A DNA stretch of 64,000 bases from Chryseobacterium gallinarum. GTDB taxonomy: Bacteria > Bacteroidota > Bacteroidia > Flavobacteriales > Weeksellaceae. Of the stretch, positions 1-64,000 are shown in pieces. The stretch is from assembly GCF_001021975.1 (NCBI RefSeq), contig NZ_CP009928.1:310001-374000 (forward strand). The letters are read 5' to 3'. Under the pieces are notes generated by a model. The model did no database searches. It saw only the letters and a list, made by a program, of their open reading frames with translations, and was not told the DNA's origin. Position numbers and translations under genes: made by a program. Within the stretch, counting starts at the first letter, position 1. Each line of letters starts with the position of its first letter.

Positions 1-5
1 CAATT

Positions 6-2153
6 GTGTATATAGATAAAGAAGATTTAGACGAATTAGAGTTTCCGCAATTGCTCGCGGAAATCTCCCCATTTGCGTATTCTCCGAAAACAAGGGATAA
101 GATTCTTCAACTTCGTCCGATGGAAATAGACGAAGCGGAGCTTTCATTAAAAAAAACGTCGGAATACCTGTCGAGTTTTGAAAGTTCAAATGCGATTCCG
201 TTTGATGAATATGAAGATATTGAAAGTGAGCTGAAACTAATGCTGATTGAAAATTACCGTCTGGAAAACAATGCTTTCATCAAAATAAAAGCCATCACGG
301 AACAAATCGGAAGATTACAAAAGTTCTTTCCTACCATGCCTGAAACTTTTCCTACTTTAATGGAGGAAGTTTCTGTATTGGAATTCAGGAAAGAGATTAT
401 TGATAAGGTAGACAAAGTATTCAATCGGTTTGGTGAAGTAAAAAATGAAGCTTCACCCGCATTGAAAGGCTTAAGAACAGAAATCCAGCATGCTAAAAAA
501 GCCATCCAGGAGAATTTCAACCGTGCTCTTACCACTTACGGACAAAGTGATTTTTTGGATGATATACGGGAAACGATTATTGATGATCAGAGAGTTTTAG
601 CGGTAAAATCAGGGTTTAAGAAAAGGGTTCCGGGCAGGACACTGGGAATTTCAAAAACCGGCTCTATTACTTATATCCAGCCGGACAGTGTTGTTAAACA
701 TTATTTTAAGCTCCGGGAAAATGAAGAGGAAGAGAAAAAGGAAATTGACAAGGTCCTCAGGAAGCTCACTGCAGAGCTGGCAGAATTCCAGCCCCAGCTT
801 TGGAGGTATCAGGTCTATATTTTTGATCTTGATCTTACCAGGGCCAAGGCTAAGTTTTCTGAATTGATCAATGGAGTTCTTCCCAAGATCAACCGTCACA
901 AAACCCTGAGATTAAAAGATGCCTTTCACCCACTTCTATGGCTGAGAAACAAAGCTGAAAACAAAACTATTTTCCCACAAAGCCTGACTTTAACGGAACA
1001 CAACAGGATCATCTGTATCTCCGGACCTAATGCCGGTGGAAAATCAATTACCCTGAAAACGGTAGGACTATTACAGCTGATGATCCAGAGTGGTATTTTA
1101 GTACCTGTGCATCCTAAATCCGAGATGTTTTTCTTTGATAAAGTAATGACCGATATTGGTGACAACCAATCTATTGAAAATCATTTATCAACCTATTCAT
1201 CCAGGCTGAAAAAGATGTCGGGAATTATCCGGGAGGCAGACGCCAATACGCTTTTACTGATTGATGAGTTCGGAACGGGATCTGATCCGGAATTGGGAGG
1301 CGCCCTGGCGGAAAGCTTCATGGAATACTTTTATGATAAAAAGAGTTTTGCCATTATTACAACGCATTACACCAATATTAAGCTGGTTGTAGAGCAACTT
1401 CCTAATGCCCAGAATGCAGCGATGCTTTTCAATGAAGAAACATTGGAACCAATGTACAAGCTGGAAGTAGGACAGGCAGGAAGCTCGTTTACCTTTGAAG
1501 TTGCCGAAAAGAACAGGATCCCAAGATTTATCATCCATTCTGCCAAGAAAAAAGTAGAACATGACATTGTCAATCTTGATAAAACCATTGTAAAACTACA
1601 GCAGGAGAAATTTGAAGTTGAAAAACTAAAATCCGATCTTGCCGAAAGAAAGGAGTCTGTGGAAGATAAGCGTGATAACCTTCAAAAGCTTAATGACCAG
1701 CTTCAGCAGAAACTTTTCAATTTTCAGAAATTGTATGAAGAGGAACACCGCAAGCTTCAGTTCGGGAACAAAATTGAAGCATTTATTGACAGCTATACCA
1801 AAGGGAAGTCAAGAAAAGATGTAGTGAAGGATTTTGTGAAATTGCTGGAACAGGAGAAATTCAGAAAGTTGGGAGCTGATAAAGATGAATCGAAACGCCT
1901 GCAGGTTGTGAAGAGAAAGATCACACAGCAGCTGAAAAAGGAGGAAGTGATTGAAAAGATTGCGGAGACCAACGAAAAGCTGGAAGAACAGCGTAAAAGT
2001 GACCGTGCCCTATGGATGAAAGTAGGCCAGCGTGTTCGTATTACAGGCAGTACGAGTGTAGGCACTATTGAAAAGATTTCAAGAAACAAAGTCATCGTCA
2101 ATTACGGAACTTTCAAAACAACCATTGATGCGGATGAGCTTGAGAGAATTTAA
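6..2153 (+). CDS. mutS2: MutS2-type DNA-binding ATPase without Smr domain
   Basis: MutS2 relatives bind branched DNA, suppress recombination or rescue collided ribosomes; they are not part of classical mismatch repair. The protein as read has 715 residues. An N-terminal MutS core/clamp region is followed by the ATPase with Walker A GPNAGGKS at about residues 340-347 and Walker B LLLIDEFGTGSDP near 416-428, a long charged coiled coil (about 520-660), and a small beta-rich C-terminal domain (about 670-715, around VGQRVRITGSTSVGTIEKI). The C-terminal Smr nuclease domain of Bacillus-type MutS2 (about 785 residues) is absent, and the stop follows directly on the small domain. The first usable codon in the window is a GTG at position 6; the frame stays open to the window edge, so the true start may lie upstream. 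A terminator-like hairpin follows the stop. Confidence 0.9.
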   Translation: MYIDKEDLDELEFPQLLAEISPFAYSPKTRDKILQLRPMEIDEAELSLKKTSEYLSSFESSNAIPFDEYEDIESELKLMLIENYRLENNAFIKIKAITEQIGRLQKFFPTMPETFPTLMEEVSVLEFRKEIIDKVDKVFNRFGEVKNEASPALKGLRTEIQHAKKAIQENFNRALTTYGQSDFLDDIRETIIDDQRVLAVKSGFKKRVPGRTLGISKTGSITYIQPDSVVKHYFKLRENEEEEKKEIDKVLRKLTAELAEFQPQLWRYQVYIFDLDLTRAKAKFSELINGVLPKINRHKTLRLKDAFHPLLWLRNKAENKTIFPQSLTLTEHNRIICISGPNAGGKSITLKTVGLLQLMIQSGILVPVHPKSEMFFFDKVMTDIGDNQSIENHLSTYSSRLKKMSGIIREADANTLLLIDEFGTGSDPELGGALAESFMEYFYDKKSFAIITTHYTNIKLVVEQLPNAQNAAMLFNEETLEPMYKLEVGQAGSSFTFEVAEKNRIPRFIIHSAKKKVEHDIVNLDKTIVKLQQEKFEVEKLKSDLAERKESVEDKRDNLQKLNDQLQQKLFNFQKLYEEEHRKLQFGNKIEAFIDSYTKGKSRKDVVKDFVKLLEQEKFRKLGADKDESKRLQVVKRKITQQLKKEEVIEKIAETNEKLEEQRKSDRALWMKVGQRVRITGSTSVGTIEKISRNKVIVNYGTFKTTIDADELERI

Positions 2154-2185
2154 TCCACTTTAAAAATGAATTGGTACCAATAATG

Positions 2186-2220
2186 AAGAGAGTTTCTAAG
2201 GATGCTCTCTTTCTTTTTGC
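2186..2220 (+). terminator. Terminator after mutS2
   Basis: AGAGAG (2187-2192) pairs with CTCTCT (2205-2210) across a 12-nt loop, and a T-rich run (TTTCTTTTTG) follows. It lies 33 bases after the mutS2 stop. The stem is short, so this is moderate evidence. Confidence 0.5.
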
Positions 2221-2268
2221 TCTTTATCTCCTATTTCTTATTTTTATCAAAATTTACGTTTCACAGCT

Positions 2269-2547
2269 ATGGGCAAAAACTTTTCTGTTCTTTGGATTTT
2301 TTATAAAAAGCTGATCATTCCAACGATACTTTTTTCTTTTCTGCTCGTTTTTTTATTTTCACTTAACGTTCAGACTTTCGGATTAAGCATTGTTCTGATA
2401 TTCCCTCTTCTTCATTATTTCATTTACGAGCTAAGACTTAAAAACGAATACCACTTTTACGCTCATTTCGGATTTTCCAGGATATTCCTCTGGGGTATTA
2501 CTTTATCATTCAGTGTAGCTGTAAAAATTTTAATCGGATTTCTATGA
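2269..2547 (+). CDS. Small membrane protein paired with an ABC ATPase
   Basis: A 92-residue protein with about three hydrophobic segments (roughly residues 13-32, 36-52 and 71-91) separated by a short basic/polar stretch. I do not recognise a family. Its last four bases (ATGA) overlap the start of the next gene, which encodes an ABC ATPase, so the two are probably translationally coupled. I infer that it is the membrane partner of that ATPase. It is far smaller than normal ABC permeases, so it may act as an oligomer, or the ATPase may have another function. An ATG at 2269 fits the hydrophobic N-terminus. Confidence 0.7.
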   Translation: MGKNFSVLWIFYKKLIIPTILFSFLLVFLFSLNVQTFGLSIVLIFPLLHYFIYELRLKNEYHFYAHFGFSRIFLWGITLSFSVAVKILIGFL

Positions 2548-3203
2548 ACACACTCCATATTGATAGTGTTACAAAATCCTTTACTGATAAAAAAGTCCTG
2601 CAGGATATATACCTGGAGTGCAAAATCGGTAACATTGCCGGCATTTTGGGAAGAAACGGAACCGGAAAATCTACTTTATTAAAAATTATTGCCGGAGTTA
2701 CCGGCAGCGATTCCCAATATATCAGGTGCAACGGAAAGGTTTTGAAAACCTTATCTGACAGAAAAAACAAAATCGCCTACCTCCCACAATTTTCCTTTTT
2801 ACCTAAAAATGAAAGGGTAAAGAAACTCATCCATCTTTTCTGTAATAAAGAAAATGCTAATCTTCTTTCTGCATCAGACCTGATCCGGAATTTCCTTGAT
2901 GAAAAACCCAAAAATCTTTCCGGAGGTGAGCTAAGAGCAGTTGAAGCTTTACTAATCATCCACTCGGAAGCAGATTTTATATTGCTTGACGAGCCCTTTC
3001 ACAGTCTTTCTCCTAAAATTATTGAAGAATTGAAAAAAATAATACGTCAGCAGACCAATAAAGGCTTTATAATTTCTGATCATCATTACCGGGATGTTCT
3101 GGATATTTCAGACAAAATCTATCTTCTTTCAGCCGGCTATCTTAAACAAATACAAGATTTAAAAGAACTGCAGCAGTATAATTATCTTCCCAAAAGCATT
3201 TAA
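2544..3203 (+). CDS. ABC transporter ATP-binding protein
   Basis: A 219-residue single-domain ATPase that would energise transport through a separate membrane subunit. Visible motifs are Walker A GRNGTGKS (residues 36-43), the Q-loop region around LPQF, the signature LSGGE near residue 125, Walker B FILLDEP near 145 and the switch histidine in ISDHHY near 178. It overlaps the preceding 92-residue membrane protein by four bases and has no full-size permease nearby. The substrate cannot be inferred. The architecture resembles LptB/LivF-like or antibiotic-export ATPases, but nothing here separates these. Confidence 0.88.
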   Translation: MNTLHIDSVTKSFTDKKVLQDIYLECKIGNIAGILGRNGTGKSTLLKIIAGVTGSDSQYIRCNGKVLKTLSDRKNKIAYLPQFSFLPKNERVKKLIHLFCNKENANLLSASDLIRNFLDEKPKNLSGGELRAVEALLIIHSEADFILLDEPFHSLSPKIIEELKKIIRQQTNKGFIISDHHYRDVLDISDKIYLLSAGYLKQIQDLKELQQYNYLPKSI

Positions 3204-3236
3204 TTTATATATTTGGAAAATCAAAAGTTTGTAATA

Positions 3237-4034
3237 ATGATTTCAATAAACAAAGCATTCTGTCTATCTGCTTTCAGTCTTTTTTCTTTAGCATTCGTTA
3301 AAGGCCAGAATAAAGTTCCTTTCGGAGTGGTAAAGGCTGAGGAAGGATATGCCAATGTCCGTGTACATAAAGACAACTACAGGAAGATTGTTGACAAGAT
3401 CCGTATGCGTAAAGGTGATGTTTTTGTTTATGTAAAGCCGGCTCCCGGAGAAACAGAGTGGATATGGATTAAATATCCTGAAAAGCAGGATGAGGATAAA
3501 CCATTTGTACGGTATGAAACATTAGACAAAGAAGGAATGGTGAATAAAGAGCGTATTGCCTTTGTGGATCAGCTCCCCCAATACACCCCTTCCAAATCGA
3601 AAAACGGAAGATCCCTTATTTTCACAGACAATTCCGACCCTAAAATCCCTATTTCCCAAAGAAGTAAGGTAGTTATCGACATTTATCCTTCCAATGCCGG
3701 TTACCGCAAAAAAGAAAAGGATGCGGAGGGAAAACTTCTCACCATTGATAAGGTAAAGCCCTGGGGAATCGGCAATGATATCCCGGAAGGTATGACTGAA
3801 ATCAAGTCTATCAGAGTTCAGCAACCGGGACGGGGTTCTGTTTTTGTGAGGGAAGCGATTAAAAATATGTTCCAGCCTACCATGGATTTTGAAAATGTAG
3901 GCGTAACGGCTCTGGACAATGACAATATTTTTCTTTATATGATTAATGGCTCCGGGGAAAACAGATACACCAGTCTTTGGACGATCAAGAAAGGAAGAGT
4001 GATCAGTCAGATTATTTATCACAGTCCGGAATAA
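3237..4034 (+). CDS. Secreted protein of unknown function
   Basis: A 265-residue protein starting with MISINKAFCLSAFSLFSLAF and a probable signal peptide ending near VKGQ. The N-terminal part of the mature protein (PFGVVKAEEGYANVRVHKD) looks like a small SH3-type or bacterial-SH3-like domain with a typical NVR motif; the remainder is beta-rich and unrecognised. An upstream in-frame TTG at 3213 would add eight residues and spoil the signal peptide, so the ATG at 3237 is preferred. A TATATTTG box at 3208-3215 fits a Bacteroidota -7 element. I cannot give a function. Confidence 0.7.
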   Translation: MISINKAFCLSAFSLFSLAFVKGQNKVPFGVVKAEEGYANVRVHKDNYRKIVDKIRMRKGDVFVYVKPAPGETEWIWIKYPEKQDEDKPFVRYETLDKEGMVNKERIAFVDQLPQYTPSKSKNGRSLIFTDNSDPKIPISQRSKVVIDIYPSNAGYRKKEKDAEGKLLTIDKVKPWGIGNDIPEGMTEIKSIRVQQPGRGSVFVREAIKNMFQPTMDFENVGVTALDNDNIFLYMINGSGENRYTSLWTIKKGRVISQIIYHSPE

Positions 4035-4040
4035 TTTCAG

Positions 4041-4048
4041 TATTTTTG
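4041..4048 (+). promoter_or_regulatory. -7 promoter element ahead of the cobalamin riboswitch
   Basis: TATTTTTG matches the Bacteroidota -7 consensus TANNTTTG. It lies about 33 bases before the riboswitch and would start transcription near 4055. No clear -33 TTTG is seen at the right distance. Confidence 0.4.
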
Positions 4049-4080
4049 TCCCGAAAAAGCTTTACCGCTTATTCATCAAA

Positions 4081-4238
4081 GAAATGGGTTCTGCCTAACC
4101 GCAGATTAATAGGGAACCGTGTGAAAATCACGGACTGTCGCGCAACTGTAAGTAACTAAGGTCTTTATCAAGAGATCCACTATGCGAGGCATGGGAAGGG
4201 GATAAAAGATGTTACAAGTCAGGAGACCTGCCTATTTC
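4081..4238 (+). ncRNA. Cobalamin (B12) riboswitch
   Basis: The region carries the conserved blocks of the cobalamin aptamer in order: AGGGAACCG, GTGAAAATCACGGACTGTC, GCGCAACTGTAAG, and the B12 box around AAGTCAGGAGACCTGCC (4217-4232). The closing P1 stem is visible as GAAATGGG (4081-4088) with CCTATTTC (4231-4238), including one wobble pair. Riboswitches of this class normally shut off B12 uptake or synthesis genes, or B12-independent isozymes, when adenosylcobalamin is plentiful. Downstream lie a possible terminator (4291-4310), a 16-codon reading frame (4280-4330) and then an acyl-CoA thioesterase gene, not a B12 transporter. It is either a regulator of that thioesterase or an orphan left after loss of a transporter gene. 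Confidence 0.92.
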
Positions 4239-4279
4239 TGTAAACAAGAAACTTTCGCGATCTGAAGTTGATTGATCTG

Positions 4280-4330
4280 ATGGATTTTTTCAGGAATATA
4301 TCTGTTCCTGTTATTATTCTGTTGTTTTAA
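4280..4330 (+). CDS. Possible 16-residue hydrophobic micro-ORF behind the riboswitch
   Basis: ATG at 4280 opens MDFFRNISVPVIILLF followed by TAA. It overlaps the candidate terminator hairpin of the cobalamin riboswitch. It could be a leader peptide, the remnant of a signal peptide from a lost TonB receptor, or chance. Only its position and hydrophobic character speak for it. Confidence 0.2.
   Translation: MDFFRNISVPVIILLF
4291..4310 (+). terminator. Possible riboswitch expression platform
   Basis: CAGGAA (4291-4296) pairs with TTCCTG (4305-4310) around an 8-nt loop, followed by a T-rich but interrupted tract (TTATTATTCTGTTGTTTT). It is a candidate for the switchable terminator, though weaker than usual. 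Confidence 0.35.
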
Positions 4331-4364
4331 TCCGATTTCATTTCGCCTTAATTAATAATGAAAT

Positions 4365-4748
4365 ATGACAACAGAAGAAAGAATTGAAGCATCAGAGACC
4401 AGAATCTTCAAGGCAGTTTTCCCCAACACAACCAATCATTATGATACCCTTTTCGGAGGTACGGCTATGCAGCTGATGGATGAAGTGGCTTTTATCACCG
4501 CTACCCGTTTTGCCAGAAAAAGAGTGGTTACCGTAAGCAGCGATAAAATCGATTTTAAAAAGCCTATTCCTGCAGGAACGATTGTAGAACTGATCGGTAA
4601 GGTAACTCACGTTGGAAAAACAAGTATGAAAGTAAATGTTGAAATCTTTACGGAACAGATGTATTCTTACGAAAGAGAAAAAGCAATTGTAGGGGATTTT
4701 ACTTTTGTTGCTATTGACGAATTCAAGAAACCAATTCAAATACTATAA
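4365..4748 (+). CDS. Acyl-CoA thioesterase (YciA/BFIT hotdog family)
   Basis: A 127-residue hotdog-fold thioesterase hydrolysing acyl-CoA to free acid and CoA in the cytoplasm. The family region NHYDTLFGGTAMQLMDEVAF near residues 22-41 includes the catalytic Asp of the long hotdog helix; the later block FKKPIPAGTIVELIGKVTHVGKTSMKVNVE is typical of the acyl-CoA hydrolase subgroup. It stands alone, behind a cobalamin riboswitch and ahead of a strong two-way terminator, which is an unusual regulatory setting for this family. If the riboswitch controls it, a link to B12-dependent acyl-CoA metabolism (such as methylmalonyl-CoA) is possible but is inference. Confidence 0.88.
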   Translation: MTTEERIEASETRIFKAVFPNTTNHYDTLFGGTAMQLMDEVAFITATRFARKRVVTVSSDKIDFKKPIPAGTIVELIGKVTHVGKTSMKVNVEIFTEQMYSYEREKAIVGDFTFVAIDEFKKPIQIL

Positions 4749-4757
4749 TAATCCAGA

Positions 4758-4790
4758 GAGACTCGGGCGGCCAAAGGCCGCCCGAGTCTT
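4758..4790. terminator. Strong bidirectional terminator
   Basis: GACTCGGGCGGCC (4760-4772), loop AAA, GGCCGCCCGAGTC (4776-4788): a perfect 13-bp GC-rich stem, extended by an A-T and a G-T pair. It lies between convergent genes (thioesterase on plus, HD hydrolase on minus) and likely stops both. Confidence 0.85.
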
Positions 4791-4813
4791 CATCATCTTA
4801 TAATAGATAAGTC

Positions 4814-5404
4814 CTATTTCAGTACTTTTTCTGTTTCCAGACTTTTGCTTAACAGCAATTCAAAAGCCTCTCCCATTTCATCCGAAGCCCTGGTGATTGC
4901 ATTTTCAAGCATATTCCTGATTTGTCTTTCGGTAACACCTGCTTCCGTCCAGCTTTTACCTGAAGTATGGGAATTCAGAATAAAGGGCATGATCCTGTCA
5001 ATAGAACAGGCAAAAATAGCATCCGGGGTTTTCTCTTCTTCAAATTCCAGCCACAAGTTAAAAAACTCCGTTCGTAGCGGTTCGTCCAGAATTCCGAAGA
5101 TTTTCCGGGCAGATATTTTTTCTCTTTCAAACTTTCCTGCCATTGCTTTTTCATCAAACAGAAAAGTATCTCCTGCTTCTATTTCTACCAGATCATGAAT
5201 AGAAAGCATTCTTATCACCCTTAATAAGTCAATGTCTGCACGGTTTTTTGCAAACGGATACAGTATCTGGGCCAGGATGATGATCTGCCAGGAATGTTCT
5301 GCTGTATTTTCTCTCCGGGAATCATCCGCATTGTAATTTCTTCGCTGTACATTTTTCAAAGCATCTACTGCCAGGATAAAATCGATTTCTTTCTGAATCT
5401 TCAT
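4814..5404 (-). CDS. HD-domain hydrolase (YfbR-like nucleotidase family)
   Basis: A 196-residue HD phosphohydrolase. The metal-binding pattern is visible as AEHSW near residue 38, the paired His-Asp in SIHDLVEI near 72-79, and a distal Asp in CSIDRIMPF near 138. Proteins of this type (HD_3 family) remove phosphate from deoxynucleoside 5'-monophosphates or related small nucleotides; the exact substrate is not evident. It faces the thioesterase gene and ends just before the shared terminator. A decayed small secreted-protein gene lies immediately upstream on the same strand. Confidence 0.85.
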   Translation of the reverse strand: MKIQKEIDFILAVDALKNVQRRNYNADDSRRENTAEHSWQIIILAQILYPFAKNRADIDLLRVIRMLSIHDLVEIEAGDTFLFDEKAMAGKFEREKISARKIFGILDEPLRTEFFNLWLEFEEEKTPDAIFACSIDRIMPFILNSHTSGKSWTEAGVTERQIRNMLENAITRASDEMGEAFELLLSKSLETEKVLK

Positions 5405-5412
5405 CTTTCTTT

Positions 5413-5670
5413 TTATTTTCTGTTATATTGATCTGCCGGATATACCTTTGTTCTGGTCATCCATTTATTATTGATCTTTTCTTTGACTGTTACCTTTATC
5501 TGATCTTCATGAGTCTTCCTTTTCAAAGACTGCATCCACCCATTATTAGCGATTACGGCATATTCTGTAGTAAAAATCCTGTAACAACCCGAATTTTCCC
5601 GGTGGCAAACATGAATTCTATTTTATGTAATGCTTCCTGACAAAAATACGAATACCGCTACCGATTTCAA
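5413..5670 (-). pseudogene. Decayed small secreted-protein gene
   Basis: Reading the minus strand from a TTG at 5670 gives a signal-peptide-like start, LKSVAVFVFLSGSIT, then an in-frame TAA at about 5625. The same frame then stays open to a TAA at 5413 and encodes a protein-like tail rich in Lys and Glu, including EYAVIANNGWMQSLKRKT and a final PADQYNRK. A purine-rich stretch (GAGGTGAGGA) lies just before the TTG. One stop codon separates a plausible leader from a plausible body, so I read it as a nonsense-mutated gene. No family is recognised and chance cannot be ruled out. It ends nine bases before the HD hydrolase start. Confidence 0.3.
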
Positions 5671-5876
5671 AATATGTTCCTCACCTCTATTGGAATTCAC
5701 CTTTTTGAATTTTATATACTATTCTTATTTTCAAAAATCCACAACTAGCCTGCTCCATTTCCACATTATTTTATCTTTTTCGAGCATTCGGTCATTAATC
5801 CATAATTTAAACTAAAATTATTTTCCTGATTATCAGAATATTACATTTTTATTTTGAAAAAATACACTACTTTGTA

Positions 5877-5908
5877 TTGCATAATACCATTTTATTTACA
5901 TATCTTTG
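5877..5908 (+). promoter_or_regulatory. Promoter of the padR operon
   Basis: TTG (5877-5879), a 21-nt spacer and TATCTTTG (5901-5908) match the Bacteroidota -33/-7 pattern. Initiation would be near 5915, leaving a leader of about 70 bases. That leader contains AGCTC...GAGCT around CTAGCTAG (about 5928-5947), a small dyad that could form a hairpin or serve as an operator for the PadR protein encoded next. Confidence 0.6.
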
Positions 5909-5983
5909 TAATGTAGAATCAGAATAAGCTCGTCTAGCTAGGAGCTACTCTGAAAATATAACTAATTAACAAACTTATCAAAG

Positions 5984-6313
5984 ATGAATACTGAAAATAC
6001 CAAAGCGCAAATGCGAAAAGGAATTCTGGAATTCTGTATTTTAAGTCTCATCAACCATCGCGAAATGTATGTTTCCGACCTTATCGATGAACTGAAAAAA
6101 GGAAAACTGGATGTAGTGGAAGGTACCCTCTACCCCCTTCTCACAAGACTTAAAAATGGAGAATTTCTCTCTTACCGATGGGAAGAATCCACTGGAGGAC
6201 CACCCAGAAAATATTACCAGATCACAGAAAAAGGAAAACTCTTTCTGGATGAACTTCTCAATACATGGAATGAACTGACTGCCTCAGTCAACCAAATCAC
6301 TCAACAAAATTAA
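5984..6313 (+). CDS. PadR family transcriptional regulator
   Basis: A 109-residue winged-helix repressor. The family pattern is clear: LEFCILSLINHREMYVSDLIDEL for helices 1-2, VVEGTLYPLLTRLKNGEFLSYRWEES for the recognition helix and wing start, and GGPPRKYYQITEKG for the wing. PadR proteins dimerise through a C-terminal helix and repress neighbouring genes. The next gene, eight bases downstream, encodes a PspC-domain membrane protein, a very common partner in Bacteroidota; I infer autoregulation of this two-gene operon in response to envelope stress or an unknown ligand. The dyad in the leader is a candidate operator. Confidence 0.93.
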   Translation: MNTENTKAQMRKGILEFCILSLINHREMYVSDLIDELKKGKLDVVEGTLYPLLTRLKNGEFLSYRWEESTGGPPRKYYQITEKGKLFLDELLNTWNELTASVNQITQQN

Positions 6314-6321
6314 AAAAAGCT

Positions 6322-8040
6322 ATGAACAAGACACTCTCAATAGGACTCGCAGGTTTTTCTTTTACAATAGAAGAACACGCATATATAAAGCTCAGCGATT
6401 ACCTGAACGCTCTGAGAAGCTCATTGGACGCTTCCGAAGCAGATGAGGTAATGCATGACATAGAAATCAGAATGGTGGAAATTTTCAGAGATTCTCTGGG
6501 AAAACGTGAAGTAATCAACGATACCGACGTAGAAAAAGTGATCGCACAGATCGGAAGTCCTGAAAAGATCGAAGAACAGGAAGAAGCCTATTTTTCTGAA
6601 AAAGCAACAAGTAAAAATAATAATGCAGATAGCGCCTATTCAGGTAAAAAGCAACTGTTCCGTGATCCGGAAAAACAAAAAATCGCCGGTGTTTGCGCAG
6701 GATTAGCCCAGTATATTGGTATGGATATTACTGCTATGAGAATTATCTGGGTAGTTGTTTTCCTTATCATGATCCCGGCCGCCGGAAGTGCTTTGGTCAT
6801 TTTACTGCTCTATCTTATCCTGTGGCTTGTACTGCCAAAAGCACAAACCGCATCTGATTTCCTGAAAATGCAGGGAAAGCCTATGAACTTCGACAATCTT
6901 AAGAATGAGTCTAATAAATTGGTGCAGTTTGCCAATGAATCTACTCAGAGGGTCGGAGAAATATATAACGAAAACAAACCTTACATCAGCAATGCCGGAA
7001 GCGGAATCTGGAATGTATTCAAATATATCATCGGTGCATTCTCAGTATTGATGGCAGTAGGAAGTATCATCGGAGTATTTGTATTATTTGCCCTTTTCGG
7101 GATGGATACCGATTTTCCTGGAGCCAATCAGATCAGATTCTATATGGATGATAACGGTCTGGATAAAGTACTGGCTGCTATCATGATTATAGGAAGTTTA
7201 ATTCCTGCTATCCTTTTCAGCCTATTAAGCATTAAGATATTTTCTCCAAAAACAAAACTGAGAAATCTTGGTTGGTTAGTTGGCGGGTTATTCCTTCTTC
7301 TGATCGGACTGGGAACTTATTTCGGAATCAGTATGGCCAAGAAAAACCTGATTTATAAAGGCAACAAAGAGGATATTGAAAATGTAGCCATCAACACTAC
7401 TTCAGACACTGTATATGTAGACGTGAAACAGGTAAGCATCCCACAAAGTTTTAAAGCTTACGATAATGACATCTATTCTGATAAAAAATCAGTGTATGAA
7501 GAAGATTATATTTCTGTGGATGTAACAAGAAAAGCTGATATCAAAACCCCTTATCTGATCATCAGGAAAGAAGGAAACGGCTACAACTATCCAATTCAGC
7601 TGAATGTACCGGTAGAAATCGTAAACAACAAGGTATTGCTTCCTAACTATTTTAAATATCCTTATGAGCAAAGATTCAGAGATTACAGGGTAGATTATGA
7701 ACTTGTAGTTCCTCAAAAAGCGGTGGTAATTCCGTTAAAGAAAAATGGGATTCATTTCAATGGGGATTTAAATGGAGATGGCATCGATGATGAAGATCAG
7801 AACGAAGAGGAAAACCATAACGGTATCAGGATCGAAAAAAATAAAATTACCGTAAACGGCTCCAGCATAGAATACGACTCTAATGACAGAGACAGTATTA
7901 TTATCAATGGTAAAAAAGTTCCTAATAATAAGGCTAAGAAAGTAATTGATTCTGTAGCATCCGACATCAAGAAAATCAATAAAGATGTGGACATCAAAAT
8001 CAAGGACGGAAAAAACGAAATTTCCATACAGACTAAATAA
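6322..8040 (+). CDS. PspC domain-containing membrane protein
   Basis: A 572-residue protein. The N-terminal 100 residues (IGLAGFSFTIEEHAYIKLSD...) form the HAAS-like cytosolic domain often seen with PadR regulators. The PspC domain follows (about 108-175) with KIAGVCAGLAQYIGMD and a hydrophobic hairpin. Further membrane segments occur near 230-255, 280-300 and 310-335. The C-terminal part (about 345-572) is a soluble beta-rich region ending in Asp/Asn/Lys-rich repeats. Likely inner membrane, with a role in envelope-stress sensing inferred from the PspC family. It is in an operon with the PadR regulator; a hairpin follows the stop. Confidence 0.88.
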   Translation: MNKTLSIGLAGFSFTIEEHAYIKLSDYLNALRSSLDASEADEVMHDIEIRMVEIFRDSLGKREVINDTDVEKVIAQIGSPEKIEEQEEAYFSEKATSKNNNADSAYSGKKQLFRDPEKQKIAGVCAGLAQYIGMDITAMRIIWVVVFLIMIPAAGSALVILLLYLILWLVLPKAQTASDFLKMQGKPMNFDNLKNESNKLVQFANESTQRVGEIYNENKPYISNAGSGIWNVFKYIIGAFSVLMAVGSIIGVFVLFALFGMDTDFPGANQIRFYMDDNGLDKVLAAIMIIGSLIPAILFSLLSIKIFSPKTKLRNLGWLVGGLFLLLIGLGTYFGISMAKKNLIYKGNKEDIENVAINTTSDTVYVDVKQVSIPQSFKAYDNDIYSDKKSVYEEDYISVDVTRKADIKTPYLIIRKEGNGYNYPIQLNVPVEIVNNKVLLPNYFKYPYEQRFRDYRVDYELVVPQKAVVIPLKKNGIHFNGDLNGDGIDDEDQNEEENHNGIRIEKNKITVNGSSIEYDSNDRDSIIINGKKVPNNKAKKVIDSVASDIKKINKDVDIKIKDGKNEISIQTK

Positions 8041-8049
8041 TTAACTTCA

Positions 8050-8109
8050 GAGAGTGGCAGAAGGTGTGAATGGAAAGCAACCGTTTGAAATTCACACTCT
8101 TCTTCTCTC
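8050..8109 (+). terminator. Hairpin after the padR-pspC operon
   Basis: GTGTGAAT (8064-8071) pairs with ATTCACAC (8090-8097), with outer GAGAG/CTCTC complementarity (8050-8054 with 8105-8109). There is no long T tract, so it may be a processing or stability hairpin rather than a classical terminator. Confidence 0.45.
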
Positions 8110-8213
8110 AGAAACTGAAAGAAATCATACTATTTAATTCTCTATGTGAAAAAATTGTTTTAATTTCGTACTGTTAAAAATTTAATAACCAATCAACAAA
8201 AAACACCATTATT

Positions 8214-8276
8214 ATGATACAGTTTGCACTAGAATTCGTAATGAAAATCGTAGATTTAATTAACGGTTTGTTTTAA
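8214..8276 (+). CDS. 20-residue amphipathic peptide ORF
   Basis: ATG at 8214 encodes MIQFALEFVMKIVDLINGLF and a TAA stop. Polar residues Q3, E7, K11, D14, N17 and G18 fall within about 120 degrees of a helical wheel, and the rest is hydrophobic, so the peptide would form an amphipathic helix of phenol-soluble-modulin or membrane-peptide size. The leader upstream is A-rich, as in many Bacteroidota translation starts, and a strong hairpin with a T tract begins 28 bases after the stop, which fits a short monocistronic transcript. No family is recognised. It sits alone between the pspC gene and a glycerol acyltransferase gene. Confidence 0.5.
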   Translation: MIQFALEFVMKIVDLINGLF

Positions 8277-8293
8277 GAGCAATAATATTTCAA

Positions 8294-8301
8294 TATATTT
8301 G
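8294..8301 (+). promoter_or_regulatory. Possible promoter of the acyltransferase gene
   Basis: TATATTTG fits TANNTTTG, and TTTG lies 23 bases upstream (8267-8270), inside the peptide ORF end. If used, transcription would begin near 8308 inside the following hairpin, which would then belong to the leader. The two readings compete. Confidence 0.3.
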
Positions 8302-8303
8302 TA

Positions 8304-8334
8304 AAGTATAACCAATATTTGGTTATACTTTTTT
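8304..8334 (+). terminator. Terminator after the 20-residue peptide ORF
   Basis: AAGTATAACCAA (8304-8315), loop TAT, TTGGTTATACTT (8319-8330): a perfect 12-bp stem followed by TTTTG. It is a textbook intrinsic terminator in form and lies only 25 bases ahead of the next gene. Confidence 0.75.
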
Positions 8335-8354
8335 GTTTTTAACCCCTGAAATTT

Positions 8355-8939
8355 ATGAAAAAGCTGATAGGCAAACTGATGTTAAAATTATTAGGCTGGA
8401 AAGTCGTTCTCCAGGGCGATGTCAACAACCTGAACAGATGTATTCTCGTGGTAGCACCTCATACCCATAATATGGAATACATTCTGGGTAACTTTGCTTA
8501 TTGGTCACTACAAAAACCCTTGAAAATCATCATTAAAGATGCCCATACCAAAGCATGGTACGGTGGAATTGTAAAAGGACTTGGCGGTATCGGCATCGAC
8601 AGAAGCCAGAAAAATGACCTTGTGAACTTTGTTGCTCATCAATTCGCTAAAGAAGACTTCAGCCTTGTTATCACTCCTGAAGGGACAAGAAGCTGGGTTC
8701 CGAAGTGGAGAAAAGGTTTTTATCATATGGCGCTGGCGGCAAAAGTTCCTATTGTACTGGCAGCAGGAGACTTTAAAAGAAAAATCGTCTACCTGGGTTA
8801 TACCATTCCTTATGAGAGAATAGCTTCAGTTCCTTTTGCAGAGATAATGCAGGAGATCCAGGATTATTATATAAAAAATGATATCGTTCCCAAGGTTCCG
8901 GCCAACTGGAATCCTAATATCACGGGTACAGGGGAATAA
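8355..8939 (+). CDS. Glycerol-3-phosphate-type acyltransferase (PlsC superfamily)
   Basis: A 194-residue membrane-associated acyltransferase. The active-site region reads APHTHNMEYILG near residues 36-47, where the usual H-x4-D motif has Glu at the acidic position or uses a shifted His. The glycerophosphate-binding motif TPEGTRS is near 113-119, followed by WRKGFYHMALAAKVPIVLA. The family moves acyl groups onto lysophosphatidate or similar acceptors at the inner membrane. The downstream thioesterase starts 37 bases later and may share the transcript. The substrate is not resolved; short 1-acyl-glycerol-3-phosphate acyltransferases of this type are common in flavobacteria. Confidence 0.85.
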   Translation: MKKLIGKLMLKLLGWKVVLQGDVNNLNRCILVVAPHTHNMEYILGNFAYWSLQKPLKIIIKDAHTKAWYGGIVKGLGGIGIDRSQKNDLVNFVAHQFAKEDFSLVITPEGTRSWVPKWRKGFYHMALAAKVPIVLAAGDFKRKIVYLGYTIPYERIASVPFAEIMQEIQDYYIKNDIVPKVPANWNPNITGTGE

Positions 8940-8976
8940 TCTGCACACGTTATTAACATTTATCAATTATAAAAAA

Positions 8977-9405
8977 ATGAAAGGTCAGACAAAAGAAGAA
9001 ATATTGGCATTTATTAATAACTGGGGAGATGTTACCCTGGCAAAAACCCTCGAAATAAAATTCATTGATATTGATCTCGAAAATGAAACCCTTACCGCTA
9101 CAATGCCCGTTTTGCCAAGAACCCATCAGCCTTTCGGGATTATGCACGGAGGAGCAAGCTGTGTATTGGCGGAAACATTAGGTTCAAGCCTGTCTAATAT
9201 CTTTATCGACGGAGACAAGTACTATGGTGTAGGTACCAATATCAATTCCAATCACCTTAGAAGTAAAAAAGACGGAATCGTAACGGCTACTGCCCGCTTT
9301 ATCAGGAAAGGTAAAACCATGCATGTTTCTGAAATAGAAATCAGGGATGAAAAAGGAATTCTCATTAATCATACAACGATGACCAACAATATCATCAACA
9401 GATAA
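8977..9405 (+). CDS. PaaI/MenI-type hotdog thioesterase
   Basis: A 142-residue hotdog-fold thioesterase. The signature HQPFGIMHGGASCVLAETLGS near residues 47-67 contains the HGG motif and the catalytic Glu on the hotdog helix. The next gene encodes isochorismate synthase, so the likely job is hydrolysis of 1,4-dihydroxy-2-naphthoyl-CoA in menaquinone synthesis; this is inferred from context, and PaaI-type activity on phenylacetyl-CoA derivatives is the alternative. The frame is open further upstream to 8878 inside the acyltransferase gene, but the ATG at 8977 gives the normal family N-terminus. A short terminator follows. Confidence 0.88.
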   Translation: MKGQTKEEILAFINNWGDVTLAKTLEIKFIDIDLENETLTATMPVLPRTHQPFGIMHGGASCVLAETLGSSLSNIFIDGDKYYGVGTNINSNHLRSKKDGIVTATARFIRKGKTMHVSEIEIRDEKGILINHTTMTNNIINR

Positions 9406-9428
9406 TAAATCCTAAGAATAAAACAGAA

Positions 9429-9456
9429 GGCTCAAATTTTTGAGTCTTTTTTTATT
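9429..9456 (+). terminator. Terminator after the hotdog thioesterase
   Basis: GCTCAAA pairs with TTTGAGT around a two-base loop (9430-9445), followed by C and a run of seven T. Short stem but a good T tract. Confidence 0.6.
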
Positions 9457-9504
9457 TTCAATCTCTTGATTTCAAAATTTATGCTTAAAAAAAGGCCATT
9501 TAAT

Positions 9505-9535
9505 TTTGACATTTTTAAGACTAGTAATACCTTTG
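9505..9535 (+). promoter_or_regulatory. Promoter of the isochorismate synthase gene
   Basis: TTTG (9505-9508), a 19-nt spacer and TACCTTTG (9528-9535) match the Bacteroidota promoter consensus well. Initiation would fall near 9542, leaving a 64-base leader that contains a CCGGA/TCCGG dyad (9552-9556 with 9571-9575). Confidence 0.7.
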
Positions 9536-9605
9536 CAGAAGGAAAATCAACCCGGAATTTCCTTTATATATCCGGACAGTGGTTTTCAAAATCCATCCAT
9601 AGCTA

Positions 9606-10571
9606 ATGATTTATTTCAAACTTCCATTCGACGAACAATTATATTCCACAGACCAAGATTCATCTGTACAATCCGTAAGTTTTCACTCTTTTGACACACT
9701 GTCTCAGATTCATTTTGAGGGAAAAATTATTGATGTACCGGAACAGAATCTGGTAACCGGTCTTATGACCAACGATCTGCTGAAGGATGAAAATCATTTT
9801 AATGAGGAGACTCAAACCGAATATATCCGGACCCTACAGGAGGTTATCAATGTTATTAAAGAAAACCGTCTTCCTAAACTGGTTTATTCCAGAAGAAAAA
9901 TTTTCAGGAATTTTAACGGGATTGATCTGAATGAAAGCTTTAAAAATGTATGTTCCTCGTATCCAAATGCATTCAGATATGTATTCAATGATGGAGAAAA
10001 TGCCTGGATGGGAGCATTTTCCGAAGTTTTGGGGAAGTTTCATAAAACAACTCACGAATTTGAAACGATGGCTCTGGCCGGCACCCTTCCCGTTTCAGAA
10101 GAATGGTCTGAAAAAGAAATTGAAGAACAAAAACCTGTTACCACCTATATTCTGGATATTCTTAGGAATTATTCCGACCATGTCTACCAATCGGAAACCT
10201 ATGACCATATTTCCGGAAATATCAAGCATCTGCGTACAGATTTCAAAACAAGTATAAAACCTGAAGATCTTGATAACCTTATTCAGGATTTGCACCCCAC
10301 TCCTGCTGTTTGTGGTATTCCTAAAGACTTTTGCAAAAAAAGCATCGAACTGTACGAGAAGTTCCCGCGTGAGTTTTATGCCGGATATATTAAGGTGGAA
10401 ACAGAAGAAAATATTCAGTATTTTGTTAACCTCCGGTGTGCCAGACTTTATAAAGATGCTATTCACATTTTTGTAGGAGGAGGAATTACTGCTCAAAGCA
10501 ATCCTGAAAAAGAATGGATTGAAACTGAGCTCAAATCTGAAGCCATATTAAAAAACCTTGTAATTTCATAG
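9606..10571 (+). CDS. menF: Isochorismate synthase (chorismate-binding family)
   Basis: A 321-residue chorismate-utilising enzyme converting chorismate to isochorismate, the first committed step of menaquinone synthesis. The conserved family blocks are present in order: LPKLVYSRR, FETMALAGTLP, IKHLRTDF, LHPTPAVCGIP, PREFYAGY and a final VGGGITAQSNPEKEW that ends with the metal-binding Glu region. At 321 residues it is shorter than E. coli MenF (about 430) because the N-terminal domain is reduced, as is usual in Bacteroidota. EntC-like siderophore use cannot be excluded, but no siderophore genes are near and the upstream thioesterase fits menaquinone. Confidence 0.9.
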   Translation: MIYFKLPFDEQLYSTDQDSSVQSVSFHSFDTLSQIHFEGKIIDVPEQNLVTGLMTNDLLKDENHFNEETQTEYIRTLQEVINVIKENRLPKLVYSRRKIFRNFNGIDLNESFKNVCSSYPNAFRYVFNDGENAWMGAFSEVLGKFHKTTHEFETMALAGTLPVSEEWSEKEIEEQKPVTTYILDILRNYSDHVYQSETYDHISGNIKHLRTDFKTSIKPEDLDNLIQDLHPTPAVCGIPKDFCKKSIELYEKFPREFYAGYIKVETEENIQYFVNLRCARLYKDAIHIFVGGGITAQSNPEKEWIETELKSEAILKNLVIS

Positions 10572-10590
10572 CCTTGGCACTTTATAGCAT

Positions 10591-10620
10591 AAAAAAACCT
10601 TTTCCAGATGATGAAAAAGG
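10591..10620 (-). terminator. Terminator between convergent genes
   Basis: On the minus strand CCTTTTTC/GGAAAAGG pairing (10598-10620) is followed by a run of T (10597-10591). It terminates the small membrane gene that reads leftward and may also act on the isochorismate synthase transcript. Confidence 0.65.
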
Positions 10621-10646
10621 CTATATTGACTAGTTGAATTGCTTAG

Positions 10647-10844
10647 TTATTTCTTCACTCCTATCCTGCTCCATGCATCCATTACAAAAAGAAGGATAAG
10701 GCCAATAATTCCTGCTGCTGCTGAGAATACAAATTTCAGGTTATCTTCATCGGCTAAGATATCAGTCTGCCAGTTGATAGCATAAAGGTTGATGGCGACG
10801 AATACAATAAATATTACTAAAAATACTTTATAAAACTTCTTCAT
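10647..10844 (-). CDS. Small membrane protein, two helices
   Basis: A 65-residue protein with a hydrophobic segment at residues 5-24 and another at about 38-57, joined by an acidic loop (QTDILADEDNLK). I do not recognise a family. It starts five bases after the MarC-family gene stop on the same strand, so they are probably co-transcribed. Its length and two-helix layout are the only clues. Confidence 0.7.
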   Translation of the reverse strand: MKKFYKVFLVIFIVFVAINLYAINWQTDILADEDNLKFVFSAAAGIIGLILLFVMDAWSRIGVKK

Positions 10845-10849
10845 GACTC

Positions 10850-11452
10850 TTAAAAATTAATATAATTCTGCACCAATTGGGCAAAGTTTGCGGTAAATAA
10901 TTTAATTGAAATCGCTAGTAGGATGATTCCGAAAACTTTCTGAAGGATCATTAAAGTAGCATCCCCTATTTTTCTTTCCAGCCATTTCGCTGATTTCAGC
11001 ACCAAATATACGAAAATTGTATTAAGAATAATTCCGCAAATAATATTAATATCATGAAATTCAGCTCTAAGAGACAGGGCTGTTGTTAAAGTTCCGGCGC
11101 CTGCTACCAGAGGAAACGCGATGGGAACAATAGATGCGGCCTTTGCTTCCGTGGTTTTATTGATTTCAATTCCTAAAATCATTTCCAACGCTATGACAAA
11201 AATCACAAAAGCTCCGGCAATGGCAAATGAATTAACATCTACGCCGATCAGCTTTAAGATTTTATTTCCTACAAATAAAAATACAATCATGATTGCTCCC
11301 GCAGTAATGGCAGCCTTACCGGCCTCAATCTGCCCGAACTTCTGCTGAAGGCTTACGATAACAGGAACCGAGCCGATAATATCGATAACGGCAAAAAGAA
11401 CCATAAAACTGGTAACAATCTCTTTAAAAGAGAAACCATCAAAAATTTCCAT
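10850..11452 (-). CDS. MarC family integral membrane protein
   Basis: A 200-residue protein with about six transmembrane helices. Family features are an N-terminal FMVLFAVIDIIGSVPVIVSL with a Pro in a helix-breaking position, GAFVIFVIALEMILGIE in the middle, and IAFPLVAGAGTLTTALSL near residue 110, the conserved repeat of the MarC/YchE family. These proteins were once linked to multiple antibiotic resistance, which was not confirmed; their transport substrate is unknown. The gene is followed closely by the 65-residue membrane protein and preceded by the Bat operon on the same strand. Confidence 0.9.
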   Translation of the reverse strand: MEIFDGFSFKEIVTSFMVLFAVIDIIGSVPVIVSLQQKFGQIEAGKAAITAGAIMIVFLFVGNKILKLIGVDVNSFAIAGAFVIFVIALEMILGIEINKTTEAKAASIVPIAFPLVAGAGTLTTALSLRAEFHDINIICGIILNTIFVYLVLKSAKWLERKIGDATLMILQKVFGIILLAISIKLFTANFAQLVQNYINF

Positions 11453-11496
11453 CTCTTTGTAATTAAAAATTTCGCAAAAATATGAAAATAAACTGA

Positions 11497-13236
11497 TTAT
11501 TTGCTAATTTGTGAATATAAATTAACAATTGCTTTCAAAAGTTCCTCAATTCCTTCACCGGATTTCACAGGAGCATATTTTTCTATCTGGATTTTCTGCT
11601 GAAGTTTTGCATAGTCTTCTGCAACCGAAGCACCTTTATAGCTTTCCAGAAAAGCCTTAAACTCGGCAGGAGTAGCTTTGGAATACTCTTTTCTTACTTC
11701 GTGGTCAAGTTCTTCCAGCGTTACAAAAAACTTTTCAAACTCCCCGTTATCTTTAAGATTTTCAAGATAGCTGAAATAATCATTCATATCCGTTTTCAGC
11801 AATTCCCTGATTTCTTTTTCTGTTTCGGCCACAGAACCCAAAGATTTTGAAGGTACGGTTTCTCTAACTAATGTTCGTTTTTTTTGCCAAGTCTTAAATA
11901 ACAGATAAACAGCAAATAAGCCTAAAAGAATCCCTATATTAATTAAAAGAATACTCCAGTGGAATTTACTTTTTTCTTTCACTTTAAATGAAGTGGTGGT
12001 TAAAACAGGAGTATTAACCGTTTCAAGAAGGTTATTGGTATATTCATTTACTTTTTCCACTGTAGAGCGGGCCTCCATCACCTGTTCGTGGGAAAGGGCA
12101 TCCAGAGCCAGTGTTTTCTGACCCAGATCTACATATTCTTTGTTTTCAGGGTCAAAAAAAGCAAATTTTTCGGTCCTGATAGAAATAGTTCCGATCTTTT
12201 TAGGAATCACCACATAGCTGGCCAGAATCTCGCCTTTCATTCCTGTAGTTCCCGGTGAAACCCTGGAAGTGATTTTTGGGGTAAAAATCTCATAGTCCGG
12301 AGACGGCTCAATCTTCGGAAGCTCCATATCCGGAAGGTTTCCTTCTCCCGAAACTTTTATAACAATGTTCAAAGGTTTTTTAGCTTCTGCTTTTTCTTTG
12401 GAAGCATTATAAACATTTACTTTGAAGTTTCCTACAGCGTTTTTAAAATAATCGGGAGCTCCTTCCGGCAGCTTTTTAACATTCAGTTTTACTTTATTGG
12501 AAACAATTTTGTTCTTACTGGAATAAGTGCTTACCGATGCAGATACGGAAGGTACTTCTACATATCCTGCTTCATTGGGAAATACCATAAACATCGCCAA
12601 AACCTGGGAAGCCATATTTCCATAACCGGATGGGTCTATTTCAGATTTATTAAAATTGATAGGATGTACATTGATATTATCCTGCTGCGGAAGACGGATG
12701 TTCTTTACCTTTCTAAGGTTATCAATACTTCTGGAATAAACTTTTAAAACAGCTACGGTAGGCTGGTCCTGATAAACTTCCCTGTCTTCTATTTCCATAT
12801 TCAGGTAAACTTCGTTGGAAGTATTGCCTGCCAGTGACCTTTTATCAGCAATATCCTTAATGGAAACATCGAAAGGTTCTGTCTTATAAATTTTATTATT
12901 AACCGTAACCAGTACTGACCCTATTTTTATTTTACCTTTTTTCTTCGGTTCAAGGGCTATTCTGGATATTTTCTGGATAATCTGGGTATTGGTAGCGGGA
13001 TCTATAAAGGTATTGGTAAAAGATCCGCTTCCGATAATATTAAATTTTGAAAGGTCCGGTAACTGGAATTTTGTCTGCTGTTCAAGATCAGTTCCGTTAA
13101 GCTCTAAAACAATCGTAAGGTTGACAATATCTTTACCTCCGTATTCGTTTTTATCAGCTTCCATACTAAGATTTACCTGTCCGTAAGCAATTACGGACGC
13201 CAGAGTAAGCAATATGTAAATCAGTTTATTCTTCAT
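11497..13236 (-). CDS. batD: BatD family protein
   Basis: A 579-residue protein with signal peptide (MKNKLIYILLTLASVIAYG), several beta-sandwich domains in the periplasm (residues about 20-430), a transmembrane helix near 445-465 (ILLINIGILLGLFAVYLLF) and a cytosolic helical tail. This is the BatD/oxygen-tolerance architecture; the protein works with BatA, BatB and BatC in the Bacteroides aerotolerance system, whose biochemical activity is unknown. The ATG at 13236 shares one base with the batC stop (TGATG), so the genes are translationally coupled; a TTG two codons upstream is less likely. Last gene of the Bat operon. Confidence 0.9.
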   Translation of the reverse strand: MKNKLIYILLTLASVIAYGQVNLSMEADKNEYGGKDIVNLTIVLELNGTDLEQQTKFQLPDLSKFNIIGSGSFTNTFIDPATNTQIIQKISRIALEPKKKGKIKIGSVLVTVNNKIYKTEPFDVSIKDIADKRSLAGNTSNEVYLNMEIEDREVYQDQPTVAVLKVYSRSIDNLRKVKNIRLPQQDNINVHPINFNKSEIDPSGYGNMASQVLAMFMVFPNEAGYVEVPSVSASVSTYSSKNKIVSNKVKLNVKKLPEGAPDYFKNAVGNFKVNVYNASKEKAEAKKPLNIVIKVSGEGNLPDMELPKIEPSPDYEIFTPKITSRVSPGTTGMKGEILASYVVIPKKIGTISIRTEKFAFFDPENKEYVDLGQKTLALDALSHEQVMEARSTVEKVNEYTNNLLETVNTPVLTTTSFKVKEKSKFHWSILLINIGILLGLFAVYLLFKTWQKKRTLVRETVPSKSLGSVAETEKEIRELLKTDMNDYFSYLENLKDNGEFEKFFVTLEELDHEVRKEYSKATPAEFKAFLESYKGASVAEDYAKLQQKIQIEKYAPVKSGEGIEELLKAIVNLYSQISK

Positions 13237-13973
13237 CACCAATCTTTCTCGTTGCTCTGAGGCATCGAATAAGAATTTTTATTTAAAATCCTTCTGGCGG
13301 TTTCTTTTTCTTTTTCGTTGATTTTATCTAAGATTGCATTTTCAAGGTTCTTCGGCATTTTTCCCTCATTCTGATTTTGCTGAGGATTATTTCCCTGGTC
13401 ACTTTTTCCTTCGTTCTGCTGACCGTTTCCCTGATCCTTCTGATCTTTCTGGTCACCTTTCTGATCATCACCTTTATTCTGGTCACTACCGCCGCCGCCT
13501 TTTCCTGAGTTATTTTGTTGTTTTTTTTGCTGCTGCTCTTTTTCTTTCAGCTTGGCAATTTCATAATTTTTTCTGGTTGCCTCACTGTATGGGTCTTGTT
13601 TCAGCGCCTTTTTATAATAGTCTGCGGCTTTTTCGGGCTGATTCATCTGCATATAGGTATTCCCCAGATTGTGAAGAGCTGCTGCCTTATCCGGAAGAGT
13701 TTGTGAAAGCTGTTGAGCCTTTTCAAACTCAGCTTTGGCCTCTTCATATTTTTTACTTTTATACAAAGCATTCCCCAGATTGTAATGGGCTGTAAAATCT
13801 TTGTCATTAGACTTTACCGCTTCCATATATTTTGAGGATGCTCCATCATAATCTTTACCGTCAAATTTTTGATTGCCTTCATGAACCAGCGTTCTATAAT
13901 TTTCCTGCCCGAACAAGAAGTTTGAGAAAGAAAAGACAACAATAAACGACAAAAATATGATTTTAGTATTCAT
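13236..13973 (-). CDS. batC: BatC-type tetratricopeptide repeat protein
   Basis: A 245-residue protein with a signal peptide (MNTKIIFLSFIVVFSFSNFLFG), three TPR units between about residues 25 and 140 (AHYNLGNALYKSKKYEEAKAEF and ALHNLGNTYMQMNQPEKAADYY are clear), and a long low-complexity Lys/Gln/Gly/Asp tail (about 150-215) before a basic C-terminus. It fits BatC/BatE of the aerotolerance operon, where TPR proteins scaffold the VWA proteins BatA and BatB. An in-frame TTG upstream was rejected because the ATG at 13973 gives a clean signal peptide. A gap of 100 bases separates it from batB. Confidence 0.9.
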   Translation of the reverse strand: MNTKIIFLSFIVVFSFSNFLFGQENYRTLVHEGNQKFDGKDYDGASSKYMEAVKSNDKDFTAHYNLGNALYKSKKYEEAKAEFEKAQQLSQTLPDKAAALHNLGNTYMQMNQPEKAADYYKKALKQDPYSEATRKNYEIAKLKEKEQQQKKQQNNSGKGGGGSDQNKGDDQKGDQKDQKDQGNGQQNEGKSDQGNNPQQNQNEGKMPKNLENAILDKINEKEKETARRILNKNSYSMPQSNEKDW

Positions 13974-14073
13974 TACTTGCAAAATTATTCCTTTATATGT
14001 TAATAAACAGAGCTTTATTTGTTAAAATTGGGTTAAAGTACCGCCTTATAATACCGATTAACAATAAAGAAAA

Positions 14074-15081
14074 CTACACATTAAAATCTTTTTTAGGATT
14101 AAAAATATAAATTAAAAAGAAAAATAAAATAGAAACAGCTAAAAAATATTGGTAATAGTGATTGGCATTCTGTGATTTTACCAGGGTTTCAGCACCGGAA
14201 GACTTTCTGTTAACAGCATCAATAATTTTATCCGGAGCTTCATTGATATTATTTCCGTCAATATAGCTTCCTCCCGTAGATTCTGCCATCTTTTTCAAAG
14301 CTTCCGTCTGCCTTTTAGAGATCACTGTCCCACCATTAACATCGGTTTTATACCCCATCAGCTGTCCAAAAACATACTCCGGAACCGGTGCTCCTTCATC
14401 AGAACCCACTCCTACGGAGGTAATACTGATTCCTTCTTTGTTGGCGAGCCTTATGGCAGCATTATCATTCCCTTCATTATCTTCCCCGTCACTTAATAAA
14501 ATGACTTTTCTTGATCCTTTACTTACATTTTTAAATTTCTCTACAGCAGCCTGCATACCTTTTAGAAAATCCGTACCCTGGATCTGCATAGAGTTGGTTT
14601 CAATCCCGCTGATATAGGTTTCGGCTGAATTATAATCCGTCGTCAGGGGCATTATTGAAGTAGCCTGTCCGGCAAAAATGACGATTCCGATTTTATCATT
14701 TTTCATCTTCTGCATGGTGCTTATCATCAGATTTTTAGCCTCTGCAAGACGACTCGGATCAATATCTTCCGCATTCATTGAATTGGAAACATCCAGCATA
14801 AAGATCACATTATTCAGCTTCTGGGTGCTTTTCACTTCTTCAGAACCGTTTAAAAGGTCAATAATGGAAAAGATCAGAAATAAGGTTCCCAATAGGTAAA
14901 GTGCCGGAAAAAACTTTGTAAATCCTGACTTTTTTTCAAATAAATTATCATGAAACTGGCTGTCTGCAAAAATTTCCTTTCTTTTATGCCTCCATTTTAT
15001 AAAACGGATCAGAAAAAACGCTAACAGCGGCAGAAGCAACAGTAAAAATAAATACCAATAATTTCCTAACGACCAACTCAT
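14074..15081 (-). CDS. batB: BatB: VWA domain membrane protein
   Basis: A 335-residue protein with N-terminal transmembrane helices (about residues 8-25 and 55-75), a von Willebrand A domain whose MIDAS starts DVSNS near residue 97 (FMLDVSNSMNAED) with the second motif in PLTTD and third in LLSDGEDNEG, and a C-terminal transmembrane helix (YYQYFLAVSILFFFLIYIF). The VWA domain would bind a metal-bridged partner on the periplasmic side. It overlaps the batA stop by one base (TGATG), and together they form the core of the Bat complex. Confidence 0.93.
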   Translation of the reverse strand: MSWSLGNYWYLFLLLLLPLLAFFLIRFIKWRHKRKEIFADSQFHDNLFEKKSGFTKFFPALYLLGTLFLIFSIIDLLNGSEEVKSTQKLNNVIFMLDVSNSMNAEDIDPSRLAEAKNLMISTMQKMKNDKIGIVIFAGQATSIMPLTTDYNSAETYISGIETNSMQIQGTDFLKGMQAAVEKFKNVSKGSRKVILLSDGEDNEGNDNAAIRLANKEGISITSVGVGSDEGAPVPEYVFGQLMGYKTDVNGGTVISKRQTEALKKMAESTGGSYIDGNNINEAPDKIIDAVNRKSSGAETLVKSQNANHYYQYFLAVSILFFFLIYIFNPKKDFNV

Positions 15082-16073
15082 CAGCTTACAATTTTATAAA
15101 ACACCCATCTTAATAATGCATCTAAAACCAGCATCGCTAAGGCAATCCAAAGGAAGATTTTGAAATATTCTTCATAATTGTAAAGTTTGGATACCTTTAC
15201 ATCAGATTTTTCAAGCTGGTTGATTTCATTATATATTTCTTCAAGACTGCTGTTTGAAGTAGCCCTGAAATACTTTCCTCCGGTAGTTTGCGCTACTTCT
15301 CTCAACGTATTTTCATCAATCGTCACTTCTGTTTCCGTAAAGATAAGATCTCCAAAAATATCCTGTGAAGTAGGCATCAATGCATATCCATTGGTCCCGA
15401 TACCAATTGCATATACCCTGATATTGTTATTTTTCGCCAGTTCCGCAGCTATCTGGGGCGGAATGGCATTCTGAATATTACTTACCCCATCCGTCATCAG
15501 GATGATCACCTTACTTTTGGCTTTGCTCTTAATCAGATGATTTACGGCTACGGAAAGGCCTTCCCCGATAGCGGTTCCCGGCTCCAGCCCATCAGAACTC
15601 AGATTTTTAATTTCATCTATCACAACCTGATGGTCTGATGTAACAGGAACTTTTGTAAAGGCTTCAGCCGCATAAGCCACCACCCCGATCCTGTCATTCG
15701 GACGTTTCTGAACAAACTTTATCGCAATATCTTTAAGCGCAGTAATACGGTCCGGATTAAGATCTTTCGCCAGCATACTCAGCGAAACATCTATCGACAG
15801 CATAATATCCACTCCTTTCGTGTCGTCTCTGTCCTGTGAAACCGTAAATGTCCTTGGCCTGGCCATGGCAATGATCAATGCTGAAAGGATAATATATTTT
15901 GAGATCTTCAGTAAAAAAAGAACAACCTGGATGCCTCCGTCATGATCCATATTTTTAATCGTGGGAACCTTTACCCCTTTTCTTTTCTGTCTGCCTGCAT
16001 CTTTAATAAGCAAGGGGATAAACAGCAAGAAAAGCAATAAAAACCATGGACTGTAAAACTCAAAATTAAACAT
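15081..16073 (-). CDS. batA: BatA: VWA domain membrane protein
   Basis: A 330-residue VWA protein of the Bat operon. N-terminal transmembrane helices flank residues 10-25 and 55-72; the MIDAS DxSxS motif is DVSLS in IMLSIDVSLSMLAKDL near residue 92; the TxxD equivalents lie in PVTSDHQVV and ILMTDGVSN; a C-terminal helix (IFLWIALAMLVLDALLRWVFY) anchors it again. BatA and BatB homologues form an inner-membrane complex in Bacteroides and Leptospira, linked to aerotolerance. The start overlaps the preceding BatD-like gene by eight bases. Confidence 0.93.
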   Translation of the reverse strand: MFNFEFYSPWFLLLFLLFIPLLIKDAGRQKRKGVKVPTIKNMDHDGGIQVVLFLLKISKYIILSALIIAMARPRTFTVSQDRDDTKGVDIMLSIDVSLSMLAKDLNPDRITALKDIAIKFVQKRPNDRIGVVAYAAEAFTKVPVTSDHQVVIDEIKNLSSDGLEPGTAIGEGLSVAVNHLIKSKAKSKVIILMTDGVSNIQNAIPPQIAAELAKNNNIRVYAIGIGTNGYALMPTSQDIFGDLIFTETEVTIDENTLREVAQTTGGKYFRATSNSSLEEIYNEINQLEKSDVKVSKLYNYEEYFKIFLWIALAMLVLDALLRWVFYKIVS

Positions 16074-16962
16074 CCTTTCTTAAGTTTTCGAATTCTAAAT
16101 CTTTTGATGATTTTTTCACAAACTCCCTGATGTCTGCAAAATCTTTTTCCATGGTCTGCTGATCCGGAAAGGTTTTGGCAAATTTTACCAAATCCCCTCT
16201 CAGGAATACTTCTTCCACCACTTTCTCATTATCCAGAGAAATCGTATTATTCTTTTTCATTACCTCTATAAGATCATCGGTAAGAAGCACATCTGCCGGA
16301 AGACGATACTGTCGGGTAATAAATTTTCTGGAAATATCAATCAGCTCAACGTAGAATGAGCGATAGTTACCTTCTTCAATATACCGTTTCTTTTTGAGTG
16401 AATCCAACTCCTTGAGTGTCTGATTAGTTGCCACAGCAGGGGATTTTTTTGATTTCTTGCCCCATTTCACCACCATGATAATGGCAATGATCAGAGCAAT
16501 AAGGGCTATAGCAGCCAGAATATAGAATTTATACAGCTCCCAATAATCTTTCACATCAAGTTTTACCTCTTTGTTTTTCATGATGTCATTAATCTGATCT
16601 GCTTTCTGGGCAGTGTTAATAACATCAAGCTCATAAGGGATTGTCTTAAGGATTTTGCCATCTACTTTAAACTCCAGTTCGGGAATAGTAAATTTTCCTT
16701 CTTCAAACACCGCAAATTCTATTTTCCTTTCGTAGGTATTGGCATTTTGCCCGATGCTGTCTTTGATTTCTTCAAAATGAAACGGAAGCAACTCATTTTT
16801 AGGGGCAGAAATCACCTGCTGCTCATGAAGGTTATCAATCTTTATTACAAGACGATTCACTTCTCCTAAAGCAATTGTTTTCTTCTCAATATTGGAAGAT
16901 AATATCTGTGAAAAAGCATTCGAACAGATTAAAAAAGATAATATTAAAAGTATTTTTCTCAA
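16066..16962 (-). CDS. BatD-like membrane protein of the Bat operon
   Basis: About 298 residues: signal peptide (RKILLILSFLICSNAFSQ), a periplasmic beta domain of about 120 residues, one transmembrane helix (FYILAAIALIALIIAIIMVVKW) and a cytosolic helical domain resembling the tail of BatD and of DUF4381 proteins. No ATG lies near the signal peptide: the candidates are TTG at 16962, which gives an ideal signal peptide, and TTG at 16995. I chose 16962. The gene sits between the DUF58 gene and batA, where many Bacteroidota carry exactly this kind of protein. It probably anchors or regulates the VWA proteins. Confidence 0.82.
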   Translation of the reverse strand: MRKILLILSFLICSNAFSQILSSNIEKKTIALGEVNRLVIKIDNLHEQQVISAPKNELLPFHFEEIKDSIGQNANTYERKIEFAVFEEGKFTIPELEFKVDGKILKTIPYELDVINTAQKADQINDIMKNKEVKLDVKDYWELYKFYILAAIALIALIIAIIMVVKWGKKSKKSPAVATNQTLKELDSLKKKRYIEEGNYRSFYVELIDISRKFITRQYRLPADVLLTDDLIEVMKKNNTISLDNEKVVEEVFLRGDLVKFAKTFPDQQTMEKDFADIREFVKKSSKDLEFENLRKDV

Positions 16963-17014
16963 TGCCTGCGTTTTGTTTCCCAATTTAAGTTTCAATTAGT
17001 ATAAATCCTTTTGA

Positions 17015-17878
17015 TTACTTCTTTTGAAAATAATTATATAATAGTTTTGAATAATCGGTACCTGTATTTACATTCATAAAACTGGCCGAACTGGTTGCAA
17101 AATCTTCTTCCAATGCTCTCAGCTTTTGTTTCTGTGCTTCTGCAAAAGTATATCTCCATCTGGCGCTGGAGGTATTGGCCCATATTTGTTTTCCTGTTTC
17201 TGCATCGTACAAGCGTATATATCCCACATCAGGAATTTCATTATCTTTTTCATCATATACCCTCATACCCAGCAGCTGATGTTTTTTGGAAGCAACTCTC
17301 AGCATCTTGGAATCATATTCATCTTCAAAATCTGAAAACAGGAAAACCAGAGATTTTCTTTTAAAGATTCCCATCATATATTCCAGCGCCTTATCTATTT
17401 TGGATTCTGCCGGAACATAATCTGCTGTCAAAATATTACTGATGATCGAAAGAATGTGCTTCCTCCCTTTTTGAGGTGGTATCACCTTATACACTTTATC
17501 GGCAAACAGGATCAATCCTACCTTATCGTTATTTCCTGCCGCCGAAAATCCAAGACTGGCAGCAATTTCAGCCACATATTCTCTTTTCAGCTGGTTTTTT
17601 GTCCCATAATCCATCGAAGCAGAAATATCTACAAGAATCATCATTGTCAGTTCTCTCTCCTCCTCCATTACTTTTACAAACGGTTCACGGAAACGCGCCG
17701 TCTTATTCCAGTCTATTCTCCGGATTTCGTCTCCGAACTGATAAGGGCGTACTTCAGAGAAAGTCATTCCCTGCCCTTTAAAGGCACTGTGATATTGTCC
17801 CATCAAAGCAGCCTCCGTCTTTTTTCTGGTACGGATTTCTATCTGCTTTACTTTTTTTACAATATCTTTTATCTGCAT
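17015..17878 (-). CDS. DUF58 domain-containing protein (VWA-like)
   Basis: A 287-residue soluble protein of the DUF58 family, encoded with MoxR ATPases and Bat proteins in many phyla. The core HSAFKGQGMTFSEVRPYQFGDEIRRIDWNKTAR (given in part) and the MIDAS-like DISAS in MILVDISASMDYG near residue 82 are visible. DUF58 proteins are thought to be MoxR clients or adaptors; no enzyme activity is known. There is no membrane segment. The GNAT gene upstream is separated by a gap of about 100 bases, so the transcript may have an internal promoter there. Confidence 0.92.
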   Translation of the reverse strand: MQIKDIVKKVKQIEIRTRKKTEAALMGQYHSAFKGQGMTFSEVRPYQFGDEIRRIDWNKTARFREPFVKVMEEERELTMMILVDISASMDYGTKNQLKREYVAEIAASLGFSAAGNNDKVGLILFADKVYKVIPPQKGRKHILSIISNILTADYVPAESKIDKALEYMMGIFKRKSLVFLFSDFEDEYDSKMLRVASKKHQLLGMRVYDEKDNEIPDVGYIRLYDAETGKQIWANTSSARWRYTFAEAQKQKLRALEEDFATSSASFMNVNTGTDYSKLLYNYFQKK

Positions 17879-17981
17879 AGATGAGTTTAAATTTCAAATT
17901 TAATACTGAATGTTAAGTTGCGGATCCGGTATGTGGTTTATAAAATCCCGGGTTGTAGATCTAAACTGATATATCTCCGCT

Positions 17982-18461
17982 CTAACTTATAATTTCTGAC
18001 TTTTCATTTTTAAGCTCAATGGAAACATTCAGCCATTCGTCATCAAATTTCGGACTGTACTTTTTATAGAAGTTGATCGCCGGCTCATTCCAGTTCAATA
18101 CCTGGAATACCATTCCGCTGTAATGATTGGATTTTCCATATTCCAAAGTGGCGTCAAATAAAAGTTTTCCGATCTGCCTTCCTCTCATTCTTTCCGTGAC
18201 TACCAGATCTTCCAGATACAGTCTTCTTCCCTTCCAGGTTGAATACCGGTCATAATATAGTGAAATCCCAACAATTTCGTTATCCAGTTCTGCCACAAAC
18301 GCTCCCCAGACCGGAGATCCACCGAATCCATCTTCTGTAAATTCTTCCAGTGTTATAGTGACCTCATGTAATGCTTTTTCATATTCCGCAAGTTCCCTGA
18401 TCAGCTTCAGCATGGAAGCGCAATCTTCCTGAACCGCTTTTCTGATAACAACTTCACTCAT
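17982..18461 (-). CDS. GNAT family N-acetyltransferase
   Basis: A 159-residue GNAT protein. The acetyl-CoA-binding block is VTERMRGRQIGKLLFDATLEYGK near residues 90-112, preceded by YLEDLVV (beta 4) and followed by the NEPAINFYKKY block. It resembles diamine (spermidine/thialysine) N-acetyltransferases in length and in the WNEPAINFYKKY motif. The start codon shares one base with the moxR stop (TAATG), so it is translated with moxR and is inserted between moxR and the DUF58 gene of the Bat operon. Whether it acts in that pathway is unknown. Confidence 0.88.
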   Translation of the reverse strand: MSEVVIRKAVQEDCASMLKLIRELAEYEKALHEVTITLEEFTEDGFGGSPVWGAFVAELDNEIVGISLYYDRYSTWKGRRLYLEDLVVTERMRGRQIGKLLFDATLEYGKSNHYSGMVFQVLNWNEPAINFYKKYSPKFDDEWLNVSIELKNEKSEIIS

Positions 18462-19465
18462 TATGGTGCCTGAATTTTTGCTAATATTCTATTGATAATC
18501 TCTTCTGTTGAAATTTCTTCGGCCTCTGCTTCAAAGGTTAAGCCCATCCTGTGTCTCAATACATCTTTTGCCAACGCTTTTACATCTTCAGGAATTACAA
18601 AAGCTCTTCCTTTAAGGAAAGCATATGCCCTTGAAGCAATGGCAAGATTAATTGATGCTCTCGGAGACGCTCCAAAACTGATATAGTTTTTAAGATCGAA
18701 AAGTCCGTAATTTTCAGGATAACGTGTTGCAAAAACCATATCCAGGATATATTTCTCAATTTTCTCGTCCAGGTAAATCTGGTTGATCAATTCTTTTGCA
18801 TCTACAATGTCCTGAAGTGAAATAACGGGCTTTACTTCCGGCTGATGTGAGGTAGACACCATCCTCATTACCTGTCTTTCATCTTCAAAGGCGGGATAAT
18901 CTATGGTACATTTCAGCATAAAACGGTCACTCTGCGCTTCAGGTAGCAGGTAAGTTCCTTCCTGGTCAATCGGGTTCTGCGTTGCCAATACCAAAAATGG
19001 TTTGGGAAGCTTCATCGTTTCATCGCCTATTGTCACCTGCTTTTCCTGCATCACTTCCAAAAGAGCAGACTGAACCTTTGCCGGAGCACGGTTAATCTCA
19101 TCTGCAAGGACAAAATTAGCAAATACAGGCCCTTTTTTTATAGAGAAATCATTGTCTTTGATGTTATAGATCATTGTTCCCACAACGTCTGCAGGAAGAA
19201 GATCCGGTGTAAACTGGATTCTTGAAAATTCCCCATGAACAGCATCTGCCAACGTTTTTATCGCTAAAGTTTTAGCCAGTCCGGGCACTCCTTCCAGAAG
19301 AACATGCCCGTTTCCCAGAAGTCCTACCAAAAGGCGGTCTACCATATACTCCTGCCCAATAATAACTTTGTTGATTTCCTGTCTCAGAAGAGAAAATAAG
19401 TAGTTTTTTTCTTTTACTTTTTCCGTCAATTGGCGGATATCTTCAGCTTGATATGTATCTGACAT
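18461..19465 (-). CDS. MoxR family AAA+ ATPase
   Basis: A 334-residue AAA+ chaperone starting MSDTYQAEDIRQL. Walker A is GVPGLAKT, Walker B FVLADEINRAPAK, sensor 1 LATQNP and the arginine-finger region EAQSDRFMLK; the MoxR-specific GASPRAS motif occurs near the C-terminal part. MoxR proteins assist insertion of cofactors or metals into client proteins, especially VWA-domain proteins such as those encoded downstream. The frame extends to a possible start at 19510, adding 15 residues, but the ATG at 19465 matches the family length. It is the first gene of the moxR-GNAT-DUF58-Bat operon. Confidence 0.93.
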   Translation of the reverse strand: MSDTYQAEDIRQLTEKVKEKNYLFSLLRQEINKVIIGQEYMVDRLLVGLLGNGHVLLEGVPGLAKTLAIKTLADAVHGEFSRIQFTPDLLPADVVGTMIYNIKDNDFSIKKGPVFANFVLADEINRAPAKVQSALLEVMQEKQVTIGDETMKLPKPFLVLATQNPIDQEGTYLLPEAQSDRFMLKCTIDYPAFEDERQVMRMVSTSHQPEVKPVISLQDIVDAKELINQIYLDEKIEKYILDMVFATRYPENYGLFDLKNYISFGASPRASINLAIASRAYAFLKGRAFVIPEDVKALAKDVLRHRMGLTFEAEAEEISTEEIINRILAKIQAP

Positions 19466-19657
19466 AGCTTGATTTAAAATAGGTGGTAAATTTCTGATAA
19501 ATACTTGCATTAATCAACACAATCAATGCCATTTTTGAGTTAAAGTTTGTTAAATATTCCCTGTTTGACAATGTATTCAACCTATAGTCATGAATCTCTT
19601 GTCAATAAATAAATTTCAAACCTCTGTTATTTGCCTGTGTTTCTTTATCATCAGCAT

Positions 19658-19698
19658 AAAAAATGCTGCAAACTACTTTTATAATGTTGAATTTGCAG
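19658..19698 (-). terminator. Terminator after the secreted protein gene
   Basis: On the minus strand CTGCAAA (19698-19692) pairs with TTTGCAG (19672-19666) around an 19-nt loop, followed by CAT and a run of T (19663-19658). It overlaps a smaller CAGCAT/ATGCTG hairpin. Confidence 0.45.
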
Positions 19699-19723
19699 TA
19701 AGGCTGAAATAGCAATGAAACGT

Positions 19724-21031
19724 CTAAATTTTAGTTATGGTAATCGTAAATGTACCTTCAGGAGCATCAGTTGTATCATCGTAAGCACCTACATTCACAA
19801 AATATTCAGCACCTGCAGTGGTGGTAACCGTTATATTTTCCGCACCGCCTCCTCCGGCATTATCCACGGTGTCTACACAAGATAAATTGCTGCAACTACC
19901 GCTGTATACACCTACCTCAGGATCAAAGCTACTTCCTGAAGGCATTGTAACCGTAATGGTGTACTGACTTCCATCTCCCGTGAACTTAAACCAGGTACCA
20001 TCATTCATCCCTGTATTCCCGGACACTGAACAAACGCTTATATTTCCTGCATTGTTCGTTGCAGATACAGCATCATCCTGTGTATAGGTATAAGGAAATG
20101 CAGAAGCCAGAAAAGCCCCTGAGCAAGCATCATTTGCAGGTACGGGAGGAACGGTTTTAAAGGTTAATTCAGAACAGCCCGAAGAGGTCACATTGGCTGC
20201 AACCGATGTAATTTTCAGATAATAGCTCATCCCCGGCGCAAGGGCTGTGGAAGGTGAAAAGCTATTTCCGGATACTACCTGCTGATTAAGAATATCAGTC
20301 CCTCCGGGATTGGTTCCCAATGAAATTTTGTAAGAATCAGCTCCGGAAACAGGAAGCCAGGTTATACCGGGAGACAGGGCAACATTCTGTGTATTATTGG
20401 CCGGATACGTAATAAAGGGACAGGCGGGAGTAGCATTTGCTGTAAGTCCTGAAAGGGTAACAGCAGATTTATAACCCGCTCTTATTCCGCCAGGTGGAGC
20501 AGCAGGATCTACCACGGCTCTATCTCCTTTGTAATACAGTATTGAATTCGGAAGGTGTGAATAAACATGGAAAGCTTCATCAAAGTTATTAATATCAATA
20601 TTAGATGCATTTTCTCTGGCTGCAATAACTAAATTATCAATATTGTTATAAGCAAAAGGGGTTGTAAAGTTTACCTGAACTTTATTATTACTTTTAGTCA
20701 CTGTTCCTGCAAATACCTGTGTAAGCTGAGATACCGGAATCCAGTCTGTACCGGAGGCAAAAGCCATTTTTGTAGTATGACCAAGATAAACCGTCCAGTC
20801 TGAGGACTCTGTAATAGTTGATGAAGGATCTATATAAAATGTAAGACCTGTAATACTCCCTGGTGTGCCGGCATTGATTTCCTGTTTAGGATAAATCTGC
20901 TGTACATAAGAATAGGAAAAAAAGCTGCTTACCGGTGCAGTACCAACTTCGGAGCTTCCGATATTGATGTTGATCTGAGCCCTCAGCCCCATCACTGCAA
21001 AAAACAAACACAAAAGTAAAATTCTTTTCAT
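19724..21031 (-). CDS. Secreted protein with Fn3-like and pre-peptidase C-terminal-like domains
   Basis: A 435-residue exported protein: signal peptide MKRILLLCLFFAVMGLRA, an N-terminal beta domain common in flavobacterial secreted proteins (residues about 20-200, with VQQIYPKQEI and YVGHT-like strands), a fibronectin-type segment (about 205-295), and a C-terminal domain (about 300-435) starting NDACSGAFL and containing DGTWFKFTGDGSQYTITV, typical of pre-peptidase C-terminal domains. It lacks a type IX sorting tail, unlike its divergent neighbour. No catalytic domain is evident, so binding or adhesion is the likely role. The ATG at 21031 is preferred over 21043. Confidence 0.75.
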   Translation of the reverse strand: MKRILLLCLFFAVMGLRAQININIGSSEVGTAPVSSFFSYSYVQQIYPKQEINAGTPGSITGLTFYIDPSSTITESSDWTVYLGHTTKMAFASGTDWIPVSQLTQVFAGTVTKSNNKVQVNFTTPFAYNNIDNLVIAARENASNIDINNFDEAFHVYSHLPNSILYYKGDRAVVDPAAPPGGIRAGYKSAVTLSGLTANATPACPFITYPANNTQNVALSPGITWLPVSGADSYKISLGTNPGGTDILNQQVVSGNSFSPSTALAPGMSYYLKITSVAANVTSSGCSELTFKTVPPVPANDACSGAFLASAFPYTYTQDDAVSATNNAGNISVCSVSGNTGMNDGTWFKFTGDGSQYTITVTMPSGSSFDPEVGVYSGSCSNLSCVDTVDNAGGGGAENITVTTTAGAEYFVNVGAYDDTTDAPEGTFTITITKI

Positions 21032-21268
21032 TATTAATAACATTAGCCGTGAATATCATGCTAATTTAATAATAAATATAGATATCCGACTAATAAAAGA
21101 ATATTTTACATGTATTTAATTTAAATCATAAAATAATTTAAATCAAAACCTACACAATTAACTGTATTTTTAAACACTTAATAACAAAAATACTTTAAAT
21201 ATAAAAATAAAATAAATTAAAGGTAATTTTGATACATATTTAATATATTTACACTAAATACACACAAT

Positions 21269-22603
21269 ATGTATAAAAGGCTATTTTTTATAAGCATTTT
21301 CATTGTAAATACTGTTCTGTCACAAACTACCATGACCAATGTGATTTCGGATGCAGTTTATTATGACGGTTATGCCGCTACAGTATCCAACCCTGTACCT
21401 AATGGTTTGATCAGGCTAAACAATGCAAGATATGCAAGGAAACTTACAGATGCCGAACTGGACTCTTTTAAAGCAAAAATTGCCATGAGGGTAACCATAG
21501 GTGCTTTATGTGATAATTATGATCGCTTGGGAGAAGTTTTTTTAGCCATGGTTCCTAAAAACCAATCTGCTTATACCCTGAATGATCCTAATGTAAAAAG
21601 AATCGAAATAGGCAGGTACATTACTCCTTTTATGAATAAAAACCGTACCCCGTCGGAAGTTCCATACACCTATGACATCAGTAATTTGTACAGTGTGTTT
21701 CACGATACCGGATTACGCAGCGCTTATGACCTGTATGTGGAACTGGATGTATTCGGGGTTCCGTATGCAGCTCAAAGCCAGGTGGCAGGATGCGCGGGAA
21801 GAATTGATGTTTTTTCCGGAACACTTACCTTTTTCTCAACTGACACAGAAGCTACCCCTACAGATTTTAACAACCTGGTTCCCCTGCTAAGTTATAATAA
21901 ACTTAATAATTACAACAGCACTGATGTTACCGGAGAAACAGTCAGGCTGGTAACGTTTAATATTCCTGCTCCGGTTACCGATGCCCGTTTCTTTGTAATA
22001 TCCACTCCGCATGGTGCGAATGCCGGTGGTGAAGAATATATCAGAAGACAAAATTACACTTACATAGATGATGCGCAGGTACTGACCTATACTCCGGGAG
22101 GAATTTCCTGTGAACCATTCAGGGTTTATAATACCCAAGGAAACGGAATCTACGGAGCCGCTCCAAAGACTTTTGACAACTGGACCTCATGGAACAACTG
22201 GTGCCCGGGCAATTCTGTTCCTATAAGAAGTTTTACCTTAGCCAATATGACCGCCGGAAACCATACGTTAAAACATACAATTCCTGCCGCCGTTTTTAAC
22301 CAACAGCAGGGAGAGGTTTACCTGTCCGTCTATATGCAGGGAAAAAGCAATGCCTCTTTACACGTAAAAGATGTGAAAACAATAGATATCAATATATATC
22401 CCAATCCTACTTCTGACTTTGTGAATATAGCATCAAAAGAAGAAGTTTCCTCAATAACCATTTTCAGCATAGACGGAAGAAAACTGACCGGGAATTCAGG
22501 AAAAAACAAAATCGATTTTTCAGCGTACAGCCCGGGAGTCTACCTTTTGAACATCGTCCTGAAAGACGGAACTTCTTTTAAACACAAAATCATAAAGAAA
22601 TAA
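21269..22603 (+). CDS. Peptide-N-glycosidase F-like protein with type IX sorting domain
   Basis: A 444-residue secreted protein resembling PNGase F of Elizabethkingia, which removes N-glycans from glycoproteins. After a signal peptide (about 1-19) the two jelly-roll domains show family blocks: CDNYDR at 81-86, RIEIGRYITPF at 111-121, YDISNL near 135, YVELDV at 156-161, GGEEYIRR near 253-260 and WCPGNSVPIR at 311-320. Comparing from memory with PNGase F, D85, E158 and E256 line up with the critical acids Asp60, Glu118 and Glu206. Residues about 372-444 (IYPNPTSDFVNI to HKIIKK) are a type A T9SS sorting domain, which the Elizabethkingia enzyme lacks. Activity is inferred. Confidence 0.8.
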   Translation: MYKRLFFISIFIVNTVLSQTTMTNVISDAVYYDGYAATVSNPVPNGLIRLNNARYARKLTDAELDSFKAKIAMRVTIGALCDNYDRLGEVFLAMVPKNQSAYTLNDPNVKRIEIGRYITPFMNKNRTPSEVPYTYDISNLYSVFHDTGLRSAYDLYVELDVFGVPYAAQSQVAGCAGRIDVFSGTLTFFSTDTEATPTDFNNLVPLLSYNKLNNYNSTDVTGETVRLVTFNIPAPVTDARFFVISTPHGANAGGEEYIRRQNYTYIDDAQVLTYTPGGISCEPFRVYNTQGNGIYGAAPKTFDNWTSWNNWCPGNSVPIRSFTLANMTAGNHTLKHTIPAAVFNQQQGEVYLSVYMQGKSNASLHVKDVKTIDINIYPNPTSDFVNIASKEEVSSITIFSIDGRKLTGNSGKNKIDFSAYSPGVYLLNIVLKDGTSFKHKIIKK

Positions 22604-22883
22604 CACATCGTCACACCGTAAGAGTATAGAAGTCTACAAACAACATCCACCCTCTTGTCAGTATCTTACAGGTAAGTTCATGTTTGAGACTGTCAGTATA
22701 TTTTTTATATTTTATCAATTCTAAAGTGCTTAAAAATAGCTTTTCAACCTCAAAATTATCTAAAAAAAGAAATGATCCATAGTGTATTTTTCACGGATTA
22801 ACAGCGTTTATTTTAATCCTTTAGCCAAAAAATTGTCGTTTCCAGTTTATTAAACTATTTTTGGTGATTAAAATTTCTGCAAA

Positions 22884-23354
22884 ATGAATTATCATTTTCA
22901 AGCCCACAGACAAGTAAGGAGAAACCTCCTGGATATTCTGCAAAATACCTCCCACGAGGATTTGTTGCTGATTCCGGATGGTTTCAACAACAATATTTAC
23001 TGGAATATTGCGCACACTGTTGCCACCCAGCAGCTTTTGCATTATTACCTTAGCGGAAATCCTTTCAGAATTGATAAATACTGGATTGAAACCTATAAGA
23101 AAGGAACTTTACCGAATCTGAATGTACAAAAATCCGAGGTGGAAGACCTGGAATTTTTACTCACTGAAACTTCAAAAATTTTAATGAAAGATTATGACAG
23201 TGATTTCTTTTCGGATTATACGCCTTACACCACAAGTTTTGGAATGGACCTGAAAAGCATCCAGGATGCCATCATCTTTAACAATATGCATGAAAGCCTG
23301 CATTATGGATATGCGATGGCACAGAAAAGAGCTATTTTAGGAGAAAAATATTAA
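22884..23354 (+). CDS. DinB-like four-helix protein
   Basis: A 156-residue protein of the DinB/YfiT superfamily: four helices with scattered metal-binding His residues, here H37-type in NIYWNIAHTVATQQLLHYY near residues 36-54 and HESLHYGYAMAQKR near 135-148. Such proteins bind a divalent metal; some act as thiol transferases, but the role of this one is unknown. A Bacteroidota-type A-rich leader precedes the ATG. It lies alone; the gap after it contains a purine-rich intergenic repeat. Confidence 0.83.
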   Translation: MNYHFQAHRQVRRNLLDILQNTSHEDLLLIPDGFNNNIYWNIAHTVATQQLLHYYLSGNPFRIDKYWIETYKKGTLPNLNVQKSEVEDLEFLLTETSKILMKDYDSDFFSDYTPYTTSFGMDLKSIQDAIIFNNMHESLHYGYAMAQKRAILGEKY

Positions 23355-23430
23355 AAAGGAAGCTGGAAGAAAGGAGGCTGGGAGTTTGTAGTCCTCACAT
23401 ACTATGAACCTTCCAATCCCGAAACCCCAA
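23355..23430. repeat. Purine-rich intergenic repeat, copy 1
   Basis: The stretch starts AAGGAAGCTGGAAGAAAGGA and ends in pyrimidine-rich CCTTCCAATCCCGAAACCCC. It shares the GGAAGCTGGA core with the copy at 29733-29845 and has the same purine-then-pyrimidine layout as the one at 25485-25560. All three lie between genes. Confidence 0.5.
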
Positions 23431-23459
23431 AACCTTAAACATAAATTTTAAACAACTCA

Positions 23460-24209
23460 ATGAAAGACGATTTTATTTTCGGGCTGCGTCCCGTAATTGA
23501 AGCAATTGAAGCGGGAAAAACGATTGACAAGATCTTTGTGCAAAATGCACTTCAGGGTCCTATTTATGCTGAATTGAAAGCGATTTTAGCGAAAAATAAA
23601 ATCCGTCCCAATTATGTTCCGGTTGAAAAACTTAACCGCTTCACGAGAAAAAACCACCAGGGAGTAGTGGCTTTCATCTCAGATGTTCCGTTTCATAAAG
23701 TGGAGGATATTGTTCCGCAATTATTTGAGGAAGGAAAAACTCCTTTCCTGCTGATCCTGGACAGACTGACAGATGTAAGGAATTTCGGAGCGATATGCAG
23801 AACTGCAGAATGTGTAGGCATTGATGCTGTGGTTATTCCTGAAAAAGGAGCTGCACCTATCAATTCCGATGCTATTAAAACATCGGCAGGAGCTATTTAT
23901 AATATTAAAATCTGCAAAGAAAACAATCTTGCCCACACGGTAGACTTCTTGCAACAGAGCGGAATTTCCGTGTATGCTGCCAGCGAGAAAGCCCAGAAGT
24001 TAATTTATGATGTTAATTTCACTGAACCATGTGCCATTGTTATGGGGAATGAAGAAACGGGGATTTCAAAAGAAGTTCTGCATCATTCAGATGAAAAAAT
24101 AAAGCTTCCTATTGAGGGGAAAACTCAATCGCTGAATGTTTCAGTTGCCTGTGGAGCAATATTATATGAGGCGGTGAGACAGAAAATGACTGCTCTCTCC
24201 AATCTTTGA
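23460..24209 (+). CDS. rlmB: 23S rRNA (guanosine-2'-O)-methyltransferase RlmB-type
   Basis: A 249-residue SpoU/TrmH methyltransferase. The N-terminal substrate-binding domain begins FIFGLRPVIEAIEAGK; the trefoil-knot catalytic domain has LILDRLTDVRNFGAICRTAE near residues 97-116 (motif 1 with the key Asn and Arg), IVMGNEETGISKEVL near 192-206 (motif 2) and IPIEG-like LPIEGKTQSLNVSVACGAILYE near 215-236 (motif 3). RlmB methylates G2251 in 23S rRNA; TrmH-family neighbours with other targets are the alternative. Confidence 0.92.
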   Translation: MKDDFIFGLRPVIEAIEAGKTIDKIFVQNALQGPIYAELKAILAKNKIRPNYVPVEKLNRFTRKNHQGVVAFISDVPFHKVEDIVPQLFEEGKTPFLLILDRLTDVRNFGAICRTAECVGIDAVVIPEKGAAPINSDAIKTSAGAIYNIKICKENNLAHTVDFLQQSGISVYAASEKAQKLIYDVNFTEPCAIVMGNEETGISKEVLHHSDEKIKLPIEGKTQSLNVSVACGAILYEAVRQKMTALSNL

Positions 24210-24241
24210 TTAAAAAATAAATTTTATGACGATCTTTACCG

Positions 24242-24387
24242 GATACAATTGAAAATACACCGGAAACAGAATTTGGTACAGATTCTGCACGCCTAATGAC
24301 TTGTTATGAACAAAAGAGGGATAATACTTTGAACTTGAAGTCAAATATGGTATCCCCGAAATCAAAAAAATTCTGGAAGACCTATAA
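24242..24387 (+). pseudogene. Frameshifted remnant of an unidentified gene
   Basis: From 24242 one frame encodes a protein-like stretch containing NTPETEFGTDSARLMTCYEQ followed by KRDN, and from 24325 the next frame encodes YFELEVKYGIPEIKKILEDL then TAA at 24387. The two read as one continuous protein if a single base was lost near 24322-24326. No start codon or N-terminal part is preserved. This is C-terminal debris of a gene lost between rlmB and the lipoprotein gene. The family is not recognised. Confidence 0.4.
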
Positions 24388-24416
24388 AATAGTAGTAAAA
24401 TTAAAAAAATTAGAAA

Positions 24417-25466
24417 ATGAAAAACATAGCAGCATTAGCGCTAATCTCATCTATAGCTCTTGTATCTTGTAAAAAAGAAACCGCTAAAATAACAAAAGTA
24501 GATCCTAAAACCGGTAAAACAGTAACGGTGGAAGTGCCTGCCGACTCTGTAGCAAAAGTTGCGGAAAATCCGGCTATCAGAGATTCAGCTGGAATTATTA
24601 AGCAATCTTTCAAGCTTGAAAAAGGAAAAACATATCCTCTTACAACCTACCAGAGGGATGTAAAAACGATGACGGATCCTCAGGGAAAATCCATCACCGC
24701 AACCAGCGAATCTACAGACGAGATGAACTTTACCGTTGATGATATCAAAGGAAATGTATATGACATGACCCTTAACCTCGTAGCGAAAAGAAGCTCTCAG
24801 TCTGCTCAGGGGAAAACCATTGTGGTAGATACCAAATTGCCTGTCCCGAAGGAAGATGAGCTTAAAATGATCTGGAACGTCAACAGGGCCCTTACCGGAA
24901 ATAAACTGGCCATGAAAATGGATACAAAAGGAAATGTCCTTTCTATCACAGGTTTCGATGCGGTTTACACCAAAGTTTCCAACGCTGTAGGGACTATTAT
25001 TAAAGATGCCAACGAGAAAGCCAGTGTAGTGGCAAGCCTTAAAGAATCTTTTAATGAAAAGGTATTGAAAGATCAGTTCAATAAAAATTTAACCATTATT
25101 CCTAAAAAAGGAGTAAAAGTAGGTGAAAAATGGACGACTTCCGAAAATGCCGATCCAAGCGGAAGTGTAAAAGTAACTTCAAACTATGTATTAAAAAGCT
25201 TAGGTAACGGAACTGCAGAAATCGGCGTAACGGGAGGAATCCCTAAGAAAACTGAAAAGAAAGCCCAGGGACCTATCACTCATAGCCTGAGCAGTGAACT
25301 TGTTCAGAACGGAACCATTAAATTTGATGAAAATACGGGATGGATTACCAACCAAAATATCAATGTAAAAACAACGCAGATTGAAACCATTTCAGACGGG
25401 AAACAGTCCCAGTCTATGAAAAGTGTTTCAAACTCTTCAGTGATGGTAAATCCTTCTGCAAAATAA
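24417..25466 (+). CDS. Lipoprotein, DUF6263-like
   Basis: A 349-residue predicted lipoprotein with lipobox IALVSC (Cys18), followed by Lys-rich residues typical of surface or periplasmic lipoproteins in this phylum. The mature part is beta-rich, with VPKEDELKMIWNVNRALTGN and KGVKVGEKWTTSE, a pattern I associate with the DUF6263 family common in Chryseobacterium. No function is known. Genes for a DUF4834-type protein and YfhO follow but are separated by a repeat. Confidence 0.75.
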   Translation: MKNIAALALISSIALVSCKKETAKITKVDPKTGKTVTVEVPADSVAKVAENPAIRDSAGIIKQSFKLEKGKTYPLTTYQRDVKTMTDPQGKSITATSESTDEMNFTVDDIKGNVYDMTLNLVAKRSSQSAQGKTIVVDTKLPVPKEDELKMIWNVNRALTGNKLAMKMDTKGNVLSITGFDAVYTKVSNAVGTIIKDANEKASVVASLKESFNEKVLKDQFNKNLTIIPKKGVKVGEKWTTSENADPSGSVKVTSNYVLKSLGNGTAEIGVTGGIPKKTEKKAQGPITHSLSSELVQNGTIKFDENTGWITNQNINVKTTQIETISDGKQSQSMKSVSNSSVMVNPSAK

Positions 25467-25484
25467 TTGAGACAATTTGAATGA

Positions 25485-25560
25485 GAAAGGTTTAAAGGCT
25501 GAGGGCTGAGAAAAATTAAAAAATCTCCAACTTTAAACCTTAATCTTTCAACTTTAAATT
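25485..25560. repeat. Inverted intergenic repeat, copy 2
   Basis: AAGGTTTAAAG (25487-25497) and CTTTAAACCTT (25531-25541) are perfect 11-bp inverted repeats around a purine-rich GGCTGAGGGCTGAG centre. A direct variant (CTTTCAACTTTAAATTTT) follows. It could fold as a hairpin in either transcript. Confidence 0.55.
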
Positions 25561-25568
25561 TTAACATT

Positions 25569-25802
25569 ATGAAGTACATTCTTGAGTTAATACTCACTGC
25601 GATTATTCTATTCTTTGTCTGGAATATTCTGAAAAGGATTTTCTTCAAGACTTTTTACAGTTACCGGTTCAACAATCATAACAACCAGAATAACGGGCAT
25701 CAGGATATCCATAACTCAAATAAGAATAAGAAGCAAAGCCTTAATTGGGATGCGGAGACCGTAGACTATGAGGAGGTGAAAGAGAGTAATGACAAAAGGT
25801 AA
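25569..25802 (+). CDS. Small single-helix membrane protein (DUF4834-like)
   Basis: A 77-residue protein: one transmembrane helix (residues about 4-21, ILELILTAIILFFVWNIL), a basic aromatic patch, an Asn/His-rich linker (NNHNNQNNGHQ) and an acidic tail with VDYEEVKE. The layout fits the DUF4834 family found beside yfhO in flavobacteria. The YfhO gene starts 31 bases downstream and is probably co-transcribed. The function is unknown. Confidence 0.78.
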   Translation: MKYILELILTAIILFFVWNILKRIFFKTFYSYRFNNHNNQNNGHQDIHNSNKNKKQSLNWDAETVDYEEVKESNDKR

Positions 25803-25833
25803 AATTTCCAAGAAATAAAAGATAATAACCAGC

Positions 25834-28365
25834 ATGGCGAAAAATAAAAACATAATTTATATTGCAATTTCATTAGTTGTATTTATAGTTTTGGCATTTT
25901 TATATTCCACCCCTGTATTTACAGGAAAACAGCTTTTCCAGCATGATATCGTGCAGTACAGAGGAGGAGCAAAAGAATTGCTCGATTATAGAGCTAATAC
26001 CGGTAACGAAACCTATTGGAGTGATTCCATGTTTGGAGGAATGCCTACTTACCAGATGGGAAGCCAGTTTAAAGGCGATATCATCAAAAAAATCGACAGC
26101 AATCTCAATTTCCTGCCAAGGCCGGTTAATTATCTATTCCTGCTTTTTGCAGGTTTTTTCCTTTTAGGAATGGTTGTAGTCCGAAACTGGAAGTATGCTT
26201 TATTAGGAGCTACGTTCTTCGGTCTTTCCACGTATTTTTATATTATTATTGCAGCAGGGCACAATGGTAAAGTCAATACCATTGAATACTTTGCCCCCTT
26301 ATTAGCCGGTATTTTACTGGTTTATATCCGGAAACAATATATCTGGGGATTCATTGTAACTACCCTTTTCATGGGTCTTCAGATTGCCGCCAATCACCCT
26401 CAGATGACGTATTACCTGTTTATTGCTTTAGGATTTCTATTCCTTTCTGAACTGATCAGGGCGATACAGAAAAAAACGTCGATGAGACATTTTCTGATTT
26501 CCTCGGGAATTGTTGCTGCTTCATGCATCATAGGAGTGGGAATGAATTCTCAAAGAATTATGGCCAATTCCGAATATGTAAAAGAGACGGTCCGTGGGAA
26601 ACAGATTTTAACGAATGACAGCCATACCTCCGGGAAATCCGGAATGGATAAAGAAAGTATGCTGTTGTGGAGTTATGGAAAACTGGAAACCCTAAACCTG
26701 TTTATCCCAAGATTGATGGGAGGAGGAAGCCAGGAGCCGGAAGGAAAGGAAATGATGAACAGGGTGCAGGAACTCGTTCAGGAAAATGTAGGCTCACAAG
26801 CTGAAATGGACAGGATCTCCAAAGGATTCAGTGCCATGACCTACTGGGGAGACCAGCCGGGAACCTCAGGACCCGCCTATCAGGGAGCGATTGTATGCTT
26901 CCTTGCTGTACTAGGATTCTTCTTTGCCTACAAAAAGTACCGTTACTGGATTCTCGGGGCTTCAATATTAACTATTTTACTGGCCTGGGGAAGCAACTTT
27001 ATGCCGTTATCGGACTTCTTTATTGATTACGTACCGTTTTACAATAAATTCAGAGCTCCTTCTTCTATTTTAGTGGTAGTGGAATTATTATTTCCTTTGA
27101 TTGCCATTCTGGGCTTATACAATTTCTTTACGGATGAAAAATTAACAGAGGAATACAAACAAAAAATACTCACTTACGTAAGTGCCGGAACATTAGGGAT
27201 ATTAATAATCCTTTTAATCTTCGGAAAATCACTGCTGGGATTTGCTACTGACAATGAAAAGACCTATTTTCCTCCTTTCCTGCTCGATTATCTTGTAGAT
27301 GAAAGGTATAAACTTTTCAGAACAGATGCGATAAAGGCTTTCTTATACGTTGCCATTGCGGCGGCGGCCCTATTCTTAAGTTTAAAGAAAAAACTAAGTC
27401 AGAATGTTGTGCTGATCATTATTGGAATGGTAAGCTTATTTGACTTATGGACGGTAAACAGACGTTATCTGAACGATGAAAATTATGTTGACAAAATCTT
27501 TGCTGAAAATCCCTTCCAGACGGAAAGTTCAGATCTTCTGGTTGAAAAAGTCCAGGCTAATCCTGCTCTTTCATCAGTATTATCGGATGTAAATGTCAAC
27601 AAAACATTGGAAACCATTGCTGAAAAAGATAAAACACATTACCGGATTTTCAATAACATTCTGGGAACATTCAGTGAGACCAATACTTCTTACTTCAAAT
27701 CTTCAATCGGAGGATATCATGCGGTGAAACTGAGAAGATATGATGATGTGATCAACGAATATTTCCAGGTAATGGATTCTGTAAAAGTTCCTAACATCCT
27801 TAATCTTTTGAATGCCAAATATTGGGTAGTAGGCGGACCTGAACAACCCCAGGCTGTTCCGAATCCAAAAGCCAACGGGAACGCATGGTTTGTAAGCGAC
27901 CTGAAATTTGTCAATACTCCTAATGAAGAAATAAAATCCATTGGAATAATAAACAGTAAGAAAACTGCTGTTATTGCCTCCTCGGATAAGTCTTATTTTG
28001 ACAATAAACCGGTTCAGGCAGATTCTACAGCATTTATCAACCTTACCCGGTATCAGCCTAATGAATTAGAATTTAAATCCCAGTCTAAGACTCCTCAACT
28101 GGCGGTATTCTCTGAAATTTATTATCCTCACGGATGGAAAGTACTGGTAGACGAAAAAGAAGTTCCTTATATCAAAGCGGATTACCTGCTTCGTGCTGTA
28201 CACGTTCCGGCAGGAAACCATCATATCAGAATGATATTTGAACCTGAAGTAATTGAAAAAGGAAAGTGGATTTCCCTTTTAAGCTTCGGATTATTCATTG
28301 CACTGGCCGCTTTGGGAATCTTCTGGATGAACAGGAAAAAGAAAAAGGAAACATTAGCAGAATAA
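25834..28365 (+). CDS. YfhO family membrane protein (GT-C type)
   Basis: An 843-residue polytopic membrane protein with about 12 helices in the first 520 residues and one at the C-terminus (about 805-825), with a soluble domain between. The first periplasmic loop contains the acidic GKQLFQHDIVQYRGGAKEL motif expected for a GT-C catalytic site, and GGHNGKVNTIEYFAPLL-like residues follow. YfhO in Bacillus glycosylates lipoteichoic acid using a lipid-linked sugar. The downstream glycosyltransferase gene supports an envelope glycan role, but the acceptor here is unknown. Confidence 0.88.
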   Translation: MAKNKNIIYIAISLVVFIVLAFLYSTPVFTGKQLFQHDIVQYRGGAKELLDYRANTGNETYWSDSMFGGMPTYQMGSQFKGDIIKKIDSNLNFLPRPVNYLFLLFAGFFLLGMVVVRNWKYALLGATFFGLSTYFYIIIAAGHNGKVNTIEYFAPLLAGILLVYIRKQYIWGFIVTTLFMGLQIAANHPQMTYYLFIALGFLFLSELIRAIQKKTSMRHFLISSGIVAASCIIGVGMNSQRIMANSEYVKETVRGKQILTNDSHTSGKSGMDKESMLLWSYGKLETLNLFIPRLMGGGSQEPEGKEMMNRVQELVQENVGSQAEMDRISKGFSAMTYWGDQPGTSGPAYQGAIVCFLAVLGFFFAYKKYRYWILGASILTILLAWGSNFMPLSDFFIDYVPFYNKFRAPSSILVVVELLFPLIAILGLYNFFTDEKLTEEYKQKILTYVSAGTLGILIILLIFGKSLLGFATDNEKTYFPPFLLDYLVDERYKLFRTDAIKAFLYVAIAAAALFLSLKKKLSQNVVLIIIGMVSLFDLWTVNRRYLNDENYVDKIFAENPFQTESSDLLVEKVQANPALSSVLSDVNVNKTLETIAEKDKTHYRIFNNILGTFSETNTSYFKSSIGGYHAVKLRRYDDVINEYFQVMDSVKVPNILNLLNAKYWVVGGPEQPQAVPNPKANGNAWFVSDLKFVNTPNEEIKSIGIINSKKTAVIASSDKSYFDNKPVQADSTAFINLTRYQPNELEFKSQSKTPQLAVFSEIYYPHGWKVLVDEKEVPYIKADYLLRAVHVPAGNHHIRMIFEPEVIEKGKWISLLSFGLFIALAALGIFWMNRKKKKETLAE

Positions 28366-28419
28366 AAAGTTTAATCCAATATTGCAGCATGTCATTCAAA
28401 ATGACAGATGACTCAGAAA

Positions 28420-29730
28420 ATGGAACAGAAGAAAATATTAATTATCACCTATTACTGGCCTCCTGCGGGAGGCCCTGGTGTTCAAAGATGGCTGAAGTTT
28501 GCCAAATATCTGCCTGATTTTGGATGGAAGCCTGTTATTTACACTCCGGAAAATCCGAACTATCCGTTGCTGGACGAAAGTTTAATGAAGGACATTCCCG
28601 GGAATATAGAAATAGTAAGGACCAAAATATGGGAACCTTATCAGCTTGCTGAAAAACTGAACAAGAGCAATAAAAAATTTAAGGCAGGACAATTTGACGT
28701 AGGCAAAAATCAAAGCTGGAAATCCAGGTTATCCATTTGGGTAAGGGGGAACTTTTTCATTCCTGATGCCCGGGTTTTCTGGGTAAAACCTTCTATCCGT
28801 TTTTTAGAAAAATACCTGAAAGAAAACAAAATAGACGTTGTTGTCACTTCAGGTCCACCACATTCATTACATTTGATCGGGCTGGGACTGAAAAACAAAC
28901 TTCCAGGCCTGAAATGGATTGCAGATTTTCGGGATCCATGGACGGAGATTTCTTATTATAAGCATTTAAAATTAACGAAAGGCTCTGATAAAAAACACAG
29001 ACAGCTCGAAAGCACAGTATTTAAAAATGCAGATATCACTTTAGCCACAAGCTATACCGATGCAGAAAACTTCCGGAAAGCAGGAGCTAATGCAGTTTGT
29101 ATCACCAACGGCTTTGATGAAAGTGATGCTGGTGAAAAGGCGGCCAGAAAAGATGAAGCTGTAAGTTTGAAGAGTCATCCGGAGGCTTTTACTTTAAGTT
29201 ATATTGGCGTACTGGAGCAGCTCCGGAACCCGGAAAATCTTTGGAAAGTTCTTGATGAAATGGTAAAAGAGAATGAAGAGTTTGCTGCTCAGTTCAAATT
29301 AAAATTTGCGGGAAGAATTGATGATAAGATCCTGAGCTCTATTGAAAATTCAGGGTTGAGAGATCATATTCTGAACCTCGGATATCTTTCACACGGCAAA
29401 GCTGTTGAAGAAATGCAGAATTCGGATATGCTGCTGATCACCAACTTCCCTAATGAGTCTTCAAAAGGGATTATTCCCGGGAAAATATTTGAATACCTCG
29501 TTTCGGGAAAACAAATTTTATCATTTGGGCCTGATCAGGCAGATGTTGCCAAAATTCTGGAGGAAACCAATGCCGGTAAACATTTCAGCTACAATGATAC
29601 GGAATCGGTTAAAAAATTTATCCTGGAAAAATTTGAACTTTGGAAAAACGGTGATCTTTCTGAAAAAACTCAACATATCGAACAGTTTTCAAGAAAAAAT
29701 CTAACAAAGCAGCTAAGTAACATTTTATAA
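28420..29730 (+). CDS. GT-B fold glycosyltransferase
   Basis: A 436-residue cytosolic glycosyltransferase resembling family GT4. The N-terminal Rossmann motif is ILIITYYWPPAGGPGVQRWLKFA; the C-terminal domain has IKYIG-like LSYIGVLEQLRNPENLW and the nucleotide-sugar-binding Glu region PNESSKGIIPGKIFEYLVSGKQIL near residues 345-368 (E/GKIFEYL). It probably adds a sugar to a glycolipid or polysaccharide; YfhO upstream suggests a common envelope pathway. ATG at 28408 would add four residues; 28420 fits the family start better. Confidence 0.85.
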   Translation: MEQKKILIITYYWPPAGGPGVQRWLKFAKYLPDFGWKPVIYTPENPNYPLLDESLMKDIPGNIEIVRTKIWEPYQLAEKLNKSNKKFKAGQFDVGKNQSWKSRLSIWVRGNFFIPDARVFWVKPSIRFLEKYLKENKIDVVVTSGPPHSLHLIGLGLKNKLPGLKWIADFRDPWTEISYYKHLKLTKGSDKKHRQLESTVFKNADITLATSYTDAENFRKAGANAVCITNGFDESDAGEKAARKDEAVSLKSHPEAFTLSYIGVLEQLRNPENLWKVLDEMVKENEEFAAQFKLKFAGRIDDKILSSIENSGLRDHILNLGYLSHGKAVEEMQNSDMLLITNFPNESSKGIIPGKIFEYLVSGKQILSFGPDQADVAKILEETNAGKHFSYNDTESVKKFILEKFELWKNGDLSEKTQHIEQFSRKNLTKQLSNIL

Positions 29731-29732
29731 GA

Positions 29733-29845
29733 AAGGAAGTTGGAAGCTGGAGGCAGAAGATATGAACTACGAAAAATAATTGTAATTGAGAACTACAAAT
29801 GTTTTCTAGCATTGAAAATTCTTCCAGCTTCCCACACTCAGCTTT
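29733..29845. repeat. Inverted intergenic repeat, copy 3
   Basis: GGAAGCTGGA (29742-29751) and TCCAGCTTCC (29823-29832) are perfect 10-bp inverted repeats with a 71-nt centre. The arms continue as purine-rich and pyrimidine-rich stretches respectively. It lies between convergent genes and looks like a MITE- or REP-type element. Confidence 0.55.
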
Positions 29846-29851
29846 CAGCTT

Positions 29852-30493
29852 TTATATTGTCCACTGATCATTCACCACTGCAATCAGGTAATATTTCCCG
29901 TGGAACTCTTCAAATACAAGCCGTAATGCTTTCCAGTCCATATCACCATATTTTTCCGTTCCTTTGATATAATTTTCTGTAAAGTCTGCTTTAGGATATA
30001 TTTCCTTTAAATTATTCAGGGAATTACCTTTTCCTATAAATTTATTCACAGAATATTGGGATTGGGTATAATCTTTAGAGAAAACCCACTTTGCCAGGTA
30101 ATCGTTAATCGTTGCCTTATATGCGTCACCGGAGCCATCCTGAGAGCCCCAGGTAAATAAGGTTTTAGCAGGCTGGTATTTTTCAAAATCTGCTTTTGAA
30201 AAATTTTTATCTTCTTTGGGAGCTATAAAAGCATACATCGAAAACCGGACTCCTTTTTCCGGATGGATAAAAGAAGCGAAAGTTTTATAATCTTTATTCT
30301 TTAAAGCCTGTAACACCTCATCATTGGCTTTCTTCAAGGATTCTTCCTTATTTACTTTATTCTGTGTGACATTGGTACTGTCTGTACCAGCCTGAACTGT
30401 AGAATCAACTGTTTGAACGGCAGGTTTTGTTTCACTTTTTTTACAGGCTGCAAGCGTCCCGAGGATTAACATTGAAATAAGTAATTTTTTCAT
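29852..30493 (-). CDS. Lipoprotein of unknown function
   Basis: A 213-residue predicted lipoprotein with signal MKKLLISMLILGTLAACKK and lipidated Cys17. A low-complexity Thr/Val/Gln linker follows, then a compact domain containing EVLQALKNKDYKTFASFIHP and a C-terminal LRLVFEEFHGKYYLIAVVNDQWTI, the shape of small NTF2-like or DUF lipoproteins. The open frame continues 53 codons upstream, but the lipoprotein signal fixes the ATG at 30493. No function is assigned. Confidence 0.78.
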   Translation of the reverse strand: MKKLLISMLILGTLAACKKSETKPAVQTVDSTVQAGTDSTNVTQNKVNKEESLKKANDEVLQALKNKDYKTFASFIHPEKGVRFSMYAFIAPKEDKNFSKADFEKYQPAKTLFTWGSQDGSGDAYKATINDYLAKWVFSKDYTQSQYSVNKFIGKGNSLNNLKEIYPKADFTENYIKGTEKYGDMDWKALRLVFEEFHGKYYLIAVVNDQWTI

Positions 30494-30681
30494 AATTAAT
30501 TTTTGTAATGGGTCAAAAAACACCAAAACTGATGCCATAGCATTTGGAAACCTACAAGGAAATAAGGTGCAAGGATCATATTCTTTATCCAACCTCAATT
30601 TGTTGTTTATTCCTGGATTTTTGTTCTCTGTTTTTCCTATCCGGCCTACCATACATACAAATTACATCGTACCTTTGTTTT

Positions 30682-31650
30682 ATGGAAATATTGGATATTC
30701 TCATCATAGGAGCAGGACCGATCGGATTAAACTGTGCTATTGAGGCTCAAAAAAATAACCTCAGCTATATCATCATTGAAAAGGGAACTATTGTCAATTC
30801 CCTATACAACTACCCTTTATATATGAGGTTCTTCTCAACGGCGGACAAACTGGAAATTGACGGAATTCCTTTTATCTCTACAGCACCTAAACCTGGCAGA
30901 CAGGAAGCTTTGGAATACTATCAGGGTATTGCCCGGCAAAAAGAATTAAATATTCGCCTGTATGAAAAAGTGCTGGGTGTTTCAAAAAAAGATAACTTGT
31001 TTACTGTTGGTACTACAAAAGCTCAGTACCGGGCCAGAAATGTAATCATAGCCACCGGTTTTTACGACATTCCCAACCTGATGAATATACCCGGTGAAAA
31101 TCTTTCCAAAGTAAAGCATTATTATACGGAACCTTATCCTTATGCCAGGCAAAAAGTTGTCGTAATAGGTGCAAGCAATTCTGCGGTGGATGCAGCCCTC
31201 GAAACATATAGAAAAGGTGCGGAAGTAACAATGATCATCCGGCATTCGGAAATTTCAAAAAGTGTTAAATATTGGGTAAAGCCGGACATAGAAAACCGGA
31301 TTGCAGAAGGAAGCATTATCGCCCATTTCAACTCGGATATGATTGAAATAAAAGAAAACACAGTGGTTTTTAAAGATCAGAATCATGAGATTCACGAGAT
31401 TGACAATGATTTTGTATTGGCCATGACAGGGTATCTTCCTGATTTTGAATTTCTGAAAAATTCGGGAATTGAACTGCAGGGTGACGGGCTTAATCCATTT
31501 TACAATCCTGAAACTATGGAAACCAATATCTCTAATCTTTATCTTGCAGGAGTGGTATGTGGAGGAAAAGACACCCATCTCTGGTTTATAGAAAACTCCA
31601 GAATTCATGCAAAAATGATTATTAACAATATTCTTCTCAATAAAAAATAA
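30682..31650 (+). CDS. ypdA: YpdA family flavoprotein (bacillithiol disulfide reductase type)
   Basis: A 322-residue two-dinucleotide-binding flavoprotein. The FAD motif is IIGAGPIGLNCAIEA at residues 7-21; the NADPH motif is VVIGASNSAVDAALE near 155-169; ATGFYD near 118 and a C-terminal YLAGVVCGG near 282 complete the fold. There is no CxxC redox pair, as in YpdA, which reduces bacillithiol disulfide. Flavobacteria carry bacillithiol, so this role is plausible. An upstream extension to 30544 was rejected because the protein proper begins MEILDILIIGAG. A TACCTTTG box ends only four bases before the ATG, suggesting a very short leader. Confidence 0.88.
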   Translation: MEILDILIIGAGPIGLNCAIEAQKNNLSYIIIEKGTIVNSLYNYPLYMRFFSTADKLEIDGIPFISTAPKPGRQEALEYYQGIARQKELNIRLYEKVLGVSKKDNLFTVGTTKAQYRARNVIIATGFYDIPNLMNIPGENLSKVKHYYTEPYPYARQKVVVIGASNSAVDAALETYRKGAEVTMIIRHSEISKSVKYWVKPDIENRIAEGSIIAHFNSDMIEIKENTVVFKDQNHEIHEIDNDFVLAMTGYLPDFEFLKNSGIELQGDGLNPFYNPETMETNISNLYLAGVVCGGKDTHLWFIENSRIHAKMIINNILLNKK

Positions 31651-31718
31651 GCTTTTTTCTGATCGTTTTTATCTCTTCTATTTCCAATACAGGAAGAGGA
31701 GCTATTACCATAAGCAAT

Positions 31719-31750
31719 TAAACAGTCTACATAAGGCTGTTTATTTTTTT
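31719..31750 (+). terminator. Terminator after ypdA
   Basis: TAAACAGTC (31719-31727) pairs with GGCTGTTTA (31735-31743), nine pairs with one wobble, followed by seven T. The rest of the gap to 31945 is AT-rich upstream DNA in which I see no clear promoter. Confidence 0.7.
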
Positions 31751-31944
31751 AGCCATTAAATATCATTTATAAGAAAAATTAAAACTTAAAAAAAACTTAA
31801 CCATGTGTTTTTAAATCTAATTTATCAAGACGCCAAAAAATAGAAATAAAACATTAACAATCAACTATTTAACATAAAAAAATATATTTCATAGGTAAGA
31901 GATATTTTTTTACTTTTAACAAAAAAACACTAAAGATCAAAAAC

Positions 31945-34680
31945 ATGAAAAAAAAAATCTACTTATTTCTGGCGTTTGCTTTGACAGGACTTCAAAGTAT
32001 ATCCGGACAAAATTTCTGGAAAAAAACGAAGATTGATGAAAGAAATCTGATTGAGGCAAAAAGGAATATAGGAGTTGATTATTCGAACGCCTATATATTA
32101 GAAATCAATCGGTTAAAAACCGTATTACAATCGACTCCTGTTTCGGAAACGGGCATGAAAATTATTTCTCAGGTGGTGATTGACATCCCTGCATTAGATG
32201 GAGGTTTTGAAAGATACCGCGTTTATGAAACCTCAAATATGTCACCGGAACTGGCGAAGAAATTTCCGGATATCAAATCATATAGGGGGATATCCGTTAA
32301 AAATCCGGGCAACACCATTAGTTTCGGGCTCTCTCCGGCAGGCATAAAAATGATCCTGTTTTACCAGGATAAAAAGCCTGTGGTTATAGAACCGGCTACA
32401 ACAGATAAATCCGTTTATCTGGTAAGCCCGGCTGTTCCCGACCTGCTTCCGAACAGCAACAATATTGGTTGTACTACCCAAGGAAAAAACAATGCCCAGA
32501 AGAATAATTTTCCTACTGATAATACCGATGATAAGAAATTCAGGACTTTTCGTCTGGCAGTATCCGTAGATGGAGAATTCAGTGAATATCATGGAAGCAC
32601 TGTAGCTAATTCCCTGGCGGCCATCAATGACCTGATGAGCTACATTAATCCGGTTTATGAAAACGATCTTTCCATCCACATGAATCTGATTCCTAATAAT
32701 GAGCAGATTATTTATCTTGATAAAAATACAGACCCCTACAATCCCACCTCTACCAACACGCTTAATGATCAGGTACAAACCACACTTACCAATGTTATCG
32801 GAGAAGCTAATTATGATATTGGCATTATCTTTACCAATCAGACAGGAGGAGGAAATGCAGGGATGATCGCCTCGGTATGTCAAAACAGCCAGGGAATTGT
32901 CAATGGAAAGGTAGACCAGAAGAAAGGCAGTGCTTATGCCGGTCCCGTAAACGGTACAGGGCCGCAGGGGTTTATCTATGCTATGGTAATTGCCCATGAA
33001 ATGGGACATCAATATGGTGCTAATCATACTTTTTCCAGACCGGAGAATATTGACTTTAGTATCTTTTTTAACAGTCCTGAAACCGGAGCCAACAGAGAAC
33101 CTGGAAGCGGAACAACAATTATGGGGTATCCCGGAGTTACAGGTACCTATGATGTAGCAGATAAACACAGTAATCAGTTTTTGCATTACAGTATCAGCCA
33201 AATCAATAAATACATTAAAACGACCAGCTGTGCTACAACGGTGAACATTTCCAATAATCCTCCGACGGTAAATGCCGGGCAAGATTACACTATTCCTAAG
33301 GGAACTGCCTTTAAACTTACCGCCACAGCCAGCGATCCTGATAATAATAATCTCACATATTCCTGGGAAGAGGCTGATATCTCCGCCCCTAATCCCCCGT
33401 TTGTGCTCATTGGGAGCTATACTTTCCCGGACCGTACATCTGCAACTACTCCCAACTTCAGAGTATACCCACCTGTTACAAGCCCGACACGCCATTTCCC
33501 GCCTCTTAAAGAAGTATTGGACGGCAGCTTATACAGCACCTGGAATATGGTGTCTGATGTTGCCCGGAATATGAAGTTTATAAGCCTGGTAAGGGATAAC
33601 GCTCCAGAAGGAGGACAAACGGCATCTGATGAAACTATCGTAAGTATAAATGAAAATGCCGGCCCGTTCAAGATTACTTCCATTTCTTTAAATCAGAATT
33701 ATTCTTCAGGTTCTTCTCATCTCCTGAAATGGGATGTAGCCGGAACCAATGCGGCTCCTATTAGCACTCAGTCTGTTAATATCCTGATTTCAACAGACGG
33801 TGGAAATACCTTTACCCCACTTGTTTCCAATACAGCTAACGATGGAGAAGAAATGATCACCATTCCTTCTACCCCTTCACAAAAAGCTTACATTATTGTA
33901 GAGTCTGTCGGAAATATTTATTATGCGGCAAGCCCTGCATTTGCTATCAATTATAATGTAACCATGAACTGTACACGTTATCCCGTAAACGGCCCGATTC
34001 CTATAGCTCCTAATGCACCGGCAACCATGAATGTTACTATTCCTTCCACAAATAGTGTTGAAGATATAAATGTAGTTATGGATCTTTCCTATACGGATTT
34101 AGAAAATATAGCATTAACACTTAAAGCTCCCAGCGATCAAAAAAATCAGATATTCTGGTATTCAAACTGCCCGGGAAAAAATGTTCTTAAAGCAATATTT
34201 GATCAGGAGGGAGAGTCTTCAGCCATAAATTGTAACAACCTTAATGCTGCTACACCCGTAAGAATAGAACCCATAAGATTGGACTTAAGCAAATATTATG
34301 GCCAAAATCCAAGTGGAAACTGGATTATAAGAGCTGTAGATGTATCATCTAATACGACTTCATCAGGAATGGTAAATTCAGCCGCGATCGAACTTTGTAG
34401 CAGGGAAACGGTCTCTACACTAGCAGTAAATGATCTTACCCTGGAAAACGATGAATTTCAGGTATATCCTAATCCTTCCAATGGAAAGTTCAATATTCTA
34501 ATGAAGAAGAATACGACTACAGAGGTAAATATATTTGATATTGCAGGAAGATTGGTTCATAGCCAGGCCGGCATTACAAATGCCTCTCAAATAGACCTGA
34601 CAAACTTTGCTAAAGGGAATTATATCATGGTATTCAGTACCGGTGACAAAAAAATTACAAAAAAAATCATTATTAAATAA
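31945..34680 (+). CDS. Secreted reprolysin-like zinc metallopeptidase with P domain and T9SS tail
   Basis: A 911-residue exported protease. Domains in order: signal peptide (1-21), propeptide-like region (to about 200), metallopeptidase with the zinc motif HEMGHQYGANH (His351, Glu352, His355, His361), an Ig/PKD-like domain around PTVNAGQDYTIP (about 430-500), beta domains, a proprotein-convertase P/Homo-B domain (about 670-820, ending NWIIRAVD) and a type A T9SS sorting domain (about 838-911, VYPNPSNGKFNI to KKIIIK). It would be exported through the outer membrane and attached or released to digest proteins. No operon partners; a terminator palindrome follows. Confidence 0.9.
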   Translation: MKKKIYLFLAFALTGLQSISGQNFWKKTKIDERNLIEAKRNIGVDYSNAYILEINRLKTVLQSTPVSETGMKIISQVVIDIPALDGGFERYRVYETSNMSPELAKKFPDIKSYRGISVKNPGNTISFGLSPAGIKMILFYQDKKPVVIEPATTDKSVYLVSPAVPDLLPNSNNIGCTTQGKNNAQKNNFPTDNTDDKKFRTFRLAVSVDGEFSEYHGSTVANSLAAINDLMSYINPVYENDLSIHMNLIPNNEQIIYLDKNTDPYNPTSTNTLNDQVQTTLTNVIGEANYDIGIIFTNQTGGGNAGMIASVCQNSQGIVNGKVDQKKGSAYAGPVNGTGPQGFIYAMVIAHEMGHQYGANHTFSRPENIDFSIFFNSPETGANREPGSGTTIMGYPGVTGTYDVADKHSNQFLHYSISQINKYIKTTSCATTVNISNNPPTVNAGQDYTIPKGTAFKLTATASDPDNNNLTYSWEEADISAPNPPFVLIGSYTFPDRTSATTPNFRVYPPVTSPTRHFPPLKEVLDGSLYSTWNMVSDVARNMKFISLVRDNAPEGGQTASDETIVSINENAGPFKITSISLNQNYSSGSSHLLKWDVAGTNAAPISTQSVNILISTDGGNTFTPLVSNTANDGEEMITIPSTPSQKAYIIVESVGNIYYAASPAFAINYNVTMNCTRYPVNGPIPIAPNAPATMNVTIPSTNSVEDINVVMDLSYTDLENIALTLKAPSDQKNQIFWYSNCPGKNVLKAIFDQEGESSAINCNNLNAATPVRIEPIRLDLSKYYGQNPSGNWIIRAVDVSSNTTSSGMVNSAAIELCSRETVSTLAVNDLTLENDEFQVYPNPSNGKFNILMKKNTTTEVNIFDIAGRLVHSQAGITNASQIDLTNFAKGNYIMVFSTGDKKITKKIIIK

Positions 34681-34710
34681 TTTCATCTTCACATTAATTA
34701 TTAATCAAAG

Positions 34711-34740
34711 AACTCCGGCTGGGCATGCCCAGCCGGAGTT
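34711..34740. terminator. Perfect 30-bp palindrome, bidirectional terminator
   Basis: The half-site AACTCCGGCTGGGCA is followed at once by its exact reverse complement, giving 15 pairs with no spacer. It lies between convergent genes (metallopeptidase and MFS transporter) and resembles the GC-rich terminator at 4760-4788 in placement and composition. Confidence 0.75.
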
Positions 34741-34762
34741 TATGTATGCATAACAAGCGTTT

Positions 34763-36010
34763 TTATATCAGCCCTTCCTGGGTTTCATCAGCATTGGTTT
34801 TATCTTTCAGCATCCAGGGAATGATAAAATAAAAAGCAATTGCAATAATAACAGCCAGTACTCCTGTCCCTATCCATAGTATATTAAATCCAAATGTATC
34901 GGCAATCAAAGTTCCGACGTAGGGAGTAACAATAAATGCCAGTGAAAAAGACATTCCGTTTAAACCCATATAGGCTCCTTTATTGTTTTCTCCCGAACGT
35001 AATGCAGTGATGGTTGACATAAAGGGCAATGTCCAGATTTCTCCGATACAAAGCAAAGTCATTGATAGTAAAAGAACAACCATACTATGATCAAAGGCAA
35101 GCATAGCATATGAAAATCCACATAAAAAAGTTCCGGTCAACATAGTAAAGGCCAATGTAAAATACTTTTCTGCCAGCTGTACAAATCCCATTTCAAGCAA
35201 TACAATCAGGAAGCCACTGTATCCGAGTATATATCCGATATTCTGCTGGCTTAAATGTGCTGTATCTTTATAGAAGATAGTTAATGTACTGAATAGCTGA
35301 AAAAAGCAAATGGCAAACAGCATACAACACAGGCTGTAAACTAAAAATTTTCCATCCTTATATGGAGAGTTTTCCTTTTTAATAATGATCATCTGTTTTA
35401 CTTCTCTTGCTTCCTGCCTTGCCAGTCTCGTACGTTTTCTGAAAAACCAGATGTACATCAATCCCGCCAATAAAGCAGCCAAGGCATTGCTAAAGAATAA
35501 AAATTCATAGGAAATAGCCGATAATATCCCTCCAAGTGCCGGACCTATAGAAAAACCCAGATTGACAGCCATACGGTTTAATGAAAAAGCTCGTGTTATA
35601 TTTTCAGGTTTTGCATATTTGGTGATCGCTACCGAATTGGCAGGACGAAAGGTTTCGCTTACAATACTCTGGGCTAAAATGATCCCCGCCAGTCCTGTTT
35701 CTGTTGTAAAAAGCGGAATCAAACAAAATAAAGGTACACTTAATAGCAAGCTCAGACTCTGCACCCTGTACTCTCCTATTTTATCGGTAATCATTCCTCC
35801 CAGCCAGGAGCCAATAACTGATCCAATCCCAAAAAAGCTGAGTACAATCCCGGAATTTTCAATACTAAAATGTAAATGATCTGTCATATAAACTCCCAGA
35901 AACGGCAGTACCATAGAACCGGCCCTGTTGATAAGCATTACCAGTGCCAGCATCCAGCTCTCTTGTGAGAGTCCCTTGAATGAGTTCGTATATATGTTTA
36001 TTATTTTCAC
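34763..36010 (-). CDS. MFS transporter
   Basis: A 415-residue major facilitator protein with about 12 transmembrane helices. The loop 2-3 signature is SWLGGMITDKIGEYRV near residues 67-82, and the second-half equivalent is degenerate. It resembles drug or multidrug efflux MFS proteins (YajR/MdtH-like), but the substrate is unknown. The start is GTG at 36010, giving an N-terminus of MKIINIYTNSF; no ATG lies close. It is a single gene. Confidence 0.87.
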   Translation of the reverse strand: MKIINIYTNSFKGLSQESWMLALVMLINRAGSMVLPFLGVYMTDHLHFSIENSGIVLSFFGIGSVIGSWLGGMITDKIGEYRVQSLSLLLSVPLFCLIPLFTTETGLAGIILAQSIVSETFRPANSVAITKYAKPENITRAFSLNRMAVNLGFSIGPALGGILSAISYEFLFFSNALAALLAGLMYIWFFRKRTRLARQEAREVKQMIIIKKENSPYKDGKFLVYSLCCMLFAICFFQLFSTLTIFYKDTAHLSQQNIGYILGYSGFLIVLLEMGFVQLAEKYFTLAFTMLTGTFLCGFSYAMLAFDHSMVVLLLSMTLLCIGEIWTLPFMSTITALRSGENNKGAYMGLNGMSFSLAFIVTPYVGTLIADTFGFNILWIGTGVLAVIIAIAFYFIIPWMLKDKTNADETQEGLI

Positions 36011-36138
36011 AATTTAAGTTTATTAATAATTTGTATTTGTTTTTTTGTTGTATTAAGTGCAAACTGATATATTTTTCCTCACTAATCTTCCAAACCGGCC
36101 CGTGAGATCTGTAAAATATTTGTACTTTCTTGCTTAAA

Positions 36139-36169
36139 TAAAAAACAGGACTTAAAAATTAAGCCCTGT
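36139..36169 (-). terminator. Terminator after glnS
   Basis: On the minus strand ACAGGGCTTA (36169-36160) pairs with TAAGTCCTGT (36154-36145), ten pairs including one G-U, followed by TTTTTTA. It sits 24 bases after the glnS stop. Confidence 0.75.
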
Positions 36170-36192
36170 CCTATTTATCTATATAAATATTT

Positions 36193-37866
36193 TTACTCCG
36201 GCTTATAAGAGTCTTTTAAGGTCACAGTTCTGTTGAATACAAAATTTGTATCCGTAGAATCCTGATCCTTCGTAAAATATCCTATTCTCTGGAACTGAAG
36301 AGGTTCCCCTACCGCAACATCTTTTAAAGACGGTTCAGCAAAGCCCTGAACTGTTGTTACAGATTCAGGATTAATAAAGTTTAAGAAGTCTACATCTTTT
36401 TCCGCATCCGGTTGTTCAACGGTAAACAGTTTATCGTAAATTCTTACTTCCACCGGAATCGCATGTTTTGCGGATACCCAGTGTAAAGTTCCTTTTACTT
36501 TTCTTAAACTTTCTTCTGTACCACTTCCTGACTTACTTTTTTCATCATAAGTAGCATAGATGGCCGTGATTTCTCCGTTTTCATCTTTCTCTACCCTTTC
36601 CGCCTTAATGATATAAGCTGATTTTAGACGGACTTCCCCACCCAGTTTCAGTCTGAAGAATTTATTGTTCGCTTCTTCTTTGAAGTCTTCACGTTCAATA
36701 TATAATTCTCTGGAAAAAGGGATTTCCCTTGTTCCTGCATCTTCCTGTTCCGGATTATTTTCGGTCTCCAGCCATTCTTCCTTATCTTCAGGATAGTTCT
36801 CTATTATTAATTTAACAGGATCTACAACCGTCATTACACGTTTTGCTACTTTATTCAGGTCTTCCCGTACGCAGAAATCGAGCAACTGGATTTCGATCAG
36901 GTTTTCTCTTTTTGCTACACCTACTTTTTCAATAAAGTTCCTGATAGCCGTGGGAGTAAAGCCTTTTCTTCTCATTCCCGAAATTGTAGGCATTCTCGGA
37001 TCATCCCATCCTGTCACTACTCCTTCTGCTACAAGCCTTTGCAGCTTTCTTTTGGAAGTGATCATATAGGAAACATTCATCCTTGCAAACTCCCTTTGTT
37101 TTGGAGCGACTTTGGATTCGTCATACACCTGCTCCAGATACCAGTTATAAAGAGGTCTATGATTTTCAAACTCCAATGAACATAGCGAATGAGATACCTG
37201 CTCCAGGTAATCCGATTCACCATGAGCCCAATCATACATAGGATAGATCTTCCACGCGGTACCTGTTCTGTGGTGGGGCCTTTTCAGTATTCTGTACATC
37301 ACAGGGTCACGCATATTCATATTAGGTGATACCATATCGATTTTTGCACGAAGTGACATTGCCCCTTCCTCGAATTCACCGTTTTTCATTCTTTCGAATA
37401 AATCAAGGGATTCTTCAACAGGACGGTTTCTATATGGAGATTCTATTCCCGGCTCTGTAGGATTCTTTCTTTGCTCTGTAATAACTTCAGACGGCTGCTC
37501 ATCTACGTAAGCTTTTCCTTCTTTAATCAATTGCACTGCCCATTCGTAAAGCTGCTGGAAGTAGTCTGATGCATACAATTCCTTATCCCACTTGAACCCA
37601 AGCCATTCAACGTCTTTTTTGATAGAATCTACGAATTCCTGTTCTTCTTTTTCAGGATTCGTATCGTCGAAACGAAGGTTTACGGGAGCATTGTATTTTT
37701 CACCCAAACCAAAATTGATGCAGATGGCTTTTGTGTGCCCTACATGCAGATATCCATTCGGTTCAGGGGGAAAACGGAAACGAATCTGATCTCTTTTCAG
37801 TCCGTTTGCCAAATCATCTTCTATAATTTGCTCAATAAAATTGAGTGATTTTTTTTCTTCTTCCAT
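36193..37866 (-). CDS. glnS: Glutamine--tRNA ligase
   Basis: A 557-residue class I aminoacyl-tRNA synthetase charging tRNA-Gln. Class I motifs are PPEPNGYLHVGH (HIGH box, near residues 32-43) and MITSKRKL (KMSKS variant, near 268-275). The C-terminal anticodon-binding beta barrels follow. Length and motifs match bacterial GlnRS (about 555 residues). The frame extends to 37977, but the ATG at 37866 gives the conserved start. A monocistronic unit with its own terminator. Confidence 0.95.
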   Translation of the reverse strand: MEEEKKSLNFIEQIIEDDLANGLKRDQIRFRFPPEPNGYLHVGHTKAICINFGLGEKYNAPVNLRFDDTNPEKEEQEFVDSIKKDVEWLGFKWDKELYASDYFQQLYEWAVQLIKEGKAYVDEQPSEVITEQRKNPTEPGIESPYRNRPVEESLDLFERMKNGEFEEGAMSLRAKIDMVSPNMNMRDPVMYRILKRPHHRTGTAWKIYPMYDWAHGESDYLEQVSHSLCSLEFENHRPLYNWYLEQVYDESKVAPKQREFARMNVSYMITSKRKLQRLVAEGVVTGWDDPRMPTISGMRRKGFTPTAIRNFIEKVGVAKRENLIEIQLLDFCVREDLNKVAKRVMTVVDPVKLIIENYPEDKEEWLETENNPEQEDAGTREIPFSRELYIEREDFKEEANNKFFRLKLGGEVRLKSAYIIKAERVEKDENGEITAIYATYDEKSKSGSGTEESLRKVKGTLHWVSAKHAIPVEVRIYDKLFTVEQPDAEKDVDFLNFINPESVTTVQGFAEPSLKDVAVGEPLQFQRIGYFTKDQDSTDTNFVFNRTVTLKDSYKPE

Positions 37867-38020
37867 TAAAGTTGCTTTTATTTTATGCAAAAAAAGTGGT
37901 ACAAAGTTACGGAAAAATAAATCTTTATGAAAGTCATAATTTAAAAGCTTATTAATTGCTAATTCAGTATTTTTCATTAATTTAGAGCAAAACTAAAACC
38001 ACTGTAACAAATTAAAAATC

Positions 38021-39151
38021 ATGGCTGTTTATATACTAAGCAATCGGAAGATTGTACGTTATAAAGGAGAAAGGGTCGATTCTTTTTCCAACGACGAATA
38101 CTCAATCCCCAATTTCAGGATTGCTAAATGTAATTTCGACAATTACAAAGAACCCAGTGCCCAGGCAAAAAAAAAGAAAGATTACACCAACAGGAATATA
38201 CTAGATTACAAACTTTTCTCCGAACCCGAAAAACAAGGATACCAGGAAGTACTTGACGTTTTACTCAGTGAAAAAGGCATAAAACCATCAGTATTAACAG
38301 CCAATAATTTAGGTGGAACACAACGGATGTTCTATGAATTATACAAAAATATGTCGTCAGCAAAGGACAGAAGTGATGTATTAATTTTCATTCATGGCTA
38401 TGCCTATACGTTCGATGATGAGTTAAAAGCTATAATTGATCTGAAAAAACTCTTCATTGACAATCCAGCTTCTCCCGTAGAACATATCCTTTTTGTAAGC
38501 TGGCCGGCCTCCAGCAGCCTTGTTCCGCTGACTTATTTTGATGACAAGGCATCAAGCATTAATTCCGGAACCTCATTATTAAGATTATTCTATTTCTACA
38601 CTCAGTTCCTAAAAGATATTTTTTCCAGCCGCGACCTGGCCCCATGCAATCAAAGGATCCATATTATGGCTCATTCTATGGGAAACAGGGTACTTCAAAG
38701 CATGCTGTACAGTCTTAAAAGCGAAAATATCCTACGGGTAATTGATCAGGTCATTCTGCTGAATGCCGATGTTACCTATAAAGTATTTGAAGACTCTGAA
38801 AATTCATTTAATAAACTACCTTTATTGGCTAACCGGATTTCTGTTTATCTGAACAGGCAGGATGTCATTCTGGGGATTTCACAGTTTACCAAAAATATCC
38901 TTACCCCAAGACTTGGTAAAAACGGACCCAGCAATATTGAACCATTTAAGGATATTGTTTCCATTATTGATTGTACGTTTGTAAAAGACGACCTTTTAAA
39001 CAGCTTTAAATTTGAAGTGGGAAATCATTGGGGATACCTTTCAAGTTCGCAGGTTCAAAGTGATATTTTCCAAAATTTATACGGAATAGATAGGAATTTA
39101 ATCACCAATAGAATCAAAAATAACGAAAACATTTTCACAATTATTGCTTAA
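38021..39151 (+). CDS. Alpha/beta hydrolase, DUF900-like
   Basis: A 376-residue protein with a serine-hydrolase core: DVLIFIHGYAYTFDDEL near residues 117-133 (oxyanion side), the nucleophile elbow AHSMGN near 218-223, and a late histidine region EVGNHWGYLSS near 341-351. This layout fits the DUF900 alpha/beta hydrolases. No signal peptide is present and the N-terminal 110 residues are unassigned. The substrate is unknown. It is a single gene transcribed away from glnS; the sigma-54 promoter and tiny peptide ORF follow it. Confidence 0.78.
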   Translation: MAVYILSNRKIVRYKGERVDSFSNDEYSIPNFRIAKCNFDNYKEPSAQAKKKKDYTNRNILDYKLFSEPEKQGYQEVLDVLLSEKGIKPSVLTANNLGGTQRMFYELYKNMSSAKDRSDVLIFIHGYAYTFDDELKAIIDLKKLFIDNPASPVEHILFVSWPASSSLVPLTYFDDKASSINSGTSLLRLFYFYTQFLKDIFSSRDLAPCNQRIHIMAHSMGNRVLQSMLYSLKSENILRVIDQVILLNADVTYKVFEDSENSFNKLPLLANRISVYLNRQDVILGISQFTKNILTPRLGKNGPSNIEPFKDIVSIIDCTFVKDDLLNSFKFEVGNHWGYLSSSQVQSDIFQNLYGIDRNLITNRIKNNENIFTIIA

Positions 39152-39178
39152 CAATGACGTAAAATTAGCTTAATAAAG

Positions 39179-39193
39179 TTAACCGTATGTTAA
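39179..39193 (+). promoter_or_regulatory. Dyad upstream of the sigma-54 promoter
   Basis: TTAAC (39179-39183), five bases, GTTAA (39189-39193). It lies about 20-35 bases before the -24 element and could be an activator or regulator site. Short dyads arise by chance in AT-rich DNA. Confidence 0.25.
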
Positions 39194-39214
39194 ATTTATT
39201 CTTGCCTATGAGAC

Positions 39215-39230
39215 TGGCACAGAGATTGCC
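39215..39230 (+). promoter_or_regulatory. Sigma-54 (-24/-12) promoter
   Basis: TGGCAC (39215-39220), five bases and TTGCC (39226-39230) match the RpoN consensus TGGCAC-N5-TTGC exactly, with GG and GC spaced 12 bases apart. Initiation would fall at about 39241, giving a 24-base leader before the ATG at 39265. No alternative TANNTTTG box lies at this position. Confidence 0.72.
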
Positions 39231-39264
39231 AATTCATAAACAAGGGAATTACAATTTTTTTATC

Positions 39265-39342
39265 ATGAAACAGATTAAAAAAAAGCTTTCTCATATCGTA
39301 AAATATATCAAGAAAGCGATTTTCGTAAAAGATGTGATTTAA
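39265..39342 (+). CDS. 25-residue cationic amphipathic peptide ORF
   Basis: ATG at 39265 encodes 25 residues beginning MKQIKKKLSHIVKYIKK and ending FVKDVI, with eight Lys, one Asp and one His (net charge about +7). Hydrophobic residues I4, L8, I11, V12, I15, A18 and I19 fall on one helix face and Lys on the other, the profile of a cationic membrane-active peptide. The frame is open to an ATG at 39187, but that start lies upstream of the predicted sigma-54 transcription start, so the short form is favoured. No family is recognised; a stem-loop lies downstream at 39421-39447. It stands alone between the hydrolase gene and menC. Confidence 0.55.
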   Translation: MKQIKKKLSHIVKYIKKAIFVKDVI

Positions 39343-39420
39343 ATAAGGGACAATAACTTATAAAATTATAGATATCCGAGCCTAGCATTACTACTTCAGC
39401 TTATTACCGTACCGGAGATT

Positions 39421-39447
39421 AATTCCTACAATTCTATTGCAGGAATT
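39421..39447. other. Stem-loop downstream of the 25-residue peptide ORF
   Basis: AATTCCT-a-CAAT-tct-ATTG-c-AGGAATT folds into an 11-bp stem with one mismatch. There is no T tract on either strand, so it may end or stabilise the peptide transcript, or that of menC from the other side. The rest of 39343-39558 shows nothing I can name. Confidence 0.4.
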
Positions 39448-39558
39448 GGTTCCTAATGCTCATTACATGATAAATGTTTGATTAGCTGTATGAACTGAAG
39501 CCGGATCAGGCAACAGAGTGCTGGACATTGGAATAATCTTTAATCCTGATTATGTTGC

Positions 39559-40563
39559 TTATTTTCTGAACCACAACAGCTCGTTTCTGAGTTCAAGATG
39601 TGATTCAAAGTTATTGACAAATAAAGCTCCGGTACCTAATCCCTGAGGCATCGGATTTTTTTTGGTAAAAGTATACTGGGCAATAGCATTCAATCCTATA
39701 TTACTTTCCAGTGCAGAGGTGATCCACCAGCCAATATTCTGGTTTTCGGCTAAAGAAATCCATTCATCTGAACCGGAAAACCCACCCACTAAAGCTGGTT
39801 TTAAGATAATATACTGCGGTTTTATACATTCTAAAAGCCTTTTCTTTTCTTCTGCATCAACTATACCGATCAATTCTTCATCCAGAGCAATCGGCGTAGG
39901 CGTGGTAGCACATAATCCGGCCATATCATCCCAACGTCCAGCTTTAACAGGCTGTTCAATGGAGTGAATATCCAAATCTGCCAGTTGCTGCAAAACAATT
40001 ACCGCTTCATCTTTGCTGAAACCTCCATTGGCATCAACACGCAATTCCAACTGATCTTTAGAAAACTTTTTCCTTAATTTCTGAAGGATAATATGTTCTT
40101 CTTGCCAATTGACTCCTATTTTTAATTTAATACAATGGAACCCTTTTTCCAGTTTGTCCTGAATCTGTTCTTCCATATATCCGGCATCACCCATCCAGAT
40201 CAGACCATTGATGGTAATGGCAGATTTTCCCTCCGTAAATTCGCTCGGAAAATATAGGTTGCCTCCGTTTTTTAAATTTAAAAGAGCCTGTTCATATCCA
40301 AACCATATGGATGGAAAATCCTTTAATTCCTCTTTTAAGTAGGCAGAATTTTGTGTAATATTGTTACAAAGCCATTTTAACCGGTCTTCATAGTCTGGTC
40401 TGTCATCAAAACTCAACCCTCTGAAAATTGCACACTCTCCTGTTCCTTTCTTACCCTCTTCTGAAATTTCCAGAATGAAAGTTTCCTTATCAAGCAAAAC
40501 GCCGCGAGATGTTCCACTCGGGCGCTTAAATTGTAATAAGTATTTAAAATATGATGCTTTCAT
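39559..40563 (-). CDS. menC: o-Succinylbenzoate synthase
   Basis: A 334-residue enolase-superfamily enzyme that dehydrates SHCHC to o-succinylbenzoate in menaquinone synthesis. Active-site blocks appear in order: FHCIKLKIG (Lys pair), LRVDANGGF (first metal Asp), HSIEQP (Glu), IALDEELIG (Asp) and YIILKPALVGG (second Lys). Its start codon shares one base with the fbp stop (TAATG), so the two genes are translationally coupled, although their pathways differ. Other men genes in the window are isochorismate synthase and the MenI-like thioesterase near 9-10.5 kb. Dipeptide epimerase is the alternative; the short length and blocks favour MenC. Confidence 0.88.
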   Translation of the reverse strand: MKASYFKYLLQFKRPSGTSRGVLLDKETFILEISEEGKKGTGECAIFRGLSFDDRPDYEDRLKWLCNNITQNSAYLKEELKDFPSIWFGYEQALLNLKNGGNLYFPSEFTEGKSAITINGLIWMGDAGYMEEQIQDKLEKGFHCIKLKIGVNWQEEHIILQKLRKKFSKDQLELRVDANGGFSKDEAVIVLQQLADLDIHSIEQPVKAGRWDDMAGLCATTPTPIALDEELIGIVDAEEKKRLLECIKPQYIILKPALVGGFSGSDEWISLAENQNIGWWITSALESNIGLNAIAQYTFTKKNPMPQGLGTGALFVNNFESHLELRNELLWFRK

Positions 40564-41579
40564 TATTTTACGCTGTCAATACGCATAAATTCTTCTGCTT
40601 TCTCTACCATTTCAATGCTTCCGCAGAAAAACGGAATTCTCTGGTGAAGTTCTGTAGGTTCTACTTCCAAAATCCGTCTGAATCCGTCTGTTGCTTTCCC
40701 ACCAGCCTGCTCTGCAAGGAATGCCATAGGATTACATTCATATAATAATCTTAGTTTACCGTTCGGAGCCTGCGAATAAGAAGGATAGATATAAATTCCT
40801 CCCTTCAGCATATTTCTATGGAAATCCGCTACTAAGGAACCAATATATCGGGAAGTATAAGGGCGGTCACCTTCTTCCATCTGGCAGTATTTAAGGTAAT
40901 TCTTTACTCCCTGAGGGAACTTGATATAGTTTCCTTCATTGATGGAATAAATTTTTCCGCTTGCCGGAAACTTTAAATTCGGGTGAGAAAGATAGTAGGT
41001 TCCCAAGGAAGGATCCAGCGTAAATCCGTTTACTCCGTTACCCGTTGTATACACGATCATTGTTGAAGAACCATAGATAACATACCCTGCGGCAATCTGA
41101 TTCACTCCTTTCTGTAAGAAGTCTTCCAGCTGTACCGGAGTTCCCGGTTCAGTAACTCTCCTATAAATGGAGAAAATCGTTCCTACGGAAACATTGACAT
41201 CAATATTTGAAGAGCCATCCAAAGGGTCAATCAATACGACATATTTACTTAAATGCCCGTTTTCTCCGCATTTGATATCGATAAAGTCATCATTTTCTTC
41301 TGATGCGATACCACACACCACTTCTCTTTGGGAAAGCGCAGTAATAAATATTTCGTTGGCAAGAACATCCAGTTTCTGCTGCTCTTCTCCCTGAATGTTT
41401 TCATTTCCGGATTTACCTAAAATATCGGCAAGCCCGGCTTTATTTACTTCTCTGTTTACCACTTTTGAAGCCAACCTTATAGCACTTAGAAGACGGGAGA
41501 GTTCCCCTGTGGAATACTGAAAATCTTCCTGTTTATCAATAATAAATTCTCCTAGCGTCTGTAATGATTGATCTGACAT
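40563..41579 (-). CDS. fbp: Fructose-1,6-bisphosphatase, class 1
   Basis: A 338-residue gluconeogenic enzyme removing the 1-phosphate of fructose 1,6-bisphosphate. The metal-binding [17 protein letters not shown] block near residues 118-134 and the earlier [11 protein letters not shown] (metal Glu) are present, as are the substrate residues [18 protein letters not shown] near 232-249 and [17 protein letters not shown] near 264-280. Length matches class 1 FBPases. First gene of the fbp-menC pair. The region upstream to lysC (41580-41902) holds divergent start regions; I see a TAATTTTG box at 41839-41846 for lysC and no other clear element. Confidence 0.95.
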
Positions 41580-41838
41580 ATTTTACTTTTTATGTTTTCC
41601 CCAAATTTCGGAAAATTTATCACATTAGGAAAATTTAATTACAAAAGAGATTAAAGACTGTATATCAACACAATACACATAAAAATTCTCATTATGTTGA
41701 ATAAAGACAGATAAAGATATCTTCAGATTTGTTGTCTGAGGTTAGCAAAAACTCAGATTATGTGAGGAATTATTGGATTTTAAGGAAATCTTAATTTCAT
41801 CGGATTATCAGGCTATTTCATATCTCGTTGTAAATTTA

Positions 41839-41846
41839 TAATTTTG
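41839..41846 (+). promoter_or_regulatory. -7 element of the aspartate kinase gene
   Basis: TAATTTTG fits TANNTTTG and lies 57 bases ahead of the start codon. No TTTG is found at the usual -33 distance, so confidence is limited. Confidence 0.4.
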
Positions 41847-41902
41847 ACGTCCGTAAAAAACTCATGTAATTTTTATCTAACAATTTTATTTTTAACAATT
41901 TA

Positions 41903-43141
41903 ATGAAAATTTTCAAGTTTGGTGGAGCGTCTGTAAAGGACGCTGACAGTGTGAAAAATGTGTCCATGGTTTTAAAAAGCCAGGGATTTGCCAAGTGTTT
42001 GCTGGTAATTTCGGCAATGGGCAAAACGACAAATGAGTTGGAAAAAGTTGTAGAACTTTATTTCAAGAAGGATAACTATCAAGCTGAGATTGAAAAGATA
42101 AAACGAAAACACATTGAGATTGCGGAAGGTCTATTTCCTGAAAATCATGCGGTTTTTGCGGAAATCAATCTCTTTTTTGATGATATCGACTCATTTTTAA
42201 GGAGAAATAAATCTCCTAATTATAACTTCGTGTATGACCAAGTGGTGAGTTGCGGAGAAATGATTTCAACAAAGATTGTGAGTGAATACCTGAATGAAAT
42301 TCAGTTTACCAATCAGTGGCTGGATGCCCGGGATTATGTAAAAACAGACAGTGCATACAGAGAAGGGATTGTGGATTGGGTGAAGACCGAAGAGTTTATT
42401 TCCAGTTTAAATCCCGAGATTTGCTATGTTACTCAAGGTTTCATCGGTTCGGATGATAATAATTTCACTGTAACATTAGGAAGGGAAGGATCAGATTATT
42501 CTGCGGCTATTTTTGCGTATTGCTTAAATGCAGAAGCCATGACGATCTGGAAAGATGTACCGGGAGTAATGACAGGAGATCCGAGAAAATTCAATGATGT
42601 ATCTCTTCTCTCCCATATATCTTATGAAGAGGCAATTGAAATGGCTTATTACGGAGCAAGCGTCATCCACCCGAAGACATTACAGCCTTTACAGCAAAAA
42701 AACATTCCTTTTTATGTAAAGTCTTTTGTAGATCCTACGAAAGAGGGAACTAAAGTAGGGGCTTCAGAAAAGAATCAACAGGAAGAAACTTATATTTTAA
42801 AAGAAAACCAGGCTCTGTTAAAAATTTCTACAAGGGATTTTTCTTTCATTGCAGAGGATCATATGAGCTTAATTTTCGGGTATTTATCCAAATATAAAAT
42901 CAAAGTTTCCCTGATGCAGAACTCTGCTATCTCCCTGGCCTTATGCCTGGAGGATAAGTTTAATCACCTTGAGGAACTTAACGAGGAGCTTCAGAAATTT
43001 TTTAAAACTGAAGCAATTAAAAATGTATCTTTATTCACAGTAAGAAATGCGAAGATGGATCATATTGATAGATTTTACCAGGAAAAAAATGTATTATTGG
43101 AACAAATTTCCAAGAATACACTTCAAATGGTAACACAATAA
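41903..43141 (+). CDS. lysC: Aspartate kinase, monofunctional
   Basis: A 412-residue enzyme phosphorylating aspartate, the first step toward lysine, threonine and methionine. The ATP/aspartate motif is KIFKFGGASVKDADSV (KFGGxS) at residues 2-17; TLGREGSDYSAA near 192-203 and KDVPGVMTGDP near 215-225 complete the kinase domain; residues about 295-412 form the ACT regulatory part. It lacks a fused homoserine dehydrogenase. It is followed 22 bases later by the lipid acyltransferase gene, which could be co-transcribed. Confidence 0.93.
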   Translation: MKIFKFGGASVKDADSVKNVSMVLKSQGFAKCLLVISAMGKTTNELEKVVELYFKKDNYQAEIEKIKRKHIEIAEGLFPENHAVFAEINLFFDDIDSFLRRNKSPNYNFVYDQVVSCGEMISTKIVSEYLNEIQFTNQWLDARDYVKTDSAYREGIVDWVKTEEFISSLNPEICYVTQGFIGSDDNNFTVTLGREGSDYSAAIFAYCLNAEAMTIWKDVPGVMTGDPRKFNDVSLLSHISYEEAIEMAYYGASVIHPKTLQPLQQKNIPFYVKSFVDPTKEGTKVGASEKNQQEETYILKENQALLKISTRDFSFIAEDHMSLIFGYLSKYKIKVSLMQNSAISLALCLEDKFNHLEELNEELQKFFKTEAIKNVSLFTVRNAKMDHIDRFYQEKNVLLEQISKNTLQMVTQ

Positions 43142-43163
43142 TATTAATTGCGACTAAACACAC

Positions 43164-45005
43164 ATGAGTTTAATTTCGAAAAACGATCTGATCAAAGCTT
43201 CCGGCTTAAGTAAACTGGGGTTCCTAAAGAATCCTGTAGCATCTGCTGTGATGAGCGTTGCTAAAATAAATGAAGTAAATAAATTATACGATAAACTAAA
43301 AGACAAGGAAGGTAAAGACTTTTTCGACTCATTTGTGAGAGAAAGAAATCTAAGCTATGTAGCTTTTGAAGAAGATTTAGCGAAGATTCCTAAAACAGGA
43401 CCGTTTGTTTTGGTTTCCAATCATCCGCTGGGTGCTATTGACGGGATCCTGATGTGCAAAATTCTTACAGAGGTTCGTCCTGATTTCAAGGTAATGGGTA
43501 ATTTCCTTTTGGATAAAATCAAGCCCATGGCTCCATACGTAATCGCTGTAAATCCGTTTGAAAACAGAAAAGAAGCTTACAGCAGTTCTTCGGGCATGCG
43601 CGAAACCCTCAAGCATTTACAAAACGGAGGCTGTGTAGGTATTTTCCCTGCAGGAGAAGTTTCCAACAAAAACAATCCTTATGGGGAAATCTTAGATAAA
43701 GAATGGGAAAAAACGGCACTTAAGCTCATCAGAATGGCTAAAGTGCCGGTAGTTCCTATGTATTTCCATGCCAAAAACAGCCGTTTGTTTTATCAGGTTG
43801 CTAAACTGCATCCGAATTTACAGACCCTGATGCTTCCTGCAGAAATGATGAATGACAGGGAAAAACCCATCAGAATCAGAATCGGGCGACCAATCGCCGT
43901 AAAGGCAATGGACGAAATGGAAACCATTGAGGAGCTCGGAGAATTCCTGAAACGTAAGGTATATATGATGAAATCTTATTATGAAAAGAGAAAATCCCTT
44001 GCGCAAAGCATTAATCTTCAGAATCTATCCGTAAAGTTTCCTTTATTAAAAGAAGAAAATATTGTTCAGAACATTATTGATGAAACTCCTGTAGAAGACA
44101 TTATCAAAGACGTTGATAAACTGAGAGGAACGGATAAAATGTTGTTCAGCAATGGAAATTATGAAATTTACTTTACTACTTATGAGGAAATCCCTTCTAT
44201 TATGAGGGAAATCGGACGCCAGAGGGAACTTACCTTCCGTGCAGTAGGTGAAGGAAGTAACCTTCCGTTCGACCTGGATGAATATGACAAGCATTATCAC
44301 CATCTTTTCCTTTGGGACAATGGCGAGAAAAAACTGGCAGGAGCCTACAGAATGGCACTGGGCAGAGAGGTAATGAAAAGATACGGCATCAAAGGTTTCT
44401 ATACAAGTTCTTTATTTGAATTTGAACAGGACATCCATCCTTTCTTTAAAAAGGTAATCGAAATGGGCCGTGCCTACATCTGTCAGGAATATCAGCAGAA
44501 ACCTCTTCCGCTTTTCCTGTTATGGAGAGGAATTGTACATGTCTGCCTGAGAAATCCTGACCATAAATTCCTGATGGGAGGAGTAAGCATCTCCAACAAA
44601 TTTTCAGAGTTTTCAAAATCGCTGATGATTGAATTTATGCGTTCCAATTATTTTGATTCCGCAGTGGCTCAATACATTACCCCAAGGAATGAATACAAGG
44701 TCAAATTGCGCGACAGGGATAAAAATATCTTCTTTGAAGAAATGGAATCCGACCTGAATAAACTTGACAAGATTATTGATGATCTTGAACCGGAATTAAG
44801 ATTGCCTGTTCTGATCAAAAAATACATCAAGCAAAATGCAAAAGTGATTGCTTTTAATGTAGATCCTAATTTCAATGATGCAATCGATGGATTGATGTAT
44901 ATCCGGATCAGTGATCTTCCGGAAAACACCATTAAACCGGTATTGGAAGAGATGAGCGAACAAATCAGAAAAGAACAGGAAAATAATACAACTGAGAATC
45001 AGTAA
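43164..45005 (+). CDS. Two-domain acyltransferase for ornithine/glycine aminolipids (OlsF/GlsA-GlsB type)
   Basis: A 613-residue fusion. Residues about 60-280 are a PlsC-like O-acyltransferase with SNHPLGAIDGILM (H-x4-D, near 87-99) and FPAGEVSNK (the phosphate-binding-like motif, near 162-170). Residues about 320-560 are a GNAT-like N-acyltransferase of the hemolysin/OlsB family, with ELTFRAVGEGSNLPFDLDEYDKHYHHLFLWD, LAGAYRMALG and SLFEFEQDI. In Serratia OlsF and flavobacterial relatives the GNAT part makes the N-acyl amino acid and the PlsC part esterifies it, giving ornithine or glycine lipids. Substrate choice is not visible. A tail of about 20 residues is acidic. Confidence 0.87.
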   Translation: MSLISKNDLIKASGLSKLGFLKNPVASAVMSVAKINEVNKLYDKLKDKEGKDFFDSFVRERNLSYVAFEEDLAKIPKTGPFVLVSNHPLGAIDGILMCKILTEVRPDFKVMGNFLLDKIKPMAPYVIAVNPFENRKEAYSSSSGMRETLKHLQNGGCVGIFPAGEVSNKNNPYGEILDKEWEKTALKLIRMAKVPVVPMYFHAKNSRLFYQVAKLHPNLQTLMLPAEMMNDREKPIRIRIGRPIAVKAMDEMETIEELGEFLKRKVYMMKSYYEKRKSLAQSINLQNLSVKFPLLKEENIVQNIIDETPVEDIIKDVDKLRGTDKMLFSNGNYEIYFTTYEEIPSIMREIGRQRELTFRAVGEGSNLPFDLDEYDKHYHHLFLWDNGEKKLAGAYRMALGREVMKRYGIKGFYTSSLFEFEQDIHPFFKKVIEMGRAYICQEYQQKPLPLFLLWRGIVHVCLRNPDHKFLMGGVSISNKFSEFSKSLMIEFMRSNYFDSAVAQYITPRNEYKVKLRDRDKNIFFEEMESDLNKLDKIIDDLEPELRLPVLIKKYIKQNAKVIAFNVDPNFNDAIDGLMYIRISDLPENTIKPVLEEMSEQIRKEQENNTTENQ

Positions 45006-45040
45006 GTTTTAGCTTTACTCAAAAAAAGTGCGATGAATAC

Positions 45041-45071
45041 TTGCTTTGTATACTAAAACTTGCTACTTTTG
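45041..45071 (+). promoter_or_regulatory. Promoter of tRNA-Phe copy 1
   Basis: TTG (45041-45043), a 20-nt spacer and TACTTTTG (45064-45071) match the Bacteroidota consensus. The same elements with the same 20-nt spacing stand before copy 2, although most of the spacer differs. Confidence 0.7.
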
Positions 45072-45113
45072 CATCACTTTAAAACAACGAAGTAAGACAA
45101 ACAAAAATATAAT

Positions 45114-45186
45114 GGTTTCTTAGCTCAGTTGGTAGAGCAATGGATTGAAAATCCATGTGTCCCTGGTTCGATTCCTGGAGAAACCA
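45114..45186 (+). tRNA. tRNA-Phe (GAA), copy 1
   Basis: A 73-nt tRNA: acceptor GGTTTCT/AGAAACC, D-arm AGCTCAGTTGGTAGAGC, anticodon loop TTGAAAA in stem ATGGA/TCCAT with anticodon GAA, T-arm CCTGGTTCGATTCCTGG (TTCGATT loop) and discriminator A. CCA is not encoded. It has its own promoter and terminator. Confidence 0.96.
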
Positions 45187-45192
45187 CTTGAA

Positions 45193-45219
45193 AACCTCTG
45201 ATTAGTCAGAGGTTTTTTT
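45193..45219 (+). terminator. Terminator of tRNA-Phe copy 1
   Basis: AACCTCTGA, loop TTAG, TCAGAGGTT and a T run: a nine-pair intrinsic terminator seven bases after the tRNA. Confidence 0.9.
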
Positions 45220-45332
45220 GTTATAGGATAATTACTACATTTTTGCTTCCAACTTACCCTGGATAACAACATTACCGGATCAAGCGCAAAAGTTGTGGTC
45301 TTATAATATTCAGATCTATTTAATTTTCAAAA

Positions 45333-45501
45333 TTCACGCAAAGGATTCTTTTTGATTACTCTTTATTTTAAGTAAGCTAAGAAATGAATCGATTTTTAAT
45401 CGATTCTGATGAAGCGAAGACTTTGCATGCACTTAGCCAGCAGCTATGCTGTCTTCTTTGCTTACTTGAAATAGAACATTATTTTTTAAACTTTGCGTGA
45501 A
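45333..45501. repeat. Nested inverted-repeat element
   Basis: TTCACGCAAAG (45333-45343) and CTTTGCGTGAA (45491-45501) are perfect 11-bp terminal inverted repeats. Inside them AAGTAAGC (45370-45377) mirrors GCTTACTT (45460-45467), and AATCGATTTTTAATCGATT forms a third small dyad. At 169 bp without a gene this is MITE- or REP-like. The remaining stretch 45502-45791 is AT-rich and shows nothing further. Confidence 0.7.
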
Positions 45502-45791
45502 AAAACGATCTCAATAATTTTGACGCTAATCAATAATGAACAGAATTTTTATATTCAGACCAATTTATTATGTCCCCAACTTTTGCTCCTGATCCTATTT
45601 TGCCTCTTAACTCACTTACAAAATAGTAATCTGATAAGATCTTGCATTTAAATGTATATTTTGATCACTCAATCTCGCCAGCCATTAGCTTTGATATTTA
45701 TTTCTTTTTCAAAAATTATCTGTAATACATCTCTCTTTTTTGTATTTTTATTTATCATTTTTTTAAATGATTATTTATAAACTAATACCCT

Positions 45792-46679
45792 ATGAAAAGA
45801 AAAACCGACATTTACATGCTATTCTTTCTATTGTTTTCGGTAAAAATATTTTCCCAGACAACAGATAATCCGGAACTGCAAAAAATGGCAGATGATGACC
45901 AGAACGCCAGAAAAGCATCTAAAATCAACTGGAAAGTTTTAAACAAAGAAGACAGTTTAAGACGTGCCAGAATTTATGTGTTAATAAAGGAAAATAAAGT
46001 GAATACTGCAAAAGATTATTTTAATTCCGGTATTGTCTTTCAACATGGTGGAGATACAATTTCCTCCGGAATGGCTGTCAAAAGCTTTGAAAAAGCCTTG
46101 CAACTCGATCCGGGCTTAAACCGCTGGTGGTACGCTGCTGCTGTAGACAGACATTTGATGCATCAGAACAAACCTCAGATCTATGGCACCCAATATATCA
46201 AGGATTATACAACAAATAACAAATGGGCAAGATATAAAATAGATACTACCCAGGTAACTGATGAACAAAGAAAATATTACGGTGTAAAATCCCTTAAAGA
46301 GCAAGAGGAAAATGAAAGGGAAATGAATCTCATTCCCCTGAATGATGCCTATATTTCTCGTCCATCAATTGATAAGTTAATTTCATTTATCATTTCAGAG
46401 CATAAAAAAGGAATAAAGTCTACCTATAATACCAGTGAAAGTGAAATCAACAACTTCGGATATCAGCTTCTTCGGGAAAACAAAATAAATGATGCCCTGA
46501 AAATATTCAGATTAAATATTCAGCTCTATCCCAATGCCTGGAACACCTATGACAGTTATGGGGAAATACTTTTAAAAGTTGATAAAAAGAAAGAAGCTTT
46601 GGAAAACTATAAAAAATCCCTGGAGCTCAACCCTGATAATGAAAATGCCAAAAAAGTTTTAAATACCTCAAACAACTAG
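45792..46679 (+). CDS. Exported tetratricopeptide repeat protein
   Basis: A 295-residue protein with a signal peptide (MKRKTDIYMLFFLLFSVKIFSQ) and TPR-like repeats: FQHGGDTISSGMAVKSFEKALQLDP-type near residues 80-105 and, at the C-terminus, LYPNAWNTYDSYGEILLKVDKKKEALENYKKSLELNPDN (given in part). The middle contains a region resembling the DUF6624-like secreted TPR proteins of Bacteroidota, with DRHLMHQNKPQIYGTQ near 118-133. It lies exactly between the two copies of the tRNA-Phe unit and is probably accessory. The function is unknown. Confidence 0.72.
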   Translation: MKRKTDIYMLFFLLFSVKIFSQTTDNPELQKMADDDQNARKASKINWKVLNKEDSLRRARIYVLIKENKVNTAKDYFNSGIVFQHGGDTISSGMAVKSFEKALQLDPGLNRWWYAAAVDRHLMHQNKPQIYGTQYIKDYTTNNKWARYKIDTTQVTDEQRKYYGVKSLKEQEENEREMNLIPLNDAYISRPSIDKLISFIISEHKKGIKSTYNTSESEINNFGYQLLRENKINDALKIFRLNIQLYPNAWNTYDSYGEILLKVDKKKEALENYKKSLELNPDNENAKKVLNTSNN

Positions 46680-46746
46680 TATACAAATATTTGAGTTCAT
46701 AATACCATTCTATGTTTTTATTTTTTCAAAATTAATTGTAAAAAAC

Positions 46747-46777
46747 TTGCATGATATTACAAAATATTATACTTTTG
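46747..46777 (+). promoter_or_regulatory. Promoter of tRNA-Phe copy 2
   Basis: TTG (46747-46749), 20-nt spacer, TACTTTTG (46770-46777). Element spacing is the same as for copy 1. Confidence 0.7.
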
Positions 46778-46819
46778 CATCACTTTAAAACAACGAAGTA
46801 AGACAAACAAAAATATAAT

Positions 46820-46892
46820 GGTTTCTTAGCTCAGTTGGTAGAGCAATGGATTGAAAATCCATGTGTCCCTGGTTCGATTCCTGGAGAAACCA
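46820..46892 (+). tRNA. tRNA-Phe (GAA), copy 2
   Basis: Identical over all 73 bases to copy 1, with anticodon GAA in the loop TTGAAAA and the same flanks. It would be fully functional. Confidence 0.96.
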
Positions 46893-46898
46893 CTTGAA

Positions 46899-46925
46899 AA
46901 CCTCTGATTAGTCAGAGGTTTTTTT
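46899..46925 (+). terminator. Terminator of tRNA-Phe copy 2
   Basis: Same nine-pair hairpin and T run as behind copy 1. Confidence 0.9.
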
Positions 46926-46931
46926 GTTATA

Positions 46932-47112
46932 GGATAATTACTACATTTTCGGCTTCCAACTTACCCTGGATAGCAACATTATCACAGTAGGAATATTAAT
47001 TCCTCTATCAATATTTAATTTAGTCGTTTCATTTAATAACTTCCGCCTTTACTTTACTTTCGGCATTTACTTAGTTTCTTGTGGTGTTGTAATGTTTCAG
47101 GAAGATGAATAG
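46932..47112 (+). pseudogene. Fragment of a membrane protein gene
   Basis: A start-less frame begins inside the tRNA repeat and runs to TAG at 47110-47112. The unique part encodes two hydrophobic segments, IITVGILIPLSIFNLVVSF and RLYFTFGIYLVSCGVVMF, then QEDE, as would the C-terminus of a permease. It abuts the right end of the duplicated tRNA unit, so it may be the cut end of a gene interrupted by the duplication. It could also be chance. Confidence 0.25.
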
Positions 47113-47144
47113 GTTATCAATTATTAACCTATACTCCTCTATCA

Positions 47145-47639
47145 CTAATCTACCCAAGTTTCAAATGGCATATTTAAATTAAGAGCATTTTGAAATAAAT
47201 TTCTTAATTCTATAAAGTAGTATTTTAAAACTTCTTTATTATCATCATAAAATTCACCTCCGATACTTAATATTTTTAAATACTCTGTACTTTGGTAATA
47301 AACAGTATTTTCAAAGTTATTCTGTCCACCATATTTTTGAAGAATAGAATTAAAGAATTCATTTTCCAGTGTAGGAATAACCTGACTATCAATAAAGTTT
47401 ATTGCCTCTTGAATATCTGCAGGTACAAAATGAGCTATATCATTATCACTAGTATAAATTCCTTCGGAAATATTGTAACTAACCCGATATGCCCATTCAG
47501 AAAGGGTGGCATCAAAAACTTTTTTATTTCGTTGATTATCAATCTGTGTAGAATAATACATCATTAAAGAGTATGTTCCAAAATCGATTTCAACAAATGA
47601 ATTATTTTTTAATTCAAAATATATTTTTCTTGTTCTCAT
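47145..47639 (-). CDS. Hypothetical protein, accessory region
   Basis: A 164-residue soluble protein starting MRTRKIYFELKNNSFVEIDF; the upstream TTG start at 47675 is less likely. Acidic, rich in Tyr, Phe and Asn, without signal peptide or membrane helix, and AT-rich in codon use. I do not recognise a family. Together with the next gene leftward in transcription (47833-48489) it forms a pair of orphan proteins next to the duplicated tRNA-Phe. Size and composition are similar to those of immunity proteins of toxin systems, but no toxin is near, so this is only a thought. Confidence 0.6.
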   Translation of the reverse strand: MRTRKIYFELKNNSFVEIDFGTYSLMMYYSTQIDNQRNKKVFDATLSEWAYRVSYNISEGIYTSDNDIAHFVPADIQEAINFIDSQVIPTLENEFFNSILQKYGGQNNFENTVYYQSTEYLKILSIGGEFYDDNKEVLKYYFIELRNLFQNALNLNMPFETWVD

Positions 47640-47832
47640 TTTTAGACTTTCAAAAGAAACTTTTGGATGAATCAAAATTACCCATTCAATGTCTCAAAAT
47701 TTACTCTAGACTTTTCCTACATATCCCATATTTACAGATATCCCAGGTTATTTCTCAGATAGGAAAACTTTAATTTCCATTTTTTATTCCTTATATTTAA
47801 TCTGTACGGGATGTTTTCAAAGAGAAATCAAC

Positions 47833-48489
47833 TTATGAATTCTCTAATGACTGATACTCTGCCCACATTGCATTAACTTTTTCCTGATCAAATATATCAG
47901 TTACGTATCTCCCTTCGGGTACCAGTAATTTATATTGGGCATCAATATATTCCATAAACCCATCATCCATAGATGGTAAACTAAAATCTACACTAGCGGG
48001 ATCTTTGCTTACTTCGTAATAAAATTTATCTACGCTTACACTTAAGTATCCTTCAAAACACTGCACACTACCCTTTGACAAAAGTCTGTAAGCAGATTCA
48101 TATGGGTGGGGCAAATGAAAATAAGGTTCAAAAACAGTTGGATATTCTGCCCTTAATATATTCCAGTAAATGTAATAATACAGATATAAATAATCAAAGG
48201 ATCTATGATCTATATTGATGGAAACTCCTTCAAGCAGGTTGAGCCTGTAAAAATCTATATCCAGTAATTCTTTTCTAAGTTCAGGAAATAAGATCCGGAT
48301 CAGATCATTTCGATCTTTATACCGCATGAGGTTGTATGAAAAATCAAAATTTAATGTTTCGCACCATTGTTTCATGGTATTCAGATAATTCTTAAACAAA
48401 AGGATATTGCTGGGACCACCATTCATATCGGGATTTTTCTGGGCTTTAAAGACCAACAGTTCTTTTATAAAGTCTTCGTTTATTTTCAT
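47833..48489 (-). CDS. Hypothetical protein, accessory region
   Basis: A 218-residue soluble protein with many aromatic residues (FDYLYLYYYIYWNIL near residues 103-117; FHLPHPYESAYRLLSKG near 128-144) and an acidic C-terminus. No signal peptide, membrane helix or catalytic motif is apparent. Same strand as the 164-residue gene, with a gap of about 190 bases. I cannot assign a function. Confidence 0.65.
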   Translation of the reverse strand: MKINEDFIKELLVFKAQKNPDMNGGPSNILLFKNYLNTMKQWCETLNFDFSYNLMRYKDRNDLIRILFPELRKELLDIDFYRLNLLEGVSINIDHRSFDYLYLYYYIYWNILRAEYPTVFEPYFHLPHPYESAYRLLSKGSVQCFEGYLSVSVDKFYYEVSKDPASVDFSLPSMDDGFMEYIDAQYKLLVPEGRYVTDIFDQEKVNAMWAEYQSLENS

Positions 48490-48762
48490 TAAGGTTATAT
48501 ATTAGTTAATCTCTTTTACTAATCCATCAATGTTATTGAATAATTAAATTGCTCAAAATAAACTTCATAAATTTATAATTTGTACAATGTATTTTCTAAA
48601 AACCATCACTAATATTATGATTAGCTATCTTAACATTGTATTTCCGAACAGGATTAAATGTAATTTTATTGTAAAGTTTAATATTATAATTATCAGTATA
48701 TTCATTATTTTAAATATACCTAAAATTGAAGTAAATGTTAGGTTTTGTATTGATGATAAAAT

Positions 48763-48782
48763 CCCGAAGACCGTTTCAGGCC
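48763..48782 (-). terminator. Weak terminator-like hairpin after the LytTR regulator gene
   Basis: On the minus strand CCTGAA pairs with TTCGGG (one G-U) followed by ATTTTATC, just beyond the stop at 48786. The rest of 48490-48762 is AT-rich without a supported gene. Confidence 0.3.
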
Positions 48783-48785
48783 TTT

Positions 48786-49547
48786 TTAATTTTTCAGCCA
48801 GTTCAGACATTCAGTAATCTGCATTTTACTGATAAACACCTCATCGCTCACTTCAGGCTTGGGAGAAAGTTTTAATTCTACTTTTTGGCTTGAGTGTTTG
48901 ATAATTTCTGCAATTGCTTCTTTATTGATGATAAACTTCCGGTTTACCTTAAAGAAGACCTGTGGATTCAGTTTCTGAATAATATCCTTAATTGTATCAT
49001 CATAAATATAGGTCTGATTATCCATTGTAGTAAGGAAAAGGTATTTTCCGGAAGCAAAGAAATAAGCGGTATGATGTTCGTCTATAGATTTAAGCTTATT
49101 GCCTTCTCTTACCATGAACCGTTTCATGATTTCAGAGCTCCTATTCTGTAAGGTAGATATTGATTTCAGGGTAAGTTCCGGATCAAAATTATTCCTGATG
49201 GAAACAAATTTCTGTAACGCCTGATGGAGATCTTCGTCTTCAAAAGGTTTCAGGAGATAATCGATTGTAAAATGTTTGAAAACCCTCATTGCATATTCAT
49301 CAAATGCCGTAATAAAAATAACAGGGGTAAACAATTCTACCTGCTCAAAGATTTCCAGGCTCATCCCATCCCCTAAATGAATATCCATAAAAATAAGATC
49401 AGCGGAGCTGTTCCCGAAGAATTCTATTGCCTGCTTTTTAGAACGAAGAATTACGATTTCAGTGACGGGGACAATGTCTTGTTTATCTAAAAGGCCTTTC
49501 AGATAATTAACAGCCAGCAATTCGTCTTCTATAATGGCAATTTTCAT
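48786..49547 (-). CDS. LytTR-type response regulator
   Basis: A 253-residue regulator starting MKIAIIEDELLAVNYLKG. The receiver domain has the acidic pair ED at 7-8, the phospho-acceptor Asp in DLIFMDIHLGDG near 54, and the Lys of LLKPFED near 103. The LytTR DNA-binding domain occupies about 140-253, with FFASGKYLFLTT and FKVNRKFIINKEAIAEI. It is the expected partner of the LytS-type histidine kinase encoded at 56989-58572, with the SusCD-protease genes between them. It is separated from susD by a terminator, so it probably has its own promoter or depends on read-through. An in-frame upstream start at 49565 is less likely. Confidence 0.93.
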   Translation of the reverse strand: MKIAIIEDELLAVNYLKGLLDKQDIVPVTEIVILRSKKQAIEFFGNSSADLIFMDIHLGDGMSLEIFEQVELFTPVIFITAFDEYAMRVFKHFTIDYLLKPFEDEDLHQALQKFVSIRNNFDPELTLKSISTLQNRSSEIMKRFMVREGNKLKSIDEHHTAYFFASGKYLFLTTMDNQTYIYDDTIKDIIQKLNPQVFFKVNRKFIINKEAIAEIIKHSSQKVELKLSPKPEVSDEVFISKMQITECLNWLKN

Positions 49548-49560
49548 AACCTTACAAAAA

Positions 49561-49599
49561 TACAAAAAAACCGCCAGAACGGTTAAATTCTGGCGGTTT
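49561..49599 (-). terminator. Terminator of the SusCD-protease operon
   Basis: On the minus strand AAACCGCCAGAA pairs with TTCTGGCGGTTT (12 bp, 49599-49568) followed by a T run. Strong stem 23 bases after the susD stop, ahead of the LytTR gene. Confidence 0.88.
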
Positions 49600-49621
49600 C
49601 AGGGAATGTTAATATGAAATT

Positions 49622-50941
49622 TTATAAATTAGGATTGTTCTTTTTCGCACTCATCGGATATTCTATGGTATATCTTGGATCATTTTGCTGGAGAATATAT
49701 TCCTTACCATTAATCATATGGCTTATTTTTTTCTGGTTTGTCCTTCTTAAATCGAACCAGCGTTGTCCTTCTAAGGCGAATTCCCTGTATCTCTCATCCA
49801 TGATGAAATTCATGAACGCTTCCGAATTCATTGAAGACACTGCATTTTGCACAGCAGTAAAACCGTCCGGTGTATATCTGTTCTTCAAAACTTTAAGAAG
49901 TGTTTCTTTAGCTTCGCTCATTTTATTCAGCTTTACTAATGCTTCAGATTTTATAAAATACTGTTCTGCCGTTCTGAAAGACACCCTGAAATCTGAGCTT
50001 CCTCCTTTAATGACCTTGTATTTATTCCCATTTTTTTCAAAATAGATTCCAAACCTTTTGTCTGTAGAGCTATTGTATGATGATAGCAGATCCTGAGACA
50101 CAAAACATAGGTTCTTAATAGAATTATCCCATGTATTATCCAAAGCCATAATAGATTCGGGAGAGGCATAATGGTTGGGAACTGTATTCGCTGTATTCAA
50201 ATCCGTCAGGTCTCCTTTTACAGCCAATACCTCATCAGCATAGTATAACGCCTTGCTCCAGTCTCCTTCATAGAGAGCAATCCGTGCCTGGAAAGCCATT
50301 AATGCTGTTTTTGAAAATCTATAGTTGACACCCACTGACTGTTTTTGCTCTACCATAAGCCCCTCCGCTTTTTGAATATCCGCATGAACCTGCTGATAGA
50401 CTTCCTGTACAGAAGAAGGCTTTAGCACCTGCTCAAGGTCAATTTCCAGACTGACAGGCACTCCCCTGTCTGTAGAAGCTGTAGCACTGTTGTATGGCTT
50501 CCCGTAGAGGTTAACCATATCAAAATATAAATAAGCCCGGAGTGCATAGGCTTCTGCAAGAATTTGATTTTTTTCGGGAGATTCTTTCATCGTCTTACTG
50601 CCTTCATTGATGATCTGATTCAGATAAAAATTCACGGCATAAAAACTTACCCAGGGAAACTCCGTGGATGAGGAATCGTTATTGGAGTCTTTCCACATCG
50701 CAATTTCACGGTAAGAAATAAAGTCCATTCCGTTTTCATCAAGATTCACTTCATCAGTACGAAGTGCTGTCAATGATTTATGAACCGGGTATTTTGAGTA
50801 AGCTGATGTAAGTACTTTACGGTAATCTTCAACAGTAGCAGGAATGATTTTCCCTTCAGGCTGAATATCCAAAAAACGGTCACAACCTATATGAGTAAAG
50901 CTAATGACTGCTAATGCTATGAATGTAGTTATTTTTCTCAT
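49622..50941 (-). CDS. susD: SusD/RagB family outer-membrane lipoprotein
   Basis: A 439-residue lipoprotein with lipobox FTHIGC (Cys20), followed by DRFLDIQPEGKIIP, the usual SusD opening. TPR-like helices occupy the first half (ALRAYLYFDMVNLYGKPY near residues 135-152 is the family core) and the C-terminus has DERYREFALEGQRWFDLRR, a hallmark of the RagB/SusD family. It forms the lid of the SusC transporter and captures ligand at the cell surface. The size is nearer the peptide-type RagB than the large starch SusD. It is separated from susC by ten bases. Confidence 0.95.
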   Translation of the reverse strand: MRKITTFIALAVISFTHIGCDRFLDIQPEGKIIPATVEDYRKVLTSAYSKYPVHKSLTALRTDEVNLDENGMDFISYREIAMWKDSNNDSSSTEFPWVSFYAVNFYLNQIINEGSKTMKESPEKNQILAEAYALRAYLYFDMVNLYGKPYNSATASTDRGVPVSLEIDLEQVLKPSSVQEVYQQVHADIQKAEGLMVEQKQSVGVNYRFSKTALMAFQARIALYEGDWSKALYYADEVLAVKGDLTDLNTANTVPNHYASPESIMALDNTWDNSIKNLCFVSQDLLSSYNSSTDKRFGIYFEKNGNKYKVIKGGSSDFRVSFRTAEQYFIKSEALVKLNKMSEAKETLLKVLKNRYTPDGFTAVQNAVSSMNSEAFMNFIMDERYREFALEGQRWFDLRRTNQKKISHMINGKEYILQQNDPRYTIEYPMSAKKNNPNL

Positions 50942-50951
50942 TTTTCAAGTT

Positions 50952-53900
50952 TTAAAAAGAAACATTAAAGCCTACTGTAACTGATTTGGTAATAGGCTGT
51001 GCATAAATATTACCATAGGTTTCCGGATCAAAATATCCTTTGTACCCGTTACTGAATACAAACAGGTTACGTCCTTCAATACTCAGCCTAAGACTGCTGA
51101 TCCCCATAGGACTTGTAAATTCCTTCGGGAGGGTATATCCCAAACGGATACTGCTGATTCTTACATAGCTGATTTCCTTTGCCCAAACATCAAGCAGGCT
51201 GTAAGCATTGGAACGGTTTCCCGCAAACCATTTGTTTGCCATCCATCCATTTGGGTTAGCCTCCATATCCGGGCTTGTAATTCCCGGAAGAGAAGAACCA
51301 GCTTCGTAGATATCCCGTGTGTAATTTCGCCCTCTGTCTAATTCCATTCCGCGGTAGGAAGGCGTTCTCATTACAGTCTGCTTTAGATTGACCGTTGCAG
51401 AAACAGTCAGGTCAAAATTGTGTATTTTAAAGGTATTGATGATCCCTCCTGTAAATTTCGGGTCTCTATCTCCCACGTATGTAAAAAGATTTCTCAGTTC
51501 AGCATTTGAAAGTTTTGTATCTACAAGCTGCCCCGGAAGAAAATCTTCGTATACATCATATAGTTTGAAAAACTCTGCTGCCGATACTTTTTCATCCCCT
51601 TTCCAGAACATTGGATTTCCAAATTCATCCATTCCCGCTGTTTTCAAAGCGAAAACAGCATTTACCGGAAGACCTTCCCTGGAAGGAAGCAAAGAATTGT
51701 CACGAGGCTGTTCACTTAATACTGTACTTTTATTATGGGCAAAGTTAATAGTAGTGGTCCATTTGAAATGATCCTTATTGATATTTCTTGTAGACAATGC
51801 CAACTCAAAACCTTTGTTCGTTAAACTCCCCCAGTTCATCATTGTATATTCAAATCCTGTTTCAAGCGGGGTTTCTTTCATACTGATCATATCCGTTCCC
51901 TTTCTATTGTAAATATCTGCGGTAAGATTGATACGGTTTTGGAACAACCCTAAGTCAACACCAAAATTGACGTTGGTTGTTTTTTCCCAGCGAAGCTTAT
52001 CGTTCGGAGGGCTGATTACATTGATAATTCCTTCTTTCATCCCCGGGAGAATCGTTGCGTCATTATATTCTCCAATAAAGAAAGGTGAAGTATTACGGTC
52101 AATATTTCCCTGAAGACCATAGGAAGCCCTGAATCTAAGATTAGAAATTGCAGAAATATTTTTCATAAAATTCTCTTTGGTCACCAGCCACGATCCTGAA
52201 ACAGCCCATATTGGCAGGTATTTATACTTTTTATTAACCCCGAATAGGTTGGTTCCATCATATCTTACACTTCCGAAAAATGTATACTTCTGATCATAGG
52301 TGTAAGAAGCAGTAGCAAACATAGAAGCATATGCATTCTCTATTGGCGGGTTTTCACGATAGGTTTCATACCTTTTGTCCGCTGCAAAGCTTGAATTCGG
52401 AAAAACAATTGCTGTAGCCCTTCTCGTTGCAGGATCATACCCGAATGCCCTTGTAACCGTAGTATTATCTTCTGTTTTACGGATTTCAGTTCCTGCCATC
52501 AAATCAATTTCATGCTTTGAATTAATTTTGGTACTGTATGTTCCCTGTAATTTCCAGTTATACTGGAAGAAATCATTATCCCAGTTCTGTTTTACCGCAC
52601 CGGCAGGTAAGAAATAATGGTATCCCCCATCTTTATAATAGCGGGTATTTTCCTTCATTTTCCTGGTAAAATACGTATTCTCAGCAGCATACTTTTCGGT
52701 TTTATTGGCATCATACTGAATACCTAACTGAGAAGTGAATCTCAAATTTTTTGAAGCCTTATATTCTAAATCCAATATTGCCTTCAATGAGTTGTTTTTC
52801 AGGGTATAGCTGGTATTTTCCCTTTCTTCCAGGAAATTAAAAGGAATATACCGGTCATCAAAACCATCCATATCTCTGTCATACCTGTAGCTTCCGTCCG
52901 CATTGAAAGGAGTCAGGTAAGGATTGGCATTCCTTGAATAATTTACAGGATTAATAGACGCATCAGCATCCGTAACAAATGACTCACGCTCACTTTGGGT
53001 CCCAAAAACAGAGATTCCTGCGTTTAGTTTATCGCTTAATTTATAGTTGTTTTTCAGAGTCAGGTTATAACGCTTAAAACCTGTTCCTATCGTTGTACCT
53101 TCTTCATCATAATATCCTAACGAGAAGTAATAGTCTGCACGGTCACTACCTCCTGAAACACTCAAACCGTACTGCCTGTTGATGGCGTTTCTGTACAATA
53201 ATTTTCCCCAATCCGTATTGCTATTCCTTAAACCATCTATCTGCTGGCGGGTCATTGAATTCAACGCATCCAAACCACCATTTCTGAAGGCATCAAGTTG
53301 CCCGTTTTGAGTTAAAATTCGCATCACTTCCCCTTTATCAGCGCGATAGGTTAAATCGGTACGTCTGGCAAGCATCAGTTCAAGATCAACTTTCTCCGAT
53401 GCATTTAGGAGATTAAGCTTGCCAAAATCAGGGCGGGCAGTTACAAAGGTATCTGCGGAGAAATTCAATTTTAGACTTCCTTTTTTCCCTTTTTTGGTTG
53501 TAATTGAAATAACCCCGTTTGCTGCTCTTGCTCCATAGATTGCAGTAGCTGCAGCATCTTTAAGGATGGTTATATCTTCAATATCATTAGGATTCAGTCC
53601 TGCAATAGAAAAATTCTGAAGCTGGTCAATATTATCTTTATCACTGAAATTAGGAACATCGTTTCCTTCTAAAGGAAGCCCGTCAATCACCCATAACGGA
53701 TCCTGCGGACCGGATAAAGAAGCTGTTCCACGGATTCTGATTTTTGCAGGACTCCCCGGGGATCCTGTTTCAGGAGTAACCGCTACCCCCGCGATCTGGC
53801 CTGACAGCATCTGATCTACACTTGCAACCCCAGCCTGGGTAATTGCATCCATTTTAACGGTAGAAACTGCTGAAGTCTGCTTACGCTTTTCAATCTTCTG

Positions 53901-54284
53901 ATATCCGGTGATGATAACTTCCTGTATTTTATTTTTATCTGAAACTTCAGGAGTCAGCCTTATCATATAATTGGTTTTCCCTTCACTGATCTGAATGGTC
54001 CTGGACTCATATCCCGGATAACTCACCAATACTGATCTGGTATCTGCAGGAACTTCCAGAATAAATTTCCCATCCTTATCGGTTACAGTACCTACAGACA
54101 CACTTTCAATAATCCCGTCCAGCTCGGTTTTAGTAGACACAGATTGTGTTTCAATCTTTATAGATGCTCCTGTAATGACAGCAGAGGTATTTCCGTCTTC
54201 TATTTTTCCGGTAATGGTTCTCTTTTCCTGGGCCAGTGCAACCTGAGCCGCCAAAAGAGGTAAAAGTATTAGAGATTTCTTCAT
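50952..54284 (-). CDS. susC: SusC/RagA family TonB-dependent outer-membrane transporter
   Basis: A 1110-residue protein: signal peptide (1-18), a carboxypeptidase-regulatory-like domain (about 20-110), the TonB box/plug region (QEVIITGYQKIEKR near 120-134; plug with VDQMLSGQIAGVAVTPETG and IRIRGTASL, DPLWVIDGLPL) and a 22-strand barrel ending in the terminal aromatic TVGFNVSF. It imports oligomeric ligands captured by SusD with TonB energy. The neighbouring protease suggests peptides rather than glycans; no glycoside hydrolase is near. The regulatory-like domain carries an extra stretch of about 25 residues near 40-65. Confidence 0.95.
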   Translation of the reverse strand: MKKSLILLPLLAAQVALAQEKRTITGKIEDGNTSAVITGASIKIETQSVSTKTELDGIIESVSVGTVTDKDGKFILEVPADTRSVLVSYPGYESRTIQISEGKTNYMIRLTPEVSDKNKIQEVIITGYQKIEKRKQTSAVSTVKMDAITQAGVASVDQMLSGQIAGVAVTPETGSPGSPAKIRIRGTASLSGPQDPLWVIDGLPLEGNDVPNFSDKDNIDQLQNFSIAGLNPNDIEDITILKDAAATAIYGARAANGVISITTKKGKKGSLKLNFSADTFVTARPDFGKLNLLNASEKVDLELMLARRTDLTYRADKGEVMRILTQNGQLDAFRNGGLDALNSMTRQQIDGLRNSNTDWGKLLYRNAINRQYGLSVSGGSDRADYYFSLGYYDEEGTTIGTGFKRYNLTLKNNYKLSDKLNAGISVFGTQSERESFVTDADASINPVNYSRNANPYLTPFNADGSYRYDRDMDGFDDRYIPFNFLEERENTSYTLKNNSLKAILDLEYKASKNLRFTSQLGIQYDANKTEKYAAENTYFTRKMKENTRYYKDGGYHYFLPAGAVKQNWDNDFFQYNWKLQGTYSTKINSKHEIDLMAGTEIRKTEDNTTVTRAFGYDPATRRATAIVFPNSSFAADKRYETYRENPPIENAYASMFATASYTYDQKYTFFGSVRYDGTNLFGVNKKYKYLPIWAVSGSWLVTKENFMKNISAISNLRFRASYGLQGNIDRNTSPFFIGEYNDATILPGMKEGIINVISPPNDKLRWEKTTNVNFGVDLGLFQNRINLTADIYNRKGTDMISMKETPLETGFEYTMMNWGSLTNKGFELALSTRNINKDHFKWTTTINFAHNKSTVLSEQPRDNSLLPSREGLPVNAVFALKTAGMDEFGNPMFWKGDEKVSAAEFFKLYDVYEDFLPGQLVDTKLSNAELRNLFTYVGDRDPKFTGGIINTFKIHNFDLTVSATVNLKQTVMRTPSYRGMELDRGRNYTRDIYEAGSSLPGITSPDMEANPNGWMANKWFAGNRSNAYSLLDVWAKEISYVRISSIRLGYTLPKEFTSPMGISSLRLSIEGRNLFVFSNGYKGYFDPETYGNIYAQPITKSVTVGFNVSF

Positions 54285-54290
54285 AGTTGA

Positions 54291-56858
54291 TTATTTTTTT
54301 AAAGCCTCTTCAATTCGAATGATTAAGTCTGTGTAATGAGCCCTGGAAGCCTCATCTCCTTTGTATCTGGTCCTGTTCAGCAAGTCTAGTACTTTTTGCA
54401 GCTCTGCCCTTTTATAAGTGGTTACTTCAGAAACCCTTTTCATGGATGAATAATTAATATTTCTGAGATTCTTATCTGCTTCGTGATAATTGCAGATCAA
54501 CGGCATATTCAGTGTTTCACTGGTTTTCAGGCTTTTCACAGCTGTTTTTTCAAATAGTTTATTCACTGAAACAATCAGGGCATCCACATAATTTTTCTGT
54601 GTCATCCTTTCAAGAATTGTAAGGCTTCCTCTTTTATTAAAAATGGCACTTCTTACCTGGTCAAATAGGTTTTCCACCGTATAGATTTCTTCTTTTGAAC
54701 CTGAGACTTCATGTTTCAATTCATTTTCAAGTAATCTCAATAGCCTGTCGTCCACAAACAAAGAATAGATATTGGCATACTGCATTCCTCTTGCTAAAGT
54801 GTATGGAGTCTGCTCAAATGGCCCCATTGGTGAATTTTTAACAGGATAGGTTTTCTCAGTAATCGGATTGAAGAATAACCACTCCGGAAGATTAATTGAA
54901 TTTGTAATCAGATAATCTACTGCCCTTCTCTGGGTTTCAGCAGGCACTGCTTCATATGCTTTTTTCTTATTACCAAAAACCGTGTTATTCAGGTAAATTC
55001 CTCCTACATTCGCCATGACATGACCTGTATACAGATCCCATTGCCCGATAGCCCCCAAATACAGTTTGCCCGCATCCGTATAATCTTTACCGTCTTCATA
55101 AGCCCATTTTAAAAGGTTATTGACTACTACCTTCAGGTTTTTCATTCCGTATTCACTGGCTTTCATTGCATCATCACCCAAATCTTCCGATTGTGAACGC
55201 GGATCGATTGTTTCCAGGTAGTTTTGCTGTTCACCATAGAAATACATAGGATCATCCTGGTGCTTTTCGATGAGGTTTCTTAATGCTTTTTTTTCGGAAA
55301 ATTCATCCGGATACCACCTATATCCCCATTCTATGGCATATTTGTCATAAATACCGATTTTAGGGGTAATGGCAGTAACACCATCTTCTGGTTGAGCCAC
55401 ATAATTATAACGTGCATAGTCCATGATGGAAGGAGCCGTTCCCCCCATTTTATCTGTAAATTCTTTTGAACGAAGGGACTCTACCGGAAAGGCAAAGGAG
55501 GCTCCCATATTGTGTTTCAATCCAAATGTATGTCCTACTTCGTGGGATGATACAAACCGGATAGCCTCTCCCATATGCTCATTGCTGAATATATTTCCTC
55601 TTGCTTTGGGATCTATAGGCCCTGTCTGGATCCTCATCCATTCCTGGAGGGAAGTCATCACATTGTGCCACCAGATGATATCCGCTTCGATAATTTCACC
55701 ACTCCTCGGATCCACTACTGAAGGCCCCATCGCATTTGATTTAGGAGAAGCAGCATACGTGATTACCGAATATCTTACATCATCAATATCAAAATCTTCG
55801 TCTTTTTCATCCGGCATTCTGGCTATTATGGCATTTTTGAAACCTGCCTGCTCAAAAGCGACCTGCCAGTCGTGAACTCCCGCAATGATTTTTTCACGCC
55901 ATTGTTTTGGGGTTGCCGGGTCAATATAATAGACAATCGGCTTTTTAGGCTCAACAAGTTCTCCTTTTAAATATCTTTCACGGTCTTCATCTTTAGGTTC
56001 CAGGTTCCATCTGGTAATAAAGAACTTTTCATCCATTCTTTGCTGCTGATCATTAAAGGCCCAGTGTTTTTCGCTGAAAAATCCCACTCTCGGATCGGCT
56101 ATTCTCGGCTTCATCGGGGTTTCAGAAAGCAGTACAAGATTAGTGGTTACTCCTAAGGTCACCGGCAGATCAACACCTCCTTCGTTTACAGAAGTGGTTA
56201 ATTGGGATTTAACAACAAGGTTCTTAGGAAATGTCTTTACGCCTTCGATATAAGAAAGGCTTGATTTCACTGATCCACCAAGACCTACGTTCGCCAGAAC
56301 GTCATTAAAGCTTTTCTGGTTACCATCAAAGACTTTATTAACTTTAATGGCTACCGACGTAGAATCATTGTTTTGAGCTTCAATATCAAAAACTTCAATG
56401 ACAGATTCTGAAAAATTGTCTTTTACAGATTTTGTAATAGCATCATTTTTAGGAGAAGACACTTTTGCCACTGAAGTTTTAACCCAAACTTTTCTGGCTA
56501 CCGTATCCCGGTGAAAGGAAATCACTTTATTTTCGTAATTCATCCCTTTATTCAACCCTGCTTCATTCACCTGCATAGGGACTTGGGAGAGTTTGTTGAC
56601 AACCAAAAACTGACGTCCCATTAAAGTATCAGGAATTTCAAAATAAACATCTGTTTTTACCTGAATTGTATTGAAAAGCCCTTTTTTATAGATACCTTTC
56701 TTGATCAGGTCTTCAATTTTTTTTGTTTTTTTTGATGATGAAAGTTCTGTCTTTTCAGTTTTTTCCTTCGTTGTTTTTACAGTGTCCTTTTTCTGTGCCA
56801 GAACTGCCGGCGATGCCATAGCAAGTCCTAAATACAGAGCCAGTCTGTAATTCTTCAT
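54291..56858 (-). CDS. Zinc-dependent metalloprotease (DUF5117/DUF5118 type)
   Basis: An 855-residue exported protease starting MKNYRLALYLGLAMASPAVLAQ. The zinc motif HEVGHTFGLKH gives His439, Glu440, His443 and His449; the downstream Met-turn candidate is PSIMDYARYNYV. N-terminal DUF5118 (about 35-90) and DUF5117 (about 90-290) regions precede it and a long helical part follows. Members of this family accompany SusCD pairs in Bacteroidota and probably cut proteins or peptides at the surface or in the periplasm. It lies six bases from susC in one operon. The upstream start at 56876 would spoil the signal peptide. Confidence 0.92.
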   Translation of the reverse strand: MKNYRLALYLGLAMASPAVLAQKKDTVKTTKEKTEKTELSSSKKTKKIEDLIKKGIYKKGLFNTIQVKTDVYFEIPDTLMGRQFLVVNKLSQVPMQVNEAGLNKGMNYENKVISFHRDTVARKVWVKTSVAKVSSPKNDAITKSVKDNFSESVIEVFDIEAQNNDSTSVAIKVNKVFDGNQKSFNDVLANVGLGGSVKSSLSYIEGVKTFPKNLVVKSQLTTSVNEGGVDLPVTLGVTTNLVLLSETPMKPRIADPRVGFFSEKHWAFNDQQQRMDEKFFITRWNLEPKDEDRERYLKGELVEPKKPIVYYIDPATPKQWREKIIAGVHDWQVAFEQAGFKNAIIARMPDEKDEDFDIDDVRYSVITYAASPKSNAMGPSVVDPRSGEIIEADIIWWHNVMTSLQEWMRIQTGPIDPKARGNIFSNEHMGEAIRFVSSHEVGHTFGLKHNMGASFAFPVESLRSKEFTDKMGGTAPSIMDYARYNYVAQPEDGVTAITPKIGIYDKYAIEWGYRWYPDEFSEKKALRNLIEKHQDDPMYFYGEQQNYLETIDPRSQSEDLGDDAMKASEYGMKNLKVVVNNLLKWAYEDGKDYTDAGKLYLGAIGQWDLYTGHVMANVGGIYLNNTVFGNKKKAYEAVPAETQRRAVDYLITNSINLPEWLFFNPITEKTYPVKNSPMGPFEQTPYTLARGMQYANIYSLFVDDRLLRLLENELKHEVSGSKEEIYTVENLFDQVRSAIFNKRGSLTILERMTQKNYVDALIVSVNKLFEKTAVKSLKTSETLNMPLICNYHEADKNLRNINYSSMKRVSEVTTYKRAELQKVLDLLNRTRYKGDEASRAHYTDLIIRIEEALKK

Positions 56859-56988
56859 TACAATAATCCGATTCATTCCAAATAGTAAATATCTTAGTTT
56901 CAGCGGGCAAAGCTATAGGTATACAAAATCATATAGATCATATTAGGGAGTGAAAGGTGATTTTTCGGGAGTGAGTGGATTTTCAATT

Positions 56989-58572
56989 TCACTTCATTAG
57001 CGGTAAAAAACATATGAAATATTCACCATCTACAGAAATATTAAGAGAATTAATCCTAAAATATTCATAAATTTGAGTTAAATAATTAATTCCAAACTTC
57101 TCTCCTTGCACAGGTTCTGTTTTAGGCTGCCAGGTATTTTTCACAACAATCCCGTTTTCTTCAATACTAATGATGATTTCCAGCGGCTGATCTATGGTGG
57201 CAACATTATGTTTTATTGCATTTTCCGTAACGATTTGAAGTGACAGATAAGGAATACGTTTTTCCAGGCTTTTGGAATCATTAATAATGACTTCGAATCT
57301 CAGTTCCTCATCAAACCTGCTTTTCAAAAGCTCCATATATTTCCGGATAAAATCAATTTCTTTCGAAACCAAAACAATATTTTCTTTTGGAGGTACAATA
57401 AGATATCTGTAGATCTTGGAAAGATTCATGGTAAACTTCTGAGCATTCTCCTTATTAATTCCAATGAGCATATATAAAGAATTCAGGGAATTGAACAGAA
57501 AATGCGGATTGATATTATTTTTAAGCTGCTGAAGCTGGTTGATTATTTCCGCTTTATGCATTTTTTCATTTTCAATCAATAACAGATTCTTTTCTGATTG
57601 AATTTTTTCTTTTTCCTGGTAAGCAACATTGGCAGCTCTTTGAAATAAAATAAAAACGGTTACAATAAGAAATAAAGCCGCCAGAAAAATATAGGTTGTA
57701 TAGGTTTTAATCTTATATACATTTTCATCGATGATGAAATTGACATGGTTCACTACTGTATATCCTTCAAAATTATCCGTTTTTAATGGTTTTATGAAGC
57801 GGGTGACTTCTACCCCAAGATATTCAGAAGTGGCAGTTCCCTGGGTATATCCGGTCCTGCTTGTACTGCATACAGTGTCTTTTGGGTTAATATCTGTAAA
57901 TTCAAAAATATTCTTTCCCAAATATTTCTTCTCAGGATGGGTAATGCAAATGCCTTCTTTGGTGAAAACATACGCATAGGTATTAGAATTTTTATCTACA
58001 TTGATAAAATACTGGTGAAGGTCATCCAAACTTACTGTAGATCCATAATACAGGACATTTTTATCAGGTAAAATCAGAGAATCATAGCTCACCCAAAACA
58101 AACTGTCTTTATGGGTAACCAAAATATTCCTGAAATCTCCAGCCCCATCATTTTCTAAAGTAATTGTTTTTTCTATATCCTTCTTGTTCCTGAAAATATC
58201 TGATAAAAAACCATCTCTTTCGGATTTTCCAGCTGCTTTATTTTCATAGTAATACCAGCTATCCGTTAATAGATTGCGTTTTTTATTCAGGTCATTCAAT
58301 ACCGAGGAATAGTCTTTATAATTTTGTAAACCATCTTTCCGGATCAGTGCCCGTAACAGATATTGATAGTCTTCAATATTTTTGAATTCTTTTTCTATAG
58401 ATTCATATTTCCGGAAGAACGTCTTCTTAGCAAAGTCTTCTGTATTTTTCTGGCTATCACGGGTGATTAAAAAACTCAGAATAGCCAATGCTGCCACAGC
58501 AATTAAGCAGGCAGATAAAGCAGTGATATAAATAGATTTCCGGGATAAGGCGTGTTTAAAATTAATCGTCAA
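56989..58572 (-). CDS. LytS-type sensor histidine kinase with Cache-like sensor
   Basis: A 527-residue inner-membrane kinase. TM1 is near residues 13-36 and TM2 near 293-313; the periplasmic domain (about 40-290) looks like a double Cache sensor with ITHPEKKYLGKNIFEF near 215-230. The cytosolic His_kinase domain has the phospho-acceptor in INPHFLFNSLNSLYML and the ATP site in TENAIKHN. The start is TTG at 58572; a stop lies a few codons upstream in frame and no early ATG exists. It is the first gene before the protease and SusCD genes; the LytTR regulator at the other end is its likely partner. Confidence 0.9.
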   Translation of the reverse strand: MTINFKHALSRKSIYITALSACLIAVAALAILSFLITRDSQKNTEDFAKKTFFRKYESIEKEFKNIEDYQYLLRALIRKDGLQNYKDYSSVLNDLNKKRNLLTDSWYYYENKAAGKSERDGFLSDIFRNKKDIEKTITLENDGAGDFRNILVTHKDSLFWVSYDSLILPDKNVLYYGSTVSLDDLHQYFINVDKNSNTYAYVFTKEGICITHPEKKYLGKNIFEFTDINPKDTVCSTSRTGYTQGTATSEYLGVEVTRFIKPLKTDNFEGYTVVNHVNFIIDENVYKIKTYTTYIFLAALFLIVTVFILFQRAANVAYQEKEKIQSEKNLLLIENEKMHKAEIINQLQQLKNNINPHFLFNSLNSLYMLIGINKENAQKFTMNLSKIYRYLIVPPKENIVLVSKEIDFIRKYMELLKSRFDEELRFEVIINDSKSLEKRIPYLSLQIVTENAIKHNVATIDQPLEIIISIEENGIVVKNTWQPKTEPVQGEKFGINYLTQIYEYFRINSLNISVDGEYFICFLPLMK

Positions 58573-58802
58573 GATTCTCTAAATTGTTGTATTACTTCCA
58601 CATATAAATAAGCAGTTGCAAAATTATAACAAAGTATTGAGGACTATAAAGTGAATTATTTTTTATCACTGTAAACATTACTCATTTACAACAATTGCTG
58701 TTTGATAGTCTTAAAATTAGTTAATATAGCGGTATCAATTGCAGATTGATCTTTTTATATTTTGAAAATTAATTATCTTCGCCTACAAATCTTATTTGAA
58801 AA

Positions 58803-59978
58803 ATGAAGAAGCTCATCTCCGGGATATCTATTTTTTGTACTGTAATCGTCTCTGCCCAAGAGTCCATCCAATTTCAGGAATTACCATTCAAGGATATCAT
58901 TGCAAAGGCTAAAAAGGAAAAAAAACTGGTCTTTATTGACGCCTATGCTTCCTGGTGCGGACCGTGCAAACTGATGGAAAAAAATGTTTTCACTCAGAAA
59001 TCTGTCGGAGAGTATTATAATACCAACTTTATCAATGCAAGATTTGATATGGAAAAAGGAGAAGGAAGGGATATTGCTGCAAAATTCGGGGTGCGATCCT
59101 ATCCTACTTATCTTTTTCTGAATGGTGAAGGCGAGCTGGTGTCACGAAATACCGGTTATATGGAAGAAAGTATGTTCATCGCTATGGCGCAGGACATCAA
59201 TTCCCCGGGTAATAAGAAAGGATCTCTGAGAGACCGGTTTGCCAGCGGAGAAAAAGATCCTGAGTTTCTGATCAATATTATGAAGTTAAACTCTTCTTCA
59301 GACTATGATTTTGCCAAGAAAGCTTCTGAAAGATATTTCGAAAACAAAAAAAAGACGGAGGAGCTTTCAAAAGAGGAAATTGGTTTTCTTTTATATTTTT
59401 TAAAATCAACTGAAGACAGTAATTATGCTGCCTTCACTTCCAGAAAGGCTGAAATTATTAAATACCTTCCGGAAGAAACCTATAAAGAATTTGACGCACA
59501 GCTGAAGTTATCCAAAATAGTGGATCAATCCATTGATGAAAAAAACAAAAGGATCAATGAAGAATATTTCATGAAATCTGCCATACCATTGGTAGGACAA
59601 CAGGCAGCCACAACAAAACTTAATCAGACAAAGCTTGCGTATTATGAGCAAAACGCCAATTTCCCGGAATATGAAAAGGCAGCCTTAGAGTATTATAAAA
59701 ACGCTGATGCATTCGAACCTAATGAACTTTTAAGAGCTGCTTGGGTATTCGTTGATCATATCAAAACACCAGCTTCATTAAAGAAAGCTACAGAATGGGC
59801 AGAAAAATCTGTTATGAGGGGAGAGACATCTGAAAACACTTATATTCTTGCAAAGCTTTATTTTCTTACCGGCAATAAAGAAATGGCAAAAAATTACGCA
59901 GAAATGGCAAAAAATATAGCTGTTCAGAGCAGCAAGGATTCCAAACTGGCGGAAGAATTATTAAATCAAATAAAATAA
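58803..59978 (+). CDS. Exported thioredoxin-fold protein with helical repeat tail
   Basis: A 391-residue protein with a signal peptide (about 1-18), a thioredoxin domain (residues 22-135) with the active site AYASWCGPCK (Cys52, Cys55) and the cis-Pro in VRSYPTYLF, and a helical tail (about 140-391) that resembles TPR units. It probably reduces or forms disulfides in the periplasm, and the tail may bind partners. A gene for an outer-membrane barrel starts seven bases after its stop and a small membrane gene follows, so the three form an operon. Confidence 0.87.
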   Translation: MKKLISGISIFCTVIVSAQESIQFQELPFKDIIAKAKKEKKLVFIDAYASWCGPCKLMEKNVFTQKSVGEYYNTNFINARFDMEKGEGRDIAAKFGVRSYPTYLFLNGEGELVSRNTGYMEESMFIAMAQDINSPGNKKGSLRDRFASGEKDPEFLINIMKLNSSSDYDFAKKASERYFENKKKTEELSKEEIGFLLYFLKSTEDSNYAAFTSRKAEIIKYLPEETYKEFDAQLKLSKIVDQSIDEKNKRINEEYFMKSAIPLVGQQAATTKLNQTKLAYYEQNANFPEYEKAALEYYKNADAFEPNELLRAAWVFVDHIKTPASLKKATEWAEKSVMRGETSENTYILAKLYFLTGNKEMAKNYAEMAKNIAVQSSKDSKLAEELLNQIK

Positions 59979-59985
59979 CACATTG

Positions 59986-60606
59986 ATGAACTACAAATTA
60001 TTAACAGGAAGTATCCTGGCCCTTTTAACAATAGAAACCCTAACTGCTCAGGAACAGGAAAATCAAAAGAGCTTATACATAAAAGGGAATGCATTATTTG
60101 CACCAATAGGAATACTAAATATTGGGATAGAAAAACAAATAAAGCCTAAGTACACCCTTCAGGGAGATATCTTTATCTCACCATGGAAATCTTTTGCAGG
60201 GCATAAATTACAGATTTATTCCGCCTCCATAGAAGGAAGATATTATTTCAAGGAAGCTTTTAAACATTGGTATATAGGAGCTAATATTGGTCTTTCTGCT
60301 TTTAATCTTCAAAAATGGAATTATTGGAGCGGCACCTATGTTACCAATGAAGGAGAATTCCTTGATAGTTCTAATCTTTATCAAAAAGGATTTTCAATTA
60401 TGCTGGGGGTAACAGGAGGTTACCAATTCCAGTTATCTGACCGTTGGAATCTTGACGTTTACGCCACAATAGGTACATCTCAAGGTTTTTACAAAGGATA
60501 TGATAGCACTACCGGAAAACGCTATGATGGAACAGATGGCGTTAACAGAAGCGGAGAAATCATTCCTTACAGGGGAGGCATAATGATCTCTTATAAATTA
60601 AAATAA
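59986..60606 (+). CDS. Outer-membrane beta-barrel protein (DUF3575-like)
   Basis: A 206-residue protein with a signal peptide (MNYKLLTGSILALLTIETLTA) and a probable eight-stranded beta barrel: LYIKGNALFAPIGILNIGIEK, YSASIEGRYYF and WYIGANIGLSAF are strand-like with alternating residues. The LNIGIE opening matches the DUF3575 family, outer-membrane proteins of unknown role. It is second in an operon with the thioredoxin-like protein. The TTG three bases upstream is less likely than ATG 59986. Confidence 0.75.
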   Translation: MNYKLLTGSILALLTIETLTAQEQENQKSLYIKGNALFAPIGILNIGIEKQIKPKYTLQGDIFISPWKSFAGHKLQIYSASIEGRYYFKEAFKHWYIGANIGLSAFNLQKWNYWSGTYVTNEGEFLDSSNLYQKGFSIMLGVTGGYQFQLSDRWNLDVYATIGTSQGFYKGYDSTTGKRYDGTDGVNRSGEIIPYRGGIMISYKLK

Positions 60607-60610
60607 TACA

Positions 60611-60817
60611 ATGAAGTTATTAGGAAGAAATCATATTATCATTTCAGTGATCACATTTGTGATCCTTTTTTTAATGAATTATATAGGGAATGATTTGCCT
60701 GATAAATTACAACGAGCCCTGCTTACTGCTTTTGCAGGGGTGATTGGGCTAACAGTTGGGCTTTTCATTTTAAATAAAGGAAAAAATGATAAAAACCCGC
60801 CTCAAAATTTTGATTAA
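60611..60817 (+). CDS. Small membrane protein with two helices
   Basis: A 68-residue protein with hydrophobic segments at about residues 8-25 and 37-55 and a basic Lys/Asn tail. It lies four bases after the barrel protein gene. Its stop codon is immediately adjacent to the stop codon of the convergent DUF1343 gene (60818 on the minus strand), so the transcripts must overlap. I do not recognise a family. Confidence 0.65.
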   Translation: MKLLGRNHIIISVITFVILFLMNYIGNDLPDKLQRALLTAFAGVIGLTVGLFILNKGKNDKNPPQNFD

Positions 60818-62008
60818 TCAGTCTTTATAAATAACGTATCGGGTTCTTATTTTTTCAAAATTTTCCAGATCTTTTTTCCATGAAGATTTAATTTCCGGAA
60901 TCGATTTGCCAGCAATAATTTGTTTCCTAAGCTCATCGGTTCCGGCTAATGTATCAAACCATAGGTTTTTCAAAAAGAAATCCTGTTGAGGGTTTTTATA
61001 GGCTTTATAAGCTTTTATTACCCACTCAAGGTTTAATTCTCTTAAATCCCCGGGATAGTTGGAAAGATTTTCTCCATAACATAATTTTCCGTTCAGGAAA
61101 GGATCCTTAGCTCCAAAATTAGGCCTTGGCGTAAACTGATAAGGCAAACTTTGTGTCCACGGAGAACCATAAACCTGGAAAGGCAAATCTGTACCTCTTC
61201 CTACAGAAACCTGGGTCCCTTCAAAGAAGCATAAACTTGGATATAAGTTAATCGATTTATCGTTAGGCAAATTTGGTGATGGCCTGTCTGACATTGCGTA
61301 ACGCTGTTTTTTATGATAATTCTTCATCGGAATAAGGGTGTATTTTGCCTGTACTCCATTTTTCAGCCATTTTTCTCCGTTCACCATTTTCCCATATTCC
61401 CCTATCGTTAACCCATATACTACAGGAACTTCGTGCATTCCCACAAAGCTGGACCACTTTTTTTTCAGAACCGGCCCATCCGTATAACCATCATGCGGAT
61501 TAGGGCGGTCAAAAACCATGATTTCAACATTATTTTCAGCACCGGCTTCCATTAAATAAGACAAAGTAGAAATATAAGTATAGAATCTTACCCCTACATC
61601 CTGGATATCAAAAACAACTATATCGATATCCTTTAATTGCTCGGGTTTCGGCTTTTTGTTGCTGGCATATAAAGAAACAATCGGGATTCCTGTTTTCACA
61701 TCCACGCCATTTTTCACTTTTGCACCGGCATCAGCATCTCCTCTGAAACCATGTTCGGGGGCAAAAATAGCTTTAACCTTAATATTATTTTTAACTAAAA
61801 AATCTACTACATGGGTTTTGTCACTCATCAACCCCGTCTGATTGGTAACCACCCCTACTGTTTTACCCTTTAACAATGGTAAATACAACTCTGGTTGATC
61901 TGCTCCGGTTTTAAAATCAGATTGAATTTGAGAATAATATTGGTTGAATACTCCTAAAAAAATTAGGCAAATCAGAAGTAAATTTTTAATTTTGAAATCT
62001 AAATTCAT
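60818..62008 (-). CDS. DUF1343 protein (NamZ-type exo-N-acetylmuramidase candidate)
   Basis: A 396-residue exported protein (signal peptide NLLLICLIFLGVFNQYYSQ). Core motifs are GVVTNQTGLMSD, FAPEHGFRGDADAG, DIVVFDIQDVGVRFYTYIST and FDRPNPHDG, all typical of DUF1343. In Bacillus NamZ this fold removes N-acetylmuramic acid from the end of peptidoglycan fragments; cell-wall recycling in the periplasm is the likely role. The frame extends back to 62140, but the signal peptide fixes the start at 62008. Its 5' end lies four bases from that of the divergent permease gene. Confidence 0.85.
   Translation of the reverse strand: MNLDFKIKNLLLICLIFLGVFNQYYSQIQSDFKTGADQPELYLPLLKGKTVGVVTNQTGLMSDKTHVVDFLVKNNIKVKAIFAPEHGFRGDADAGAKVKNGVDVKTGIPIVSLYASNKKPKPEQLKDIDIVVFDIQDVGVRFYTYISTLSYLMEAGAENNVEIMVFDRPNPHDGYTDGPVLKKKWSSFVGMHEVPVVYGLTIGEYGKMVNGEKWLKNGVQAKYTLIPMKNYHKKQRYAMSDRPSPNLPNDKSINLYPSLCFFEGTQVSVGRGTDLPFQVYGSPWTQSLPYQFTPRPNFGAKDPFLNGKLCYGENLSNYPGDLRELNLEWVIKAYKAYKNPQQDFFLKNLWFDTLAGTDELRKQIIAGKSIPEIKSSWKKDLENFEKIRTRYVIYKD
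61987..61994 (+). promoter_or_regulatory. Possible -7 element for the FtsX-type permease
   Basis: TAATTTTG fits TANNTTTG and ends 18 bases before the TTG start at 62013. It lies inside the DUF1343 coding sequence on the other strand. No -33 TTG at a good distance. Confidence 0.35.
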
Positions 62009-62012
62009 AAGC

Positions 62013-63242
62013 TTGAAATTTCCTTTATATTTCTCTAGAAAAATAGCATTTTCCAAAGATAACAAAAATAACCTTTCAAGGGTTATCATCTTCATTGGCA
62101 GACTTTCTGTAGCTTTGGGGATCATTGTGTCCTTAATCACGGTGGCTACCGGTTTTGGTTCTAAAAAAGCTATTAAGGAAAGACTTGCGGATTTCAGCGG
62201 TCATATTACTGTAAGGTCTACCCGGTCCAATTCTTCATACAACACTTCTGTTCTTGATAATCAGGGGTTAAATCTTCCTAAAATAAAAGAGCTCCCGGAT
62301 GTGGAAAGTGTTCAGAAGTATGCAACAGTAACGGGAATTATGCGGAATGAGCATAGTTTTGCCGGAATTATTTTTAAAGGAATCGGGAAAGATTTTGACA
62401 GTGCAAGGTTTAAAAAATTTCTCATTGCAGGAACTACTCCTAAGGTGACTGAAAAAGGATTCAATAACAATGTTACCATTTCACAAAAGGTGGCCAATGA
62501 TCTTCATCTTAAACTTAACGACAGTATTGTTACCGTATTTTCAAAAACCGACCAGAAACCTATCTACCGGAAATTCAGGGTTATCGGAATTTTCAAGACC
62601 GACATCAAAATGATAGATGATCAATTTGTCATTGGTGGTATCAATCACGTAAGAAAAATCCAGGATATGAAACCTGATGAAATCGGAGGTGTTGATATCT
62701 TCCTTAAAAATGTCAATGACATTGATAAAGACTTCCCTGAAATTGAGAAACTGATCGGTTATAAAAACTATGCAGAGAAAGCCACTGAAAAATTCCCTCA
62801 AATTACTGATTGGATCAGTATTTTCGATACCAATATTGCTTTGATTATCATTATTATGCTGATTGTTGTGGTAATTAATATTATTATGGTTCTTTTAATT
62901 CTTATTATTGAAAGAACTAATTCTATTGGTCTTCTTAAAACTTTAGGGGCAAGCAATTCCCAGATTAGAGCAACTTTCATCAATTATACGCTGATCATCA
63001 TGATTCCGGGGCTTCTATACGGAAACGCCATTGGACTGGGACTTATCCTGATTCAGAAATTCTTTGGAATAATCAAACTCAATCCTGAAAATTATTATGT
63101 GAGTACGGTTCCTGTGGACCTCAACCCAATCGCTATTATTTCTATTTCCGTAGGGATCCTGATTATTTCCGGGCTGGCTCTGATCATTCCCAGCTATCTG
63201 ATCAGTAAGATTTCACCGGTAAAAGCCATTAAATATAATTAG
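62013..63242 (+). CDS. FtsX-type ABC permease (LolC/LolE-like)
   Basis: A 409-residue permease with a TTG start at 62013 giving an N-terminus of KFPLYFSRKIAFSKDNKNNLS, which fits flavobacterial relatives; the track back to 61944 has no ATG either. TM1 lies near residues 30-50, a periplasmic MacB-like domain spans about 60-265, and three helices follow (about 276-300, 325-350, 370-400). LolC/E and MacB relatives extract lipoproteins or export peptides with a partner ATPase; no ATPase is next to it. The start is four bases from the divergent DUF1343 gene. Confidence 0.85.
   Translation: MKFPLYFSRKIAFSKDNKNNLSRVIIFIGRLSVALGIIVSLITVATGFGSKKAIKERLADFSGHITVRSTRSNSSYNTSVLDNQGLNLPKIKELPDVESVQKYATVTGIMRNEHSFAGIIFKGIGKDFDSARFKKFLIAGTTPKVTEKGFNNNVTISQKVANDLHLKLNDSIVTVFSKTDQKPIYRKFRVIGIFKTDIKMIDDQFVIGGINHVRKIQDMKPDEIGGVDIFLKNVNDIDKDFPEIEKLIGYKNYAEKATEKFPQITDWISIFDTNIALIIIIMLIVVVINIIMVLLILIIERTNSIGLLKTLGASNSQIRATFINYTLIIMIPGLLYGNAIGLGLILIQKFFGIIKLNPENYYVSTVPVDLNPIAIISISVGILIISGLALIIPSYLISKISPVKAIKYN
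62054..62061 (-). promoter_or_regulatory. Possible -7 element of the DUF1343 gene
   Basis: On the minus strand TATCTTTG (62061-62054) fits TANNTTTG and lies inside the permease coding sequence, 46 bases before the DUF1343 start. A CAA at 62077-62079 gives a TTG with only 15 bases of spacer. Confidence 0.4.
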
Positions 63243-63339
63243 AAATTAAAAACAGGCTGCTGTTAAATATTGTTGATCAATCCTCTTCAATATATAGCAT
63301 CCATCTATCAGTCTAAGGTATGGATAATTTTAAAAGCAT

Positions 63340-63347
63340 TATCTTTG
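63340..63347 (+). promoter_or_regulatory. -7 element of the CBS-like gene
   Basis: TATCTTTG fits TANNTTTG and lies 20 bases ahead of the ATG at 63367, giving a leader of about 13 bases. Confidence 0.45.
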
Positions 63348-63366
63348 CACCGCATATAAAACATTT

Positions 63367-64000
63367 ATGAAATACGCAAAAAATATTCTTGAAACTATAG
63401 GAAATACACCCTTAGTACAACTTAACAAAGTATTGGGAGAAGATTTTCCTGCACTGGTTTTAGCAAAGGTAGAAACATTCAATCCCGGGAATTCCGTAAA
63501 GGACAGAATGGCTCTTAAAATGATAGAAGATGCCGAGAAAGATGGCAGACTAAAACCGGGAGGAACCATCATTGAAGGAACTTCCGGAAATACAGGAATG
63601 GGACTGGCACTGGCTGCTATCATCAAAGGATACAAATGTATTTTTGTGACCAATTCCAAGCAATCAAAAGAAAAATGTGATATTCTTCGTGCCGTAGGAG
63701 CTGAAGTAATCGTTTGTCCTACTGATGTAAAACCAACTGATCCGCGTTCTTATTATTCAGTTTCCAAAAGACTGGCTAAAGAAACGGAAAACGGATGGTA
63801 TGTAAATCAATATGATAATTTATCCAACAGAGCGGCTCATTATGAATCTACAGCACCTGAAATCTGGGAACAGACAGAAGGCAAGCTGACTCATTTTGTG
63901 GTAGGTGCCGGAACCGGAGGTACCATTACGGGATGTGGGACTTTTTTCAAAGAAAAAAATCCGGATATTAAGGTAATTGGAGTAGACACTTATGGTTCTA
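63367..64000 (+). CDS. Cystathionine beta-synthase/cysteine synthase, PLP enzyme (partial, 3' end beyond window)
   Basis: The first 211 codons of a fold-type II PLP enzyme; the frame is open to the window edge. The PLP-lysine region is NPGNSVKDRMALKMIEDAEKDGR (Lys in SVKDR, near residue 42), the substrate loop EGTSGNTGMGLA follows near 72-83, and VGAGTGGTITGCG near 179-191 binds the PLP phosphate. The stretch QSKEKCDILRAVGAEVIVCPT with PRSYYSVSKRL and YDNLSNRAAHY resembles cystathionine beta-synthase more than CysK. Whether a C-terminal CBS-domain pair exists lies outside the window. It would make cystathionine or cysteine from serine-derived substrates. Confidence 0.88.
   Translation, partial: MKYAKNILETIGNTPLVQLNKVLGEDFPALVLAKVETFNPGNSVKDRMALKMIEDAEKDGRLKPGGTIIEGTSGNTGMGLALAAIIKGYKCIFVTNSKQSKEKCDILRAVGAEVIVCPTDVKPTDPRSYYSVSKRLAKETENGWYVNQYDNLSNRAAHYESTAPEIWEQTEGKLTHFVVGAGTGGTITGCGTFFKEKNPDIKVIGVDTYGS

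Follow-up and report, generated by a model that had tools for sequence, protein, structure and literature searches.

A conserved 25-codon peptide gene behind a sigma-54-type promoter in Chryseobacterium

A 25-codon peptide gene in the window (the whole 64,000-nucleotide stretch of DNA analysed here) was found to belong to a peptide family whose profile matches 172 of 173 Chryseobacterium genomes, nearly always once per genome, and which is under strong selection despite its tiny size. Genes of such size are often skipped by gene finders. The conserved peptide gene is real, and it is very likely doing something useful. Its promoter, reading frame, amphipathic helix, fixed C-terminus and synteny are all evident when relatives are compared, and it is a clean candidate target for RpoN, in a phylum with little established sigma-54 biology. 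The explanation that we favour, and which we consider somewhat probable when taken as a whole, is that the gene belongs to the Chryseobacterium core, has been inherited vertically and encodes an RpoN-regulated peptide that would lie on the inner membrane and dock on a partner by its C-terminus; the mechanism is one that we infer.

Promoter and reading frame of the peptide gene

The promoter letters, TGGCACAGAGATTGC, lie at 39215-39229 (+) and match TGGCAC-N5-TTGC, with GG at 39216 and GC at 39228, exactly 12 apart, as the first-pass annotation had claimed when it proposed a sigma-54 (-24/-12) promoter with ideal spacing. The exact pattern occurred once in the window against 0.19 sites expected, and at least one site arose in 17 of 100 shuffles; with one mismatch allowed, the window held 9 sites, fewer than the 12.8 expected. 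Since a single exact match is unsurprising in the window alone, the case for the promoter rests on relatives. The pattern TGGYRY-N5-TTGY was present no more than 75 nt upstream of the peptide in 152 of 172 Chryseobacterium genomes (151 of 171 by script, plus G079, which the script pattern missed and which was read by eye), and elsewhere in those loci it appeared 4 times in 759,662 strand-bases, or approximately 0.0003 per 75 nt. The proposed promoter is thus conserved in most of the genus as well as correctly spaced.

Setting the predicted transcription start 12 nt past the C of the -12 element places it at 39241 and leaves a predicted leader of 24 nt at 39241-39264 (+), with an A at -3 of the start codon; both positions had been given earlier and are correct. 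The predicted leader measured 23-25 nt in 97 of 151 motif-bearing genomes, and A was found at -3 in 154 of 171 relatives, a base reported to favour initiation in Flavobacterium johnsoniae (PMC6847099). It is very improbable that a housekeeping promoter drives the gene and that the TGG/TTG match is incidental: an overlapping TTGCCA-N18-TACAAT match does occur at 39226-39255, and 20 of 172 genomes keep the gene without the strict sigma-54 motif, but a TATAAT-like hexamer matching at 5-6 of 6 positions was seen in only 60 of 151 motif-bearing genomes, whereas the -24/-12 motif was found in 151 of 171. Promoter hexamers of the E. coli type also differ from the Flavobacteria consensus.

The peptide gene itself occupies 39265-39342 (+), stop codon TAA included, and encodes MKQIKKKLSHIVKYIKKAIFVKDVI, which contains eight lysines and one aspartate and has a net charge of +7, as first described. 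A longer in-frame ATG does exist at 39187 and would give 51 residues. However, only 13 of 151 motif-bearing relatives have an in-frame ATG lying 5' of the -12 element, on which count the 51-residue ORF was rejected, and an in-frame stop closed the frame downstream of the -24 element in 96 of the 151 (the frame was open through -24 in 55). The scarcity of upstream ATGs and the frequency of in-frame stops indicate that the short frame is the conserved one.

Peptides from the 171 genomes parsed were 25 (n = 164) or 26 (n = 7) residues long and comprised 131 distinct sequences. Length differences were always whole codons, and the extra residue was near the C-terminus in the two 26-mers inspected by eye (loci L024 and L112). 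A check of codon substitution across relatives, suggested at the outset, gave a dN/dS of 0.205 overall, 0.38 for codons 2-13 and 0.043 for codons 14-25, based on 3236 pairs of similar coding sequences (the pairs share ancestry, and the figures describe rather than constitute a statistical test). Entropies at the three codon positions were 0.64, 0.41 and 1.08 bits, with third positions the most variable. Among the 164 peptides of 25 residues, F20 was invariant, and K16 (160), I19 (161), V24 (149) and I25 (142) predominated. Purifying selection on the frame is accordingly well supported by these sequence comparisons.

These data also bear on whether the transcript acts mainly as a regulatory RNA, with the ORF incidental or secondary (a dual-function RNA). 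A 3' stretch (TATCCGACC...) is kept in many of 50 aligned main-clade loci and a stem-loop follows downstream, as such an RNA might show, but third codon positions are the most variable, dN/dS is far below 1, lengths change by whole codons, and inspection by eye of the divergent loci L107-L118 did not reveal the 3' stretch; we give this explanation extremely little credence. In the window, a stretch at 39370-39400, approximately 30-40 nt past the stop codon (TATCCGACCC...ATTACTTTA), is kept in many main-clade loci.

Distribution, genomic setting and promoter turnover

When 59 genomes (the source genome included) were searched with the DNA of the region, 31 matched, all of the same genus, and promoter and peptide were both kept across 30 aligned loci. 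The only genome of the genus missed by the peptide profile, G167, is a 320-contig assembly; a second profile, run on 30 mostly low-scoring genomes including this one, matched 29 and missed it again. One genome (G115, loci L133 and L149) carries the peptide gene twice, the additional copy being diverged and preceded by TGGAAT-N5-TTGC.

The locus is syntenic across the genus. Downstream, at 39559-40563 (-), lies a convergent MenC-like gene of the enolase superfamily (MR_MLE_C over the cut-off, MenC_N below it), and on the other side, at 36193-37977 (-), is a presumed GlnS-like gene, also a syntenic neighbour. One or other of these neighbours was found at 82 of 83 loci with flanks (some genomes counted twice; the MenC-like match at L003 is a short stretch), the exception being the partly masked L067, where the hydrolase alone is visible. 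This hydrolase, a DUF900 alpha/beta hydrolase identified by domain search at 38021-39151 (+), is encoded between the GlnS-like and peptide genes in the window; it was not found at the same place in several relatives and is therefore not an obligate partner by position. The next downstream genes in the window are convergent, so the peptide transcript is probably monocistronic. A stem-loop at 39417-39451 (+) may mark its end (fold z -2.5; 5 of 200 shuffles fold as well); it lacks a T-run in the source genome, a similar stem was recognised by eye in some relatives, and a consensus terminator scan found none at this locus. Two further candidates were rejected: a leader or attenuator peptide, as the downstream gene is convergent rather than co-directional, and a type I toxin, as this is a core gene at a fixed place, nearly always in single copy, and searches of plasmids and phages with the window's peptide returned nothing. 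Elsewhere, the window contains a cobalamin riboswitch aptamer at 4069-4249 (+; 107 bits) and two equally scoring tRNA genes separated by 1.7 kb (45114-45186 and 46820-46892).

Conservation across relatives, named in the first-pass annotation as the refuting test, divided frame from promoter: the frame is kept in all 172 peptide-bearing genomes, but 20 of these lack the strict motif or have it in changed form, although the peptide is retained. Two of the 20 are near misses, namely G090 (CGGCAT...) and G088 (...TTGA). On a FastTree phylogeny of the MenC-like protein, the motif was the root state and its distribution required five changes, whereas shuffling gave 15.8 on average and never fewer than 13; this is a single-gene tree without support checks, built from 95 sequences (74 from motif-bearing genomes, 17 from genomes lacking the motif, and 4 sister-genus sequences coded as unknown), which omits genomes with only short fetched stretches and over-represents low-scoring ones. 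An ancestral promoter with five changes on this one-gene tree implies that the peptide outlives its promoter. We regard the presence of a sigma-54 promoter before the peptide gene, ancestral in the genus, as well supported, although predicted from sequence.

Loci that have kept the peptide and from which the upstream sigma-54 motif is gone comprise L124, L126-L129, L131, L135, L136, L138-L141 and L145-L147. These motif-less loci appear as a natural case of promoter rewiring, and the lineages lacking the promoter make regulation of the peptide testable. A link between promoter loss and loss of rpoN was rejected, as all 20 genomes without the strict motif have an rpoN match. The rpoN gene was detected in the source genome and in 172 of 173 genomes of the genus, so absence of the sigma factor does not account for the promoter losses; moreover, because the 20 genomes keep both peptide and rpoN without the motif, sigma-54 control is not indispensable. 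Only one of the 173 genomes (G031, locus L025) has no match to the RpoN DNA-binding domain, though it is 99% complete. Its motif is weakened at -24 (TGGCGT-N5-TTGC), and it is the only one of 151 with a G at position 5, a single case.

Beyond the genus, recognisable peptides were detected within the same family in one genome of genus g106 and five of g21 (E 3e-8 to 2e-6), and other genomes of both genera gave weaker matches or none. Seven sister-genus loci (L180-L185 and L349) had within reach a MenC-like gene (in six), a presumed GlnS-like gene (six) and a presumed FBP-like gene (five). Inspection by eye showed TGGYAY upstream in six of the seven, but with TGG in place of the TTGY expected at -12. 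A 23-residue match in another sister-genus genome (G427), located by GlnS and with no sigma-54 site recognisable by eye, is a possible family member. Searches of 296 and 395 genomes of the order yielded nothing convincing outside the family; the profile used for the 395 already held sister-genus peptides, and hits in the sister genus are partly by construction. In other families, small AT-rich genomes gave weak matches that were attributed to lysine-rich noise.

Peptide character and proposed function

Across the family, the mean hydrophobic moment was computed to peak at 100 degrees per residue, as for a helix, and over residues 1-20 a total of 116 of 131 distinct peptides were more one-sided than their own shuffles (p < 0.05). 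For the window's peptide, one-sidedness was significant within residues 2-20 (p = 0.003) but not across the full 25 (p = 0.07). The one-sided hydrophobic face noticed initially is thus, by computed moment, a conserved amphipathic helix. The cationic label fared less well: the window's own peptide has the net +7 given above, but charge ranges from +2 to +8 among the 171 genomes (positive in all), so a strongly cationic character is not the conserved trait. The conserved design instead appears to be an amphipathic helix at residues 1-20 plus a fixed C-terminus, a combination suggesting a helix that rests on a membrane (or on a partner) together with a C-terminal docking motif.

Database searches returned little. 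Pfam and NCBIfam gave no convincing family (a lone PAS_8 match of 0.036 in 1 of 20 members was taken as chance), and among PDB sequences four chains matched over short SNF4 and RING-protein stretches (best E 0.014), also taken as chance. The window's peptide had no match in plasmid and phage collections at E 1. In the open-licence PMC literature we found no paper on the peptide and no match for the motif letters, and papers there on sigma-54 with Chryseobacterium appeared unrelated to it; within that literature, the statement that the peptide had not been described in this setting holds.

Small size, conserved amphipathicity and a net positive charge in all 171 genomes would also suit a secreted or membrane-permeabilising peptide (antimicrobial or modulin-like) that acts on other cells. 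Secretion, which had been raised at first, found no support by eye: no signal-peptide-like stretch and no neighbouring exporter or immunity gene were recognised. Charge falls to +2 in some species, the near-frozen part is the C-terminal half rather than the lysine-rich N-terminal half, and the gene is a genus-wide core gene at one fixed place. The dN/dS of 0.04 in the C-terminal half is easier to reconcile with binding to a fixed partner than with an antimicrobial role, and we judge a secreted peptide to be decidedly unlikely. A regulator with a soluble target (e.g., RNA polymerase, an activator or a chaperone), whose helix would bind without anchoring to a membrane, draws on the same sequence evidence, the fixed C-terminus likewise suggesting a protein partner; a one-sided helix with flanking lysines, however, suits a membrane surface equally well or better, and we consider a soluble target unlikely. 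From the original proposal of a regulated peptide, possibly secreted or membrane-acting, or a small regulator, the sigma-54-type promoter and the selected frame remain, and the cationic, secreted reading is weakened.

The machinery for sigma-54 control, which had been put forward as a check, is encoded in the genome. Besides rpoN, there are three matches to AAA+ activator-type proteins at E < 1e-67 and nine over the cut-off in all; because control genomes for this activator family all match too, only the three strong matches were counted. By eye, one is a receiver-domain protein that ends soon past the AAA+ domain, one starts directly with AAA+, and the third, a sigma-54-type response regulator (L033, G000:C1:2843716), is encoded just upstream of a gene that we presume to be kdpA-like. 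Upstream of the -24 element, no block was conserved across all loci (single positions reached at most 1.2 bits) and no activator site was recognised; a GTTAAA-rich block was seen in the main clade only. The source genome contains 26 strict sigma-54 matches, of which 10 are intergenic by script, the peptide promoter among them. Intergenic strict or relaxed sites precede genes for Lon (presumably COG0466), an outer-membrane beta-barrel protein, YtxH, SPW, DUF3667, DUF6702 and a polysaccharide deacetylase. Total sites were little above the reversed-pattern control in this one genome (26 vs 20, and 30 vs 25), so single sigma-54 sites are unproven. PMC12316311 describes genes for chaperones and proteases, including COG0466, as enriched for predicted sigma-54 promoters across Flavobacteriia and related classes.

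According to the membrane-docking explanation that we favour, the peptide gene, probably monocistronic, would be transcribed by RpoN (sigma-54) RNA polymerase with an AAA+ activator, in response to a signal read by one activator. Envelope or protein-folding stress is our guess for this trigger, because candidate sigma-54 sites precede the lon, outer-membrane beta-barrel, YtxH and SPW genes. The N-terminal helix would lie against the cytoplasmic membrane on its inner side. The conserved tail, Y-I-K-K-A-I-F-V-x-D-V-I-COOH, would dock on a partner and adjust the partner's activity. The likeliest class of partner may be a membrane protease or other membrane enzyme, bound in the manner of SpoVM or lambda CIII. 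We hold a regulatory function at the membrane with moderate confidence. Possible, though doubtful, is the broader proposal that RpoN controls a membrane protease, or another enzyme of the envelope, by way of these peptides, which would form a new family of micropeptides that sit on the membrane surface and dock by their C-termini. The gene would then be a core module of the whole genus that has exchanged its promoter several times in evolution and kept the last 12 residues nearly frozen. Should a membrane enzyme prove to be the target, the peptide would add another example of micropeptide-based stress control.

Comparison with known systems

SpoVM of Bacillus, an FtsH-associated sporulation peptide, is very small and is made under a dedicated alternative sigma factor. 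The new peptide is like it in having an amphipathic helix, in being very small and in its probable control by an alternative sigma factor, but it belongs to another phylum and regulon; the helix of SpoVM and its inhibition of FtsH are described in PMC1838920. The same source describes, in phage lambda CIII, a 24-residue region, predicted to form an amphipathic helix, that is sufficient for activity, CIII being an inhibitor of the membrane protease FtsH. CIII is a phage protein with its helix embedded in a longer polypeptide, whereas the new peptide is encoded by a core chromosomal gene and, in the window's version, matched no phage sequence. No family in Pfam or NCBIfam links the new peptide to SpoVM or CIII.

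MgrB is described in PMC8404706 as a small protein from a stress regulon that acts on a membrane partner. It differs in being a membrane protein of 47 residues, whereas the new peptide has 25 and, by eye, no membrane-spanning stretch. Among Bacteroidota sigma-54 promoters, predicted targets in Flavobacteriia include proteases and chaperones according to PMC12316311, in the main text of which the phrase 'small peptide' has 0 occurrences. The promoter of the peptide gene is like these in its -24/-12 elements with the same spacing and in the presence of rpoN and activator genes, but differs in that several Chryseobacterium lineages appear to have replaced it.
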